Positions 1 through 51,366 of a stretch of 51,366 bases of DNA are shown here, piece by piece (positions within the stretch are counted from its first letter, which is position 1; each line of letters starts with the position of its first letter). Under the pieces are notes generated by a model. It was not told where the DNA came from. It made no database searches and was given only the letters and a program-made list of their open reading frames with translations. The stretch lies in the NCBI GenBank assembly GCA_024508935.1, contig JANINW010000006.1, positions 201,215-252,580 of the forward strand. Reading direction: 5' to 3'. The position numbers and the translations under genes are program-made. This DNA comes from Flavipsychrobacter sp. (GTDB taxonomy: Bacteria > Bacteroidota > Bacteroidia > Chitinophagales > Chitinophagaceae).

Positions 1-1523
1 GGCTCCTGCAGCAGCACTTTTTCTATATCTGCAAGCGCCTGCAATGGTTGTTGCGCCTGCTGAAATACCAATGCACGCGTAAACAAAGCTTTGGGATATT
101 CATTTAGTGCAATACAGGTATTTAATGCAGTCAATGCTTCAGCCACCTGCCCCTTTCGCAGATGCACAACACCTTTATTATACCACGCCTTGTAGTTGGC
201 ATTGTCTGTACTGATGGCTTCATCAAGATGCTGCATAGCTTCATCGTATTGCCCCGTATTCAGGTACACACCACCTATACTGCTTTGTGCAATAGATGAA
301 TTAGGAAATGTATTTACAATAGCTTTCCAGAAATTCAGTTCAGATAACCAGATGTTATTGCGAACATAGGTAGCACCTGCAAGCGCAACGCAAAGGCCAG
401 TTGCCGCAATAAGTGATACAACTTGCTGCTGCTTTTGTACGAACCAGGTAAAGAGATAATATATGACAGGATACAGTATGCCAATGCAGGCAATATACAG
501 ATAGCGGTCAGCCATCAGGACTTCGCCAAACTGTACAAACTGCAATACAAAGATTATATTAACCGTATAAAACAATAGCCCGCCACATAATACAGTCCAG
601 CGTTTTTTGTAACTAACAACAGTCAACAAAAGAAGCACCAGTGCAATGATAGCGTACAGGATATGCATTATCCCTATTTCTTTAGGATAAGGATATAATA
701 CTGATAGTTTTACGGGCAATAACACCTGCACTATGTATTGCGTATATGCATAGCCTGCAAATACTATTCTTTGCAGCCAGCTATATTCTGCATGCAGGTT
801 AAGGAATGTACCCTGCTCCTGCGCCCTGATAGCAACTATACCCACTGGTATAGCCAATACAAGTAAAATTAGTTTTACAACCAGGGTGTTTTTTTCTTTC
901 AAAGACCTTTGCAGCCATATATCTACTGCAAACAGGCATAACGGCAAAGCCACTGCTGTAGCCTTGCTCAACATAGCTGCAATACCTGCCACCAGCACAT
1001 ACAGCAACCACTGCATTTTACTTGTTACAGTATACCTCGCATAAGCCCATACACTCAACAGAAAGAAAAAACCATACAATACGTTTTTGCGCTCTGCCAC
1101 CCAAGCCACGCTTTCGGTTTGCACAGGATGTATTGCAAACAGCAGTGCTGTAAAAAATGCTAACTGCGGGTTTTTATTCAAAGTGATAATAAAATTGTAC
1201 AAAACCACAGTACTGACTGTGTGCAGTAGGATGTTGGTAGTGTGATAGACAAAAGGTTCTTGCTTGCCTATCAAAAAATCAAGTGCATAAGAAAAGAGCG
1301 TGAGGGGGTGGTAGTTGCCAATATAAAATTCAGAGAACCACCTGCTGATATTCTCCGAATTCAGCGTGCGGATGTCTTTATTCTGCAATACATATTCTGC
1401 ATCATCCCAGCTCATAAACCCGGCATGAAATAACTTACCGTATACCAGCAGTGTAGCTGTAAGCAGTATTGCTATATGCAGCCACTTGTTCTCAAAAATG
1501 CTTTTCTCCTGTTTTAGAGCCAT
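1..1523 (-). CDS. Membrane TPR protein, TMTC/O-mannosyltransferase-like (3' end clipped)
   Basis: I translated the minus strand from an ATG at 1523-1521 and found no stop down to base 1, giving 507 residues with the C-terminus outside the window. The N-terminal two thirds is a multi-span membrane region with GT-C-like features: a WDDAEY motif in the first lumenal or periplasmic loop, then HPLTLFSYALD and HPVQTESVAWVAERKN. The last ~130 residues are TPR repeats (NTGQYDEAMQHLDEAIS, KGQVAEALTALN). This architecture is known from TMTC-like protein O-mannosyltransferases and related bacterial lipid-sugar-dependent GT-C enzymes; the acceptor is unknown. The start codon overlaps the last 10 nt of birA, so the two are probably co-translated. 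Confidence is high that it is a gene and moderate on the enzymatic role. Confidence 0.8.
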   Translation of the reverse strand, partial: MALKQEKSIFENKWLHIAILLTATLLVYGKLFHAGFMSWDDAEYVLQNKDIRTLNSENISRWFSEFYIGNYHPLTLFSYALDFLIGKQEPFVYHTTNILLHTVSTVVLYNFIITLNKNPQLAFFTALLFAIHPVQTESVAWVAERKNVLYGFFFLLSVWAYARYTVTSKMQWLLYVLVAGIAAMLSKATAVALPLCLFAVDIWLQRSLKEKNTLVVKLILLVLAIPVGIVAIRAQEQGTFLNLHAEYSWLQRIVFAGYAYTQYIVQVLLPVKLSVLYPYPKEIGIMHILYAIIALVLLLLTVVSYKKRWTVLCGGLLFYTVNIIFVLQFVQFGEVLMADRYLYIACIGILYPVIYYLFTWFVQKQQQVVSLIAATGLCVALAGATYVRNNIWLSELNFWKAIVNTFPNSSIAQSSIGGVYLNTGQYDEAMQHLDEAISTDNANYKAWYNKGVVHLRKGQVAEALTALNTCIALNEYPKALFTRALVFQQAQQPLQALADIEKVLLQE

Positions 1524-2311
1524 CTCCAGTTTATAGTACCATGTGTATAGTAAGTGATCGTTCCGTCTTCCAAAGCTACTTCTAATTGACCGTTCGGCAT
1601 GGCCTGCAAGACTGTAGCATTTACTACCAGGTCATCATTATAAAATTCCTGCATTTCGCCCTTCCTGAATAAACTGGCATTGTACCGTTCCATTATAGCA
1701 CCGGGGTTACTTATCTGAGCCGTATTTTCCAATATTCTCTTCCTTACCAGGTCCAGCAGGTCATCAAGCTGATAATTTCTCCCTGATGCTATTCTCAGGG
1801 AGGTGGCGTAAGGTAGTTCCGGAGGGAAATGGTCTTGCAGCACATTTAATCCTAAACCTACAATGGCCCATACCCATTTATTGCCCCGCAGCACATTCTC
1901 TATCAGCACCCCCCCTGCCTTTTTGTCATTGATTATTATATCATTAGGCCATTTAATACGTACATCCCAATGCTCATCGAGTGCCTGTAATGCATCTGCT
2001 ATGGCAGTCGCAACGCATGCATTAAACAGGAATTGGCTGTCTAAACCACAGTCAGGGCTGGTAATAACGCTCATGAGGAGGCTTTGGCCGGGTTCATCGG
2101 CCCAGGTTTTACCCCTTTGCCCTTTCCCGCCGGTCTGCGAGGCGGCAGTTATTGTCAGGCCGGGCTGTGCCGTATCGGCATCTGCAAGGCGCATGGCATA
2201 GTTATTGGTACTATCTATACTATCTAAAGCAATGATTGGGGCGTCCAATATGGCTTGTAAGTTTACTGACAAAGTTTCTGTAATTTTGAATGCCCGTAAA
2301 GATATTGCCAA
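1514..2311 (-). CDS. birA: Biotin--[acetyl-CoA-carboxylase] ligase
   Basis: Activates biotin with ATP and attaches it to the acceptor lysine of biotin carboxyl carrier proteins. Visible motifs are DSTNNYA (residues ~33-39), the biotin/AMP loop GGKGQRGKTW (61-70), KWPNDI (120-125) and KKAGGVLIE with the family catalytic lysine at about 131, followed by a small C-terminal domain. There is no N-terminal helix-turn-helix, so it should be a ligase only and not the E. coli-type repressor. The ATG at 2311 adds ~20 unconserved residues. A TTG at 2248, which would give a start reading (M)DAPIIALDSID, fits the usual family N-terminus better. The longer start would also place the 5' end across the rsfS promoter. 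The downstream membrane TPR gene overlaps its stop. Confidence 0.93.
   Translation of the reverse strand: MAISLRAFKITETLSVNLQAILDAPIIALDSIDSTNNYAMRLADADTAQPGLTITAASQTGGKGQRGKTWADEPGQSLLMSVITSPDCGLDSQFLFNACVATAIADALQALDEHWDVRIKWPNDIIINDKKAGGVLIENVLRGNKWVWAIVGLGLNVLQDHFPPELPYATSLRIASGRNYQLDDLLDLVRKRILENTAQISNPGAIMERYNASLFRKGEMQEFYNDDLVVNATVLQAMPNGQLEVALEDGTITYYTHGTINWRWL
2255..2288 (+). promoter_or_regulatory. Predicted Bacteroidota promoter of rsfS-ftsH
   Basis: TTG at 2255-2257, a 23-bp spacer and TAATTTTG at 2281-2288, matching the TTG / TAnnTTTG pattern known for Bacteroidota sigma-ABfr promoters. It lies inside the N-terminal part of the long form of divergent birA, which supports a shorter birA and a downstream rsfS start. 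Confidence 0.5.
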
Positions 2312-2333
2312 ACAAAAACAGATTTATAGCGAT

Positions 2334-2735
2334 TTGGATAAAATAATAACTGCATTACAAGGACGCAAAAAATCTGCTGTCCGCCTTACAAGAAACAGCA
2401 AACTATTCAAGACAATTCTTAAAGCCATACAGGATAAGAAGGGAGAAGACATAGTATCGCTCGATTTAAAAAAAATAGAGGAAGCGGTAGCGGATTTCTT
2501 TATCGTATGCGAAGCGAATTCGAACATACAGATGAAGGCTATAGCAGACAATGTAATAGAGCAGGTAGAACTGGATTGTGATGAAAAGCCCTATCATGTG
2601 GAACACGGCGCCCACTGGACGCTGGTAGACTATGTGAACGTGGTTGTACATATCTTTCACAGTGAACAACGTAAATTTTACGACCTGGAAAGCCTTTGGG
2701 AGGACGCCGAGCGCCAGGAACACCACGACAAATAA
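2334..2735 (+). CDS. rsfS: Ribosomal silencing factor RsfS
   Basis: Binds uL14 on the large ribosomal subunit and blocks subunit joining during starvation. The family core is visible as KKGEDIVSLDLKKIEEAVADFFIVCEANSN, followed by an IADNV helix, HVEHGAHWTLVDYVNVVVHIF and the C-terminal YDLESLW. The frame is open from 2205, but no ATG lies close to the conserved region. A TTG at 2334 gives 133 residues, and it follows a TAATTTTG promoter box at 2281-2288 that would put transcription start near 2292; start codons further upstream would then not be transcribed. It precedes ftsH by 32 nt and is probably co-transcribed with it. The start remains uncertain; the identity does not. Confidence 0.9.
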   Translation: MDKIITALQGRKKSAVRLTRNSKLFKTILKAIQDKKGEDIVSLDLKKIEEAVADFFIVCEANSNIQMKAIADNVIEQVELDCDEKPYHVEHGAHWTLVDYVNVVVHIFHSEQRKFYDLESLWEDAERQEHHDK

Positions 2736-2767
2736 CACAATTGAAGCATACGATCTTATAAAGAACA

Positions 2768-4774
2768 ATGGAAGAAAATAAACAACGCCCCGGCGGCAAA
2801 CCGGGGAATGATAAAGGACAGCGAAAAGGCCCGCGCTTTAATATATACTGGATATACGGTATCATGTTCATTCTGCTCATTGGCCTCAATTTCCTGGGCA
2901 ATGGCTTTGGCAGCGCTGCCAAAGAAATGAGCTTCCAGGATTTCCGTACGCAATACCTGGATAAAGGCATAGTGGAAAAGCTGGTAGTGATAAACAACAG
3001 CGAAGTAGAAGTTTATGTAAAACAGCAACAACCTACTGCCACACCTGATAATAAAATGCCTTTCAGCTCTGCAGAAAAAAGCCCTGCAGTCACCTTCCGT
3101 ATAGGTACGGTGGAACAATTTGAACAAAACCTGAAAGACGCCCAACAAAATGTACCGGACTACCAGAAAGTAAGCGTAGTGTACAGGCAAAGCGGCAGCC
3201 TGGTAAATAATATTCTTACCAATTTTCTGTTGCCGGGCTTATTCATCATAGCCATCTGGTTCTTCGTAATGCGCAAGATGGGCGGCGGCGCAGGCGGTGG
3301 TGCAGGTGCAGGCGGTATCTTCAACATAGGTAAATCAAAAGCACAGCTCTTTGAAAAAGGCACACGTGTTACTATAACCTTCAACGATGTAGCGGGCCTG
3401 GACGAAGCTAAAGTGGAAGTGATGGAAATTGTTGACTTCCTGAAGAATCCTAAAAAATATACGGCACTAGGCGGTAAAATACCTAAAGGTGCTTTGCTGG
3501 TAGGCCCTCCGGGTACGGGTAAAACCTTGCTGGCAAAAGCAGTTGCCGGCGAAGCACAGGTACCCTTCTTCTCCATGTCAGGTTCTGATTTCGTAGAACT
3601 GTTTGTGGGTGTGGGCGCCAGCCGTGTACGCGACCTGTTTAAGCAGGCACGTGAAAAAGCGCCTTGTATCGTGTTCATTGACGAAATAGATGCTATAGGA
3701 CGTGCCCGTGGCAAGAACATGGTGATGAGCAATGATGAGCGTGAAAATACACTGAACCAGCTGCTGGTAGAAATGGACGGTTTCAGCGGCGACACAGGCA
3801 TTATAGTATTGGCGGCTACCAACCGCCCCGATGTACTGGACTCTGCCCTGCTGCGCCCAGGTCGTTTCGACAGGCAGATATCTATTGATATACCGGATGT
3901 TAAAGGCCGTGAAAAAATATTTGATGTACACCTGAAGCCTATTAAAAAATCAAAAGACCTTGACATCAAAAAACTGGCAGTACAAACCCCGGGCTTTGCC
4001 GGTGCTGATATAGCCAATATTTGTAACGAGGCTGCACTGATAGCTGCACGTAAAGGCAAAACTGAAGTAGACATGAGCGACTTCAACGATGCTATTGACC
4101 GTGTGATAGGTGGCCTGGAGAAAAAGAACAAGATCATCTCTCCGGAAGAGAAGAAAGTAATTGCTTACCACGAGGCCGGCCACGCTATATGCGGCTGGTA
4201 CCTGGAACATGCCCACCCGCTTATCAAGGTATCTATTGTACCGCGTGGTGTTGCAGCGTTAGGATATGCCCAATACCTGCCTAAAGAGCAGTACCTGTAC
4301 ACCATAGAACAGATGAACGACCAGATGGTAGCCCTGTTCGGTGGCCGCGCTGCTGAAGACCTGATATTTGGGCAGATATCTACGGGTGCACAAAACGACC
4401 TGGAACGCATTACCAAAATGGCTTACTCTATGGTTACCATTTACGGGATGAATAACAAGGTGGGCAATGTCTCTTATCACGATGCACAACAGGAGTACGC
4501 TACTACTAAGCCATACTCTGAGGAAACAGCAAAGCTGATAGATGAAGAAGTGCGCACATTGATAGCCACAGAGTATGAACGTACTAAAGCCTTGCTGAGT
4601 AAGCATATGGACAGCCTGAAAGCACTGGCAGAAGAACTGCTGAAAAAAGAGGTGTTGTATAAAGACGACCTGGAACGCCTGATAGGCCACCGTCCGTTTG
4701 AAGACATGACACCAAACGAAGGTATACCACCGGTTGCCAGCGGTGCAGTAAATTCTGAAACTTATAACGGTTAA
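2768..4774 (+). CDS. ftsH: ATP-dependent zinc metalloprotease FtsH
   Basis: Membrane-anchored AAA+ protease that extracts and degrades membrane and soluble regulatory proteins. It is 668 residues, the usual length. Features in order: TM1 (~26-44), a periplasmic domain, TM2 (~147-170), a Gly/Ala-rich linker, Walker A GPPGTGKT (246-253), Walker B ([11 protein letters not shown]), the SRH region ([20 protein letters not shown]), and the zinc site HEAGH at 468-472 with a third ligand probably Asp544 in TGAQNDLE. The pore motif reads FVGVGA. It follows rsfS in a probable operon and ends at a strong hairpin terminator shared with convergent hpf. All catalytic residues appear intact. Confidence 0.98.
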
Positions 4775-4795
4775 TAAATTTAAGAGCTAATACAT

Positions 4796-4828
4796 AAAAG
4801 GGGCTAACCATTCGGTTAGCCCCTTTTT
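4796..4828. terminator. Bidirectional terminator, ftsH / hpf
   Basis: A 14-bp stem (4796-4809 with 4814-4827) and an ATTC loop, with A and T runs at the outer ends. It lies between the convergent genes ftsH (+) and hpf (-) and can act on both strands. Confidence 0.85.
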
Positions 4829-4848
4829 CAATATAGTCTCAGATAGTT

Positions 4849-5163
4849 TTAGTGATTGCGTAGCTTGCCTATTGCGCTGTCCAGCGACGACTTTAATTTA
4901 TCGATAGCGCCTTCCACCGCTTTATAATGCGTATCTGCATGGCTGGTAACCGCTACTGGTCCCATTCCCTTCAGCCTGGCCTCCAGCATACAACGTTTGT
5001 CATTGCCGCCTTCTTTTTGCCCGTTCTCGTCACCTATATGCACCTGTATACTGGTTAGCTGCTCACTGAACCGTCCCAATTCATCTGTTATCAGGTTTTC
5101 GAAAGTAGACCGGAAGCCCTGGTTTCCGTCTATATGATTGTCTGTATTGATCTGTACCAGCAT
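4849..5163 (-). CDS. hpf: Short HPF/RaiA-family ribosome hibernation factor
   Basis: A 104-residue protein of the HPF/RaiA (sigma-54 modulation) family, which binds the decoding centre of the small subunit in slow growth and protects or dimerises ribosomes. The fold pattern is visible: an N-terminal strand (MLVQINTDNHI), a helix (FRSTFENLITDELGRF), strands containing SIQVHIGDEN and CMLEARLKGMGPVAVTSHAD, and a C-terminal helix (AVEGAIDKLKSSLDSAIGKL). It has no long-HPF C-terminal dimerisation domain. It lies next to rsfS-ftsH, so two ribosome-silencing genes sit within 2.5 kb. The divergent LUD gene begins 140 bp away. Confidence 0.85.
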   Translation of the reverse strand: MLVQINTDNHIDGNQGFRSTFENLITDELGRFSEQLTSIQVHIGDENGQKEGGNDKRCMLEARLKGMGPVAVTSHADTHYKAVEGAIDKLKSSLDSAIGKLRNH

Positions 5164-5288
5164 AATACCCTATTTTCTTTCTTTTACAACAAGCCTGCTT
5201 ATGAATAGTTTAATAGAGGGAAAATTAAGCCTCCACCTGCAAACGGTGCCAATACAAATGACCGGTGCGTTTTTTCCTGTTTACTTTT

Positions 5289-5296
5289 TACTTTTG
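5289..5296 (+). promoter_or_regulatory. TAnnTTTG -7 box of the LUD gene
   Basis: TACTTTTG lies exactly 7 nt before the ATG at 5304. It fixes that ATG as the start and predicts a 5' leader of only a few nucleotides. No clear -33 TTG is seen. Confidence 0.5.
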
Positions 5297-5303
5297 CCCC
5301 AAT

Positions 5304-5963
5304 ATGCAAACGTTTAAAACCTCGAAGGCGAAAGAAAATATACTGAGCAAGATACGGAAGGGGCTTAACCAGGGTGCTATGCCTATGCCTTTCCCCGAGG
5401 CAGAGAAGCAGCAGGTGCAAGATGTATTTGCCGACAGCGGCCTTTCGGCTGAAGAGACTTTTGCTGAAAGCTTCATTAAGCTGGGCGGCAAATTTATTTT
5501 TTGCGATAATGAACAACAATTACTCGAACAGCTATTTACACTGCACGAAAGCCGCGGCTGGCAGCAAATGCTTTGCGCAGAAAAACGACTGCTGGATCTT
5601 TTGCGTAATAACAAACTGAATATAGCAGAACCCGCTGATGAAACGGCTGAAAAAGCGGACGCATGTATCACCGGCTGCGAACTGCTGATAGCGCGTACAG
5701 GCTCTGTGCTGCTGAGCAGCAAACAACATATGGGGCGTACAGCACCCGTGTTTTACCCGGTACATATCATTGTGGCTTATGCAGGCCAGGTAGTAAATGA
5801 TATACAGGATAGCCTTAATGTACTGAAGAAAAAATACGGCAATAACCTGCCTTCTATGATAAATCTGAACACGGGCCCAAGCCGTACAGCAGATATTGAA
5901 AAGACACTGGTAGTTGGCGTACATGGCCCCGGCGAGGTATTTTGTTTTTATGTAAATGCCTAA
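5304..5963 (+). CDS. LUD domain protein (LutC/YkgG-like)
   Basis: A 219-residue LUD-domain protein. The family includes LutC, a part of the LutABC L-lactate oxidation complex, but no LutA or LutB homologue is present here. In Bacteroidota a single LUD gene commonly follows rsfS-ftsH, so a role in lactate oxidation is not established. Family signatures include ITGCELLIARTGSVLLSS, YPVHIIVAYAGQVV, NTGPSRTADIE and VGVHGPGEV. The frame is open from 5265, but the ATG at 5304 was chosen because a -7 box ends 7 nt upstream and it gives a normal N-terminus. A hairpin at 5971-6006 follows. Confidence 0.88.
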   Translation: MQTFKTSKAKENILSKIRKGLNQGAMPMPFPEAEKQQVQDVFADSGLSAEETFAESFIKLGGKFIFCDNEQQLLEQLFTLHESRGWQQMLCAEKRLLDLLRNNKLNIAEPADETAEKADACITGCELLIARTGSVLLSSKQHMGRTAPVFYPVHIIVAYAGQVVNDIQDSLNVLKKKYGNNLPSMINLNTGPSRTADIEKTLVVGVHGPGEVFCFYVNA

Positions 5964-5970
5964 AAATGGT

Positions 5971-6006
5971 AATGCTGAACATGAAATGAATCATGCTCAG
6001 CATTTT
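5971..6006 (+). terminator. Terminator after the LUD gene
   Basis: AATGCTGA-A-CATGA pairs with TCATG-C-TCAGCATT (one mismatch) around a 6-nt loop, followed by TT and an A run. It begins 8 nt after the stop codon. Confidence 0.7.
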
Positions 6007-6167
6007 AAAAAAGGTCTATAAGCAAGTAAGTGGGTCAATCAATTAAGGGCACATAAGGGCTGGGACGCATTAATTGATGTTGACGTTCAAGTATTTACGT
6101 TGTCATCAACTATACAAAGTAACGACAGGTTTTCACTATTAATTTGTCCTATTCTCCCAAATGGCGA

Positions 6168-6208
6168 TTTCATTCGACGAACGGTAACTTTCATTCGACG
6201 AATGGTAA
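6168..6208 (-). promoter_or_regulatory. LytTR-type double binding site (direct repeat, 21-bp period)
   Basis: Two 20-bp copies (6168-6187 and 6189-6208) differ at one base. On the minus strand each contains a 9-bp half-site: ACCGTTCGT, a full match to the published LytTR/AgrA pattern [TA][AC][CA]GTTN[AG][TG], and ACCATTCGT with one mismatch. A 9-bp half-site plus a 12-bp spacer gives the 21-bp spacing typical of LytTR dimers. It starts 1 nt past the stop codon of the adjacent LytTR regulator gene. Confidence 0.55.
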
Positions 6209-6209
6209 A

Positions 6210-6983
6210 TTAATTATCATTTTCTTTGCGTGCAGTACGGCTTATCTGGTTAAAAACACTGAGAAAATCGGCCCGTACAGACCTGGCAACAGGTATCTGC
6301 ATATTATCGTCCATAATGAGCATACCCGAGGTTTGATAACTTTTGATATGGTTCATATTGGCTATGTACGAACGGTGCACTGAATAGAACACCTGCTCAT
6401 CTAATATCTTCCGGTAAGCTCCCAGGTTGTAAGAACTCATAATGCTATAGTTCGGGGTAACTACCTTAGTATACTTGTTCACACTTTCGAAGTATAATAT
6501 ATCATCAGGGTTGAGGTAATCGACACCTTTAATATTGGGTATACCTATTTTTCGGGCATTGTGGTTGTGATTATTGCCGGTTGGTGAAGCTGGCTCTTTT
6601 GAAGCTGGCTTATCCTTAATACGCTCCAATGCTTTATTTACCGCAAATGAAAGTTCGTAATCATCAATAGGCTTTAGCACATAACCCGCTGCCGAAAATT
6701 TGATTGCCTGCAATGCAAATTCGCTGTGAGCTGTAATAAATATAACCTGGAAAGGAATAGACGGAAATAGTTTAAGGAAGTCGATACCCGATTTTTCCGG
6801 CATGGAAATATCCAGGAAAAGTATGTCTGGCGTTTTTTCACGTACGGCTTCCATACCGTCTTTCCATTGGGTATATTTCCCTGCTATATACAGTGTAGGA
6901 AATAATACCGCCAGCCTTTTTTCGAGCAGGTCTATAGCCTTTGGTTCATCGTCAATGATAATACAATTTATATCAGGCGACAT
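6210..6983 (-). CDS. LytTR family response regulator
   Basis: A 257-residue DNA-binding response regulator. The receiver domain (~1-125) has the acidic pair D11/D12, phospho-acceptor D58 in LFLDISMP, a Thr in FITAHSE and Lys in YVLKPID. A linker leads to a LytTR domain (~145-245) with the family pattern DILYFESVNKYTKV, YRKILDEQVFYSVHRSYIANMNHI and the final basic strand IPVARSVRADFL. It overlaps the sensor kinase gene by 11 nt, so the two are translationally coupled partners. LytTR proteins bind paired 9-bp repeats, and such a pair lies directly after this gene. Targets are otherwise unknown. Confidence 0.95.
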   Translation of the reverse strand: MSPDINCIIIDDEPKAIDLLEKRLAVLFPTLYIAGKYTQWKDGMEAVREKTPDILFLDISMPEKSGIDFLKLFPSIPFQVIFITAHSEFALQAIKFSAAGYVLKPIDDYELSFAVNKALERIKDKPASKEPASPTGNNHNHNARKIGIPNIKGVDYLNPDDILYFESVNKYTKVVTPNYSIMSSYNLGAYRKILDEQVFYSVHRSYIANMNHIKSYQTSGMLIMDDNMQIPVARSVRADFLSVFNQISRTARKENDN

Positions 6984-9900
6984 ATTTAAGGTTTCTGATA
7001 GTAAGTTTTACAATTGTCCCGGTCTCCGGCTCACGCTTATCAATATACTCAAGATAAATATTCATCTGCTCATATTCTTTAAAAATATCAATGAGCTGCC
7101 TGGTAAGGGTGGTACCGAATGATTCTGATTCGTAAGATCTTTCCCTTTCTTTCTTTAATTCTTTAGCGCGCACCCTGCCTACGCCATTGTCTTCTATAAA
7201 ACATACCAATTCATCTGTTGACTGCCCCTGCTCGAACTTTAAATATAAAAAACCTTTTTCCTTTTTATGAAACAGGCCATGGTTAATAGCATTCTCTACC
7301 AGGGGCTGCAATAAAAGAGAAGGTATTTGTACACTGTCGGCAGGTATCTTGTTGTCCACCTCTATCAGGTAATCAAACTTTTCTTCAAACCTGATCTGTT
7401 GTAATTCAATATAGTTAGTCAACATCTCAATTTCGCGAGAAAGGGTGATATACCGTTCCTGGGAAGATTTTATATAGGCCCGCAGCAAACGTGAGAATTT
7501 GTTTACGTGCATATATGCCTCATCAAACTTTTTATTGCTGATAAAATATTGAGAAGCGCTGAGTGTGTTGAATATAAAATGCGGGTTGATCTGAGCATAC
7601 AATGCCCTGAGCGACAATTCTGTAAGCTGGCGCTTTTTCTCTGTATTACGCGCCACATAATAGCGCGTAAGCAGGATAATACCGGTTACAAACATGGAGA
7701 ACAGCAATATGCCGGTTATCCAGAACACGATCTGCCAGGTAGATGTCTGGTACCAATAAGGAGCTTTATAAATATAAAAAACAAAAGGTTTACTATTCCA
7801 TACTTCGTCTGTAGCAACACATTCGACTTTATAAAAAACAGCCGATTTAACATCTCCTACCAGCACTTCACCAGAATTGCTTTGCTGCCAATCACCATTC
7901 CCAAGTTTATAATTGTACATGCACTCTCCTATCCCGTAAGGATTGATAAGATCCAGGGATATTTTCTGTACATCCTTTGGCATGCGCAATGTGTCCGGGC
8001 TGCTTATAGTGCTATACCCCGGCACAGAAACGGCCAACCGCATAAACTTCCCCCTGTCAGATACATCCATAGAATTTGCGCCAGCCAGCTCGTTGATATG
8101 CGGGGTAAATACGCCCTGGTCTGTATTTACAATAAGGCGGCCATAAGCGTTAATCACAAAATCATTTACCTGGTTGTAACAGCTCTTCTTTATATTCTTC
8201 ACCACTTTTATATGCCCTATATGCAATGGCCCCAGTATATGTGCGTAGGCAATACCAAATTTACCAGCCAGCACCAGCCTGTCGCTGTTTACATCCATAT
8301 AAGTACCGGAAAGGGTAGCAGGCACATATATAAATGACATGCGCTTTTCTTTCGTATTATAAACTACAATTTTATCATCCGTTTGTATATATATGTTATA
8401 AAACCTGTCACATTTTATATTTGCTATACCCCGTATCTGCATTCTGTTAAGGAAATCAACATTGAGGTTAACATGCCTGTCCGTTTCGGGATCGAGTACA
8501 ATAATGCTTGATCTGCTATAGAACCAGTACCTGTTTGTTAAAGAGTCAAACATCAGGTTCACAAGCCTGTCCAGCGTAGCCTGGTGATACCGATAGTTAC
8601 CATTACTGTCCTTCGTAATATTCACTACGCCCTTATAAGTTGTTGTCCAGAAATTATATGGTTTGTATTGATGCATTGAGAAAAAACTTGCTTCATACAG
8701 GTATTTCAGCGAGTCTGACACCGTTTCAGGCTGATCATTAAAATATTTAAAACTTAGCTTCCCGGATCTTGCAAGAAAATGCTCCTGGCTGCCAGTGTAA
8801 TAATTATAGATGTATAAACTATTTGCCTGTAGCAGAAATACAGAAGAATCATTCCGCACACACACATAGCGCAGTTCATTATCCATTCTTTTAGCAGAAA
8901 TGAGTTGCAGGTTTGCATTAAGGCTATACAGTACCGATAATTTTTTATTCCACCAAAATGAATTGCCATTAGCTGATGTACCTAAGCATTTGCAGTCGAT
9001 AAGCATATCCAGGGAGCTATCTGTCTTAAAGAAGCTATTTATACCTGCGTCTGCCCATATCCCATCTGTATTTGTCGTATACCACTTGTTACCAAAGGCA
9101 TCTGAAACAAAATTGGCCACCTGCACATTTTCAGGTATACTTTTTTGACGCCACCTCCTGCGCAGGGAAAAATCACGGTTTAGCGTATAGATGTACTTAT
9201 TCGTGTGCATTAATGTAGAATCTATCAGGCAACTGACAATATAAATATTCTCATCTGCCGTTGCTCCGTAATATGTTATTGGCCGTATTTCAAAAGCATT
9301 TGACTTATAAGTATAAGTCATAAGCTCTTTCCCCCTGAACTGGTAAGCGTACATGCCATCTTTTGTAAGAACAAACTTCCTTGCACTAATATTTTTCCAG
9401 AGCGCTATCGGCAATATCCCTAATACACGTACCTGCAGCTTATTATCATGCATGGTACATTTCAAAGTTTTCCGGTTAGGCAAAACGACATAGATACTGG
9501 TATCAATATATGATGGATATGTTCTGTAAATATTGGGAATAAGCACTGTTGAGCTAATGTTTCCGTTTGTATCAATGCCTACAAGCTTGGTTACCTCTCC
9601 GCTGGAACTGAATAAGCTATGCAGCACATACACCGTGTTTCCATAATCTTCTATCTCCGTCACCTTAATATTATGTATACCAGTACGCAGATCAACATTT
9701 TTATAGACATCATTCTCTATATATCCAAAGCTGTATCCGTGCGTATACAGCCATACCCTGCCCCTGCTGTCGGGCATTACCCTCCATACATCATTAGCCG
9801 GCAGGCCATTGGTTGTATTATATACCTTAAAGTTATAGCCATCATATCTTACCGCACCATTATCCGTTGCAAACCATAAATAGCCGTACTTATCAGGGAA

Positions 9901-10035
9901 AGTACTGTAAACATTATTGGTTGGCAGTCCATTTTCTACCGTGTAATGCAGCAGCCCGGTTGAGTCTTTTACCGAGTGACCATAAGCCAGTAATGGCAAC
10001 CAACAAAACAATATGAAAAACTGCCTGAAATGCAT
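6973..10035 (-). CDS. Two-component-propeller sensor histidine kinase (LytS/His_kinase type)
   Basis: A 1020-residue inner-membrane sensor. It has a signal peptide (MHFRQFFILFCWLPLLAYG), then about 14 propeller-repeat blades (such as NVYSTFPDKYGYLWFATDNG and GLPANDVWRVMPDSRGRVW), a Y_Y_Y-like domain (~residues 660-740), one TM helix (~750-775), a short coiled region, and a His_kinase domain with INPHFIFNTL. The phospho-acceptor His is residue 819 from this start. An HATPase_c domain follows (LLLQPLVENAINHGL, IEDNGVGR). Unlike hybrid SusR-type sensors it has no built-in receiver or AraC domain. The frame extends to an ATG at 10062, but the signal peptide begins at the Met encoded at 10035. It is co-transcribed with the LytTR regulator. 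Confidence 0.93.
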   Translation of the reverse strand: MHFRQFFILFCWLPLLAYGHSVKDSTGLLHYTVENGLPTNNVYSTFPDKYGYLWFATDNGAVRYDGYNFKVYNTTNGLPANDVWRVMPDSRGRVWLYTHGYSFGYIENDVYKNVDLRTGIHNIKVTEIEDYGNTVYVLHSLFSSSGEVTKLVGIDTNGNISSTVLIPNIYRTYPSYIDTSIYVVLPNRKTLKCTMHDNKLQVRVLGILPIALWKNISARKFVLTKDGMYAYQFRGKELMTYTYKSNAFEIRPITYYGATADENIYIVSCLIDSTLMHTNKYIYTLNRDFSLRRRWRQKSIPENVQVANFVSDAFGNKWYTTNTDGIWADAGINSFFKTDSSLDMLIDCKCLGTSANGNSFWWNKKLSVLYSLNANLQLISAKRMDNELRYVCVRNDSSVFLLQANSLYIYNYYTGSQEHFLARSGKLSFKYFNDQPETVSDSLKYLYEASFFSMHQYKPYNFWTTTYKGVVNITKDSNGNYRYHQATLDRLVNLMFDSLTNRYWFYSRSSIIVLDPETDRHVNLNVDFLNRMQIRGIANIKCDRFYNIYIQTDDKIVVYNTKEKRMSFIYVPATLSGTYMDVNSDRLVLAGKFGIAYAHILGPLHIGHIKVVKNIKKSCYNQVNDFVINAYGRLIVNTDQGVFTPHINELAGANSMDVSDRGKFMRLAVSVPGYSTISSPDTLRMPKDVQKISLDLINPYGIGECMYNYKLGNGDWQQSNSGEVLVGDVKSAVFYKVECVATDEVWNSKPFVFYIYKAPYWYQTSTWQIVFWITGILLFSMFVTGIILLTRYYVARNTEKKRQLTELSLRALYAQINPHFIFNTLSASQYFISNKKFDEAYMHVNKFSRLLRAYIKSSQERYITLSREIEMLTNYIELQQIRFEEKFDYLIEVDNKIPADSVQIPSLLLQPLVENAINHGLFHKKEKGFLYLKFEQGQSTDELVCFIEDNGVGRVRAKELKKERERSYESESFGTTLTRQLIDIFKEYEQMNIYLEYIDKREPETGTIVKLTIRNLKYVA

Positions 10036-10063
10036 AGTACTACAGCATGTAAAATAATGCATT

Positions 10064-10071
10064 TAATTTTG
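10064..10071 (+). promoter_or_regulatory. TAnnTTTG -7 box of the globin gene
   Basis: TAATTTTG lies 17 nt before the globin ATG at 10089. It sits in the 53-bp gap to the divergent sensor kinase gene, so the two promoters must overlap or abut. Confidence 0.45.
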
Positions 10072-10088
10072 CCATTTTACAGCCGGGC

Positions 10089-10484
10089 ATGAAACAGGAT
10101 ATTTCTACTGAACAGGATGTGGTTGTTTTGGTAGACACTTTTTATAATAAAGTAAAATCAGACGACACTATCGGGTATATCTTCCATACCATTATAGGCG
10201 AAGACTGGTCTCACCATCTGCCTGTTATGTACGCTTTCTGGCAAATGGTCTTGTTTAATAAAACAGGCTATGCAGGCAATCCCGTTAAGAAACACATTGA
10301 TATAGATAAGCAGCTTCCATTGCAACAATTACATTTCGACAGGTGGACCAGCCTGTGGAACGAAACAGTAGACAGCCTGTTTGAAGGAGGAGTGGCTGAA
10401 GAAGCGAAAAAACGTGCAGCACTGATGATCCATCTCATACGCATGAAGGTAGTAATGGCCAGGAACGGGAAAACTATCCTGTAA
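10089..10484 (+). CDS. Group III truncated hemoglobin
   Basis: A 131-residue haem protein of the 2-on-2 globin group III. It has the family's conserved FYNKVKSDDTIGYIF start, a Trp/His stretch (DWSHHLPVMYAFWQMVLF) and the proximal haem ligand, probably His82, in LHFDRWTSLWNETVDSLF. Proteins of this group bind O2 or NO and have been tied to NO stress or low-oxygen respiration. The role here is inferred from family only. It diverges from the sensor kinase gene and lies 38 nt before adenine deaminase, which has its own -7 box. Confidence 0.88.
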   Translation: MKQDISTEQDVVVLVDTFYNKVKSDDTIGYIFHTIIGEDWSHHLPVMYAFWQMVLFNKTGYAGNPVKKHIDIDKQLPLQQLHFDRWTSLWNETVDSLFEGGVAEEAKKRAALMIHLIRMKVVMARNGKTIL

Positions 10485-10486
10485 TA

Positions 10487-10519
10487 TTGCCTGTATCAGC
10501 AAACTGTTTTCTAAATTTG
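10487..10519 (+). promoter_or_regulatory. Predicted promoter of the adenine deaminase gene
   Basis: TTG at 10487-10489, a 22-bp spacer and TAAATTTG at 10512-10519. The box ends 3 nt before the ATG at 10523, which predicts a leaderless message if transcription begins about 4 nt after the box. Confidence 0.5.
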
Positions 10520-10522
10520 ACT

Positions 10523-12163
10523 ATGCACACATTCACCATTTCAGGCAGGTATATAGATATATTCCGCAGGCGCACCTATCCTGCTATTATTACTATAGCT
10601 GATGGAAGGATTGCTGCTATTGAAGAAACACAAGAGGCCGCATTGCAATATATCCTGCCGGGCTTCATAGACGCGCATGTGCATATAGAAAGTTCTATGC
10701 TTACGCCTACAGCGTTTGCACGGATAGCTGTTACGCACGGTACCGTTGCAACAGTTTCAGACCCACATGAAATTGCCAACGTATGTGGTGTGGCAGGCGT
10801 AGAGTATATGATAGCCAATAGTAAGCAAACACCTTTCAAATTCTTCTTTGGCGCTCCCTCCTGTGTTCCAGCTACTTTTTTCGAAACTGCCGGGGCTCAT
10901 ATCGATGCAAAGGCTATAGAGGACCTGATGAAGAACCCTGATATTTGGTACCTGGCTGAGATGATGAATTACCCGGGTGTGCTGCATAAAGACCCTGAAG
11001 TAATGGCCAAGATAAATGCTGCAAAACAAAGCGGCAAACCGGTTGATGGACATGCCCCCGGACTGAAAGGAGAACAGGCCATAGCTTATGCAGCAGCAGG
11101 CATCACTACCGATCATGAATGTTTTACCCTGGAAGAAGCACTGGATAAAATTGCTGCCGGCATGAACATTATCATACGGGAAGGCAGTGCTGCTAAAAAC
11201 TTTGAGGCATTACACCCTTTATTTAGCGCACATCCCGGTAGTCTCATGTTTTGCAGTGATGACAAGCACCCGGATGAATTGGTATTTCATCATATAAACG
11301 GACTGGTAAAACGCGCACTCACAAAAGGCTATGACCTATATGATGTATTATATACTGCCTGTATAAAACCTGCAGAGCACTATAATATACCGGTGGGGCT
11401 ATTAAGAGTAAACGACCCGGCAGATCTCATCGTCATCGACAACCCGCAGGATTTTAATATCCTGCAAACATATATTAACGGAGTACTTGTAGCTGAAAAT
11501 GGCCGCACACTACTGCCGCATACAACTGCTGCCCCTATCAATAATTTCAATACCAGGCATAAATCCCCTGCCGATCTTATTGTACCGGCAAATGGCCCTG
11601 ATGCTCTGCTGAATGTTATTGAAGCGCTTGAAGGGCAACTCATCACTAATTGTATTGAGATGCCGGCCAAAATAGAAAATGGCGCTATTGTCAGCAACAC
11701 AGAAAATGATGTATTGAAAATAGTGGTGGTAAACCGGTATGATCCTGATGCGGCCCCGGCTATCGCCTTTATTAAGAACTTTGAATTAACCGCCGGCGCC
11801 ATTGCTTCAACCGTTGCGCACGATTGCCATAACATCATAGCCGTGGGTGTAGACGACATTTCATTATGTAATGCCATCAATGCACTTATAGATGCCAAAG
11901 GCGGCATATCTGTTTCAGGAATAGACGGTACAGTGCATTGTATGCCATTGCCTATAGCCGGGTTGATGACAGGTGATGATGGCTATGAAGTAGCCAGGCA
12001 ATATAGCCGGCTCGATGCGCAGGCTAAAGCATTGGGCACTTCTTTAAAAGCGCCCTTTATGACTTTATCGTTTATGGCTCTGCTGGTCATACCTGCCCTG
12101 AAGCTGAGTGACCAGGGGCTGTTTGACGGAAGCAAATTTGAATTTGTACCCCTTCAAAAATAA
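10523..12163 (+). CDS. ade: Adenine deaminase
   Basis: Hydrolyses adenine to hypoxanthine and ammonia in purine salvage; a metal-dependent amidohydrolase. At 546 residues it has the usual length. The metal motif AHVHIESS is at 51-58. Other family blocks are HGTVATVSDPHEIANVCG, DGHAPGL, TTDHECFTLEEA, SDDKHPDEL and, near the C-terminus, VAHDCHNIIAVGVDD and MPLPIAGLMT. The frame is open from 10487, but the ATG at 10523 starts the conserved HTFTISGRYIDI strand and follows the -7 box. A hairpin lies between it and the convergent aminotransferase. Confidence 0.96.
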   Translation: MHTFTISGRYIDIFRRRTYPAIITIADGRIAAIEETQEAALQYILPGFIDAHVHIESSMLTPTAFARIAVTHGTVATVSDPHEIANVCGVAGVEYMIANSKQTPFKFFFGAPSCVPATFFETAGAHIDAKAIEDLMKNPDIWYLAEMMNYPGVLHKDPEVMAKINAAKQSGKPVDGHAPGLKGEQAIAYAAAGITTDHECFTLEEALDKIAAGMNIIIREGSAAKNFEALHPLFSAHPGSLMFCSDDKHPDELVFHHINGLVKRALTKGYDLYDVLYTACIKPAEHYNIPVGLLRVNDPADLIVIDNPQDFNILQTYINGVLVAENGRTLLPHTTAAPINNFNTRHKSPADLIVPANGPDALLNVIEALEGQLITNCIEMPAKIENGAIVSNTENDVLKIVVVNRYDPDAAPAIAFIKNFELTAGAIASTVAHDCHNIIAVGVDDISLCNAINALIDAKGGISVSGIDGTVHCMPLPIAGLMTGDDGYEVARQYSRLDAQAKALGTSLKAPFMTLSFMALLVIPALKLSDQGLFDGSKFEFVPLQK

Positions 12164-12166
12164 AAA

Positions 12167-12190
12167 CAGCCTCTTCGAAAGAAGAGGCTG
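12167..12190 (-). terminator. Terminator of the class I aminotransferase gene (ade side)
   Basis: A 10-bp GC-rich stem (12167-12176 with 12181-12190) capped by a GAAA tetraloop. On the minus strand it is followed by a T run, so it mainly ends minus-strand transcription; on the plus strand there is no T run. Confidence 0.8.
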
Positions 12191-12210
12191 CTGAAGTAAT
12201 ATTAAAATTA

Positions 12211-13398
12211 TTATTTGTATTCTTTTAGTGCTGCTTCCAGGCAATCCATAGCAGCGTTTATGTCATCGCTGTTCAGCACATAAGCCAGCCTTACCTCGTG
12301 TTTACCTTTACCCGGTGTAGCATAAAAGCCGGAAGCAGGCGCCATCATTACCGTAGCACCATTGTGAGAGAAAGACTCGAGTAACCACTGGCAGAATTTT
12401 TCGCTATCATCTACCGGCAGTTCTGCCATAGCATAGAAAGCACCGCCAGGTAACGGGCATTTTACCCCTGGCATAGCTTGCAGTCTTTTTACCAGCAGGT
12501 CGCGACGCGAGGTATATTCGGCATGTACTGCATTAAAATAATCGGCCGGCAGGTCTACTGCTGCCTCGCCCAGTATTTGTGCAAACGATGGGGGGCTGAG
12601 GCGCGCCTGTGCAAATTTCATAGCAGCATCCAGCACCTGCTGGTTGCGTGTAATAAATGCGCCTATGCGGCCGCCGCAGGCACTATAACGTTTAGAAATG
12701 GTATCCATCAGGATAGCATGCTCCTCGAGGCCTGGCAGTGATAATGCAGAAATATGCTTACGACCATCGTAACAAAATTCACGGTAAGCTTCATCGCTAA
12801 ACAGGAACAGGTCATGCTTCAGGCATATGGCTTTCAGTACTTCCAGTTCTTCCATGCTATACAAATAACCGGTAGGGTTGTTTGGATTGCATATCATGAT
12901 AGCTTTTGTACGGGTGGTCACCGCTTTTTCAAACGCTTCGATAGAAGGCAGCGCAAAACCATCTTCTATTCCTGATGGTATCGGAACGATCTTTACACCT
13001 GCACTGGTAGAAAAACCATTGTAATTGGCATAAAATGGCTCAGGAATGATGATCTCATCTCCCGGGTCCATACAGCTCATTATTGCAAAGGCAATGGCTT
13101 CCGAACCGCCGGTTGTTACTATTATCTGGTTGCTGTTTACGTTGATATTATTGCGACTGTAGTATTCTACTAGCTTTTTGCGATAACTTTCAAAACCTGC
13201 ACTATGGCTATATTCCAACACCTTCATATCTACATGGCGCACTGCATCCATAATAGCTGGCGGGGTTTCAATATCGGGTTGTCCTATATTCAGGTGATAC
13301 ACCTTCGTGCCCCGCTTTTTAGCAGCTTCTGCATAAGGTACCAATTTACGTATCGGGGAAGGCGGCATTAATGCACCGCGATGAGATATTACCGGCAT
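12211..13398 (-). CDS. Class I/II PLP-dependent aminotransferase (aspartate aminotransferase-like)
   Basis: A 395-residue fold-type I aminotransferase. It has the N-terminal substrate loop (LNIGQPDIETP), the cofactor-binding stretch TTGGSEAIAFAI, NPNNPTGYLYS, SDEAYREF, and the Schiff-base Lys at residue 236 in TISKRYSACGGRIG. The arginine that binds the substrate carboxylate is likely in VRLAYVL near the end. Relatives act on aspartate, aromatic or branched amino acids, so the exact substrate cannot be set from sequence. It is flanked by hairpin terminators on both sides and is probably a single-gene unit. Confidence 0.9.
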   Translation of the reverse strand: MPVISHRGALMPPSPIRKLVPYAEAAKKRGTKVYHLNIGQPDIETPPAIMDAVRHVDMKVLEYSHSAGFESYRKKLVEYYSRNNINVNSNQIIVTTGGSEAIAFAIMSCMDPGDEIIIPEPFYANYNGFSTSAGVKIVPIPSGIEDGFALPSIEAFEKAVTTRTKAIMICNPNNPTGYLYSMEELEVLKAICLKHDLFLFSDEAYREFCYDGRKHISALSLPGLEEHAILMDTISKRYSACGGRIGAFITRNQQVLDAAMKFAQARLSPPSFAQILGEAAVDLPADYFNAVHAEYTSRRDLLVKRLQAMPGVKCPLPGGAFYAMAELPVDDSEKFCQWLLESFSHNGATVMMAPASGFYATPGKGKHEVRLAYVLNSDDINAAMDCLEAALKEYK

Positions 13399-13448
13399 GG
13401 CGCAAAATTAGAAAACCCGCACCTTATTTATATAGCTTCTATCAAAAA

Positions 13449-13477
13449 AATAACCGGCTGTAAACCAGCCGGTTATT
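13449..13477 (-). terminator. Terminator of the DUF1573 cluster
   Basis: A 12-bp perfect stem (13449-13460 with 13466-13477) and a TAAAC loop, followed on the minus strand by a run of seven T. It separates the DUF1573 genes from the aminotransferase gene. Confidence 0.85.
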
Positions 13478-13503
13478 TGTCAAGTCAGAAATTGTAAAAC
13501 AAC

Positions 13504-13953
13504 TTAGTTCTTAGCAGGTGCTTTTTCAGCTGGTTTAGCATCAGCTACTACCGTACCTTTTATGTGCAGCTCATAACGCTCTTTACCATCTGGCACATAA
13601 GCATTTGATTGTATATAGATATCTTTTGTGAAAGGACTAACCCTGCCCTGCGTATTATAACGAACAGTTATCTTGCTCTTTTTACCCGGCAGGATTGGCT
13701 CTTTAGGCCATTCCGGCGTAGTACATCCGCAAGATGCAGATGCATTTTGTATGATCAGGGGTTCCTTACCAACATTGGTAAATTCAAATATGTGTTCTGC
13801 TACGGGGCCTTCTTTAATAGTACCAAAGTCGTACGTATCGCCATTTTTGAATTTGAATTGCGGAGCGTTAGGATTAGCGGGCTTCGCATCCTGCGCATAT
13901 GCACTTAATGCCGTTACAGCTGTGCAAAGTAGTGTTACAAATAAACGTTTCAT
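13504..13953 (-). CDS. Exported DUF1573 protein 1
   Basis: A 149-residue secreted protein. It has a signal peptide (MKRLFVTLLCTAVTALSAYAQ), then a single DUF1573 Ig-like domain with FDFGTIKEGP-type DFGTIKEGPVAEHIFEF, the Cys motif ASCGCTTPEW, and the closing strand ELHIKGTV. The Lys/Pro/Ala-rich tail is short. The frame opens further upstream (14025), but the Met at 13953 begins the signal peptide. The function of DUF1573 is not known; ASPM/SPD-2/Hydin-like folds often bind partners. It is the last of three tandem paralogues. Confidence 0.88.
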   Translation of the reverse strand: MKRLFVTLLCTAVTALSAYAQDAKPANPNAPQFKFKNGDTYDFGTIKEGPVAEHIFEFTNVGKEPLIIQNASASCGCTTPEWPKEPILPGKKSKITVRYNTQGRVSPFTKDIYIQSNAYVPDGKERYELHIKGTVVADAKPAEKAPAKN

Positions 13954-13996
13954 GTTATCGTTTTTCTTTTTAAGACTTACTAAGTTACAAAGTTTA

Positions 13997-14437
13997 TTAT
14001 TCAACCGGGTTTGTTTTTGAGCCATCTCCCAGCACCGTGCCTTTTATCTGCAACTGATAACGCTCGCGCCCCATAGGCACCAACGCATTCGACATGATAA
14101 ATATATCCCTGTTAAAAACACCGGGACGGCCGACCGTCTTATAATGGACTGTGATCTTGCCTGTTTTGCCGGGTAGTACAGGGTTTTTAGACCAGTCTGG
14201 CACTGTACAACTACAAGATGCACTTACATCGTGTATCCGTAAAGGTTCTTTGCCTGTATTCGTGAATACAAATACATACACGGCATCAGGGCCTTCTTTA
14301 ATGGTGCCAAAGTCGTGAATGTCTCCCCCGGCAAATTTAAACTGGGGAGCCTCCCGGTTAATAGCGGCTGCATCCTGTGCATATGCACCTGTAACCGATA
14401 CCAAAACCAGGCAGATCCAAACAAACAACCCTTTCAT
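13997..14437 (-). CDS. Exported DUF1573 protein 2
   Basis: A 146-residue paralogue of its downstream neighbour. It has a signal peptide (MKGLFVWICLVLVSVTGAYAQ), DFGTIKEGPDAVYVFVFTNTGKEPL, and SASCSCTVPDW, where the usual CGC is CSC. It ends in LQIKGTVLGDG. The ATG at 14437 is preferred over the upstream 14455 because it begins the signal peptide. A gap of 18 nt follows copy 3. No function can be assigned. Confidence 0.86.
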   Translation of the reverse strand: MKGLFVWICLVLVSVTGAYAQDAAAINREAPQFKFAGGDIHDFGTIKEGPDAVYVFVFTNTGKEPLRIHDVSASCSCTVPDWSKNPVLPGKTGKITVHYKTVGRPGVFNRDIFIMSNALVPMGRERYQLQIKGTVLGDGSKTNPVE

Positions 14438-14455
14438 ATTAAATCCCAGAATCAA

Positions 14456-14968
14456 TTATCGGGTTTTTATCATTGAAGTATTTTCCGGAACTGAGTTTTC
14501 AGGTGCCTTTTCAACAGTACCTTTAATAGTCAGTACCTTTACGCCTGCATTAGAAGTAACGGTAATGGTTTTGGTAAAAGGACCAGGACGGCCGGCGCTT
14601 GCAAAAGAAGCTTTTACAGAGCCTGTCTGACCAGGTTTTACCGGTTCTTTTGAATAAGACGGGGTAGTACAGCCGCAAGAAGCTTTTACTTCCTGCAATA
14701 AAATTGGTTCCTTACCTGTATTCTTGAATGTAAATTCGTATTCAGCGGCAGGACCTTCCGGAACTGTTCCGAAATCATGGCTTTCAGTCTTAAATGCCAG
14801 GTTTTCAGGTTTCAGTGAACTTGCCTGGGCAGGCGCCGGAGTTGTAGCTACAGCCATCTTCTCCACAGCAACAGGGTGGGCTTGTGCAACCTTTTCGTGT
14901 TTATCTTGCGCATAAACAGCCAAAGAGCCCATCAACACAACACTCAATGAGAGCAATATCTTTTTCAT
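14456..14968 (-). CDS. Exported DUF1573 protein 3
   Basis: A 170-residue protein, the first gene of the tandem. It has a signal peptide (MKKILLSLSVVLMGSLAVYAQ), a ~40-residue Ala/Val/Pro-rich linker, then the DUF1573 domain with HDFGTVPEGPAAEYEFTF, KASCGCTTPSYSKEPV, and LTIKGTVEKAP. It diverges from the threonylcarbamoyl-AMP synthase gene across 147 bp. It is the most diverged of the three, with the linker absent from the other two. Function unknown. Confidence 0.87.
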   Translation of the reverse strand: MKKILLSLSVVLMGSLAVYAQDKHEKVAQAHPVAVEKMAVATTPAPAQASSLKPENLAFKTESHDFGTVPEGPAAEYEFTFKNTGKEPILLQEVKASCGCTTPSYSKEPVKPGQTGSVKASFASAGRPGPFTKTITVTSNAGVKVLTIKGTVEKAPENSVPENTSMIKTR

Positions 14969-15115
14969 TTTTGCAATAAATTTTTACAATGATACAAACA
15001 ATTATTATACCTAAGACGCCTGAAGGGCCGCTTCGGTTTGTTAATCCGCTGTTAAACAGCAAATATTTTTTGCATCATTTTTTAGTTAACAATCACCAAT
15101 ATAATTATTATTACA

Positions 15116-15688
15116 ATGTTTGATTTTGAAGATGATATAAAGGCTTGTATTAAGGTTTTAAACATGGGAGGAACTATACTGTATCCTACTGATACAGTAT
15201 GGGGTATTGGCTGCGACGCTCTTGACGGAGCAGCCGTGGAAAAGGTATTTAGCCTAAAGCAACGTCCCAAAGAAAAAAGCCTGATAGTACTACTGGCCGA
15301 TGCCCGTGATATTTTAAAATATATAGCAGCACCGTATCCTGATATAATAGACATGGTGGAAAGCTTTGACAGACCTACTACTGTAATTTATGAAGGCGCA
15401 TTAGAGTTTCCAGATAATGTGACCAATGAGGACGGCAGCATTGCCATACGTGTTACAAACGATCCTTTCTGCAAAGCACTTATCAAACGCCTGCAAAAAC
15501 CACTTGTATCTACTTCTGCCAATGTCAGTGGCAGTCCTACGGCTGCTATTTTTACTGAGGTATCAGACGTTATAAAAAACGGCGTTGACTACATTGTAAA
15601 GTACAGGCAGGATGATCACTCTATTGCAGCACCATCCAGGTTGGTTAAAATACAGGACGACGGCAGTCTTACCATTATACGCCCATAA
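15116..15688 (+). CDS. L-threonylcarbamoyladenylate synthase (Sua5/YciO/YrdC)
   Basis: Makes threonylcarbamoyl-AMP from threonine, bicarbonate and ATP, the first step of t6A37 formation in ANN-decoding tRNAs. At 190 residues it is a single YrdC domain without the Sua5 C-terminal domain. Conserved blocks are GGTILYPTDTVWGIGCDAL, the basic KQRPKEKSLIVL, RPTTVIYEG, IAIRVTNDPFCKAL and PLVSTSANVSGSP. YciO-branch proteins share this layout, so assignment to TsaC versus YciO is not certain. The CCA-adding enzyme follows 25 nt later, so two tRNA-processing genes are paired. Confidence 0.9.
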   Translation: MFDFEDDIKACIKVLNMGGTILYPTDTVWGIGCDALDGAAVEKVFSLKQRPKEKSLIVLLADARDILKYIAAPYPDIIDMVESFDRPTTVIYEGALEFPDNVTNEDGSIAIRVTNDPFCKALIKRLQKPLVSTSANVSGSPTAAIFTEVSDVIKNGVDYIVKYRQDDHSIAAPSRLVKIQDDGSLTIIRP

Positions 15689-15698
15689 TTATTTGAAT

Positions 15699-15706
15699 TA
15701 GCTTTG
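15699..15706 (+). promoter_or_regulatory. TAnnTTTG -7 box of cca
   Basis: TAGCTTTG ends exactly 7 nt before the ATG at 15714, within the 25-nt gap between the two tRNA genes. It suggests cca can be transcribed alone with almost no leader. Confidence 0.45.
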
Positions 15707-15713
15707 CGCCCGT

Positions 15714-17126
15714 ATGGATATTTCGTGTACACAGGATGAGCTGGACTTATTTAAAAGAATAGGGGCCGTTGCTGCTAAAACCAGCGTGGAATGTTACCTG
15801 GTAGGTGGTTTTGTGCGCGATAAATTGCTGAACCGCCCTACTAAGGACGTAGATATTGTTTGCATCGGAGATGGTATCTCCTTGGCGCATGCGGTGTCTG
15901 ATACTTATCCCGGCAAACCACATGTGAGCTTTTTCAAAAATTTTGGTACTGCCCATTTCCGGTACGAGGGTTTTGACGTGGAATTTGTTGGTGCCCGGAA
16001 GGAATCTTACCGCAACGATTCGCGCAAGCCAGATGTAGAACCCGGTACATTAGAAGATGACCAGAAACGGCGTGATTTCACTATCAACGCGATGGCTATA
16101 AGCCTGAATGCAACAGATTATGGCAAATTGGTTGACCCGTTTAATGGTATTAAAGACCTCGAAGATAAATTGATACGCACCCCTTTAGGTCCCGATATTA
16201 CTTTTTCAGACGATCCTCTGCGAATGATGCGCGGTATACGCTTTGCCACCCAATTAGGTTTTAATATCTATACGGAAACCTATGATGCCATTAAGCGCAA
16301 TAAAGAACGTATCAAGATCATATCGCAGGAGCGCACAACGGATGAGCTGAATAAGATTATGCTCGCACCAAAACCTTCTGTTGGTTTTGACCTTTTATAC
16401 CGTACGGAATTGCTGCACGAGTTCTTTCCTGCTTTGGTAGCCCTTGCAGGCACGGAAATGATAGAGGGCAAAGGACACAAGGATAATTTTTATCACACAT
16501 TGCAAGTGGTTGACAACGTCGCCGCACGCAGTAACGACCTATGGTTGCGCTGGGCAGCTTTATTACATGATATTGGTAAGCCTCCAACCAAACGTTTTGA
16601 AAACGGGCATGGCTGGACTTTTCATGGTCACGATGCCGTGGGAGAACGTATGGTGCCCAAAATATTCAAACAGCTAAAGCTGCCGCAAAACGACCGCATG
16701 AAATATGTGGCTAAACTGGTAGCCTTACATCTGCGTCCCATTAGCCTTAGTAAAGAGGACATTACAGACTCGGCCATGCGCCGCCTGTTGTTTGATGCTG
16801 GAGAAGACCTGGAAGACCTGATGGTGCTTTGCGAAAGTGATATCACTTCTAAGAATAAACAAAAAGTACGGCGCTACCTGGAGAACTTTGCCTTGGTAAA
16901 GGAACGCCTGAAAGAAGTAGAAGAGAAAGACCGTATCCGCAATTGGCAGCCACCCATTGACGGCGAAGACATCATGCGCATCTTCAATCTTCCTCCATCC
17001 CGCAATGTAGGCATACTTAAAACAGCTATCAGGGAAGCCATCCTTGACGGCATTATACCAAATGATTACGATGCAGCCTATGCCTTTATGCTGCAGAAGG
17101 CTGCCGAACTAGGCATCTCCCAATAA
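15714..17126 (+). CDS. cca: CCA tRNA nucleotidyltransferase, HD domain type
   Basis: Adds or repairs the 3'-terminal CCA of tRNAs. At 470 residues it is a class II poly(A) polymerase-type enzyme: GGFVRD at 31-36, the metal Asp pair DVD at 45-47, [10 protein letters not shown], then [13 protein letters not shown]. An HD domain follows with His285-Asp286 in LLHDIGKP. The C-terminal part has [19 protein letters not shown]. The HD domain may hydrolyse phosphates, as in the E. coli enzyme, but the activity here is not established. The ATG was chosen from the -7 box and the conserved N-terminus. Confidence 0.95.
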
Positions 17127-17152
17127 CAAAACGTTCAAGCATATAAAAGAGA

Positions 17153-17174
17153 AAGCCTCCCTTTCGGGAGGCTT
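17153..17174. terminator. Terminator between cca and the beta-helix lipoprotein gene
   Basis: A 9-bp stem (17153-17161 with 17166-17174) and a TTTC loop lie between convergent genes. T runs on either side are short, so its efficiency is uncertain. Confidence 0.65.
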
Positions 17175-17207
17175 ATTCATGATTGGCTTATCTATGAATA
17201 TCAAATA

Positions 17208-18608
17208 TTAGTAAGCAGTAGATTCAGCAGCCCAGCTAGTCCAACCTTTAGTCCAGTCATTTGACGCATCAAACGCACCACGATAAGCAACAGATTGGAA
17301 ACCACTCAGGCCTGTAAAGTCTGCACCTGAAACCGCAGGAGAAGCAGCTTGCAACAGGAAGTTTGGCGTACCTGAAGTTGCAGAAACAGCAGCAGAATAT
17401 TTATTAGGATCAACCATTTTAATGTCTTCTGCATTGGCGATAACAGAGTTCAATGCTTTCAGGGCTATGAAATATGTTGAATCAGCAGTAGCTGCAGCAT
17501 CACTCTTCCATGGAGTAGCACAACCAGCTATGATATTGTTCATAAATTTCAAAGTGCCATTCTTAACGTTGTTAATAGTTTTAGTACCCTTGGTACCATC
17601 TATATAACAGCCGATTGGGAAACCTACAAATACTGAGTTGAAGATACTTTCTGAAGAGTTACGACGGATCTGAGCGCCGTGCTGAAAGTTGGCATTGATA
17701 CCTGAAGTAGAGCTGCCTGATGTTACCGGGCCTACGATAGTCATGTTAGAGAACATTGCTTTAGTTTGAGGCAGGTTGTCAGAACCATTCGCATCGTTAT
17801 CAGATTCAAAACCATTAGAACCTGAAACGTCAGCTATAGTTTTAGCACGCTGTGCAAGACCGAATTGTACTTTACCAGAGAAACCGAAATCAGTATCAAA
17901 ATCATCATCCCAGCTATAAGTAGCTACCAGGTGATCGCAGTTTACTGTACCGCCAAACCATTCAAACGCATCGTCACCTGAACGATAAACCTGTACATAA
18001 CTGATTGTTGTACCGGCACCAACACCGCCCATTGTAAGGCCATTGATCTCGTTATCAGGAGAATAAGCTATACCCGCAAATTCAATACGCACGTATTTCA
18101 TTATACCTGAGTTATCGTTTGCATCTGTACCACCATAATAGATATATGTTTTTTCATCGCCACCGGCTGTTGGAGTAAGGCCGCCTTCAATTTTGGCTTC
18201 ACCACCAGTTGGATTGATAGGCGCTTTGCCTAAAAGTATAACACCACCCCAATCACCCTGGCTGCGTGCACCTGCAGCTTGTGCAGAAGTAAATATGATA
18301 GGATTGCTTGCAGTACCCTGCGCATCTATTTTACCGCCACGCGAAACTATCAGTGTACCTTTTGTTGCTTTATCACCCATGATGATAGCTCCAGCTTCAA
18401 TTTTCAGGGTAGCACCACTTTTTACATACACGAAACCTTTCAACAAATATTTCTTACCTGCAGAAAAAGTACGGTCAGATGATATATCACCAGATACTTC
18501 TTCTGTGCCTGTTGATGTTGTTGTGGTAGTGTTGTTATTATTTTTGTCTTTTTTACAAGAAGCGAACACAGCTAAAAGCGAAAGGCTGAGTACAAGAATT
18601 TTTTTCAT
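17208..18608 (-). CDS. Lipoprotein with beta-helix-like repeats, partner of the TonB receptor
   Basis: A 466-residue lipoprotein. It has a type II signal with Cys18 in LAVFASC, an Asn/Thr-rich tether (~20-36), then Gly/Asn/Asp-rich sequence with a parallel beta-helix look: KSGATLKIEAGAIIMG, LIVSRGGKIDAQGTASNPIIFTS, WGGVILLGKAP, YVQVYRSGDDAFEWFGGTVN. It may bind substrate at the cell surface or in the periplasm; no catalytic motif was recognised. It lies 86 bp downstream of a TonB-dependent receptor on the same strand, but the gap holds its own Pho-box-like array and -7 box. No SusD-type protein is present. Phosphate regulation is inferred; the function is unknown. Confidence 0.8.
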   Translation of the reverse strand: MKKILVLSLSLLAVFASCKKDKNNNNTTTTTSTGTEEVSGDISSDRTFSAGKKYLLKGFVYVKSGATLKIEAGAIIMGDKATKGTLIVSRGGKIDAQGTASNPIIFTSAQAAGARSQGDWGGVILLGKAPINPTGGEAKIEGGLTPTAGGDEKTYIYYGGTDANDNSGIMKYVRIEFAGIAYSPDNEINGLTMGGVGAGTTISYVQVYRSGDDAFEWFGGTVNCDHLVATYSWDDDFDTDFGFSGKVQFGLAQRAKTIADVSGSNGFESDNDANGSDNLPQTKAMFSNMTIVGPVTSGSSTSGINANFQHGAQIRRNSSESIFNSVFVGFPIGCYIDGTKGTKTINNVKNGTLKFMNNIIAGCATPWKSDAAATADSTYFIALKALNSVIANAEDIKMVDPNKYSAAVSATSGTPNFLLQAASPAVSGADFTGLSGFQSVAYRGAFDASNDWTKGWTSWAAESTAY

Positions 18609-18627
18609 TTGGTTGTTAATTTTGGTG

Positions 18628-18635
18628 CGAAATTA
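18628..18635 (-). promoter_or_regulatory. Predicted -7 box of the beta-helix lipoprotein gene
   Basis: TAATTTCG on the minus strand is one mismatch from TAnnTTTG and lies 19 nt before the start codon. It is 8 bp downstream of the 11-bp-period array, the same spacing as in front of the TonB receptor. Confidence 0.45.
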
Positions 18636-18643
18636 TCAGTGGC

Positions 18644-18683
18644 GTGTAACCGGCATGTTACGCCGGCATTAACTATATGTTAA
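18644..18683 (-). promoter_or_regulatory. Pho-box-like array, four 7-bp units at 11-bp period
   Basis: Plus-strand units: GTGTAAC (18644), ATGTTAC (18655), GCATTAA (18666) and ATGTTAA (18677), with 4-bp spacers and exact 11-bp phase. On the minus strand the units read (G/T)TAACAT-like. The design of 7-bp direct repeats with 4-bp spacers upstream of the -10 is that of the E. coli PhoB box. Confidence 0.65.
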
Positions 18684-18694
18684 GTATCGCTGTT

Positions 18695-21538
18695 TTAGAA
18701 TTTATACGTGTATGTTAAAGAGAAAGTAGTACCAGGTTTGAATTCTTTAAGCACGTAATCCTGGTTTGTTGGGCGATTGGTGCTCTCTTTATTAAAGATG
18801 GCAGGATTATCGAACTTATCGTTCCTGTTCTGGTCGTAATACATGAATATTTTGGCATTGAGTATATCCTTTGCATTCAGGCGCAGCTCGCTCCTTTTAC
18901 TAAGGTTATAAGAAACCTGGCCATCCAATACATTACGTGGATTTTCCCAGACATTACCCAATGTATTATTGCCCCCTTTGGCATTACCTACGAGGTAGAT
19001 GCGTGGTCCAATACGGTTATACAGTACATTGAAATTCAGCTTCCCCTGCATAGCGGCATATCCTAAGCTGGTATTCACCACATAGTTAGACTGGCCCGTC
19101 AACGGGCGTTTAGTTTCTACAGTTTGGTTAGTGGTAATGTCTACATAGCTACTCTTTACCTCTGATTTTATGTAAGCGAGGTTAGCATAGAACGTCAGGT
19201 TTTTAAATACGTTGCTATTCTTTGCAATGAAACCGAGGTTTTTCCTTATCTCCACCTCTGCACCTACGTTTTGCGCAGCAGCAAAGTTCTGGGTAGAAAT
19301 TTCTAACTGGCTGTTCGTTGCGTCTACGATGGCTTCCAGTGTATTATTAAAGTGTTTGTAAAACACAGATGCTGAAAGTATCTCTCCGCCTTTAGGGTAA
19401 TATTCAAACCTCAAGTCTGCATTATGTATCTGGCTGCGTTCCAGGTTAGGATTACCGTAAGACAACGCAGACAATTCATAATCATAATAAGCAAATGGTG
19501 CTAATTCCCTAAACTCTGGCCTTGCTACTGTTTTGTAGTAAGAACCGCGCAGGTTTATCTTATCAGTTAGTGAATAGGTCAGGTTGGCTGATGGCAATAC
19601 ATCTACCCATGTTTTATCTACATGAAGCGGATTGCCTGTTACATCAAACGAATTCAGTTTTACATTAAAAGATTCTACACGCGCACCCCATACCAGACGC
19701 AATTTATCAGTAAACTTGTTATCCAGCATCAGGTAACCGGCAGCAGTTGTTGAGTTCGCATCATATGAATCAGAAGGAAGCGTACCTTCTACCAGAGTGT
19801 AATAATTTTTATCTACAAGATCTTTACCAAATAAGGTTTCAGCAGAACGTGACTTTATCGCATCAGCTTCAGTTGGATCCAATTTGATTTCATTGAGTGT
19901 CAACCCGAGAAAACGTGCGTTGAAATCACGCTGCCTGTACTGACCAAAAGCCCCCACCTTAATAGTCGTCTTATTCAGAAAAGACAATGGCAATGTATAA
20001 TTCACATTAGCAGCATAGATATTTTCTCCCAGTTTAGAATACAGGCGGTTATTCGATTTACCGCTTGTACCAACTTCTGCCAGCATAGGCACAGATGGAT
20101 CGTTGGAAGCATCCATAGGTTTACTGTAAACCAGTTTCCTTTGGTCGGGCTGATCATTTGTAACCCTGTTATAAGTAACCAACCAACCTAGTTTACTTTG
20201 TCCTACACCCATTCTGTGCTCTCCTTCCAATGAAGTTTTGAACAGTGATTTTTGTAACAAGTCGTAGGCAGTATATTTTATGTACTTGCTGCTGGTACCG
20301 TTTATACCTGTGCGCTCCAAATAGTAGTCGTCAAATATCTGGTTGTATATAGTTTTCAATACGATCTTACTTTTTGCAGAAGAATAACCAATATTGAGTA
20401 AGCCACCTAGGTTAGATGAATATTTATATGCGTTATCACCGTAGGTAAAGTCGTTATAGATACGATCCATGTTCGGTTCGCGTGTTTCAGTATGTGCATA
20501 GTTCACACCAGCTATAAAACCGATACGCTTGTTGCCTTTCAAAGAATATACCATTCCGGAAGTAGCCTGCAGGTTGATGCCCGGCAGTGCCTTCCTTTCT
20601 TTTACAGTATAATTATTATTTAATTGGTTGATGGCATTTACATTCTGCTGCTCAGTAAGACCAGACTGAATTGCTTTTGTAGATGGCAGGTTACCTTCCG
20701 GCAGTTTTCTTGAACCATCGTCAAAACCCAGAAAGTCTGTGCTGCTTCTATAGCCTGATTTAAAATCCTTGAAAGTAGACACGCTATTATAAGAAGTACC
20801 TAAAGAAATAGTATTGAAGTTTTGCTCCGGTATCTCTTTGGTAAGGATATTGATAACGCCGCCCGCAAAATCGCCGGGAAGATCTGGTGTAGCAGCCTTG
20901 GTAATAATAATATTATCTACCATTCCGGCTGGTATAATATCGAAAGAGAATGCTTTACGGTTTGGTTCTGTACTTGGCAGCACAGCATTATCTACCATGC
21001 CGGTATTATACCTGTCGCTCAGCCCGCGGATAATAACAAATTTATTATCCTGTATCGTAGTACCGCTAACACGCTTTAATACCTCACCTGTACTGCGGTC
21101 AGGAGATTTCTTAATAACATCGGCAGAAATACCATCTGATATGGCAGCACTATTCTTTTGTATCAGGTAAAGAGAGCTGATATTCTCTTTCTTAAGAGAA
21201 GACTTAACTACCACTTCCTGCAGCTCAGTAGCTTTTGCTTCTGTAATAGTTGTATTTACTGTAACAGTATTATTGTCTGTTACCTTGATATCGTCTACTT
21301 CTTTGGTCTGGTAGCCGATATATTTAATTTCTATTGTGTAGGTACCTGCATCTATCGGCAGGGTAAAATTACCATCCACATCTGTTTGGGTACCTCTTGT
21401 AGTGCCTTTTACCATTATGGTAGCACCAATTATTGCTTCCCCGTTCTTGCCGTCTGAAACCTTGCCCGTTATATTACCTGTGGCAAAAGCCTGCATTGCC
21501 GCGACGAGCAATACAAACATCATTGAAATAATACGCAT
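18695..21538 (-). CDS. TonB-dependent outer-membrane receptor
   Basis: A 947-residue transporter. It has a signal peptide (MRIISMMFVLLVAAMQAFA), a CarboxypepD_reg-like domain (GKVSDGKNGEAIIGATIMVKG, ~22-100), a plug domain (SPDRSTGEVLKRVSGTTIQ, then FVIIRGLSDRYN and DLPGDFAGGVINILTKE, ~120-230) and a 22-strand-type barrel ending TFSLTYTYKF. It imports a ligand across the outer membrane using TonB energy. It lacks an adjacent SusD, so it is not a SusC pair; the neighbour is the beta-helix lipoprotein. The start at 21538 was chosen over a codon at 21550 because it begins the signal. Six Pho-box-like units lie upstream, suggesting phosphate or phospho-compound uptake. Confidence 0.92.
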   Translation of the reverse strand: MRIISMMFVLLVAAMQAFATGNITGKVSDGKNGEAIIGATIMVKGTTRGTQTDVDGNFTLPIDAGTYTIEIKYIGYQTKEVDDIKVTDNNTVTVNTTITEAKATELQEVVVKSSLKKENISSLYLIQKNSAAISDGISADVIKKSPDRSTGEVLKRVSGTTIQDNKFVIIRGLSDRYNTGMVDNAVLPSTEPNRKAFSFDIIPAGMVDNIIITKAATPDLPGDFAGGVINILTKEIPEQNFNTISLGTSYNSVSTFKDFKSGYRSSTDFLGFDDGSRKLPEGNLPSTKAIQSGLTEQQNVNAINQLNNNYTVKERKALPGINLQATSGMVYSLKGNKRIGFIAGVNYAHTETREPNMDRIYNDFTYGDNAYKYSSNLGGLLNIGYSSAKSKIVLKTIYNQIFDDYYLERTGINGTSSKYIKYTAYDLLQKSLFKTSLEGEHRMGVGQSKLGWLVTYNRVTNDQPDQRKLVYSKPMDASNDPSVPMLAEVGTSGKSNNRLYSKLGENIYAANVNYTLPLSFLNKTTIKVGAFGQYRQRDFNARFLGLTLNEIKLDPTEADAIKSRSAETLFGKDLVDKNYYTLVEGTLPSDSYDANSTTAAGYLMLDNKFTDKLRLVWGARVESFNVKLNSFDVTGNPLHVDKTWVDVLPSANLTYSLTDKINLRGSYYKTVARPEFRELAPFAYYDYELSALSYGNPNLERSQIHNADLRFEYYPKGGEILSASVFYKHFNNTLEAIVDATNSQLEISTQNFAAAQNVGAEVEIRKNLGFIAKNSNVFKNLTFYANLAYIKSEVKSSYVDITTNQTVETKRPLTGQSNYVVNTSLGYAAMQGKLNFNVLYNRIGPRIYLVGNAKGGNNTLGNVWENPRNVLDGQVSYNLSKRSELRLNAKDILNAKIFMYYDQNRNDKFDNPAIFNKESTNRPTNQDYVLKEFKPGTTFSLTYTYKF

Positions 21539-21558
21539 AAAATAAGCCAATTTGAGTG

Positions 21559-21566
21559 CAAAAGTC
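21559..21566 (-). promoter_or_regulatory. Predicted -7 box of the TonB receptor gene
   Basis: GACTTTTG on the minus strand is one mismatch from TAnnTTTG and lies 20 nt before the ATG. The 11-bp array ends 8 bp upstream, covering the -33 position. Confidence 0.45.
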
Positions 21567-21574
21567 CAAACTGA

Positions 21575-21636
21575 ATGTTACCACCACTTTACGGGAATGT
21601 TACGCAAACATGAACCTTATGTTAACTGAATATTAA
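21575..21636 (-). promoter_or_regulatory. Pho-box-like array, six 7-bp units at 11-bp period
   Basis: Plus-strand units at exact 11-bp steps: ATGTTAC (21575), ACTTTAC (21586), ATGTTAC (21597), ACATGAA (21608), ATGTTAA (21619), ATATTAA (21630). The 4-bp spacers are unconserved. This is the layout of tandem PhoB sites, and it is longer than the usual two to four units. Confidence 0.7.
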
Positions 21637-21719
21637 GTCTGCCGAAACGGGGCATGGATTGTTGCTATTTCGTTTTTTTATTCTTAACAGTAGCAGGCAA
21701 CTATATCCCTGCTAAAAGA

Positions 21720-21727
21720 TAATTTTG
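21720..21727 (+). promoter_or_regulatory. TAnnTTTG -7 box of the class III aminotransferase gene
   Basis: TAATTTTG ends 7 nt before the ATG at 21735, the same geometry as the LUD and cca genes. No -33 TTG is seen at the usual distance. Confidence 0.5.
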
Positions 21728-21734
21728 CAGCATT

Positions 21735-22907
21735 ATGAATACCCGCCAGCTTTTCCAGCAGTATTTAGCCCAAACCTCGCCTGCGCCTATCGGCCTGGAG
21801 ATAATCTCCGCCTCCGGCAACTATTTAACAGCAGCTGACGGCAGGCAATACCTGGACCTCATCGGCGGCATAAGTGTTTGTAATACAGGCCATTGCCATC
21901 CCAGCGTAGTAGCCGCCATTAAAAAACAGGCTGAAACCTACCTGCATGTGATGGTGTATGGCGAACTGGTACAAAGTCCCCAGGTAGCTTATGCGCAATT
22001 GCTGGCCAGCTACCTGCCGGCCCACCTGGATTGTGTATATTTTACCAATTCGGGTGCTGAGGCTACTGAAGGTGCAATAAAACTGGCCCGCAGGCTCACA
22101 GGCCGAACCGAAATAATAGCCTGTAACAACAGCTATCATGGTGCTACGCTGGGAGCACTAAGCGTGATGGGTGATGAATACTGGAGGAATGCCTTCAGGC
22201 CGTTATTGCCCGGCGTATGGCATTACGATTACAACAGCAGCGAATTGATAGACGCAATAAATCAAAATACTGCCTGTGTAATAATAGAAACGGTGCAGGC
22301 AGAAGCCGGCGTAATAGAACCACAGCAACAATGGCTGCAGCAACTCCGCAACCGGTGTACCGAAACGGGTACATTATTGATATTTGACGAGATACAATGT
22401 GGTTTTGGCCGTACCGGCAAACTCTGGGGGTTTGAACATTATAATATTACCCCGGATGTATTGATGCTGGGTAAAGCCTTAGGTGGAGGCATGCCTTTAG
22501 GCGCTTTCATTGCTTCGCACAGCCAAATGCAGTCATTTACCGCCAACCCGGTGTTAGGCCATATTACCACGTTTGGCGGGCACCCGGTGTCATGCGCTGC
22601 AGGTATGGCTTCTATGCAGGTATTGCTGGAAGAACACATGGTAGAGGCTGTTCAGGCGAAGGAACGCTTGTTTAGAGAACTGCTGGTGCATCCATCTATA
22701 AAAGCGGTACGTAGCAAAGGCCTGCTGATAGCAGTAAAACTTGAAAGCCCGGATGAAGTACTGCATACACTTACGCATTGCCTGGAGAAAGGGCTTTTTT
22801 CTGACTGGTTCCTGTTTGCAGCCAATTGTATACGGATAGCTCCGCCGCTTACTATAACTGAAGCTGAAATAAAAACAGCCTGCGATATCATCCTGTCTTC
22901 ATTATAA
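21735..22907 (+). CDS. Class III aminotransferase (acetylornithine/GABA aminotransferase family)
   Basis: A 390-residue PLP enzyme of the omega-aminotransferase family. Motifs: YLDLIGGISVCNTGHCHP, the phosphate-binding FTNSGAEATEGAIKLAR, LIFDEIQCGFGRTGKLWGFEH and catalytic Lys247 in LMLGKALGGGMPLGAF. The family includes acetylornithine, ornithine, GABA and other omega-amino acid aminotransferases. No arginine-biosynthesis neighbour is present, so the substrate is not assigned. The gene is monocistronic: it diverges from the TonB receptor gene and ends in a hairpin at 22914-22943. Confidence 0.9.
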   Translation: MNTRQLFQQYLAQTSPAPIGLEIISASGNYLTAADGRQYLDLIGGISVCNTGHCHPSVVAAIKKQAETYLHVMVYGELVQSPQVAYAQLLASYLPAHLDCVYFTNSGAEATEGAIKLARRLTGRTEIIACNNSYHGATLGALSVMGDEYWRNAFRPLLPGVWHYDYNSSELIDAINQNTACVIIETVQAEAGVIEPQQQWLQQLRNRCTETGTLLIFDEIQCGFGRTGKLWGFEHYNITPDVLMLGKALGGGMPLGAFIASHSQMQSFTANPVLGHITTFGGHPVSCAAGMASMQVLLEEHMVEAVQAKERLFRELLVHPSIKAVRSKGLLIAVKLESPDEVLHTLTHCLEKGLFSDWFLFAANCIRIAPPLTITEAEIKTACDIILSSL

Positions 22908-22913
22908 AAAGGT

Positions 22914-22943
22914 AAAGGCAGCCCTTTTTACAAGACTGCCTTT
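22914..22943. terminator. Terminator after the class III aminotransferase
   Basis: AAAGGCAG (22914-22921) pairs with CTGCCTTT (22936-22943) around a 14-nt loop. It lies between convergent genes and could serve both. Confidence 0.6.
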
Positions 22944-22969
22944 TATTAATGCCCCTGTCGCATTAATAG

Positions 22970-23815
22970 CTATCTCAGAATAATTGTCTTGCTTTTGCCA
23001 TTTACAGTTATGGTGGCCTGGTCATCGCAGCTTCCGTTACCATAATCCAGTATTCTTGCATTAGTGGCACCTTGTGGTGTTATTGCAACAGTGCCTTCTT
23101 CTATCCATTTGCAGTTCATAGCCACCAGCAATGGGCTGGTGATAGAGATATTAAATAATTTGCCAGTAGCCCTGGTAATAGAACCGCTGCCGCTGATGCG
23201 ATAAGCATCATCACTTAGCTGCGATGTACTCTCCCCGTTAACCCAGGTACGTGTGCGCGACGCGGTATGTTTTACGGTATCGCCGGTAGCATTCAGCACC
23301 ATCATACCATTGATGGATATATTATAATAAAGCTGGCCTGCGCTATTATGGCCCATATTGGTAACCGATTTTGTGCCAAGCACATGATTATCATTCACAT
23401 AATAGTTGTTGAACCCTATAGTATGCACATAACCACTATCCCGGTAACGCCCCATATAGCTGACAATTATCTGCCCGCGCCTGGTGCGCCCATCAAGGCA
23501 AGTACAGTTGGCCGATCCAAAATCAATAGTGATCGTATGTGGTATAGAAACCGTATCTCTCAATACACTGGCACAACCGCTCAGCGGCACTGAGCCACCC
23601 TTTAGCTGTACAGCGCCTGTTGCATCTGCCTGGTCTGCCAGGTTTTGCACATCGTCAAAGGTTTGCTCCATCCTCGCCATATCATCAGCATAACCGGTAT
23701 CTTCAGTAGCATCTGCAGATACTGTATCGTTTTTTTCGCGGTTGCAGGCGGTAAATACGAGTACCGCGGCGCAGGCTGCCAATGCAGCTATTTTCCTTGT
23801 TCCTGTTGTACGCAT
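22970..23815 (-). CDS. Uncharacterised lipoprotein
   Basis: A 281-residue predicted lipoprotein with a type II signal (lipobox LVFTAC, Cys ~24). An acidic helix follows (ADDMARMEQTFDDVQNLADQ), then a mature domain with Cys pairs (GCAS, ANCTC) and repeated Gly/Asn-rich beta strands ending in ITVNGKSKTIILR. The segment IDFGSANCTCLDGRTRRGQIIVSY looks conserved but I recognise no family. It is convergent with the aminotransferase gene. Its upstream neighbour ugd is divergent. No function can be assigned. Confidence 0.78.
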   Translation of the reverse strand: MRTTGTRKIAALAACAAVLVFTACNREKNDTVSADATEDTGYADDMARMEQTFDDVQNLADQADATGAVQLKGGSVPLSGCASVLRDTVSIPHTITIDFGSANCTCLDGRTRRGQIIVSYMGRYRDSGYVHTIGFNNYYVNDNHVLGTKSVTNMGHNSAGQLYYNISINGMMVLNATGDTVKHTASRTRTWVNGESTSQLSDDAYRISGSGSITRATGKLFNISITSPLLVAMNCKWIEEGTVAITPQGATNARILDYGNGSCDDQATITVNGKSKTIILR

Positions 23816-23934
23816 GGCTTAAAAATTTAGCCTTAAGACCCTTTATTTGCCTCATGGTTTAAGGACACGTTAAAAAAAATCTGCATTATTTTAGCCTCAG
23901 CCCCCCGGTAGCCTCCTAGAAGCCGAATATTGAC

Positions 23935-23942
23935 TACATTTG
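23935..23942 (+). promoter_or_regulatory. TAnnTTTG -7 box of ugd
   Basis: TACATTTG lies 21 nt before the ATG at 23964. It overlaps the alternative TTG start at 23940, which therefore would not be transcribed as part of the coding region. Confidence 0.45.
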
Positions 23943-23963
23943 CGCAAAATTTTTTCCATATTT

Positions 23964-25343
23964 ATGCAGCTCGCTATTATCGGAACCGGCTATGTAGGAT
24001 TGGTGACAGGTACCTGCTTTGCAGAAACAGGCAATGATGTTATGTGTATAGACATCAACGAAGATAAAATTGCCCGTTTGAAAGAAGGTAAATCACCTAT
24101 ATACGAACCCGGACTGGATACCCTACTTGAAAGGAACATCAAAGAAAACCGCATTCACTTTACCACCTCCCTGGCCGATGGCATTAAAAATGCCCAGATC
24201 ATTTTCCTGGCGCTGCCTACGCCTCCGGGCAAAGATGGTGCAGCAGACCTGCAATACGTACTGGACGTAGCTGCACAATTAAGCACCATGATTACCAAAT
24301 ACACGGTAATTGTAAATAAAAGCACTGTACCGGTAGGCACAGCAGAAAAAGTAGCCGCCGTGCTGGCTCAAAAACTGGATAAAGACTTGTTCGATGTAGT
24401 TTCTAATCCCGAATTTTTAAGGGAAGGTGTTGCTGTAGACGACTTCCTGAAGCCAGACCGCGTGGTAATTGGTACCACTTCTGAAAAAGCCAAAAAACTG
24501 ATGGATGAATTGTACCAGCCATTCCTGCGCCAGGGCAATCCTATCTATTTTATGGATGAACGTTCCTCTGAAATGACCAAGTATGCAGCCAATGCCTACC
24601 TGGCTATGCGTATATCCTTCATGAATGAAATGGCCAACCTTTGCGAAAAAGCCGGTGCAAATGTAGACTGGGTACGCGTAGGCATAGGCAGCGATAGCCG
24701 CATAGGCAAACGCTTCCTGTTCCCCGGCATAGGTTACGGCGGCAGCTGTTTTCCTAAAGACGTGCAGGCATTAGCTCAAACAGCACGCGAATGGGATTAT
24801 GATTTCCGCCTGGTGAATACAGTAATGAATGTAAACGACCGCCAGAAAACCATACTGGGTAAAAAAGTAAAAGAGTGCTTCGGTAATGATCTTTCAGGCC
24901 GCACTTTCACTATATGGGGTCTGGCATTCAAACCTGAAACAGATGATATACGCGAAGCGCCTGCTTTGGAATTGATAAAAGAACTGCAAAGTGCAGGCGC
25001 AGCTATCCGCACTTACGATCCTGAAGCTATGCCTAATGTGCAAAGATTAGTTGGTGACAATGTTTATTTTGCAAAAGACCAGTATGATGCATTATCAGGC
25101 GCAGACGCATTGATTATTGCTACCGAATGGAGCGAATTCCGCAATCCTGATTTCAACCGTATTGCAGAACAACTAAAATACCCGGCTATATTCGACGGAC
25201 GTAACGTGTATGCATTGGAAAAAATGCAGGACTTGGGCTTTTATTATGAAAGCATGGGGCGTAAAACCATACACGAACAAGTACGCGAAAAAATAGATGT
25301 ACCAACCGGGGAGATCGTTCGCGAACGCGGCAACCTCGACTAA
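23964..25343 (+). CDS. ugd: UDP-glucose 6-dehydrogenase
   Basis: Oxidises UDP-glucose to UDP-glucuronate with two NAD+. It is 459 residues. The Rossmann motif GTGYVG is at residues 7-12; VNKSTVPVGTAE, SNPEFLREG and GGSCFPKD with catalytic Cys262 follow, then the UDP-binding domain (WGLAFKPETDDIREAPA). The ATG at 23964 is chosen over an in-frame TTG at 23940 because the -7 box overlaps the latter. The UDP-glucuronate decarboxylase gene follows 28 nt later, so both steps of UDP-xylose synthesis are encoded together, probably for exopolysaccharide or glycan assembly. Confidence 0.96.
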   Translation: MQLAIIGTGYVGLVTGTCFAETGNDVMCIDINEDKIARLKEGKSPIYEPGLDTLLERNIKENRIHFTTSLADGIKNAQIIFLALPTPPGKDGAADLQYVLDVAAQLSTMITKYTVIVNKSTVPVGTAEKVAAVLAQKLDKDLFDVVSNPEFLREGVAVDDFLKPDRVVIGTTSEKAKKLMDELYQPFLRQGNPIYFMDERSSEMTKYAANAYLAMRISFMNEMANLCEKAGANVDWVRVGIGSDSRIGKRFLFPGIGYGGSCFPKDVQALAQTAREWDYDFRLVNTVMNVNDRQKTILGKKVKECFGNDLSGRTFTIWGLAFKPETDDIREAPALELIKELQSAGAAIRTYDPEAMPNVQRLVGDNVYFAKDQYDALSGADALIIATEWSEFRNPDFNRIAEQLKYPAIFDGRNVYALEKMQDLGFYYESMGRKTIHEQVREKIDVPTGEIVRERGNLD

Positions 25344-25371
25344 TTAATTTACCAATCGCATATCATTTTCA

Positions 25372-26310
25372 ATGGCTAATAAAAGAATACTCATTACCGG
25401 TGCAGCAGGCTTTCTGGGCTCTCACCTTTGCGACCGCTTCTTAAAAGAAGGCTATGATGTAGTAGGTATGGATAACCTCCTTACCGGCAACATTAAAAAC
25501 ATAGAACACTTATTCCCTGTAAAGGAATTCCAGTTCTATCATCACGATGTTACCAAATTTGTACACGTACCTGGACATATTGATTATATCCTGCACTTTG
25601 CCTCTCCTGCCAGCCCCATTGATTACCTGAAAATGCCTATCCAGACATTGAAGGTAGGTGCATTGGGTACCCACCACCTGCTTGGGCTTGCTAAGGCTAA
25701 AAATGCACGCATACTGGTGGCTTCCACTTCTGAAGTATATGGCGATCCGCTGGTACACCCGCAGAAAGAAGAGTATTGGGGTAACGTAAACCCGGTAGGC
25801 CCGCGCGGCGTGTATGATGAAGCAAAACGTTTTATGGAAAGCATCACTACCGCTTACCATACTTTCCATAACCTGGAAACACGTATCATACGCATATTTA
25901 ACACTTATGGCCCGCGCATGCGCCTCGATGACGGCCGTGCATTGCCTACTTTCATGAGCCAGGCATTAAGAGGTGAAGATGTAACCGTATATGGAGACGG
26001 TTCTCAGACCCGTTCTTTCTGCTATGTAGATGACCTGGTAGATGGAATTTACCGTTTGCTGCTATCTGACTACAGCAAACCGGTGAATATTGGTAACCCG
26101 TCAGAAATTACTCTGCTGCAATTTGCCGAAGAGGTAATTAAACTTACCGGTTCTAAATCCAAAATTGTTTACGAACCGCTGCCGCAGGATGATCCGAAAC
26201 AACGCCAGCCGGATATTACCAAAGCCAAAGAGCTGCTGGGCTGGGAACCTAAGGTAGACCGCCACGAAGGTCTGAAACGCACATTGGAATATTTCAAACA
26301 GCATATTTAA
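25372..26310 (+). CDS. uxs: UDP-glucuronate decarboxylase (UDP-xylose synthase)
   Basis: Decarboxylates UDP-glucuronate to UDP-xylose. It is a 312-residue short-chain dehydrogenase/reductase of the extended type, with GAAGFLG at 10-16, [10 protein letters not shown] (Ser/Thr-Ser-Glu triad) at ~118-126, and the catalytic pair Tyr148/Lys152 in [26 protein letters not shown] and [17 protein letters not shown] are typical of UXS proteins. It is the second gene of a two-gene operon with ugd and ends in a strong terminator. Confidence 0.94.
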
Positions 26311-26346
26311 AATAATAAAGCCCTCTGCAAGGAGGGCTTTATTATT
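26311..26346. terminator. Bidirectional terminator, uxs / tolC-like
   Basis: A 15-bp perfect stem (26311-26325 with 26332-26346) with a TGCAAG loop, A/T-rich at its base. It lies between convergent transcription units. Confidence 0.88.
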
Positions 26347-26362
26347 TATGTTATTTCTTAGA

Positions 26363-27676
26363 TCATTTCACAAGATCGTTTTCCAGTTCGCGTACAATAG
26401 TCTCATTTACTTTAAGATTGTATGCTGCAGTAAATAAGCGTACCAATGCTGTCACATAACTATTCTCGGCTTCGCGGGCTTCAAGTGTATTAGCTATACC
26501 TACCCTGAACCTTGCCTTTTGTATATCGCTGTTCTCTTTGGCATACCTTACATTTTCCTGTTCCAGCTTGTATGCCGATACGGATACTTCATAATTGCGC
26601 CAGGCTGTGCGGTATTGCTTTGAGAGTTCTGTATTTTGTTTTTGGTACAGCAGGTCATCCCGCATTGCCTGCAAAGAGGCTACTTTAGCATTACGGTGAA
26701 TATTGCCCCCCTGAAATAAAGGAAGATTAAGCGCCAGCCCTCCTGAAGGCCCATAGTTCCTGCTGAATAAAGAGAAACCCGATTGACTTTCAGTGCGCGT
26801 ATAATTATAACTGCCATTCAGCGCAAGTGTAGGCAGGTGATAAGTCTTTGCTACACGTGCATTCAGCTTAGACACTTCCGCATTACGCCTTGCAATGTCT
26901 AGGTTAAGGTTTATTTCCTGCAAGCGCTCTTTATTTTCAGGCAGCATATTCATATTCAGTTGCAGGCTGTCATCTACAATATAGTTCACCTCTGCATCTG
27001 TTCCCATTAAAGCATTCAGATTGGCCCTTGCTGTAGTAAGAAAAGCCTCCTGGTTGAGTGAATCTGAACGGCGTGCATTATAATCTACTCTTGCCTGCAG
27101 GTAATCTACTTTTGCAGAAGCACCGGTCTCAAACTGCACCTGTGATAGGGTCATACGCATTTTAGCCAGGGCCAGACCTGTATCAATTGCTACGCCCTGC
27201 TGCTGCTGCCACACCACTTGTGCATAGGCTTGTATTACCTGCGACACCGTGGCTTGTATCTGCGCTTTCAGTTGTACTTCGCCTATCTGCTGCAGCTTAG
27301 TCAATTCCTTCTTCAACAGGAACATCCTGCCACCATCAAACAAAGTCCAGTTGAGCGTTACCGCACCGTTATAAGATATGCTGCCTGCATTCGGCACATC
27401 CTGTACACGCCCGTCTGCAAACTCTATATGCGTATTGGCAGTACCTGTGGTCACCGCTGCATTTGCATTCACATTGGGCAGCATACCTGCATTACCCGGC
27501 GTATTGTTTGCTGCCGCTATATCTGCAGTCTTTCTCGCTACTTTAATATCAAAATTATATTCCAGCGACCTGGCAATGGCATCTTCCAGGGTAAGGCGTT
27601 CCTGCGCACTGGCAGTATTTGCCACCAGCAACGATAATATCACCAGTCGTCTGAACATGCTTTTATGATTATTCAT
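26363..27676 (-). CDS. TolC family outer-membrane efflux protein
   Basis: A 437-residue outer-membrane channel subunit. It has a signal peptide around MFRRLVILSLLVANTASAQ, then two OEP repeats of long helices (LTLEDAIARSLEYNFDIKVARKTADI and LEINLNLDIARRNAEVSKLNARVAKTYHLPTLALNGSYNY). It closes with TLEAREAENSYVTALVRLFTAAYNLK. It overlaps the RND permease gene by 8 nt and is its probable exit duct. The Met at 27658 is an alternative start that would begin the signal directly. Confidence 0.92.
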   Translation of the reverse strand: MNNHKSMFRRLVILSLLVANTASAQERLTLEDAIARSLEYNFDIKVARKTADIAAANNTPGNAGMLPNVNANAAVTTGTANTHIEFADGRVQDVPNAGSISYNGAVTLNWTLFDGGRMFLLKKELTKLQQIGEVQLKAQIQATVSQVIQAYAQVVWQQQQGVAIDTGLALAKMRMTLSQVQFETGASAKVDYLQARVDYNARRSDSLNQEAFLTTARANLNALMGTDAEVNYIVDDSLQLNMNMLPENKERLQEINLNLDIARRNAEVSKLNARVAKTYHLPTLALNGSYNYTRTESQSGFSLFSRNYGPSGGLALNLPLFQGGNIHRNAKVASLQAMRDDLLYQKQNTELSKQYRTAWRNYEVSVSAYKLEQENVRYAKENSDIQKARFRVGIANTLEAREAENSYVTALVRLFTAAYNLKVNETIVRELENDLVK

Positions 27677-30600
27677 TCAGTTTTTCAATGGCTGTTGCCA
27701 CAGGCTTTTGCCTGCGCGACAGGAAAGTATAAATTACAGGCACTATAAACAAGGACAATAACAAGGAGAACAACACCCCACCTACTATCACTATACCCAA
27801 TGGTATACGGCTGGTAGATGCTGCACCCAAAGATAAGGCCAGCGGTAACGCACCAAATATCATGGCCAGGCTGGTCATCAATATAGGACGCAAACGCATG
27901 GACGCAGCATAAATAGCCGCATCTACTTTTGATGAGCCTTTATCTCTTATATGGTTGGCATATTCTACAATAAGGATACCATTCTTGGTCACCAGCCCAA
28001 TCAGCATGATCATACCTATCTGCGAGAATATATTCAGCGTTTGCCCGAACAGCCATAAAGACAAGACAGCACCTGCTATAGCCAAAGGCACTGTTAGCAT
28101 AATGATCAGAGGATCTATAAAGCTTTCAAACTGGGCTGCCAGTATCAGGTATATCAGCACCAATGCCAGTAAAAAGGCAAAGGATGTATTAGACGAGCTC
28201 TCCACATAGTCTTTAGATGAACCACCCAGCGAGGTAGAGAATGTTTCATCTATTACTTTCTTGTTTTGCATCTCCCTGTATATACGATCCATTTCTGCTA
28301 TACCATCACCTATCGTTTTCCCGGGAGCAAGGTTAGCCGATACTGTTGCCGATTTATAACGGTTGTAGTGATATATCTGCGATGGGCTGGTAGTTTCGTT
28401 TACATTTATCAGGTTGTCTATAGAAATAAGCTGCCCTGCACTGGTTCGTACATAAAATGATTTCAAGTCGGCGGGTGCTTCCCGGTTCTCTCTTGATACC
28501 TGCCCCAATACCTGGTATTGCTTACCATTTTTGGTGAAATATCCGAATCTGCGGTTACTTAAAGCCAGTTGCAATGTTTGTGATATATCATTGATAGAAA
28601 CACCTAACTGCGAGGCCTTAGCCCTATCGATCGAAACAGTTAATTCCGGCTTATTGAATTTAAGGTCTACATCTACGCCCTGGAATACCTTGCTCTGGTT
28701 CGCTTCGTCCAGGAATACAGGTAAAGCCTTGGCCAGCTTATCGAAATTGATATTCTGAAGTATGTAGACAATAGGGAAAGCACTACCGCCACGCTGCACA
28801 GATATGGTCTGTTCCTGTATGGCGAAAGCACGTCCGAAATTATATTTCTGGAAAGCTTTGTTTATTTGCTGTACAATATCATTTTGAGAACGGTCGCGGT
28901 CTTTAGGATCGGAAAGTTTCACATTGATGAACCCGGTATTTACAGCTCCCGAACCTGTAAAACCCGGGGCTGTTACAGACAGTATCACTTCACGTTCCTT
29001 AGGCGATACAGAATCCATGACCATACCTACCAGTTGGTCCATATATGCATCCATAGCATCGTAGGCAGTACCTTCCGGTGCTGTTATAGAAGCCCTGAAG
29101 CGCCCACGGTCTTCCAGCGGCGCAAGCTCACTTTGCAAACCACGGCCCAGTATGAATATCAGTGCGAAACTCAACACTACACCGGCTATAGCCACCCATT
29201 TACGCCGCATGATCCATACCAACCCTTTTTTGTAGCCATGTTCCAGCCCCACGAAGAAAGGTTCTGACTTTACATAGAATTTTGAAGGTTTATGTACTTT
29301 CCGTGTCATCAGCACGTTCAGTACCGGTGTAAGAGACAGCGATACAAATGCAGAAATAAGCACGGCACCTGCCACCACTATACCAAACTCCCGGAACAAG
29401 CGCCCGGTAAAGCCCTGCAGGAATACTATAGGTAGAAATACAACAGCTAAGGTGATGGAGGTAGAAATAACCGCGAAATAGATCTCCTCGCTGCCCTCTT
29501 TGGCAGCCCGGTGTTTCTCCATCCCCTGCTCTATCTTTTTAAATATATTTTCCGTCACCACTATACCATCATCTACCACCAGCCCAGTAGCCAGTACTAT
29601 GGCCAATAAGGTAAGGATGTTGATGGTAAAGCCCATTACATACATAATGAAGAAGGCACCTATCAAACTTACCGGTATATCTATCAGGGGGCGAAGGGCG
29701 ATCAGCCAATCGCGGAAAAAGAGGTAGATAATTAATATTACCAGTGCAAACGATATCAGCAAGGTCTCCTCTACCTCGCTGATGGACTTTTTGATGTATG
29801 CCGTTGTATCTAAAGCTATAGCAACCTTAAAGTCGGCAGGGATATCTTTCTTTAATGCCTCGTATCTTTTATAGAATTCGTCAGCTATGGCTACATAGTT
29901 AGACCCCGGCTGTGGTGTTAAGGCCAAGGCGATCATCGGCACACTGCTTTCCTTCAATACAGTCTCTTCATTTTCAGGACCAAGCACTGCCTCACCAATA
30001 TCGCTTAAGTGAATATCTGTACCATTTACATTCCTGATAATGAGCGCATTAAACTCTTCTTCAGTAAACAACCGGCCAAAGGTCCTTACAGACAGGTCGG
30101 TATAGGCACCGGATAGTTTACCGGATGGCAGTTCTACGTTCTGTGCATTCAAGGCCGCCTCTACATCCTGGAAACTGATATTATACCCAGCCATTTTCAA
30201 GGGGTCCAGCCAAAGCCGCATGGCATAGCGCTTTTGCCCCCATATATTGATACTACTTACGCCGGGAATGGTCTGCAAACGTTCCACCAGTACGTTCTCT
30301 GCATATTCCGATAGTTCAAGCTGGTTCTTGGTATCACTTTGTACCGTCATAGATATGATCGGCTGGGCATTCGCATCAGCCTTAGATACAACAGGCGGAG
30401 CATCTATATCCTGCGGCAGGTTGCGGATAGCCTGCGAAACTTTATCACGCACATCATTCGCTGCAGCTTCGAGATCTATACCCAGGTCAAACTCAACAGT
30501 AATATTGCTATTACCCTGCGCGCTGGTAGAAGAAATACTTTTAATACCGGCTATACCATTGATGGATTTTTCCAGCGGCTCGGTTATCTGCGATTCCACA

Positions 30601-30773
30601 ATATCCGGGTTAGCGCCTGCGTAAGATGTTCTTACGTTAATGATAGGAGGATCAATAGACGGATAATCGCGTACACCCAGGAAATTGAACCCGATAAAGC
30701 CGAATACAATAATGATAATATTAAGTACGATCGCTAATACAGGTCTCCGTAAGGAGAGTGAGGGTAGGCTCAT
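27669..30773 (-). CDS. RND efflux permease (AcrB/HAE1 family)
   Basis: A 1034-residue inner-membrane proton antiporter. It has the TM1 segment RPVLAIVLNIIIIVFGFIGF, the pore region PSIDPPIINVRTSYAGANPDIVESQ, GIAGIKSISSTSAQGNSNITVEF, the TM4 motif GLVVDDGIVVTENIF carrying the proton-relay Asp pair, and a second repeat with GLVTKNGILIVEYANHIRD. Typical drug or hydrophobic-compound exporter; the substrate is not predictable. It is translationally coupled to a TolC-like gene, but no periplasmic adaptor gene is adjacent: upstream is a 299-bp gap and divergent sodA. It must borrow an adaptor encoded elsewhere. Confidence 0.95.
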   Translation of the reverse strand: MSLPSLSLRRPVLAIVLNIIIIVFGFIGFNFLGVRDYPSIDPPIINVRTSYAGANPDIVESQITEPLEKSINGIAGIKSISSTSAQGNSNITVEFDLGIDLEAAANDVRDKVSQAIRNLPQDIDAPPVVSKADANAQPIISMTVQSDTKNQLELSEYAENVLVERLQTIPGVSSINIWGQKRYAMRLWLDPLKMAGYNISFQDVEAALNAQNVELPSGKLSGAYTDLSVRTFGRLFTEEEFNALIIRNVNGTDIHLSDIGEAVLGPENEETVLKESSVPMIALALTPQPGSNYVAIADEFYKRYEALKKDIPADFKVAIALDTTAYIKKSISEVEETLLISFALVILIIYLFFRDWLIALRPLIDIPVSLIGAFFIMYVMGFTINILTLLAIVLATGLVVDDGIVVTENIFKKIEQGMEKHRAAKEGSEEIYFAVISTSITLAVVFLPIVFLQGFTGRLFREFGIVVAGAVLISAFVSLSLTPVLNVLMTRKVHKPSKFYVKSEPFFVGLEHGYKKGLVWIMRRKWVAIAGVVLSFALIFILGRGLQSELAPLEDRGRFRASITAPEGTAYDAMDAYMDQLVGMVMDSVSPKEREVILSVTAPGFTGSGAVNTGFINVKLSDPKDRDRSQNDIVQQINKAFQKYNFGRAFAIQEQTISVQRGGSAFPIVYILQNINFDKLAKALPVFLDEANQSKVFQGVDVDLKFNKPELTVSIDRAKASQLGVSINDISQTLQLALSNRRFGYFTKNGKQYQVLGQVSRENREAPADLKSFYVRTSAGQLISIDNLINVNETTSPSQIYHYNRYKSATVSANLAPGKTIGDGIAEMDRIYREMQNKKVIDETFSTSLGGSSKDYVESSSNTSFAFLLALVLIYLILAAQFESFIDPLIIMLTVPLAIAGAVLSLWLFGQTLNIFSQIGMIMLIGLVTKNGILIVEYANHIRDKGSSKVDAAIYAASMRLRPILMTSLAMIFGALPLALSLGAASTSRIPLGIVIVGGVLFSLLLSLFIVPVIYTFLSRRQKPVATAIEKLNE

Positions 30774-30800
30774 GCAGTGGGGTATTTCTTAAATCTCGTT

Positions 30801-30808
30801 CAAATATA
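30801..30808 (-). promoter_or_regulatory. TAnnTTTG -7 box of the RND-TolC operon
   Basis: TATATTTG on the minus strand, 27 nt before the permease ATG at 30773. No -33 TTG at the expected distance was found. Confidence 0.45.
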
Positions 30809-31007
30809 CGGCGTAGTCTATGTATTAGATGTTTACATGGGCCCGGCAATTGTTGTTTTAACATCAGTTAGACTGAAAAACAATATGGAAGTTTAATTGT
30901 TTAAAAAGATATTGTTGATTGCAAGGCAGTAATAAAAGCAGATTACACTAATAGTTTTGAAAAAGCTTATACCGCTATTTTAAAATTTTATGAAATCTGC
31001 CTTCGTT

Positions 31008-31038
31008 TTTGGGCTTTTGCAATTGCCTGTTAACTTTG
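31008..31038 (+). promoter_or_regulatory. Consensus promoter of sodA
   Basis: TTTG at 31008-31011, a 19-bp spacer and TAACTTTG at 31031-31038, a full match to the Bacteroidota TTTG-N19-TAnnTTTG consensus. The predicted leader is about 30 nt. Confidence 0.75.
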
Positions 31039-31072
31039 AACTCCATTTCAAAATCATATAAACAGATTAATT

Positions 31073-31678
31073 ATGGCAGCACATACACTTCCCGCATTAG
31101 ATTACGGGTTTGACGCACTGGAACCGCATATTGATGCACAGACCATGCAAATACACCACGACAAGCACCACCAGGCCTATGTAGACAACCTGAACAAGGC
31201 ACTGGCCGGTACTGATGGCGAACATAAAACGCTGGAAGAACTGATGGCAAATATATCTGCCTATCCAATGGCAGTACGTAATAACGGTGGCGGACATTAT
31301 AACCACACGCTGTTCTGGAAAGTACTGGGCCCAAATGGTGGACAACCTTCGGGAGACCTGGCCAATGCCATTAACGAAGCTTTCGGTTCATTAGATGGTC
31401 TTAAAGAAAAAATGAACAATGCCGGCATCACACGCTTTGGCAGCGGCTGGGCATGGCTGATAGTAAAAGATGGTAAACTGGAAGTAACATCTACACCTAA
31501 CCAAGATAACCCGCTGATGGATGTTGCAGACGTAAAGGGCCATCCCATCCTGGGACTGGATGTGTGGGAACATGCCTATTACTTAAAATACCAGAATAAG
31601 CGTCCCGATTATCTTTCTGCCATTTGGAATGTGATAAACTGGGAAGAAGTAGATCGCCGCTATAAAGCAGCACGCTGA
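31073..31678 (+). CDS. sodA: Superoxide dismutase, Mn type
   Basis: Converts superoxide to peroxide and O2. It is 201 residues, the usual length. Metal ligands: His28 (MQIHHDKHH), His78 (HYNHTLFW), Asp163 and His167 ([19 protein letters not shown]). A Gln in [10 protein letters not shown] and Gly in the preceding GGGHYNHT point to the Mn-type or cambialistic branch rather than the Fe type. It has the best promoter of the window and a strong terminator 25 nt downstream, so it is a single-gene unit. Confidence 0.96.
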
Positions 31679-31703
31679 TCTTAACTATTCTTAATTTTCT
31701 TAT

Positions 31704-31731
31704 AAAGAGCACGCAAGGATGCGTGCTCTTT
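31704..31731 (+). terminator. Terminator of sodA
   Basis: A 12-bp perfect stem (31704-31715 with 31720-31731) and AGGA loop, followed by CTTTTTT. Confidence 0.9.
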
Positions 31732-31787
31732 CTTTTTTAAACAATATTTTTAAATCACCTTCGTTTTAATGTGAAAACTAAAACTTT

Positions 31788-32525
31788 ATGCGTACCGTCT
31801 TATTCCTTCTTATAGCATCCTTATCAGCCTGCCCTGCTATTGCCCAAACAGATGACGAGCAAGATATAGCCCCGGCATTGTCCAGACCCATCATCGACCG
31901 CAAACATGAACTGGGCGTATTCGGCCAAACCAACCCTTACGGAAATGGCAACGAAGACATGAATTTTGCCGGCCTCCAGTATAAAACATGGGCTAATGAA
32001 CACCTGGGCCTGCGCTTCCTGGCAGCGTACAGCGATTATAATTTCAAAAGCAGTAAATTTTACCAGGGAGCATCATCAGATACATCTGTCAGCAAATGGG
32101 CGCAAACCCATATAAGCCTTGGTGTTATTGGCGGAGGTATAGAAGCGCAACGCCGGTTCTTCAAACGGGTATACCTTTTTGCTGCCATAGAAATGCGTGT
32201 TGGATATGGTAACGGCACCATAGATACTTCCATTGAAAAGGCATACACATACACCACACCCTCCACTCCTCAAATGCCATCTGCCACCTATAGCGCCGTA
32301 TATGGTTATGGTGCAGGCAGGGGCAATGCCAATATGTTTTACCTTGGAGTATCTCCCAGCATAGGTGCCAAACTGCAATTCAACCGTCTTTGTATTGGCT
32401 TGGAAATGCAGGCTGCACAATTATCTGTCAAGAGTATAAAATATGATAATGCCCCCAGCTATGGTGTTACAGATTTTGAGCTGGGCAATATCAGCCACCG
32501 TTTCTTTGTCAACTTCCGCTTTTAA
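31788..32525 (+). CDS. Putative outer-membrane beta-barrel protein
   Basis: A 245-residue exported protein with signal peptide MRTVLFLLIASLSACPAIAQ. The internal LSAC could be a lipobox, but cleavage after AIAQ is more likely. The mature part has alternating hydrophobic strands (LGLRFLAAYSDYNF, HISLGVIGGGIEAQRRFF, RVYLFAAIEMRVGYG, MFYLGVSPSIGAKLQF) and ends with an aromatic residue (HRFFVNFRF), as outer-membrane barrels do. No family was recognised. The gene ends in a hairpin shared with the next, convergent gene. Confidence 0.78.
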   Translation: MRTVLFLLIASLSACPAIAQTDDEQDIAPALSRPIIDRKHELGVFGQTNPYGNGNEDMNFAGLQYKTWANEHLGLRFLAAYSDYNFKSSKFYQGASSDTSVSKWAQTHISLGVIGGGIEAQRRFFKRVYLFAAIEMRVGYGNGTIDTSIEKAYTYTTPSTPQMPSATYSAVYGYGAGRGNANMFYLGVSPSIGAKLQFNRLCIGLEMQAAQLSVKSIKYDNAPSYGVTDFELGNISHRFFVNFRF

Positions 32526-32528
32526 AAG

Positions 32529-32554
32529 GGTGTAGCAATTTACCTTGCTACACC
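32529..32554. terminator. Bidirectional terminator overlapping a stop codon
   Basis: A 10-bp stem (32529-32538 with 32545-32554) with a 6-nt loop. The stop codon (32540-32542) of the minus-strand gene lies in the loop. Confidence 0.75.
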
Positions 32555-33154
32555 AAATGAGAACCCTACACCTATCATTAACCCGCCGGGCGCCAATACG
32601 TTCATTGCCGTTTCGCCATCGCTGGTAAGTGTATAGCCGTTATTTATAACATAGTTATCATTATCCAGCCTGATGGAATAACCAAGGTCTACATATATAC
32701 GGTGCCCGTTATGTCCTAAATTCCAGAAATGGTAAGCCGCAACGAATATGTTTGTTTTGGGCTGCAGGTCAAAGTTTACAGATTGGTCGCCATAGCCTAC
32801 AGTAGGCATCGTAGTTGTGAAATTGGTAAGGCCCGTATTATGCGTAACACCTGAACCAATAGCCCATCCGCGGTTACATTTTTGAGCAAAATAAAAACGC
32901 GCTTCAGCAAATGCTTTATAGCCCCAGGTAGACAAGCCGAAACCGCCGCCTAATGAAAACTGCTCAACCAGGGGTACATCTAAATTGAAACCGATAAAAC
33001 CTGCCGGGTTTTCTATGCCTAGGCTGGGGCCAAGGTACAGTTTAGGGCAAGTATATTGATTGCGTGCAGCACGGCTGCTTTTGTGGCTTTGTGCATTCGC
33101 CTGATTAGACACAAAGAATACAGTTGCGAGTATAAAAAGGGTTAATCGTTTCAT
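32540..33154 (-). CDS. Putative outer-membrane beta-barrel protein
   Basis: A 204-residue exported protein with a clear signal peptide (MKRLTLFILATVFFVSNQANAQ) and a mature domain of short Gly-rich strands (LGPSLGIENPAGFIGFNLDV, FSLGGGFGLSTWGYKAFAEARFYF, GWAIGSGVTHNTG, KTNIFVAAYHFWN, RIYVDLGYSIRLD, PGGLMIGVGFSFGVAR). The pattern fits an 8-stranded-type barrel. The ATG at 33154 is preferred over a TTG 9 nt upstream. Its stop codon sits inside the terminator loop. Function unknown; the convergent neighbour is a similar kind of protein but not an obvious paralogue. Confidence 0.78.
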   Translation of the reverse strand: MKRLTLFILATVFFVSNQANAQSHKSSRAARNQYTCPKLYLGPSLGIENPAGFIGFNLDVPLVEQFSLGGGFGLSTWGYKAFAEARFYFAQKCNRGWAIGSGVTHNTGLTNFTTTMPTVGYGDQSVNFDLQPKTNIFVAAYHFWNLGHNGHRIYVDLGYSIRLDNDNYVINNGYTLTSDGETAMNVLAPGGLMIGVGFSFGVAR

Positions 33155-33181
33155 AGGGTACAAGATTTTCTGTGAATATAG

Positions 33182-35131
33182 CTATTGGATATCCAACAAC
33201 ATAGCCTTTGCTTGCTGATTTTCAGGATGCTTTTTCAAAAGGCGCAGCAAATATTTTTTAGCCTCTCCATCTGCATGATTTGCATGATACCATACAGCAA
33301 GGTTTATCAGCGACTGTTCATTATCCGGGTCCAGGTTGTTGGCCTTGCGCAGGTAATCATAAGCCATCGTTGCATTGCCCTGCTGCAGATAAATATACCC
33401 GAGATTAGTGTTGGCAATGGCGTAATCCGGATTTTCACTCACGATAAAACTAAACACCTTTTGTGCTTCGGAAATCTTATTGAGCGACAGTAAGCAAATA
33501 CCATATTTATTCTGGAAATCGAGCGCATAAGGCCACACAGCTGTAGCTCTCTGGTACCAGGGTAATGCCTTGGCCGGTTGCTGCAACTGGTAGTAACTTT
33601 CACCTATACGATAGGCCGTCCAGGCGTCGTTTATTGCTTCCGGTTTTATATCATTTGCATATTGAGTTACCTTACCATAATCTTTCAACAGGTAATACAC
33701 GCGTATGTAATCACGGTTTTGCTTTTGAGATGCTTCTGCATCTTTTTGCCTGTTTAAGTAAGCCAATGCAGAATCCAGCAATCCTTTATTCGGGTTATAT
33801 CTCTCATAGAATTCCATGAAGGCACGTGCTGTAGTTATAGCATCCACCTTGTCATTATTGAAACATTGCAGGCCTAAAAACGCCGTGATCTTTTTCTCCA
33901 TAGTATCAGCCATAGGCCGCTTACGTATATAGTGATCGGTAACAGCTACGTGGGGTATATCTATACTGCCATTATGTGGCATATGGCAGGTAACGCAATC
34001 ATTATTTTTTGCAGCACGTACCGCTTCGCTTTCTGTACAGTGCGGCTGTGAAGTACTGCCATGGCAACTTTGACAAGCATTTATGTATTGCACACGGGGT
34101 GTAAACTTCACGCTCACATGCGGGTTGTGACAGGTAATGCAGCTCATTTTACCTGAGCTTACATAGCAATTACTTTTTTTCATCCGCTCTACGTGCGATG
34201 CCATGATCATCTTATCCCTAGCCCCTTCATATTGCGGCATAAATACATTCATCACTTCAGACAATTTCATGCCCGGGTGAAAATCGAAAAAGTTTTTACC
34301 ATCGTTCAGCACGGCTATACCTTGCAGGTGGCAGCGCTGGCAAATATTATTCTGCAGTTCGGTAGAGAGCCTGCGGGGATTTACGATGCTGTAGTCAGGC
34401 CCTTTCGATGTATCAACTATATGGCCAGCTTCTTTTTCCTGTACATGCAGGCCACCGGGCCCATGGCAACGCTCACAATCTATTCCAGTCTTCAGGCTTA
34501 CATACTTATTCTGGCTATTGTCTACAAACTTCGGGTAGCCGTTATGGCAACTCATACATTCAATCTCTATCAGCCTGCTAAAACGGCTACTGGCACCCTT
34601 TTCAAAACCAGGAGCAAGGTCCCACTGCTTTTTTTGTGTATAGAATGTAATAGGCGCCTGATATAAATACCCATTACTGCTGAAAATATGCGAATTGGTA
34701 TGCTGCCCTGAGCCTACGATATAATCTATCTTCTGGATACGTTTATGTATCGTATCCATTCCTTCCAGCCTGTATTCCATAATATACAGGCTATCATTAT
34801 TCCAGTATGGTTTGTAATAAAAATCGAGGTCTTTATCGTATACCAATGCATGCGCGGGAGAAAAATCTGCAGCAGATTTTTGACGTGTGGCGTGATCAAA
34901 AGACTGCCCCATCCCGGTTTGAATAAAGGTCTGGTATACACCTTCATGGCAGGTGCGGCATTTTTCCATGCCTACATACTGTATACTGGTATCATATACA
35001 TTACGCCACAGGGAAGTTTCTACACCTTCGGCAGGTACATCATTCTTCGGGCTGTTGCAAAAAAATGCCGGTAAAGTTAATGCCAGGAAGCCGAGCGATA
35101 ATAATACAGTACGTATACTACGGGGAGTCAT
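33182..35131 (-). CDS. Heptaheme c-type cytochrome with TPR C-terminus
   Basis: A 649-residue exported protein. The N-terminus is a signal with a possible lipid-attachment Cys25. Seven CxxCH haem sites are at about residues 58, 192, 219, 264, 331, 353 and 379 (CRTCH, CMSCH, CERCH, CQRCH, CITCH, CQSCH, CVTCH). The C-terminal third is TPR repeats, for example AWTAYRIGESYYQLQQPAKAL and AIANTNLGYIYLQQGNA. It may transfer electrons in the periplasm or at the outer membrane while docking a partner through the TPRs; no reductase motif was seen. The start at 35131 follows a TAAATTTG box by 6 nt; an upstream GTG at 35149 is rejected. tyrS lies upstream, 36 nt away on the same strand. Confidence 0.88.
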   Translation of the reverse strand: MTPRSIRTVLLSLGFLALTLPAFFCNSPKNDVPAEGVETSLWRNVYDTSIQYVGMEKCRTCHEGVYQTFIQTGMGQSFDHATRQKSAADFSPAHALVYDKDLDFYYKPYWNNDSLYIMEYRLEGMDTIHKRIQKIDYIVGSGQHTNSHIFSSNGYLYQAPITFYTQKKQWDLAPGFEKGASSRFSRLIEIECMSCHNGYPKFVDNSQNKYVSLKTGIDCERCHGPGGLHVQEKEAGHIVDTSKGPDYSIVNPRRLSTELQNNICQRCHLQGIAVLNDGKNFFDFHPGMKLSEVMNVFMPQYEGARDKMIMASHVERMKKSNCYVSSGKMSCITCHNPHVSVKFTPRVQYINACQSCHGSTSQPHCTESEAVRAAKNNDCVTCHMPHNGSIDIPHVAVTDHYIRKRPMADTMEKKITAFLGLQCFNNDKVDAITTARAFMEFYERYNPNKGLLDSALAYLNRQKDAEASQKQNRDYIRVYYLLKDYGKVTQYANDIKPEAINDAWTAYRIGESYYQLQQPAKALPWYQRATAVWPYALDFQNKYGICLLSLNKISEAQKVFSFIVSENPDYAIANTNLGYIYLQQGNATMAYDYLRKANNLDPDNEQSLINLAVWYHANHADGEAKKYLLRLLKKHPENQQAKAMLLDIQ

Positions 35132-35137
35132 GCTGTT

Positions 35138-35145
35138 CAAATTTA
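35138..35145 (-). promoter_or_regulatory. TAnnTTTG -7 box of the heptaheme cytochrome gene
   Basis: TAAATTTG on the minus strand, 6 nt before the ATG at 35131, so the gene can be transcribed separately from tyrS. Confidence 0.5.
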
Positions 35146-35167
35146 GCACAAACCTTACAGTATGCGG

Positions 35168-36448
35168 TTAGTTAAATATAGCCAGTGTATAGTTTGATTT
35201 GCCGCGCTGTACCAGCATATAACGGTCATTCAGCAAATGCGTAGAATTCAGCTTATGGTCTATACCTGTCACTTTTTCCTTATTAATGCTTACACCTCCG
35301 TTCTGTACCATCTTCCGCGCTTCTCCTTTTGAAGGGAATACACCACTCTCTGCCAGGAAGTTCAACACATCCAATCCTTCATTCTGCAAAGCATCTTTAG
35401 AAGCCGTTACCTGTGGTACGCCTTCCATTACTTCCAGTAATTGCTTTTCGCTGAGCGAGCGTAATGCATCTACTGTGCTTTGGCCAAATAGTATATCAGA
35501 TGCTTTTTGTGCAAAAGCGAGGTCATCTTCGCTATGTACTAATACAGTAAGCTCTTCGGCCAATGATTTCTGCAGCTTACGCAAGTGTGGCGCTGCCTGG
35601 TGTTCTTTCACCAAATCTGTTATTTCTTCTACGCTGCGAAATGAGAAATAATACACCATACGTTCTGCATCTGCATCCGGCAGCTTCAGCCAAAACTGGT
35701 AGAACTGGTATGGCGATGTACGGGTTGCATCCAGCCATACATTGCCCCCTTCCGATTTACCAAACTTACTGCCATCACTTTTGGTAATGAGCGGCGCTGT
35801 CATGGCAAAGGCCTCACCGCCACCCTTACGGCGTATCAGTTCCGTTCCGGTAACTATATTGCCCCACTGGTCGGCACCACCCATTTGTACCTTTACGTTG
35901 TTATTATTGTACAGGTGGTAGAAATCGAAACCCTGTATCAGCTGGTAAGAAAATTCTGTGAACGAAAGCCCTGTTTCCAGGCGCTTTTGTACAGAATCTT
36001 TCGACATCATATAGCTGATGGTAATATGCTTGCCTATATCGCGGATGAACTCAAGGAAAGTATAATCTTTCAGCCAGTCATAGTTATTCACCATAACGGC
36101 TCCGTTGGGCTTGTTTTGGTCGAAATCCAGGAATTTTTCCAGCTGTTTCCGCTGACCTTCGCAGTTTTTCTGAAGGGTTTCCATATCCAGCAGGTTACGT
36201 TCTGCCGACTTGCCTGAAGGATCGCCGATCATACCCGTAGCCCCGCCAATAAGGGCATAAGGCTTGTGCCCCGCCCTTTGCAGGCGCATAAGCAGGGTTA
36301 TAGGCAGCAGGCTGCCCACATGCAGGCTGTCTGCAGTCGGGTCAAAGCCTATATATACAGAGGTAGTTTCTTTATTCAGTTGCTCTTCCGTGCCCGGCAT
36401 TATATCCTGCACCAAATTCCTTGCCCTAAGTTCCGCTATCAGGTTCAT
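35168..36448 (-). CDS. tyrS: Tyrosyl-tRNA synthetase
   Basis: Charges tRNA-Tyr. It is 426 residues, class I. The HIGH-like HVGS is at 43-46, the tyrosine pocket includes YIGFDPTAD (residues 32-40), [11 protein letters not shown] contacts tyrosine and ATP, and the KMSKS motif is KFGKS at 228-232. A C-terminal S4 domain ([20 protein letters not shown]) binds tRNA. It precedes the cytochrome gene by 36 nt. About 180 bp separate it from the divergent PorG-like gene. Confidence 0.97.
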
Positions 36449-36565
36449 TGTATTATAATTATAGAAGTGGGCAAAAATAAGGTTTACAAGCGGCTAAACG
36501 ATACAAATATATTACAAGTATCATATGAATATATTTTTTACGTCATATGATTGTAAGATGGGTGT

Positions 36566-36595
36566 TTTGTTTTTCAGAAATTGTTTTTATCTTTC
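36566..36595 (+). promoter_or_regulatory. Predicted promoter of the PorG-like gene
   Basis: TTTG at 36566-36569, an 18-bp spacer and TATCTTTC at 36588-36595, one mismatch from TAnnTTTG. Confidence 0.4.
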
Positions 36596-36633
36596 GCTAA
36601 CTATCCGTTAATAGTTACTTAAAATAATTGGCT

Positions 36634-37494
36634 TTGAAACGTTTTGTACTCTCTTTAGCGCTGTTTATACCATTATTAGTACAGGCACAGGCACACCATG
36701 AATTGGGACTTACTGCCGGTGTCAGCAGTTATATTGGCGACCTGCAGGATAAGGTATTCCCTAATTACGGTACCAAGCCTATGGGAGGCATTGTATATAA
36801 ATATTTCTTCAACCCTCGCTTCGGTGCGCGCTTCAGCCTCATGTATGGCTCTATTACAGCTGCCGACAGCCTGTCTGAAGTAGCTGTAAAACGCGAACGT
36901 AACCTGAGCTTTGCTTCTAATATCACAGAAGTAGCCGGTGGACTGGAACTAAACCTGATGAGGCTGGAAAAAGACGAATGGAAATTCACTCCTTATATCT
37001 TCGGTGGCATTGCTATTTTCCACTACAACCCTTACACACGCGGTATGAACAATGAAAAAGTTTACCTGCGTGAACTGGGTACCGAAGGACAAAATATCCC
37101 CGGCTATCCTGACCGTAAAGAATATAAACTGACCAATGTGTCTTTCCCTATAGGTGGTGGTTTGAAAGTATTTATCGGTAAAGCCTTCTTTGTAACTACA
37201 GAAATAGGTTTCCGCTATACAAATACAGACTACCTGGATGATGTAAGCAAATCTTACGTGAACCTGGATACGCTGAAAGCATACCGTGGTGCGCAATCTG
37301 TAGCATTATCTTACCGTACAGACGAATTGAAAACATGGGATGGTAACTACCCTAACTATAAATACCAGCGCGGCGATAGCAAAGCAAACGACTGGTACTG
37401 GTATGGTGGTCTTACTGTTACCGTTTACCTGAAAGCATTCGGCAACCTGTTCAGCTACGAACAAGCTAAATGTCCTGCATTCATCTACAAATAA
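36634..37494 (+). CDS. PorG-like outer-membrane protein (DUF6089 family)
   Basis: A 286-residue barrel-type protein. It starts with a signal peptide (KRFVLSLALFIPLLVQAQ), then HELGLTAGVSSYIGDLQ, GGIVYKYFFNPRFGARFSLMYG, NLSFASNITEVAGGLELNL and FVTTEIGFRYTNTDYLDDVS. This order and composition resemble the PorG/SprG proteins of the type IX secretion apparatus, an assignment from memory of the family. No ATG is available: both TTG 36634 and TTG 36628 fit, and 36634 gives the cleaner signal peptide. It is flanked by a possible promoter and a strong terminator. Family is fairly sure; type IX role is an inference. Confidence 0.82.
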   Translation: MKRFVLSLALFIPLLVQAQAHHELGLTAGVSSYIGDLQDKVFPNYGTKPMGGIVYKYFFNPRFGARFSLMYGSITAADSLSEVAVKRERNLSFASNITEVAGGLELNLMRLEKDEWKFTPYIFGGIAIFHYNPYTRGMNNEKVYLRELGTEGQNIPGYPDRKEYKLTNVSFPIGGGLKVFIGKAFFVTTEIGFRYTNTDYLDDVSKSYVNLDTLKAYRGAQSVALSYRTDELKTWDGNYPNYKYQRGDSKANDWYWYGGLTVTVYLKAFGNLFSYEQAKCPAFIYK

Positions 37495-37515
37495 ATTTTA
37501 GTAAGTATAGAAAAA

Positions 37516-37543
37516 AATAAAGCGGCTGCATGGCCGCTTTATT
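37516..37543 (+). terminator. Terminator of the PorG-like gene
   Basis: An 11-bp stem (37516-37526 with 37533-37543) and a TGCATG loop, followed by TTTT. Confidence 0.88.
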
Positions 37544-37622
37544 TTTTATGCGACAAGAACACACATCTTATTGTCAAAAAAGAAACCATTTCATCCGTCA
37601 TAAACTTACCTTAATTTGAAGT

Positions 37623-38684
37623 ATGCCCAGGTTAATAAAAGCATTTACTTATATGTTCCTGTTTTTTTCTGCGCTGCATGCATCTGCACAACACCGCAGC
37701 AGCGGAAATGGATTGTATTTAGTATTTAGAGGTAATACAGATTCTATTGAACGCATCATTACCAGTGCAAAATATTCTATTCCACTGGAAGGGGGAGCCT
37801 ACATTCCCGTAGTTGACACCGCTACTCCGCTTAATGAACTTATCCTTAAGCTAAACGACAGATGGGAGCTAATTCCTACTTATAAATTGTACTGGATCGG
37901 CTATACAGACCTAATGTTCTCTATAGCAGCACACGGGGATGATGCAATATCGGCGCTTGTAAATTTTGCAGACAGTTCAGAAAATCAGGATGCCTGCCTA
38001 GCAGCATTATATACTTTGCACCTTATAGGAATAGATAAGCATGTAGCAAGCAGGTTTAAGGAAGATTTTAAAAACGAGCAAGCAAGGAAGGCTCTGCTGC
38101 ATCTTTTGAAACATGAAAGGCTGCGGCCGTTTATCATGGAATTGCTTATTCGGGACAGATGGAAATCAGATATACCTGCATATATGGAAATACTAAAGTC
38201 CTACCAGGGCGAAATGTGGCCCATAGTAAACGCCTGTATTTCTGATATACCCGAAATACCGTTGCACCAGGAAATACCTAAACGGTTTAACTCTGTTATG
38301 CTAAAGGTAATAGACAAGGATTCAAGCCTTTTTGATTTTAATATAGATTATAGCGGACAGGCCATTGAGGCCTTAAATGAGATAAAAGGGAAGCCGCATA
38401 TACATATTGACACTGCGCTATTCGATTCGAAACTGTGGGATAAACATCAAAAAATAAGCCAGCGAGAGCCATTTAGTCTGTCATCCTTCCTGTACCGCAT
38501 GACAGGTGGCGGCTACATTTCTAATGGCAGCCAACTTCAATATTACGTAAAGAACGGCGATCTTTATATTTGCGCTTCACACCAGGCAAAAGAAATAATT
38601 TTAGATTGGTGGATGCAGCAAAGTGACACGCTTAAGGCGAGTTTTGTTAACAGCCACGAATCATTTAGATACACATCTTTTTAA
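37623..38684 (+). CDS. Exported orphan protein, possibly HEAT-like
   Basis: A 353-residue predicted exported protein. The signal peptide is MPRLIKAFTYMFLFFSALHASA, and the mature part is mostly alpha-helical, with repeats resembling HEAT units in the middle (DDAISALVNFADSSENQDACLAALYTLHLIG, KALLHLLKHERLRPFIMELL). The C-terminal part has RMTGGGYISNGSQLQYYVKNGDLYICASHQAKEIILDWW. I recognise no family. The base composition is more AT-rich than most neighbours. TTAATTTG, one mismatch from TAnnTTTG, lies 4 nt before the ATG. It is a single gene between two terminal or convergent units. Confidence 0.75.
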   Translation: MPRLIKAFTYMFLFFSALHASAQHRSSGNGLYLVFRGNTDSIERIITSAKYSIPLEGGAYIPVVDTATPLNELILKLNDRWELIPTYKLYWIGYTDLMFSIAAHGDDAISALVNFADSSENQDACLAALYTLHLIGIDKHVASRFKEDFKNEQARKALLHLLKHERLRPFIMELLIRDRWKSDIPAYMEILKSYQGEMWPIVNACISDIPEIPLHQEIPKRFNSVMLKVIDKDSSLFDFNIDYSGQAIEALNEIKGKPHIHIDTALFDSKLWDKHQKISQREPFSLSSFLYRMTGGGYISNGSQLQYYVKNGDLYICASHQAKEIILDWWMQQSDTLKASFVNSHESFRYTSF

Positions 38685-38708
38685 AGAGATCTCTAAATAA
38701 ATTTCTTT

Positions 38709-40097
38709 CTACTTTACTGCCGCTATGGCTTCATCCAGCGTCACCATCTTTTGTTCACCTGTGGTAAAGTTCTTTAAGCTCACCATGTCTTTTTCACGCT
38801 CTTCATCGCCGGGCATCATTACATAAGCTATAGCACGTTTATTGGCATACTTCATCTGCTTGTCAAACTTGGCTGCATCAGGATATATCTCTGCAGCTAT
38901 ACCTTTCGCGCGCAATTGGTGCAAAATGCTCAGTGCATATTTCTCATTCTCCCCTCCAAAATTTACCAGCATAATATTTGCGCCACTGCTCAGCACTTCA
39001 GGGAAAAGGTTCAGCTCTTCTATCACATCGTATATGCGGTCTATACCAAACGATACGCCTACGCCAGACAGGTTCTTTAATCCAAACAAACCTGTAAGAT
39101 CATCATAACGGCCGCCGCCGCCAATGCTACCCATTTTTACAGCGCGGCATACTACTTCTACTATCACACCGGTATAATAGTTCAATCCTCTTGCCAGGCT
39201 TATGTCCACTTCTATCACAGATTCCCAGTCTGCATCAGCCAATTCTTTATGATAGGCGAGGGTTTGTCTTAATTCTTCAATACCCTTTAAGCCAGTGGCG
39301 CTCGGCTGCATAATAGTTTCGAGCGCGGCCAGCTTTTCTTCATTATTACCGGTAACATTTATCACCTTTTCAATCTGCGCAATACCGTTATCATTGATGC
39401 CGCGTTCTTTCAATTCTTTAGTAACACCATCCCAGCCTATTTTATCCAGTTTATCCAGTGCAATGGTTATTTCCATCATCAGTTCGGGCATGCCGCATAT
39501 TTCGGCTAGTCCTGCCAGCAGTTTACGGCTATTTACTTTTATAGCTACCTGCGGCAGTTTCAATTCGTGGAAGGCACTCCTGTAAATGCACAACAGCTCC
39601 GCTTCATTTATTAGGGATGTGCTACCCACCACATCGGCATCGCACTGCCAGAACTCGCGGTAGCGGCCTTTTTGAGGACGGTCTGCACGCCACACAGGCT
39701 GCATCTGGTACCGGCGAAACGGGAAGGCCAGGTCATTCTGGTTCATTACCACGTAGCGCGCAAATGGAATCGTGAGATCATAACGCAATGCGCGTTCGGT
39801 AACTACAGGTGTAGAATAGGATCTCTCTAACACCTTCGCCCATTCCGCATGCAGCTTTTGTTTATCGGCATCTTTCTTTTCGTGCAGCCCGTTATTCAAT
39901 ATCTTAAATATCAGCCGGTCCCCTTCTTCTCCGTATTTACCGGTGAGGGTCACCAGGTTTTCCATTGCAGGTGTTTCCAGCGGCTGGAAACCATATAATT
40001 CAAATATCTTTCTCAGTGTATTGAAAAGGTATTGGCGCCTGCGCACCTCAGCAGGTGAAAAGTCGCGTGTACCCTGGGGTATGGATGGTTTTGACAT
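38709..40097 (-). CDS. hisS: Histidyl-tRNA synthetase
   Basis: Charges tRNA-His. It is 462 residues, class II. Motif 1 is around the N-terminal GTRDFSPAEVRRRQYLFNTLRKIFELYGFQ, motif 2 FRRYQMQPVWRADRPQKGRYREFWQCDADVVG, the histidine-A loop GLNYYTGVIVEV, motif 3 GVGVSFGIDRIYDVI, and a C-terminal anticodon-binding domain (NIMLVNFGGENEKYALSIL). It follows the low-molecular-weight phosphatase gene with only 2 nt between stop and start. The convergent gene 37623-38684 ends 24 nt away. Confidence 0.97.
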   Translation of the reverse strand: MSKPSIPQGTRDFSPAEVRRRQYLFNTLRKIFELYGFQPLETPAMENLVTLTGKYGEEGDRLIFKILNNGLHEKKDADKQKLHAEWAKVLERSYSTPVVTERALRYDLTIPFARYVVMNQNDLAFPFRRYQMQPVWRADRPQKGRYREFWQCDADVVGSTSLINEAELLCIYRSAFHELKLPQVAIKVNSRKLLAGLAEICGMPELMMEITIALDKLDKIGWDGVTKELKERGINDNGIAQIEKVINVTGNNEEKLAALETIMQPSATGLKGIEELRQTLAYHKELADADWESVIEVDISLARGLNYYTGVIVEVVCRAVKMGSIGGGGRYDDLTGLFGLKNLSGVGVSFGIDRIYDVIEELNLFPEVLSSGANIMLVNFGGENEKYALSILHQLRAKGIAAEIYPDAAKFDKQMKYANKRAIAYVMMPGDEEREKDMVSLKNFTTGEQKMVTLDEAIAAVK

Positions 40098-40099
40098 AA

Positions 40100-40558
40100 T
40101 TAACTGTTCTTGTATTTTTCTATAATAACGTTACAGGTACGTTCTATTAATTCATATACAGGCAAATAACCTTCTTCGGTGCCGTACCAGGGATCGGGAA
40201 CGGAAGCATTACTGCCAGGTTCCAGCTCTTCTAGAAACAAAGACACATTAGACATATCTTTTTCCCCTGCTATGCTCTTAATCTCCTCATACACATCTGC
40301 TGCCATAGCATATACCTTGTCGTACTGCTGCAAATGCTCTGCCCTGAATTTCATAGCCCGCTGTGCAGATATATCTATTCCATTGGCAAGGCATACCTTT
40401 TGTGAAAAACGATGCGGTGCCTCACCTATGTGATAAGACTCTGTTCCTGCAGAATCAACCTCCCAATCCAATCCATGATGCCCGATCTTTTGTTTCATTA
40501 CACCTTCGGCTATCGGCGAACGGCAGATATTGCCCAGGCATACCATCAATATACGCAT
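40100..40558 (-). CDS. Low-molecular-weight protein tyrosine phosphatase
   Basis: A 152-residue phosphatase of the LMW-PTP (ArsC-like) fold. The signature C(X)5R(S) is Cys7-Leu-Gly-Asn-Ile-Cys-Arg13-Ser14, and the general-acid Asp is in VPDPWYG. Substrates could include tyrosine kinases of exopolysaccharide synthesis or tRNA-related proteins. The ATG at 40558 is preceded 6 nt upstream by TAGTTTTG, so the TTG at 40567 is rejected. The hisS start codon lies 2 nt past its stop, which implies a phosphatase-hisS operon. It diverges from a GT4 glycosyltransferase gene. Confidence 0.92.
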   Translation of the reverse strand: MRILMVCLGNICRSPIAEGVMKQKIGHHGLDWEVDSAGTESYHIGEAPHRFSQKVCLANGIDISAQRAMKFRAEHLQQYDKVYAMAADVYEEIKSIAGEKDMSNVSLFLEELEPGSNASVPDPWYGTEEGYLPVYELIERTCNVIIEKYKNS

Positions 40559-40564
40559 ACAGCG

Positions 40565-40572
40565 CAAAACTA
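40565..40572 (-). promoter_or_regulatory. TAnnTTTG -7 box of the phosphatase-hisS operon
   Basis: TAGTTTTG on the minus strand, 6 nt before the ATG at 40558. Confidence 0.5.
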
Positions 40573-40656
40573 ATAACGATTACCCAATAAAACCCTGAAC
40601 ATAACAGATTTATAGCAATGTTTATAGCGTAATTTAAATAAAACATTACTCAACAG

Positions 40657-40664
40657 TATTTTTG
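40657..40664 (+). promoter_or_regulatory. Candidate -7 box of the GT4 gene
   Basis: TATTTTTG on the plus strand, 75 nt upstream of the GT4 ATG. A weaker TATTTTTA at 40724-40731 sits exactly 7 nt before that ATG and is an alternative. Confidence 0.35.
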
Positions 40665-40738
40665 TTATTTACGGCTTCAGGAGAACCCTTGCTGAAGGAG
40701 TTATGCAAACCGGGCTATTTTATTATTTTTAGGCTTAT

Positions 40739-41881
40739 ATGCCGCGTCAACGTACTATCCTTAGCATTGCCCCATATAAAATATTACCACCATCTACCGG
40801 GGGACAAATGGCTATTACCCAACTGCACAATGCCCTGGCCGGCATGTGCCACGACATAGTGGTAAGTACTGAGAATAATGACGAAGACGCTACTCATGAA
40901 TTTGCACTTCTTAAAATATTTAAGAATAAACCCGGCCGCTATATACCTTATACAGGATATGGCATTATGAAAGACATCATTAAAGAAAACCGGGCTGAAG
41001 CTATCATTTGCGAACATCCATACATGGCACTTACGGCGCTCAGGCTCGCACAACAACTGAAGATACCCTGGTTCATGCGCAGTCATAATATAGAATCGCA
41101 ACGCTTTAAAGGACTGGGTAAAAGCTGGTGGCAGGTATTGGAACTATATGAGCAATACGGCATGATGAAGGCTAACGGTGTCTTCTTCATTACCCCCGAA
41201 GATGCCAAATGGGCGTCCAAACATTTTTCTATCCAGCCCGACAGGTGCCATGTGATACCCTTTGGTACTCCCCTGCACGATGCGCCTAAACCTGCACAAA
41301 CGCTAAAAACCACAGCGCGCAAGGCTTTAGGCATAGAAGATGATAACATGCCTGTATTGTATTTCCTCGGAGCATTGGACTATGCACCGAATGCAGACGC
41401 TGTAGCTTATATATTGGATGAGATCATCCCGAGGCTTAATACCCGCAATAAACCCTATAGGATATTGGTAGCAGGGAAAGGTCTTGCGCCTGCATTGCAA
41501 AAAAAAATAGAAACTACCGATAATATACAGTACACTGGTTTCATTGAAAATCTTGATGATTTTTTAAATGCCTGCGATATAATGTTGAACCCCGTGCTAA
41601 CGGGCGGCGGCATTAAAACCAAGGCTATTGAAGCGTTAGCCCATAATAAACATGTTATCAGTACGCAAAGCGGCGCTGCCGGAATTATACCGACTGCCTG
41701 TGGCGACAACCTGCACCTGGCAGAAGATGGTGACTGGGAAAAATTTACGGAACACATACTCACCGCAATGGATATGCAGCCTGCTATCCCTGCATCATTT
41801 TACGATACTTACAATTCAGATAACATTGCCCGTAAGGTATTGTCGATAATAGAGACATCTATCAATTCGCAATACCGGTAA
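40739..41881 (+). CDS. Group 1 (GT4) glycosyltransferase
   Basis: A 380-residue retaining GT-B glycosyltransferase. It has an N-terminal acceptor domain with PPSTGGQMAITQLHNAL and RSHNIESQRFKGL, then a nucleotide-sugar domain with YFLGALDYAPNADAVAYIL, ILVAGKGLAPAL, YTGFIENLDDFLNACDIMLNPVLTGGGIKTKAIEALAHNKHVI (~residues 260-305). The last block is the conserved donor-binding motif of GT4 enzymes. The donor and acceptor cannot be predicted. Its last 20 nt overlap the 3' end of the convergent DUF4159 gene. Confidence 0.92.
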   Translation: MPRQRTILSIAPYKILPPSTGGQMAITQLHNALAGMCHDIVVSTENNDEDATHEFALLKIFKNKPGRYIPYTGYGIMKDIIKENRAEAIICEHPYMALTALRLAQQLKIPWFMRSHNIESQRFKGLGKSWWQVLELYEQYGMMKANGVFFITPEDAKWASKHFSIQPDRCHVIPFGTPLHDAPKPAQTLKTTARKALGIEDDNMPVLYFLGALDYAPNADAVAYILDEIIPRLNTRNKPYRILVAGKGLAPALQKKIETTDNIQYTGFIENLDDFLNACDIMLNPVLTGGGIKTKAIEALAHNKHVISTQSGAAGIIPTACGDNLHLAEDGDWEKFTEHILTAMDMQPAIPASFYDTYNSDNIARKVLSIIETSINSQYR

Positions 41882-42533
41882 AGACATACTGCACGAGATT
41901 AGCTCCCATTTGTAAGGCCTGCATACGTTTTTCAGCATTATCCTTATGCACATCAGGGTCTTCCCATCCATCGCCCAGGTCCGTCTCTACGCTATAGAAT
42001 ACCACAAGCCTTCCTTTATAAATAAGCCCGTAGCCCTTAGGTGGTTTTTTATCATGTTCGTGAATTTTGGGAAGACCATTGCTGAAATTATATTTCTGAT
42101 GATAGACAGGGTGAGAAAATGGCAGCTCTACCAGTTCCAGCTCGGGGAACACCTGCTTTAGCGCCGGGCGTACATACGGATCCATACCGTAGTTATCATC
42201 TATATGCAAAAAACCGCCTGCTTCCAGGTATTTGCGCAGGTTCTGTGCCTCGGCATCATTCAATGCCCAGCGGCCGTGACCAGTCATGTGTATGAAAGGA
42301 TAGTTGAAAATATCCGGGCTACCTACTTCTACTTGCGCTTCCTGTGTATTAAGACGCGTATGCAATTGCTGGTTGCAAAATGCAGCAAGGTTTTTAAGCG
42401 ATGTAGGATTGGCATACCAATCGCCACCGCCACCGTATACCAGTAAAGCGAGCTTCATTTGCTGCGCATGCAATATGCCTGCATTCAGCAGAAAGATGAA
42501 CAAGAAAAGAAAATAGCTCTTCGTTTTACCCAT
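41862..42533 (-). CDS. Exported DUF4159 protein
   Basis: A 223-residue exported protein of the DUF4159 family. It has a signal peptide (MGKTKSYFLFLFIFLLNAGILHAQ), then LALLVYGGGGDWYANPTSL, the central IHMTGHGRWALNDAEAQNLRKYLEAGGFLHIDDNYGM, and SHPVYHQKYNFSNGLPK. The HDDNYG-type stretch is characteristic of this family, which resembles a class I glutamine amidotransferase-like fold; the function is unknown. Its ATG overlaps the stop region of rsmE by 8 nt, which suggests coupled translation. Its 3' end overlaps the convergent GT4 gene by 20 nt. Confidence 0.88.
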   Translation of the reverse strand: MGKTKSYFLFLFIFLLNAGILHAQQMKLALLVYGGGGDWYANPTSLKNLAAFCNQQLHTRLNTQEAQVEVGSPDIFNYPFIHMTGHGRWALNDAEAQNLRKYLEAGGFLHIDDNYGMDPYVRPALKQVFPELELVELPFSHPVYHQKYNFSNGLPKIHEHDKKPPKGYGLIYKGRLVVFYSVETDLGDGWEDPDVHKDNAEKRMQALQMGANLVQYVFTGIAN

Positions 42534-43248
42534 GATTGACCATATTGAAATAAGCACAGGCGGCCATGGCTGCTGTTTCCGTACGTAAGCGTTGGTTACC
42601 CATAGATATGCCGGTAAAACCTGCAGCTTCGCACAAATCTACTTCTTCAGGGGTAAAATCTCCCTCCGGCCCTACCAGTAATAACGTTTCTTTATGAGGA
42701 GACAAGGCTGACGACAAAGGCTGACGAGCCTTATCCACCATACAATGGCCTACCAGTTTTTGAGATACATTGCCAAAATGTTCCAGCACCTGCTTTAACG
42801 ACATAGCTTCCGGTAGCACAGGCAGGTGATATTGTTGCGACTGCAGCATGGCAGACACCAGTATACTCTTCCACCTGTCATATCTGATCCGTTCTCTTTC
42901 AGTACGGGCAGCAATTAATGGTATGATGCTGCGGGCTCCAAGCTCTGTAGCCTTTTCCAGCAGCCATTCGTTACGGCTGGTATTTTTGGTGAAGGCTATA
43001 GCGATATGCAATGCCGGCTGCGCCATAGGATGAGATGTGACCTGGCTAATAGCTACACTGCATTTTTTCTTTTCTGCTATGGTGATTGTAGTATCCGCTA
43101 CCTGCCCTTTGCCATCGGTAAGTTGCAGCCTGTCGCCATGCTGCATACGCAGTACCTGCACCACATGTCTTGCAGTATCTTCATCCAGCCAGGTAGTGAG
43201 CCCCGGGCTGAACATGCCATCGTAAAAGAAAATCGGTAACGCTGCCAT
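42526..43248 (-). CDS. rsmE: 16S rRNA m3U1498 methyltransferase
   Basis: Methylates N3 of U1498 in 16S rRNA. It is 240 residues. The SPOUT-fold trefoil knot is visible in the C-terminal part: LLLVGPEGDFTPEEVDLCEAAGF and SMGNQRLRTETAAMAACAYF. The N-terminal PUA-like part has ARHVVQVLRMQHGDRLQLTDGKGQ. It lies between the ECF sigma gene (24-nt gap) and DUF4159 (8-nt overlap), making a probable three-gene operon. Confidence 0.95.
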   Translation of the reverse strand: MAALPIFFYDGMFSPGLTTWLDEDTARHVVQVLRMQHGDRLQLTDGKGQVADTTITIAEKKKCSVAISQVTSHPMAQPALHIAIAFTKNTSRNEWLLEKATELGARSIIPLIAARTERERIRYDRWKSILVSAMLQSQQYHLPVLPEAMSLKQVLEHFGNVSQKLVGHCMVDKARQPLSSALSPHKETLLLVGPEGDFTPEEVDLCEAAGFTGISMGNQRLRTETAAMAACAYFNMVNHG

Positions 43249-43272
43249 GCAGGCAAGATAGCTAAAATGTGT

Positions 43273-43857
43273 TTAGCGCAACACCATTTGTCGGTCGGTT
43301 ATCATCTTACGCAGGTTGATGAGCCCGTACCGCATGCGGCCCAAAGCTGTATTGATGCTCACGGATGTCATATCTGCTATTTCTTTAAAGCTCAGGTCGC
43401 CATACATGCGCAGTATGATCACTTCTCTTTGTTCTTCAGGCAGCGCTTCTATCAGCTCCCGCACACTGGCATGGGTTTGCCGCTGCTCAATGCCATCCGG
43501 TGCCAGGTCTGATGAAAAGGAGAATATATCAGCTATATCCCGCCCATCCGGCATTACAACAGGTACATGCTGCCGCACCCGGCGGAAATGATCCATGCAA
43601 AGATTGTGTGCTACACGTATGGCCCAAGGCAGGAATTTACCCTGTTCAGCATACCTTCCGGCCTTCATGGTGCGTATCATTTTCAGGAAGGCATCCTGGA
43701 AAATATCTTCTGCGATGAACTTGTCTTTCACCAGCATATAAATGGACGTATATATCTTGTCCTTATAGCGGTGAATAAGGGTTTCTAGGGCATGCTCTTC
43801 CCCTTGCAGGAATGCATGTATCAGTTCAGCATCAGAGATTTGATGGATTATTTGCAT
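43273..43857 (-). CDS. ECF-type RNA polymerase sigma factor
   Basis: A 194-residue sigma-70 family group IV protein. Region 2 is in LIHRYKDKIYTSIYMLVKDKFIAEDIFQDAFLKMIRTM and WAIRVAHNLCMDHFRR; region 4 in LIEALPEEQREVIILRMYGDLSFKEIADMTSVSINTALGRMRYGLINLRKMI. No anti-sigma gene is adjacent. The start codon lies 2 nt from one arm of a 10-bp inverted repeat (43860-43869 with 43911-43920). It heads a probable operon with rsmE and DUF4159. Confidence 0.93.
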   Translation of the reverse strand: MQIIHQISDAELIHAFLQGEEHALETLIHRYKDKIYTSIYMLVKDKFIAEDIFQDAFLKMIRTMKAGRYAEQGKFLPWAIRVAHNLCMDHFRRVRQHVPVVMPDGRDIADIFSFSSDLAPDGIEQRQTHASVRELIEALPEEQREVIILRMYGDLSFKEIADMTSVSINTALGRMRYGLINLRKMITDRQMVLR

Positions 43858-43859
43858 AT

Positions 43860-43920
43860 ACTTCTACCTTTTATGAACGTACAATTACGCCATGCTCATT
43901 AAAAATTATTAGGTAGAAGT
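43860..43920 (-). promoter_or_regulatory. Inverted repeat touching the ECF sigma start
   Basis: Perfect 10-bp arms, ACTTCTACCT (43860-43869) and AGGTAGAAGT (43911-43920), 41 nt apart. On the minus strand the inner arm ends 2 nt before the ATG at 43857. It could be an operator or, if transcribed from further upstream, an mRNA stem-loop that hides the start. Confidence 0.4.
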
Positions 43921-44050
43921 CTGCTTATATAGAAATAGTTTAAAAAGTAATTAACGTCCCGTTCCCGGTCCTTAGTATGCAATGTTGCAAAAAAGTTAAA
44001 AGCAAATATTAAGCCAAACTAGTTAACAATATTTTTTTGCTCTCGCCGTT

Positions 44051-44091
44051 TTGCACCATTTATAACCAGCGGTTATTAATAGACGGTGCAA
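44051..44091. repeat. Nested inverted repeat
   Basis: TTGCACC (44051) with GGTGCAA (44085), enclosing ATAACC (44062) AGC GGTTAT (44071). Unknown function; could be an operator or a structured RNA. Confidence 0.35.
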
Positions 44092-44193
44092 TTTTAAAAA
44101 CAGTTGGGGCACGAATATACAAATATCATTGAAAATGATGCTTTTATGACAAAAGCCGTAAAATGGCCAAATAATCACCCCAAACAAGAAAAA

Positions 44194-44219
44194 ACCCTTG
44201 ATATAAAAATATCAAGGGT
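44194..44219 (-). terminator. Terminator of the small basic exported-protein gene
   Basis: An 11-bp perfect stem (44194-44204 with 44209-44219) and AAAA loop. On the minus strand it is followed by TTTTTTCTTG. Confidence 0.85.
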
Positions 44220-44266
44220 CCTAATCTACACCTATACTTACTACTGAACGATACTACTTTTTATTT

Positions 44267-44596
44267 TTAGCGATACCAACGGCGTTGCATATCGTGTTTT
44301 TGCCTGTATATAGAGCGGCTGGCCACTAATTGCTGCTGCTGTATCATCCTGCGTTCTGCGGGTGTTACGCGACCATCTGCTTTCGCCATCATTTTAAAAT
44401 GACGCACTTTTGCCTGCTGCATCTTCAGCCTGTTCGCTTCTGCCCTTGTTATAGACCCATTGTGCACACCCTGTTGTATACGCTCATGCTGGTTATACTG
44501 GCGCTTATTTATATACGGGGTTCGTGTTTGCGCACTTGCCAATTGGGCTATAAACATTGCACTGATCAAACTTGCTGCAAAAATTACCTGTTTCAT
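44267..44596 (-). CDS. Small basic exported protein
   Basis: A 109-residue protein with signal peptide MKQVIFAASLISAMFIAQLASAQ, then a very basic, Gln/Arg-rich mature part: NKRQYNQHERIQQGVHNGSITRAEANRLKMQ and KADGRVTPAERRMIQQQQLVASRSIY. The two SITRAEA / RVTPAER stretches look like a duplicated helical unit. I do not recognise the family well enough to name a function. It is a single gene ending in a strong terminator; ftsZ follows at a distance on the same strand. Confidence 0.72.
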   Translation of the reverse strand: MKQVIFAASLISAMFIAQLASAQTRTPYINKRQYNQHERIQQGVHNGSITRAEANRLKMQQAKVRHFKMMAKADGRVTPAERRMIQQQQLVASRSIYRQKHDMQRRWYR

Positions 44597-44679
44597 ATGC
44601 TTCTCAATTTTAAAGATTACTAAATAGACCTTGCAGCAGTTAGTAAGTTTAAACGTGCATTGTTAAGAATAATAAAAAA

Positions 44680-44701
44680 GCTCCCGTTAGAAAACGGGAG
44701 C
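44680..44701 (-). terminator. Terminator after ftsZ
   Basis: A 9-bp GC-rich stem (44680-44688 with 44693-44701), AGAA loop, then a T run on the minus strand. It ends the division cluster. Confidence 0.88.
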
Positions 44702-44739
44702 CATACGCAATATGAAAATATAACAAAAGAGAACCGGAA

Positions 44740-46386
44740 TCAATCGGGCTTCTTGCCATCAAGGAATGTGTTGATGGTTTGAATAGTGCCCTGGTTGTTT
44801 TGTTGCTGGCCATTTACGCCAACACTATATCCACTATAAAAAGTATCAGATGATGCTACACCGTTATTGTCTATATTCATCTGGCGGCGTACATAAGCCG
44901 GAACATTTTCAAGATCGTCGCTGCTTTCATTTGCCTTTATATTAAAGCTCATACGACGCAGGCGCTCAGCACGGTCTTCCAGTGATTTTTTCTGCTCTTC
45001 AAAGCGGCGCTTTTCTTCTATTTCATCAGCAGTAAGCGTGTGCTCACCTATCTTGTAAGAAACAGGCTGCGGCGCAGGTATCTCATTTTTAATTACCAGC
45101 TGTATATTATCTTCAGCAGGTTTAGGTTCTTCAACCTTAGCTACAGGTACAGCGTCATTAATAGCAGGTGCGTTGATATCTAAGGTAAAGCGCTCTACTT
45201 CCTGCGGAGCTACCGGTGGTGCGTGGAAAAAAGGTTTTGCATCTATTACTACGGTAGCATGTGGTGCAGTTGTTTCTACCAGCGTAGGTGCCATAGTATC
45301 AACCGGTGCAGCAGGTGTTTCTGCAACAGGTGTTTTATTTTCTACTACATTAGATTCGCCCAGTTTCACAATGATCTTTTCAGGCTCATGGTTACGAGCA
45401 GGCATTTCTACGTTGATCTCCTTATGGTTGAAACCTGTAGCGATAACAGTAACGGCTATTTTATCTCCCAGGTTAGGATCGTGACCCATACCCAGTATTA
45501 CATCGCAGTTATCCCCGGCCTGCTGCTGTACATACGCCTGTATAGCTTCTGCTTCATCCATAGTATGCTCAAACTCACCTGCAGCAGATGTAATATTCAG
45601 CAGCAACCATTTGGCACCGCGTATATCACTATCATTCAGCAGCGGGGAATTCAGTGCCTGCTCTACAGCATGCAGCGCACGGTTCTCACCAGACACAGCA
45701 GATGCACCAAGTATTGCCACACCACCATTTTTCATTACCGTGCAAACGTCAGCAAAGTCAACGTTTATCTGGCCGGTAGTATTGATCACATCGGTAATAC
45801 ATTTAGCCGCTGTTGCCAGCACATCGTCAGCTTTTGAAAATGCCTGTGTGAATGGCAGGTTACCAAACTGCTGGCGCAGTTTATCGTTAGAAATGATAAG
45901 TATGGTATCTACGTGCTCGCGCATACGGTCTATACCCTCCTGAGCTTGTTTCAGGCGTTTACGGCCTTCATAAGTAAATGGAGTAGTAACTATACCTACG
46001 GTAAGGATACCCAGCTCGCGGCATATTTTAGCCACTACAGGTGCGCCGCCTGTACCGGTACCACCCCCCATACCGGCAGTAATGAATGCCATACGGGTAT
46101 TTACCTTTAGTATCTTAGAGATGTCTTCCATGCTCTCTTCACTGGCCTGCTTTCCTATTTCAGGATTAGCACCGGCACCCAGCCCCTGTGTAAGGTGGGG
46201 CCCCAACTGAACCTTGTTTGCAACCGGACTCAGCGTAAGCGCCTGCGAGTCTGTATTGCATATTACAAAGTCCACACCTTCTATACCAAGGCTGTGCATG
46301 TAATTAACGGCATTGCCACCGCCGCCGCCAACGCCTATTACTTTGATAATAGACGATTGATTTTTAGGAATCTCAAAGTGTATCAT
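44740..46386 (-). CDS. ftsZ: Cell division protein FtsZ
   Basis: Tubulin-like GTPase that forms the Z ring. It is 548 residues, longer than the ~385 of E. coli because of a long C-terminal linker (~residues 330-520). The GTP motif GGGTGTGG is at 107-114 and the T7 loop NVDFADV at 208-214. The linker is Pro/Glu/Lys/Val-rich with a helical charged part (EKRRFEEQKKSLEDRAERLRRM). The extreme end, IQTINTFLDGKKPD, resembles the conserved FtsA/ZipA-binding tail. Long linkers are usual in Bacteroidota. It lies 77 nt after ftsA. Confidence 0.98.
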   Translation of the reverse strand: MIHFEIPKNQSSIIKVIGVGGGGGNAVNYMHSLGIEGVDFVICNTDSQALTLSPVANKVQLGPHLTQGLGAGANPEIGKQASEESMEDISKILKVNTRMAFITAGMGGGTGTGGAPVVAKICRELGILTVGIVTTPFTYEGRKRLKQAQEGIDRMREHVDTILIISNDKLRQQFGNLPFTQAFSKADDVLATAAKCITDVINTTGQINVDFADVCTVMKNGGVAILGASAVSGENRALHAVEQALNSPLLNDSDIRGAKWLLLNITSAAGEFEHTMDEAEAIQAYVQQQAGDNCDVILGMGHDPNLGDKIAVTVIATGFNHKEINVEMPARNHEPEKIIVKLGESNVVENKTPVAETPAAPVDTMAPTLVETTAPHATVVIDAKPFFHAPPVAPQEVERFTLDINAPAINDAVPVAKVEEPKPAEDNIQLVIKNEIPAPQPVSYKIGEHTLTADEIEEKRRFEEQKKSLEDRAERLRRMSFNIKANESSDDLENVPAYVRRQMNIDNNGVASSDTFYSGYSVGVNGQQQNNQGTIQTINTFLDGKKPD

Positions 46387-46463
46387 ACGATTATATTTGT
46401 TGGGTTAGTAACGATTATTTTATTAGTAAGTAATGAGTATAATTATTTAAACGGGTTGTGTTA

Positions 46464-47861
46464 TTACATTTCTTTGTCTTCAACGTCTTCAAACAGTTCT
46501 ATGAATTTCCCTTTCAGCCTGTCGAATAATCGCTTGAAGTTCTCGCTGCGTTTTGCATTCTTTTGCTGCACTGTTTCAGACTCTTCCACTTTTTCCTCAA
46601 CCTGGGCAACGGGGGCTTGGGCAACTACCTGTTTGACTTCTTCCTGTGGTATATGCATGTAATTACCGCCTTCGCCAATGAAACGCATACGGCCATTTTC
46701 AAAGTCGTGGTATCCACGCAGTATCAAACCGATACAGGTAGAATACATTGGATTCATTAATTGCTCGGCATGGCCGCCTGCAAGGTGTTCATTCGGGTAA
46801 CCAATGCGCGCGCCTAAACCGGTAACATATTCTGTAAGCTGGATGATATGTTTTAGTTGTGCCCCACCACCCGTAAGAATGATGCCACCATATAAGCGTT
46901 TATCCAGGTCTACCTGCTTCAGGTGATACACCACGTAATCCAGTATTTCCTGCATACGTGCCTGTATGATATGCGCCAGGTTCTTTACAGATATTTCTTT
47001 AGGCGGCAAGCCACGCAAACCAGGTATAGTAATATATGCGTTTGCATTTGCCTCGTCGGCCAATGCCATACCAAACTGCACCTTCATTTGTTCAGCCTGT
47101 GCACGCAATACACCCAGGCCATTGCGTATATCATTTGTGATGTTTACACCCGCGTACGGGATAACAGCTGTATGTTTCAGTATACCATCGTAGAATACGG
47201 CCATATCTGTTGTACCACCGCCTATATCTACTATAGCCACACCTGCCTCCAGGTCTTCATCATTCATTACCGAAGCCGCTGAGGCCAGGGGCTGTAGCAC
47301 CAGGTCGCGTGTATTCAGGCTTGCTTTATCTACGCAACGTTTGATATTGCGTATGGCATTCCTGTCACCCGTAATGATATGGAAGTTGGCACCGATCTTT
47401 ACGCCGCTCATACCGATAGGGTCCAGTACGTTCGGTGTATTATCTACTGTAAACTCCTGCGGCACTATATCAATGATCTGGTCTCCGGCAGGTATGTATG
47501 TTTTATACTGATCTCTGATCAGCAGTTCAATGTCGTCTTTATTTATTTCCTCTTCTATGCGTGTACGTACCCTGTCGCCACGTGTTTGCAGGCTTTTAAT
47601 GTGCTGCCCGGCTATACCCACATACACCTCTTTTACTTCAAGGTTGGGGTTCGACTGGATACATTTTTCAATTGCCTGCTCAATAGAACGGATACATTGC
47701 TCAATGTTCATCACTACACCGTGACTTACACCTGCAGATTCTGAACGGCCAAAGCCCAGTACTTCGAGCTTGCCGTACTCGTTTTTACGGCCTGCTATGG
47801 CTACCACCTTAGTGGTACCTATGTCGAGGCCGACAATAATGGGTTGTTCTTTCTTACTCAT
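46464..47861 (-). CDS. ftsA: Cell division protein FtsA
   Basis: Actin-like protein that tethers FtsZ to the membrane. It is 465 residues. The phosphate-1 motif is VGLDIGTTKVVAIAGR near the N-terminus, the 1C region follows, then VAIVDIGGGTTDMAVF (phosphate 2) and GGIILTGGGAQLKHIIQL (adenosine motif). The C-terminal part has an amphipathic helix, FKRLFDRLKGKFIELFED, fitting the membrane-targeting helix, with a short linker before it. It lies 12 nt downstream of ftsQ. Confidence 0.97.
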   Translation of the reverse strand: MSKKEQPIIVGLDIGTTKVVAIAGRKNEYGKLEVLGFGRSESAGVSHGVVMNIEQCIRSIEQAIEKCIQSNPNLEVKEVYVGIAGQHIKSLQTRGDRVRTRIEEEINKDDIELLIRDQYKTYIPAGDQIIDIVPQEFTVDNTPNVLDPIGMSGVKIGANFHIITGDRNAIRNIKRCVDKASLNTRDLVLQPLASAASVMNDEDLEAGVAIVDIGGGTTDMAVFYDGILKHTAVIPYAGVNITNDIRNGLGVLRAQAEQMKVQFGMALADEANANAYITIPGLRGLPPKEISVKNLAHIIQARMQEILDYVVYHLKQVDLDKRLYGGIILTGGGAQLKHIIQLTEYVTGLGARIGYPNEHLAGGHAEQLMNPMYSTCIGLILRGYHDFENGRMRFIGEGGNYMHIPQEEVKQVVAQAPVAQVEEKVEESETVQQKNAKRSENFKRLFDRLKGKFIELFEDVEDKEM

Positions 47862-47873
47862 ATTGCGTTGCGT

Positions 47874-49118
47874 TTAATGATTGTTACTGCTTCCCTGGTA
47901 GATGTATTTAGGTTTTGTCTCTTCTTTCGCCTGTTTCTTTGTTTCTTTTGCTTTATTATTTTTTACAGGTTCTTTCTTCTTTGGTTGCGGTGGTTTTGCC
48001 GTTTTTGCATGCACCACAGGCTTTGCTGCGGACTTTGTTTTAGGCTTCGGTTTGGTTGTCGCTTGTACGGCTGCCTTTTTTACCACTTCCGGCTTTTTAA
48101 CAGCAGGATGAACAGGAGCGGCAACTACGCGTGCAGGTGCAGGAGCCGGTTTGTTTACAACTGTAGGGGTTATTGTTTTAGGCGTCGCCACAACTGCCTT
48201 CTTCACTACCGTATCTTTAAGTATAGCCTTGTTCACATATACAACTGTGGGTGTATCAGATTCAACCGAACCGGAATCTTTACCAATAATACTTTTCACC
48301 CAGTTCATATTGCTGATAGCTTTATCAACCGGCGGTTTCCATGGCAATGCAGGAGAAGCTACCACCTGGCCGGCAAACCGAATGTCCAGCACTTCATATT
48401 TATCCCAGCCAACACGGTTCAATACTTTTTTGTAAAAAGCAAACAGGTTATCAAATTTTTCATCCAGCCTTGCCGTATCACCCAGTAGTATTTTTTGATT
48501 ACCCAATACCGGTACTAATTCAAAATTGCGGTCGTCATTTACAATTACCTGTGATATTTGCGCACCCCAAAAACTATCCTTGTCTATATGTTTTACTACT
48601 TCTACTATTTCCGCTTTTAACGCATTACCGGCACTATCATCTTTCAGCACAGGCACATTGGTTACCACCGTAGTATAATGCGTGTACTTATCAGACAAAG
48701 GCATGGACTTAAGCTGGCGGTCCAGGTAATAGCTATTACCACCTTGGTCGAACAGGCGTGCTACCGGTACACGCTGGGTAACGTATATATGCATCACCTT
48801 CTGGTTATCTATATATACCTGCGACCTTTCTACCCATGGGTTTTTCAGCATCGACTCTTCTATCCTATGCACGTTCAGGTGCCCGATATTGGTGCCGGTT
48901 ACATTCATATCCTTATTAGCCAGCAGTATGCCTTTTATCTGTGCTTCGTCTACAAAATGGTACTGGCTGTTGCGGATATTTATTTTCAACCCGGTTAGCT
49001 TTTTTGCATCCTGCATACGCGCCGCACTTAATATCGCAACCGTGCAGCCCACGCCAAGCACCAGCGTCAGCAGGGTCTGCAGTATCTTACGAAACGATAT
49101 TTTGCGTTTTTCACTCAT
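47874..49118 (-). CDS. ftsQ: Cell division protein FtsQ with long C-terminal tail
   Basis: Bitopic divisome scaffold that binds FtsB/FtsL. It is 414 residues. A cytoplasmic basic start is followed by one TM helix (~12-32), a POTRA-like region (INIRNSQYHFVDEAQIKGIL, ~40-110) and the FtsQ beta domain (VPVARLFDQGGNSYYLDRQLKSMPLS, then WDKYEVLDIRFAGQVVASP). From about residue 285 a Lys/Pro/Ala/Val-rich tail of ~130 residues follows, full of PKPKTKSAAKP-like runs, with no counterpart in E. coli FtsQ. It overlaps murC by 4 nt (ATGA). Confidence 0.93.
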   Translation of the reverse strand: MSEKRKISFRKILQTLLTLVLGVGCTVAILSAARMQDAKKLTGLKINIRNSQYHFVDEAQIKGILLANKDMNVTGTNIGHLNVHRIEESMLKNPWVERSQVYIDNQKVMHIYVTQRVPVARLFDQGGNSYYLDRQLKSMPLSDKYTHYTTVVTNVPVLKDDSAGNALKAEIVEVVKHIDKDSFWGAQISQVIVNDDRNFELVPVLGNQKILLGDTARLDEKFDNLFAFYKKVLNRVGWDKYEVLDIRFAGQVVASPALPWKPPVDKAISNMNWVKSIIGKDSGSVESDTPTVVYVNKAILKDTVVKKAVVATPKTITPTVVNKPAPAPARVVAAPVHPAVKKPEVVKKAAVQATTKPKPKTKSAAKPVVHAKTAKPPQPKKKEPVKNNKAKETKKQAKEETKPKYIYQGSSNNH

Positions 49119-50473
49119 TTACTTTCCAATATCTCTTTGATCGGTTTTACCAGTTTATCTATATCACCAGCGCCGGAAGTAATGAATAATTCCAGCGGAG
49201 CCTGCCTTACGTATTCAAGCAATCCTTCTTTGCTTAAAATAGTGTGTGCCGGGTTCCCCATACGATCTGCTATCATTTGCGTTGTCACACCTTCAATAGG
49301 CAATTCGCGCGCCGGGTATATATCCAACAATATCACTTCATCAGCCATATCCAGGCTATGGGCAAAGCCATCGGCCAGGTCGCGCGTACGCGAGAACAAA
49401 TGCGGCTGGAACACCGTAACACAACGCTTACCTGGAAAAAGGTGTTTGGCACTTTTTATCAATGCCGCCAGCTCTTCGGGGTGGTGTGCATAGTCATCTA
49501 TATATACCACCTTCTCATTCTTCACCACGTATTCAAACCTGCGCTTGATGCCTTTAAAACCAGGGAAGGCATTTTTAATTTTTTCATTATCCACTTTCAG
49601 CATTTTCACTGCTGTTGTAGCTGCAACTGCATTCTCCACATTATGCATACCGCCGATAGGCAAGTGTATGTTTTCAATACGCCAGTCTTTAGCCACTATA
49701 TCAAACACATAGCCGCCATCTTTTTGCACAATGTTAGCAGCATATACATCTGCTGCATCATTCTGCAGACTATAAGTAATAACGTTTGCAGCTTTCAGTT
49801 CGCTACCGCGATGCAGTCCGTGTTTTACTACCAGTGTACCGCCGGGCTTTATATTCTTTGTGTATTGTATAAAAGCGGCTTCCAGTTCTTCAACAGTTCC
49901 ATATATATCCAGGTGGTCAGCATCCATTGCTGTAAGCACGGCCACGTCGGGAGACAACTTTAAAAAGCTCCTGTCATATTCATCTGCTTCTATTACAGCT
50001 ACAGGATTCGTACTGCTCCAATAGTTGCTGTCGTAGTTTACAGATACACCACCCAGGAAAGCATTACAGCCTGTCTGCGTTTCGCGCAGCAGGTAGGCGA
50101 TCATGGTGGATATAGTTGTCTTACCATGTGTACCGGCTACTGTGATAGCAAAATAGGATTCGCTGATCCACTGCAGCACATCACTGCGCTTATAAACCGG
50201 GTAATTATTATCCCTGTACCAGTTCAGTTCTTTATGATCTTTAGGAATAGCGGGGGTGTACACTACCAATTCAGCCTCCCTATCTATCAATGCTACCTCA
50301 TCTACATAATGGATATCAATCCCTTCGCTAACCAGCTTTTTGGTCAGGTCGGTTTCTGTACGGTCATACCCATTTACCACAGCGCCCTGCTCACGGAAGA
50401 AACGCGCAAGCGCACTCATCCCGATACCGCCGGCACCAATAAAATAAACCCGTTTCAATTCCCGTACATTCAT
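49115..50473 (-). CDS. murC: UDP-N-acetylmuramate--L-alanine ligase
   Basis: Adds L-Ala to UDP-MurNAc in peptidoglycan synthesis. It is 452 residues. The UDP-binding Rossmann start is FIGAGGIGMSALARFF, the ATP P-loop GTHGKTT is at 114-120, then EADEYDRSFL, AMDADHLDIYG, the central GGMHNVENAVAA and the C-terminal FQPHLFSRT. The ligase fold is complete. It overlaps ftsQ by 4 nt and starts 2 nt after the murG stop codon, so the order murG-murC-ftsQ-ftsA-ftsZ is one operon. Confidence 0.97.
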   Translation of the reverse strand: MNVRELKRVYFIGAGGIGMSALARFFREQGAVVNGYDRTETDLTKKLVSEGIDIHYVDEVALIDREAELVVYTPAIPKDHKELNWYRDNNYPVYKRSDVLQWISESYFAITVAGTHGKTTISTMIAYLLRETQTGCNAFLGGVSVNYDSNYWSSTNPVAVIEADEYDRSFLKLSPDVAVLTAMDADHLDIYGTVEELEAAFIQYTKNIKPGGTLVVKHGLHRGSELKAANVITYSLQNDAADVYAANIVQKDGGYVFDIVAKDWRIENIHLPIGGMHNVENAVAATTAVKMLKVDNEKIKNAFPGFKGIKRRFEYVVKNEKVVYIDDYAHHPEELAALIKSAKHLFPGKRCVTVFQPHLFSRTRDLADGFAHSLDMADEVILLDIYPARELPIEGVTTQMIADRMGNPAHTILSKEGLLEYVRQAPLELFITSGAGDIDKLVKPIKEILESK

Positions 50474-50475
50474 TC

Positions 50476-51366
50476 TTAACCTGCTATTTCAATTATTTTT
50501 TTTGCAATCCTTTCGTCGGCATCTTTTATAGCTACTGCCTTTAGATTATTGCGCATCAGGTCCTGCATCGGTTCGTCCTTCAGCAAGTCCTTGAGTCTTT
50601 TTACTAATTCTGTTTTCGCATCACTGTCTCGCACCATTATTGCCGCATTATGCTCTACCAATGCCATAGCATTGCTGGTCTGGTGATCTTCGGCTGCATA
50701 AGGGAATGGCACAAATATTACTGGCTTTGCCACTATACACAATTCAGCTATTGCCAATGCGCCGGCCCTCGATATTACCATATCCGCCGCTGCATAGGCA
50801 TAGTCCATCTCGCGTATGAAATCAAACACCTTCACTTCCCCTTCAAAACCTTTCGCTCTTTGTTTTGCCTGTTCGTAATAGGGCTTGCCCGTCTGCCAAA
50901 CCAATTGCACACCATCAGCCAGTATATCTTCCAGTCCTTTATCTATTGCTTCGTTGATAGCTTTTGCGCCGAGGCTGCCACCCACTACTAAAATCGTTTT
51001 CTTATTACCGTCCAGCCCCAGCCAGTTTTGTCCTTCGGCGCTGGTGATAACCGAGTTGGAGATATTCTTCCTAACGGGATTACCGGTCATTATCAGCTTC
51101 TCTTTAGGGAAGAAACGCTCCATCCGCTCATAAGCCACGCAAACAGCCCTGGCATTTTTACCCAGTATCTTGTTGCTTTTGCCTGCAAACGAATTTTGCT
51201 CCTGTATCAGCGTAGGTATACCTTTTGATTGTGCGGCATTCAGCACAGGGAAGCTGGCATAACCGCCAACTCCTACTACTGCATCAGGATTAAAGTTTTT
51301 CAATATGCTTCTTGCCTGCATAGCACTCTTCAAAATTTTAAATGGCAATGCCAGGTTCTTCAGCAT
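50476..51366 (-). CDS. murG: MurG undecaprenyl-diphospho-muramoylpentapeptide GlcNAc transferase (5' end clipped)
   Basis: Makes lipid II from lipid I. The window holds 296 residues; the Met at 51366 is internal. The usual family length is ~360, so ~65-70 N-terminal residues including the first Gly-rich loop (GGTGGH) lie beyond the window. Visible blocks are DAVVGVGGYASFPVLNAAQSKG, LIQEQNSFAGKSNKILG, LVVGGSLGAKAINEAI, VISRAGALAIAEL and VPFPYAAEDHQTSNAMAL, which form the donor-binding half. Confidence 0.95.
   Translation of the reverse strand: MLKNLALPFKILKSAMQARSILKNFNPDAVVGVGGYASFPVLNAAQSKGIPTLIQEQNSFAGKSNKILGKNARAVCVAYERMERFFPKEKLIMTGNPVRKNISNSVITSAEGQNWLGLDGNKKTILVVGGSLGAKAINEAIDKGLEDILADGVQLVWQTGKPYYEQAKQRAKGFEGEVKVFDFIREMDYAYAAADMVISRAGALAIAELCIVAKPVIFVPFPYAAEDHQTSNAMALVEHNAAIMVRDSDAKTELVKRLKDLLKDEPMQDLMRNNLKAVAIKDADERIAKKIIEIAG

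Follow-up and report, generated by a model that had tools for sequence, protein, structure and literature searches.

The promoter region of a TonB-dependent receptor gene in Flavipsychrobacter sp. carries a run of six 7-bp direct repeats which, as judged by comparison with related genomes, is very probably the docking site of a phosphate-starvation regulator. The run lies in a stretch of 51,366 nucleotides (contig JANINW010000006.1, positions 201,215 to 252,580), the whole of which was analyzed and is called the window below. In the explanation that we consider highly likely, the run is an extended Pho box: a PhoB-type regulator of the same genome (L025) would bind it and switch on the receptor under phosphate limitation, and a four-unit box would do likewise for the neighboring lipoprotein gene. 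We thereby propose a concrete Pho operator for a family of Bacteroidota, and the comparisons suggest that a widespread receptor and lipoprotein pair is tied to phosphate supply.

A six-unit array directly upstream of the receptor promoter

Read towards the receptor gene, i.e., on the minus strand, the unit consensus of the array is KTAACAT, and the six units (Table 1), counted from the promoter-proximal end, match it at 7, 5, 7, 4, 7, and 6 of 7 positions. The exact 11-bp steps noted for the six units were confirmed on the sequence. Scored without any consensus, the self-similarity of the six 7-mers at an 11-bp step amounts to 72/105; the next independent period-11 place in the window reaches 57/105, the best of the other periods from 8 to 30 reaches 65, and 72 was never attained in 200 resamplings of the window under a first-order Markov model (maximum, 63). 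No other period-11 array in the window is as strong as the receptor array.

A 58-position matrix was built from 32 receptor and lipoprotein arrays, eight weaker or near-duplicate rows of a set of 40 having been left out by choice. With the two window rows removed from it, this matrix gives two matches of at least 10 bits in the window, one at the receptor array (47.9 bits) and one at positions 18626-18683 (44.7 bits). In the reversed window, the full matrix gave no such match; the leave-window-out matrix gave none of ≥20 bits in 0.81 Mb of fetched loci read in reverse. A three-unit pattern allowing up to three mismatches has five matches in the whole genome, three of them inside the two window arrays, and the reversed pattern has one. 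The original prediction spoke of ten units in this stretch, presumably the six of the receptor array and the four before the lipoprotein gene.

It had also placed the end of the array 8 bp before a -7-like box of the receptor gene, and this is borne out by the element listed in Table 1, in which TTTTGC begins exactly 11 bp past the last array unit. The Bacteroidota -7 consensus is TAnnTTTG, and the aligned arrays give TACTTTTGC as the consensus for the element. The receptor array has the 7-bp direct repeats, 4-bp spacers, and 11-bp period of a Pho box, and it is located as a Pho box is, just upstream of the putative promoter element, where it would replace the -35/-33 region.

Table 1. Positions in the window of the two arrays, their putative promoter elements, and the genes downstream
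Feature	Positions	Strand	Description
Receptor array	21575..21636	minus	Six units, promoter-distal to promoter-proximal: TTAATAT, TTAACAT, TTCATGT, GTAACAT, GTAAAGT, GTAACAT; 11-bp period
-7-like element of receptor gene	21559..21566	minus	GACTTTTG; 8 bp past the array
TonB-dependent receptor gene	18695..21538	minus	947 aa; ATG at 21538-21536; CarbopepD_reg_2, plug, and beta-barrel
Second array	18644..18683	minus	Four units: TTAACAT, TTAATGC, GTAACAT, GTTACAC; 11-bp period
-7-like element of lipoprotein gene	18628..18635	minus	TAATTTCG; TTTCGC begins 11 bp past the last unit of the second array
Lipoprotein-like protein gene	17208..18608	minus	466 aa; predicted parallel beta-helix

The receptor adjoins a predicted beta-helix lipoprotein

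The second array sits within the 86-bp gap that separates the receptor gene from the lipoprotein gene. The lipoprotein-like protein had no Pfam match, and a PDB sequence search returned nothing. Its structure model, in which strands predominate, has a mean pLDDT of 81, and parallel beta-helix proteins ranked top when the model was searched with Foldseek, though with low TM-scores and none of them at an E value of ≤0.001. Many positions of the lipoprotein are invariant acidic residues or glycines.

A TonB receptor that adjoins a lipoprotein predicted from its model to be a beta-helix is the arrangement of the receptor/lipoprotein pairs known from low phosphate. The same pairing is seen in PUSIII and PUSIV of Flavobacterium johnsoniae (TonB transporter and lipoprotein FI/FII) and in ElpS/CC0171 of Caulobacter, and it is by this pairing that we liken them to the genes studied here; low-phosphate induction is a feature of the Flavobacterium pairs and of ElpS, and a nearby phoBR is one of PUSIV. 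According to the accessible text on F. johnsoniae, the TonB transporter/lipoprotein pairs Fjoh_3857/3856 and Fjoh_0545/0546 are strongly induced at low phosphate, and the latter pair is accompanied by phoBR (PMC8115612). As far as the accessible text on Caulobacter goes, the lipoprotein ElpS is made under phosphate starvation and its gene lies beside that of a TonB receptor, CC0171, which is reported to be constitutive (PMC2996285), in this unlike the receptor in the control proposed here. The term "pho box" occurs 0 times in these texts, in the form accessible, and the operators of those pairs are undescribed there.

The array is conserved in receptor promoters of relatives

Within the family, 101 of 147 genomes encode a relative of the lipoprotein (E 1e-20), as do 116 of 198 genomes drawn from the phylum (E 1e-40); in many relatives the lipoprotein adjoins the receptor. 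Forty upstream regions were taken, roughly best first, from the matches in the family, making 41 together with the window; six of them (L066, L067, L077, L079, L095, and L096) had no receptor and do not enter the receptor count. A score of at least 20/28 for four units at period 11 is reached in 32 of the 35 receptor upstream regions, window included, and the array is absent from the other three (L062, L074, and L080); at eight other periods, between 7 and 15, the same 35 regions never exceed 20/28. In 27 of the 32 receptor arrays, TTTTGC follows the last unit at a distance of 11 bp. Upstream of the lipoprotein gene, a score of at least 20 was obtained in 16 of the 41 regions, 13 of these 16 being in the same 11-bp phase. 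With its AT-rich units and imperfect copies, the array might be taken for a chance or low-complexity repeat without function; the resamples that never reached its score, together with its retention, mostly in phase, in nearly all receptor promoters of this set, argue against this, and we give it practically no credence.

Six units are a common state, since they are found in 10 of the 32 receptor arrays (four units in 18, five in 3, and three in 1) and Taibaiella chishuiensis has an in-register run of eight units that includes a weak one. The unit counts of receptor arrays cluster at 4 and 6, as if gain came pairwise. Strong and weak units alternate in the six-unit arrays of the window and of the receptor genes in L065, L068, L085, and L092.

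Twenty receptor loci outside the family were chosen by hand from the 116 genomes with a lipoprotein relative; 11 of them have a matrix match of at least 20 bits, and nine fall below 20 bits. Two loci in which a phoB gene lies beside the receptor pair (L233 and L236) gave no matrix match.

The same array heads pst operons of relatives

Because PhoU was not found in the window's own genome, the Pho reading of the array was tested at the pst genes of relatives, using a matrix that had not been trained on phosphate genes. Of 34 PhoU places, 32 were used, and two at contig ends (G079 and G145) were left out. The 32 regions comprise 21 pstSCAB-phoU operons with the gene for one type of outer-membrane protein at the front, one PstS-headed operon with an array (L196), five operons without one, L188, and four regions cut by contig ends (L191, L193, L197, and L210). 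The array lies directly upstream of 20 of the 21 operons headed by the outer-membrane protein, versus 1 of 61 control genes, which were other genes preceded by a gap of ≥60 bp (Fisher p 7e-17); when L161, an operon found by the array search itself, is left out, the count is 19 of 20 (p 3e-16). As the pst operons are related to each other, these p values overstate the independent evidence. The 21st operon (L214) is fused to a receptor pair: a single array precedes a continuous series of genes for receptor, lipoprotein, outer-membrane protein, PstSCAB, and PhoU. At the pstSCAB-phoU operons of relatives, the distance from the array to the -7 element is the same as at the receptor genes. No array was found at pst in L186, L187, L189, L192, and L198, four of which have a divergent type of pst and one of which is PstS-first; the 20.7-bit match in L188 lies at a gene upstream of pst and was counted among the controls. 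Taken with the controls, the arrays at pstSCAB-phoU support the Pho reading put forward in the original prediction. The matrix recovers pst operons outside its training set, and therefore the phosphate-controlled genes of the family should be predictable from sequence.

The array search with the matrix was run in 20 genomes, chosen among those with the lipoprotein, and L161 and L178 were fetched because of its matches. PlcP-like metallophosphatase genes with an array were found by this search in L163, L164, L165, L167, and L171 and were met independently in L008 (31.7 bits) and L225 (22.4 bits); a glycosyltransferase gene lies behind the PlcP-like gene in two array-bearing loci. The array also precedes three of seven porin-O/P genes, one of the three having been found through the array search, and it is absent from three porin regions that are unlabelled by the reference and stand outside these seven (L216, L222, and L224). 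Beside the receptor, PiT and PhoU_div genes are present in 5 of 16 named loci (L008, L009, L010, L013, and L017), which come from Chitinophaga, Taibaiella (three loci), and Niastella.

The receptor pair was repeatedly seen to adjoin phosphate uptake genes, in L214, L218, and L222 as well as in the five loci just named; besides the fusion with pstSCAB-phoU in L214, its neighbors are porin-O/P, PhoU_div, or PiT. Most array-bearing pst operons begin with a gene (L161 7202-8416 and its relatives) for an outer-membrane protein-like product of ~390-490 aa. One member was scanned and had no Pfam match at 1e-6; this product is a candidate for a phosphate porin of a separate family.

A candidate regulator and its proposed mode of action

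The genome encodes eight OmpR-type regulators, one of which (L025, on contig C36) is accompanied by an adjacent histidine kinase. Five of the eight were scanned against NCBIfam, and the top match of L025 is PhoB, below cut-off; the regulator and its kinase score below the NCBIfam cut-offs for PhoB and PhoR. The regulator beside phoU in L225 has L025 as the nearest of the eight (52%, versus 31% for the next), and the same is true of the regulators beside the receptor pair in L233 and L236 (43% and 50%). On account of this gene neighborhood of its nearest relatives and of the top match to PhoB, the L025 pair is taken as PhoB/PhoR, so that the genome encodes a putative pair of this kind.

Direct repeats at 11-bp steps are a feature of the wider OmpR family, and the phosphate genes tested in the window's own genome are without the array. 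With eight OmpR-type regulators encoded, the array could belong to one of the other seven, which would answer to another signal and have its pst targets in relatives by coincidence. We consider this improbable, given the arrays at the pst-phoU operons of relatives and the wide margin by which L025 is the nearest of the eight to the regulators found beside phoU and the receptor pair.

Autoregulation of phoB through the array was considered and rejected, as no matrix match was obtained at L025, where only single TTAACAT words are present. Upstream of the phoB-like gene (L025 940-1020) there is an inverted repeat, AAAGGAATGT...ACATTCCTTT, and no array.

With L025 as the regulator, the binding and its dimer number, the activating effect, and the substrate of the receptor system are inferred as follows. 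Under phosphate limitation, L025, whose gene has that of the histidine kinase next to it, would become phosphorylated and would bind the KTAACAT units head-to-tail, as two to three dimers. The bound protein would cover the -33 region and recruit RNA polymerase to the -7 element that follows 8 bp further on, turning on the TonB receptor, and the four-unit second box would switch on the neighboring lipoprotein likewise. At the outer membrane, receptor and lipoprotein may then contribute to capturing a source of phosphorus.

Riemerella anatipestifer belongs to the same phylum as the window's host, and its PhoP motif shares the TTAACA core with the array. In the accessible portion of the study that describes this motif, its most conserved bases are TTTAACA, a TonB receptor promoter is among the EMSA probes, and 34 of 50 direct PhoP targets rise on phoP deletion, one of them a TonB-dependent receptor (PMC9603813). 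That portion describes no tandem array, and in this, as in the rise of most direct targets in the deletion, Riemerella is unlike the system proposed here. The Riemerella targets would fit a PhoB that binds the array and mainly represses or tunes the receptor, which we nevertheless regard as very unlikely: a location 8 bp upstream of the -7 element and a strict 11-bp phase are in keeping with an activator, pst operons have the same operator at their head, and the similar F. johnsoniae pair is, in the text accessible, strongly induced at low phosphate.

Phosphate genes and further boxes in the same genome

Neither PhoU nor Porin_O_P had a match in the window's own genome. The original prediction called for similar arrays at known phosphate genes of this genome; pst-phoU and the porin are absent, and among the genes that could be tested the array was found neither at the PiT and PhoU_div promoter nor at those of the pstS-like gene and phoB. 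PBP_like_2 has two matches, one of which is the pstS-like gene, followed by a 453-aa gene and with no pstC within the 1.5-kb flank. The second was rejected, as it is part of a 327-aa frame resembling a LysR-type regulator.

A two-unit box (TTAATAT, GTAACAT; E 1.7e-4) is located on contig C11 (L169 3292-3325), exactly 11 bp before CTTTGC, and precedes a 119-aa frame and an ABC exporter, which suggests a possible further target in this genome. There is also a second receptor and lipoprotein pair (L062; G000 contig C30, 55021-59600), in which a weaker, in-phase array (26.3 bits) precedes the lipoprotein paralog and none precedes the receptor (18/28), and array-like runs without a clear -7 word occur on C36 and C37. 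The further matrix candidates in this genome are all weaker than the window arrays, and none is at a textbook phosphate gene.

A wider proposal, which we offer tentatively and think rather doubtful, is that the Pho regulon of this genome is small and centered on the receptor-lipoprotein pair, that phosphate is read without a PhoU/Pst brake, that the six-unit operator, as a set of three paired sites, acts as a steep all-or-none switch, and that units are added in pairs (4, 6, 8). Reading phosphate without PhoU and Pst is suggested because phoBR-like genes remain in a genome where PhoU, pst, and porin were not found, and a gain of units in pairs would make dimers, not monomers, the evolutionary step. 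The small regulon is made less probable by the two-unit box on C11, since it suggests further targets.

Comparison with known Pho boxes

The PhoB box of Escherichia coli consists of two 7-nt direct repeat units, 4 nt apart, i.e., of 11-nt units. The array resembles it in its 7-bp units, 4-bp spacers, and 11-bp period, in its location just upstream of a promoter element, and in having pst operons among its targets; it differs in the unit (KTAACAT here, CTGTCAT in E. coli), in having mostly four to six (once eight) units per run, and in adjoining the Bacteroidota -7 element. The PhoP operators of Streptomyces, which have simple and complex forms and are made of core and weaker 11-nt direct repeat units, are alike in comprising more than two 11-nt units and in mixing strong and weak ones, whereas their consensus, GTTCACC, differs and the fixed phase to the -7 element is a feature of the array described here. 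Cyanobacterial SphR boxes, in which at least three 8-bp repeats follow in tandem and are separated by 3-bp linkers (CTTAACCT), share the TTAAC core, the 11-bp period, and the presence of three or more units; they belong to another phylum, and fewer units are described for them in the accessible parts of the sources.

The accessible parts of four papers deal with direct repeats in 11-nt units, with complex operators, and with runs of three or more tandem boxes (PMC4415409, PMC7866108, PMC6283541, and PMC1906773). The statement that no six-unit version had been described holds for six units as such, none being described in the accessible parts of the literature found, that on Bacteroidota included; it does not extend to long operators in general, as larger ones are known from Streptomyces and ones of at least three units from cyanobacteria. 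Low-phosphate transcriptomes of Bacteroidota exist, and PhoB of Bacteroides fragilis binds the pst promoter according to the accessible text (PMC3547664); an operator in the form of such a tandem array was not found in the accessible parts of this literature. Relative to the known Pho boxes, the array is a variant that has a larger number of units, a different consensus, and a fixed phase with respect to the -7 element.
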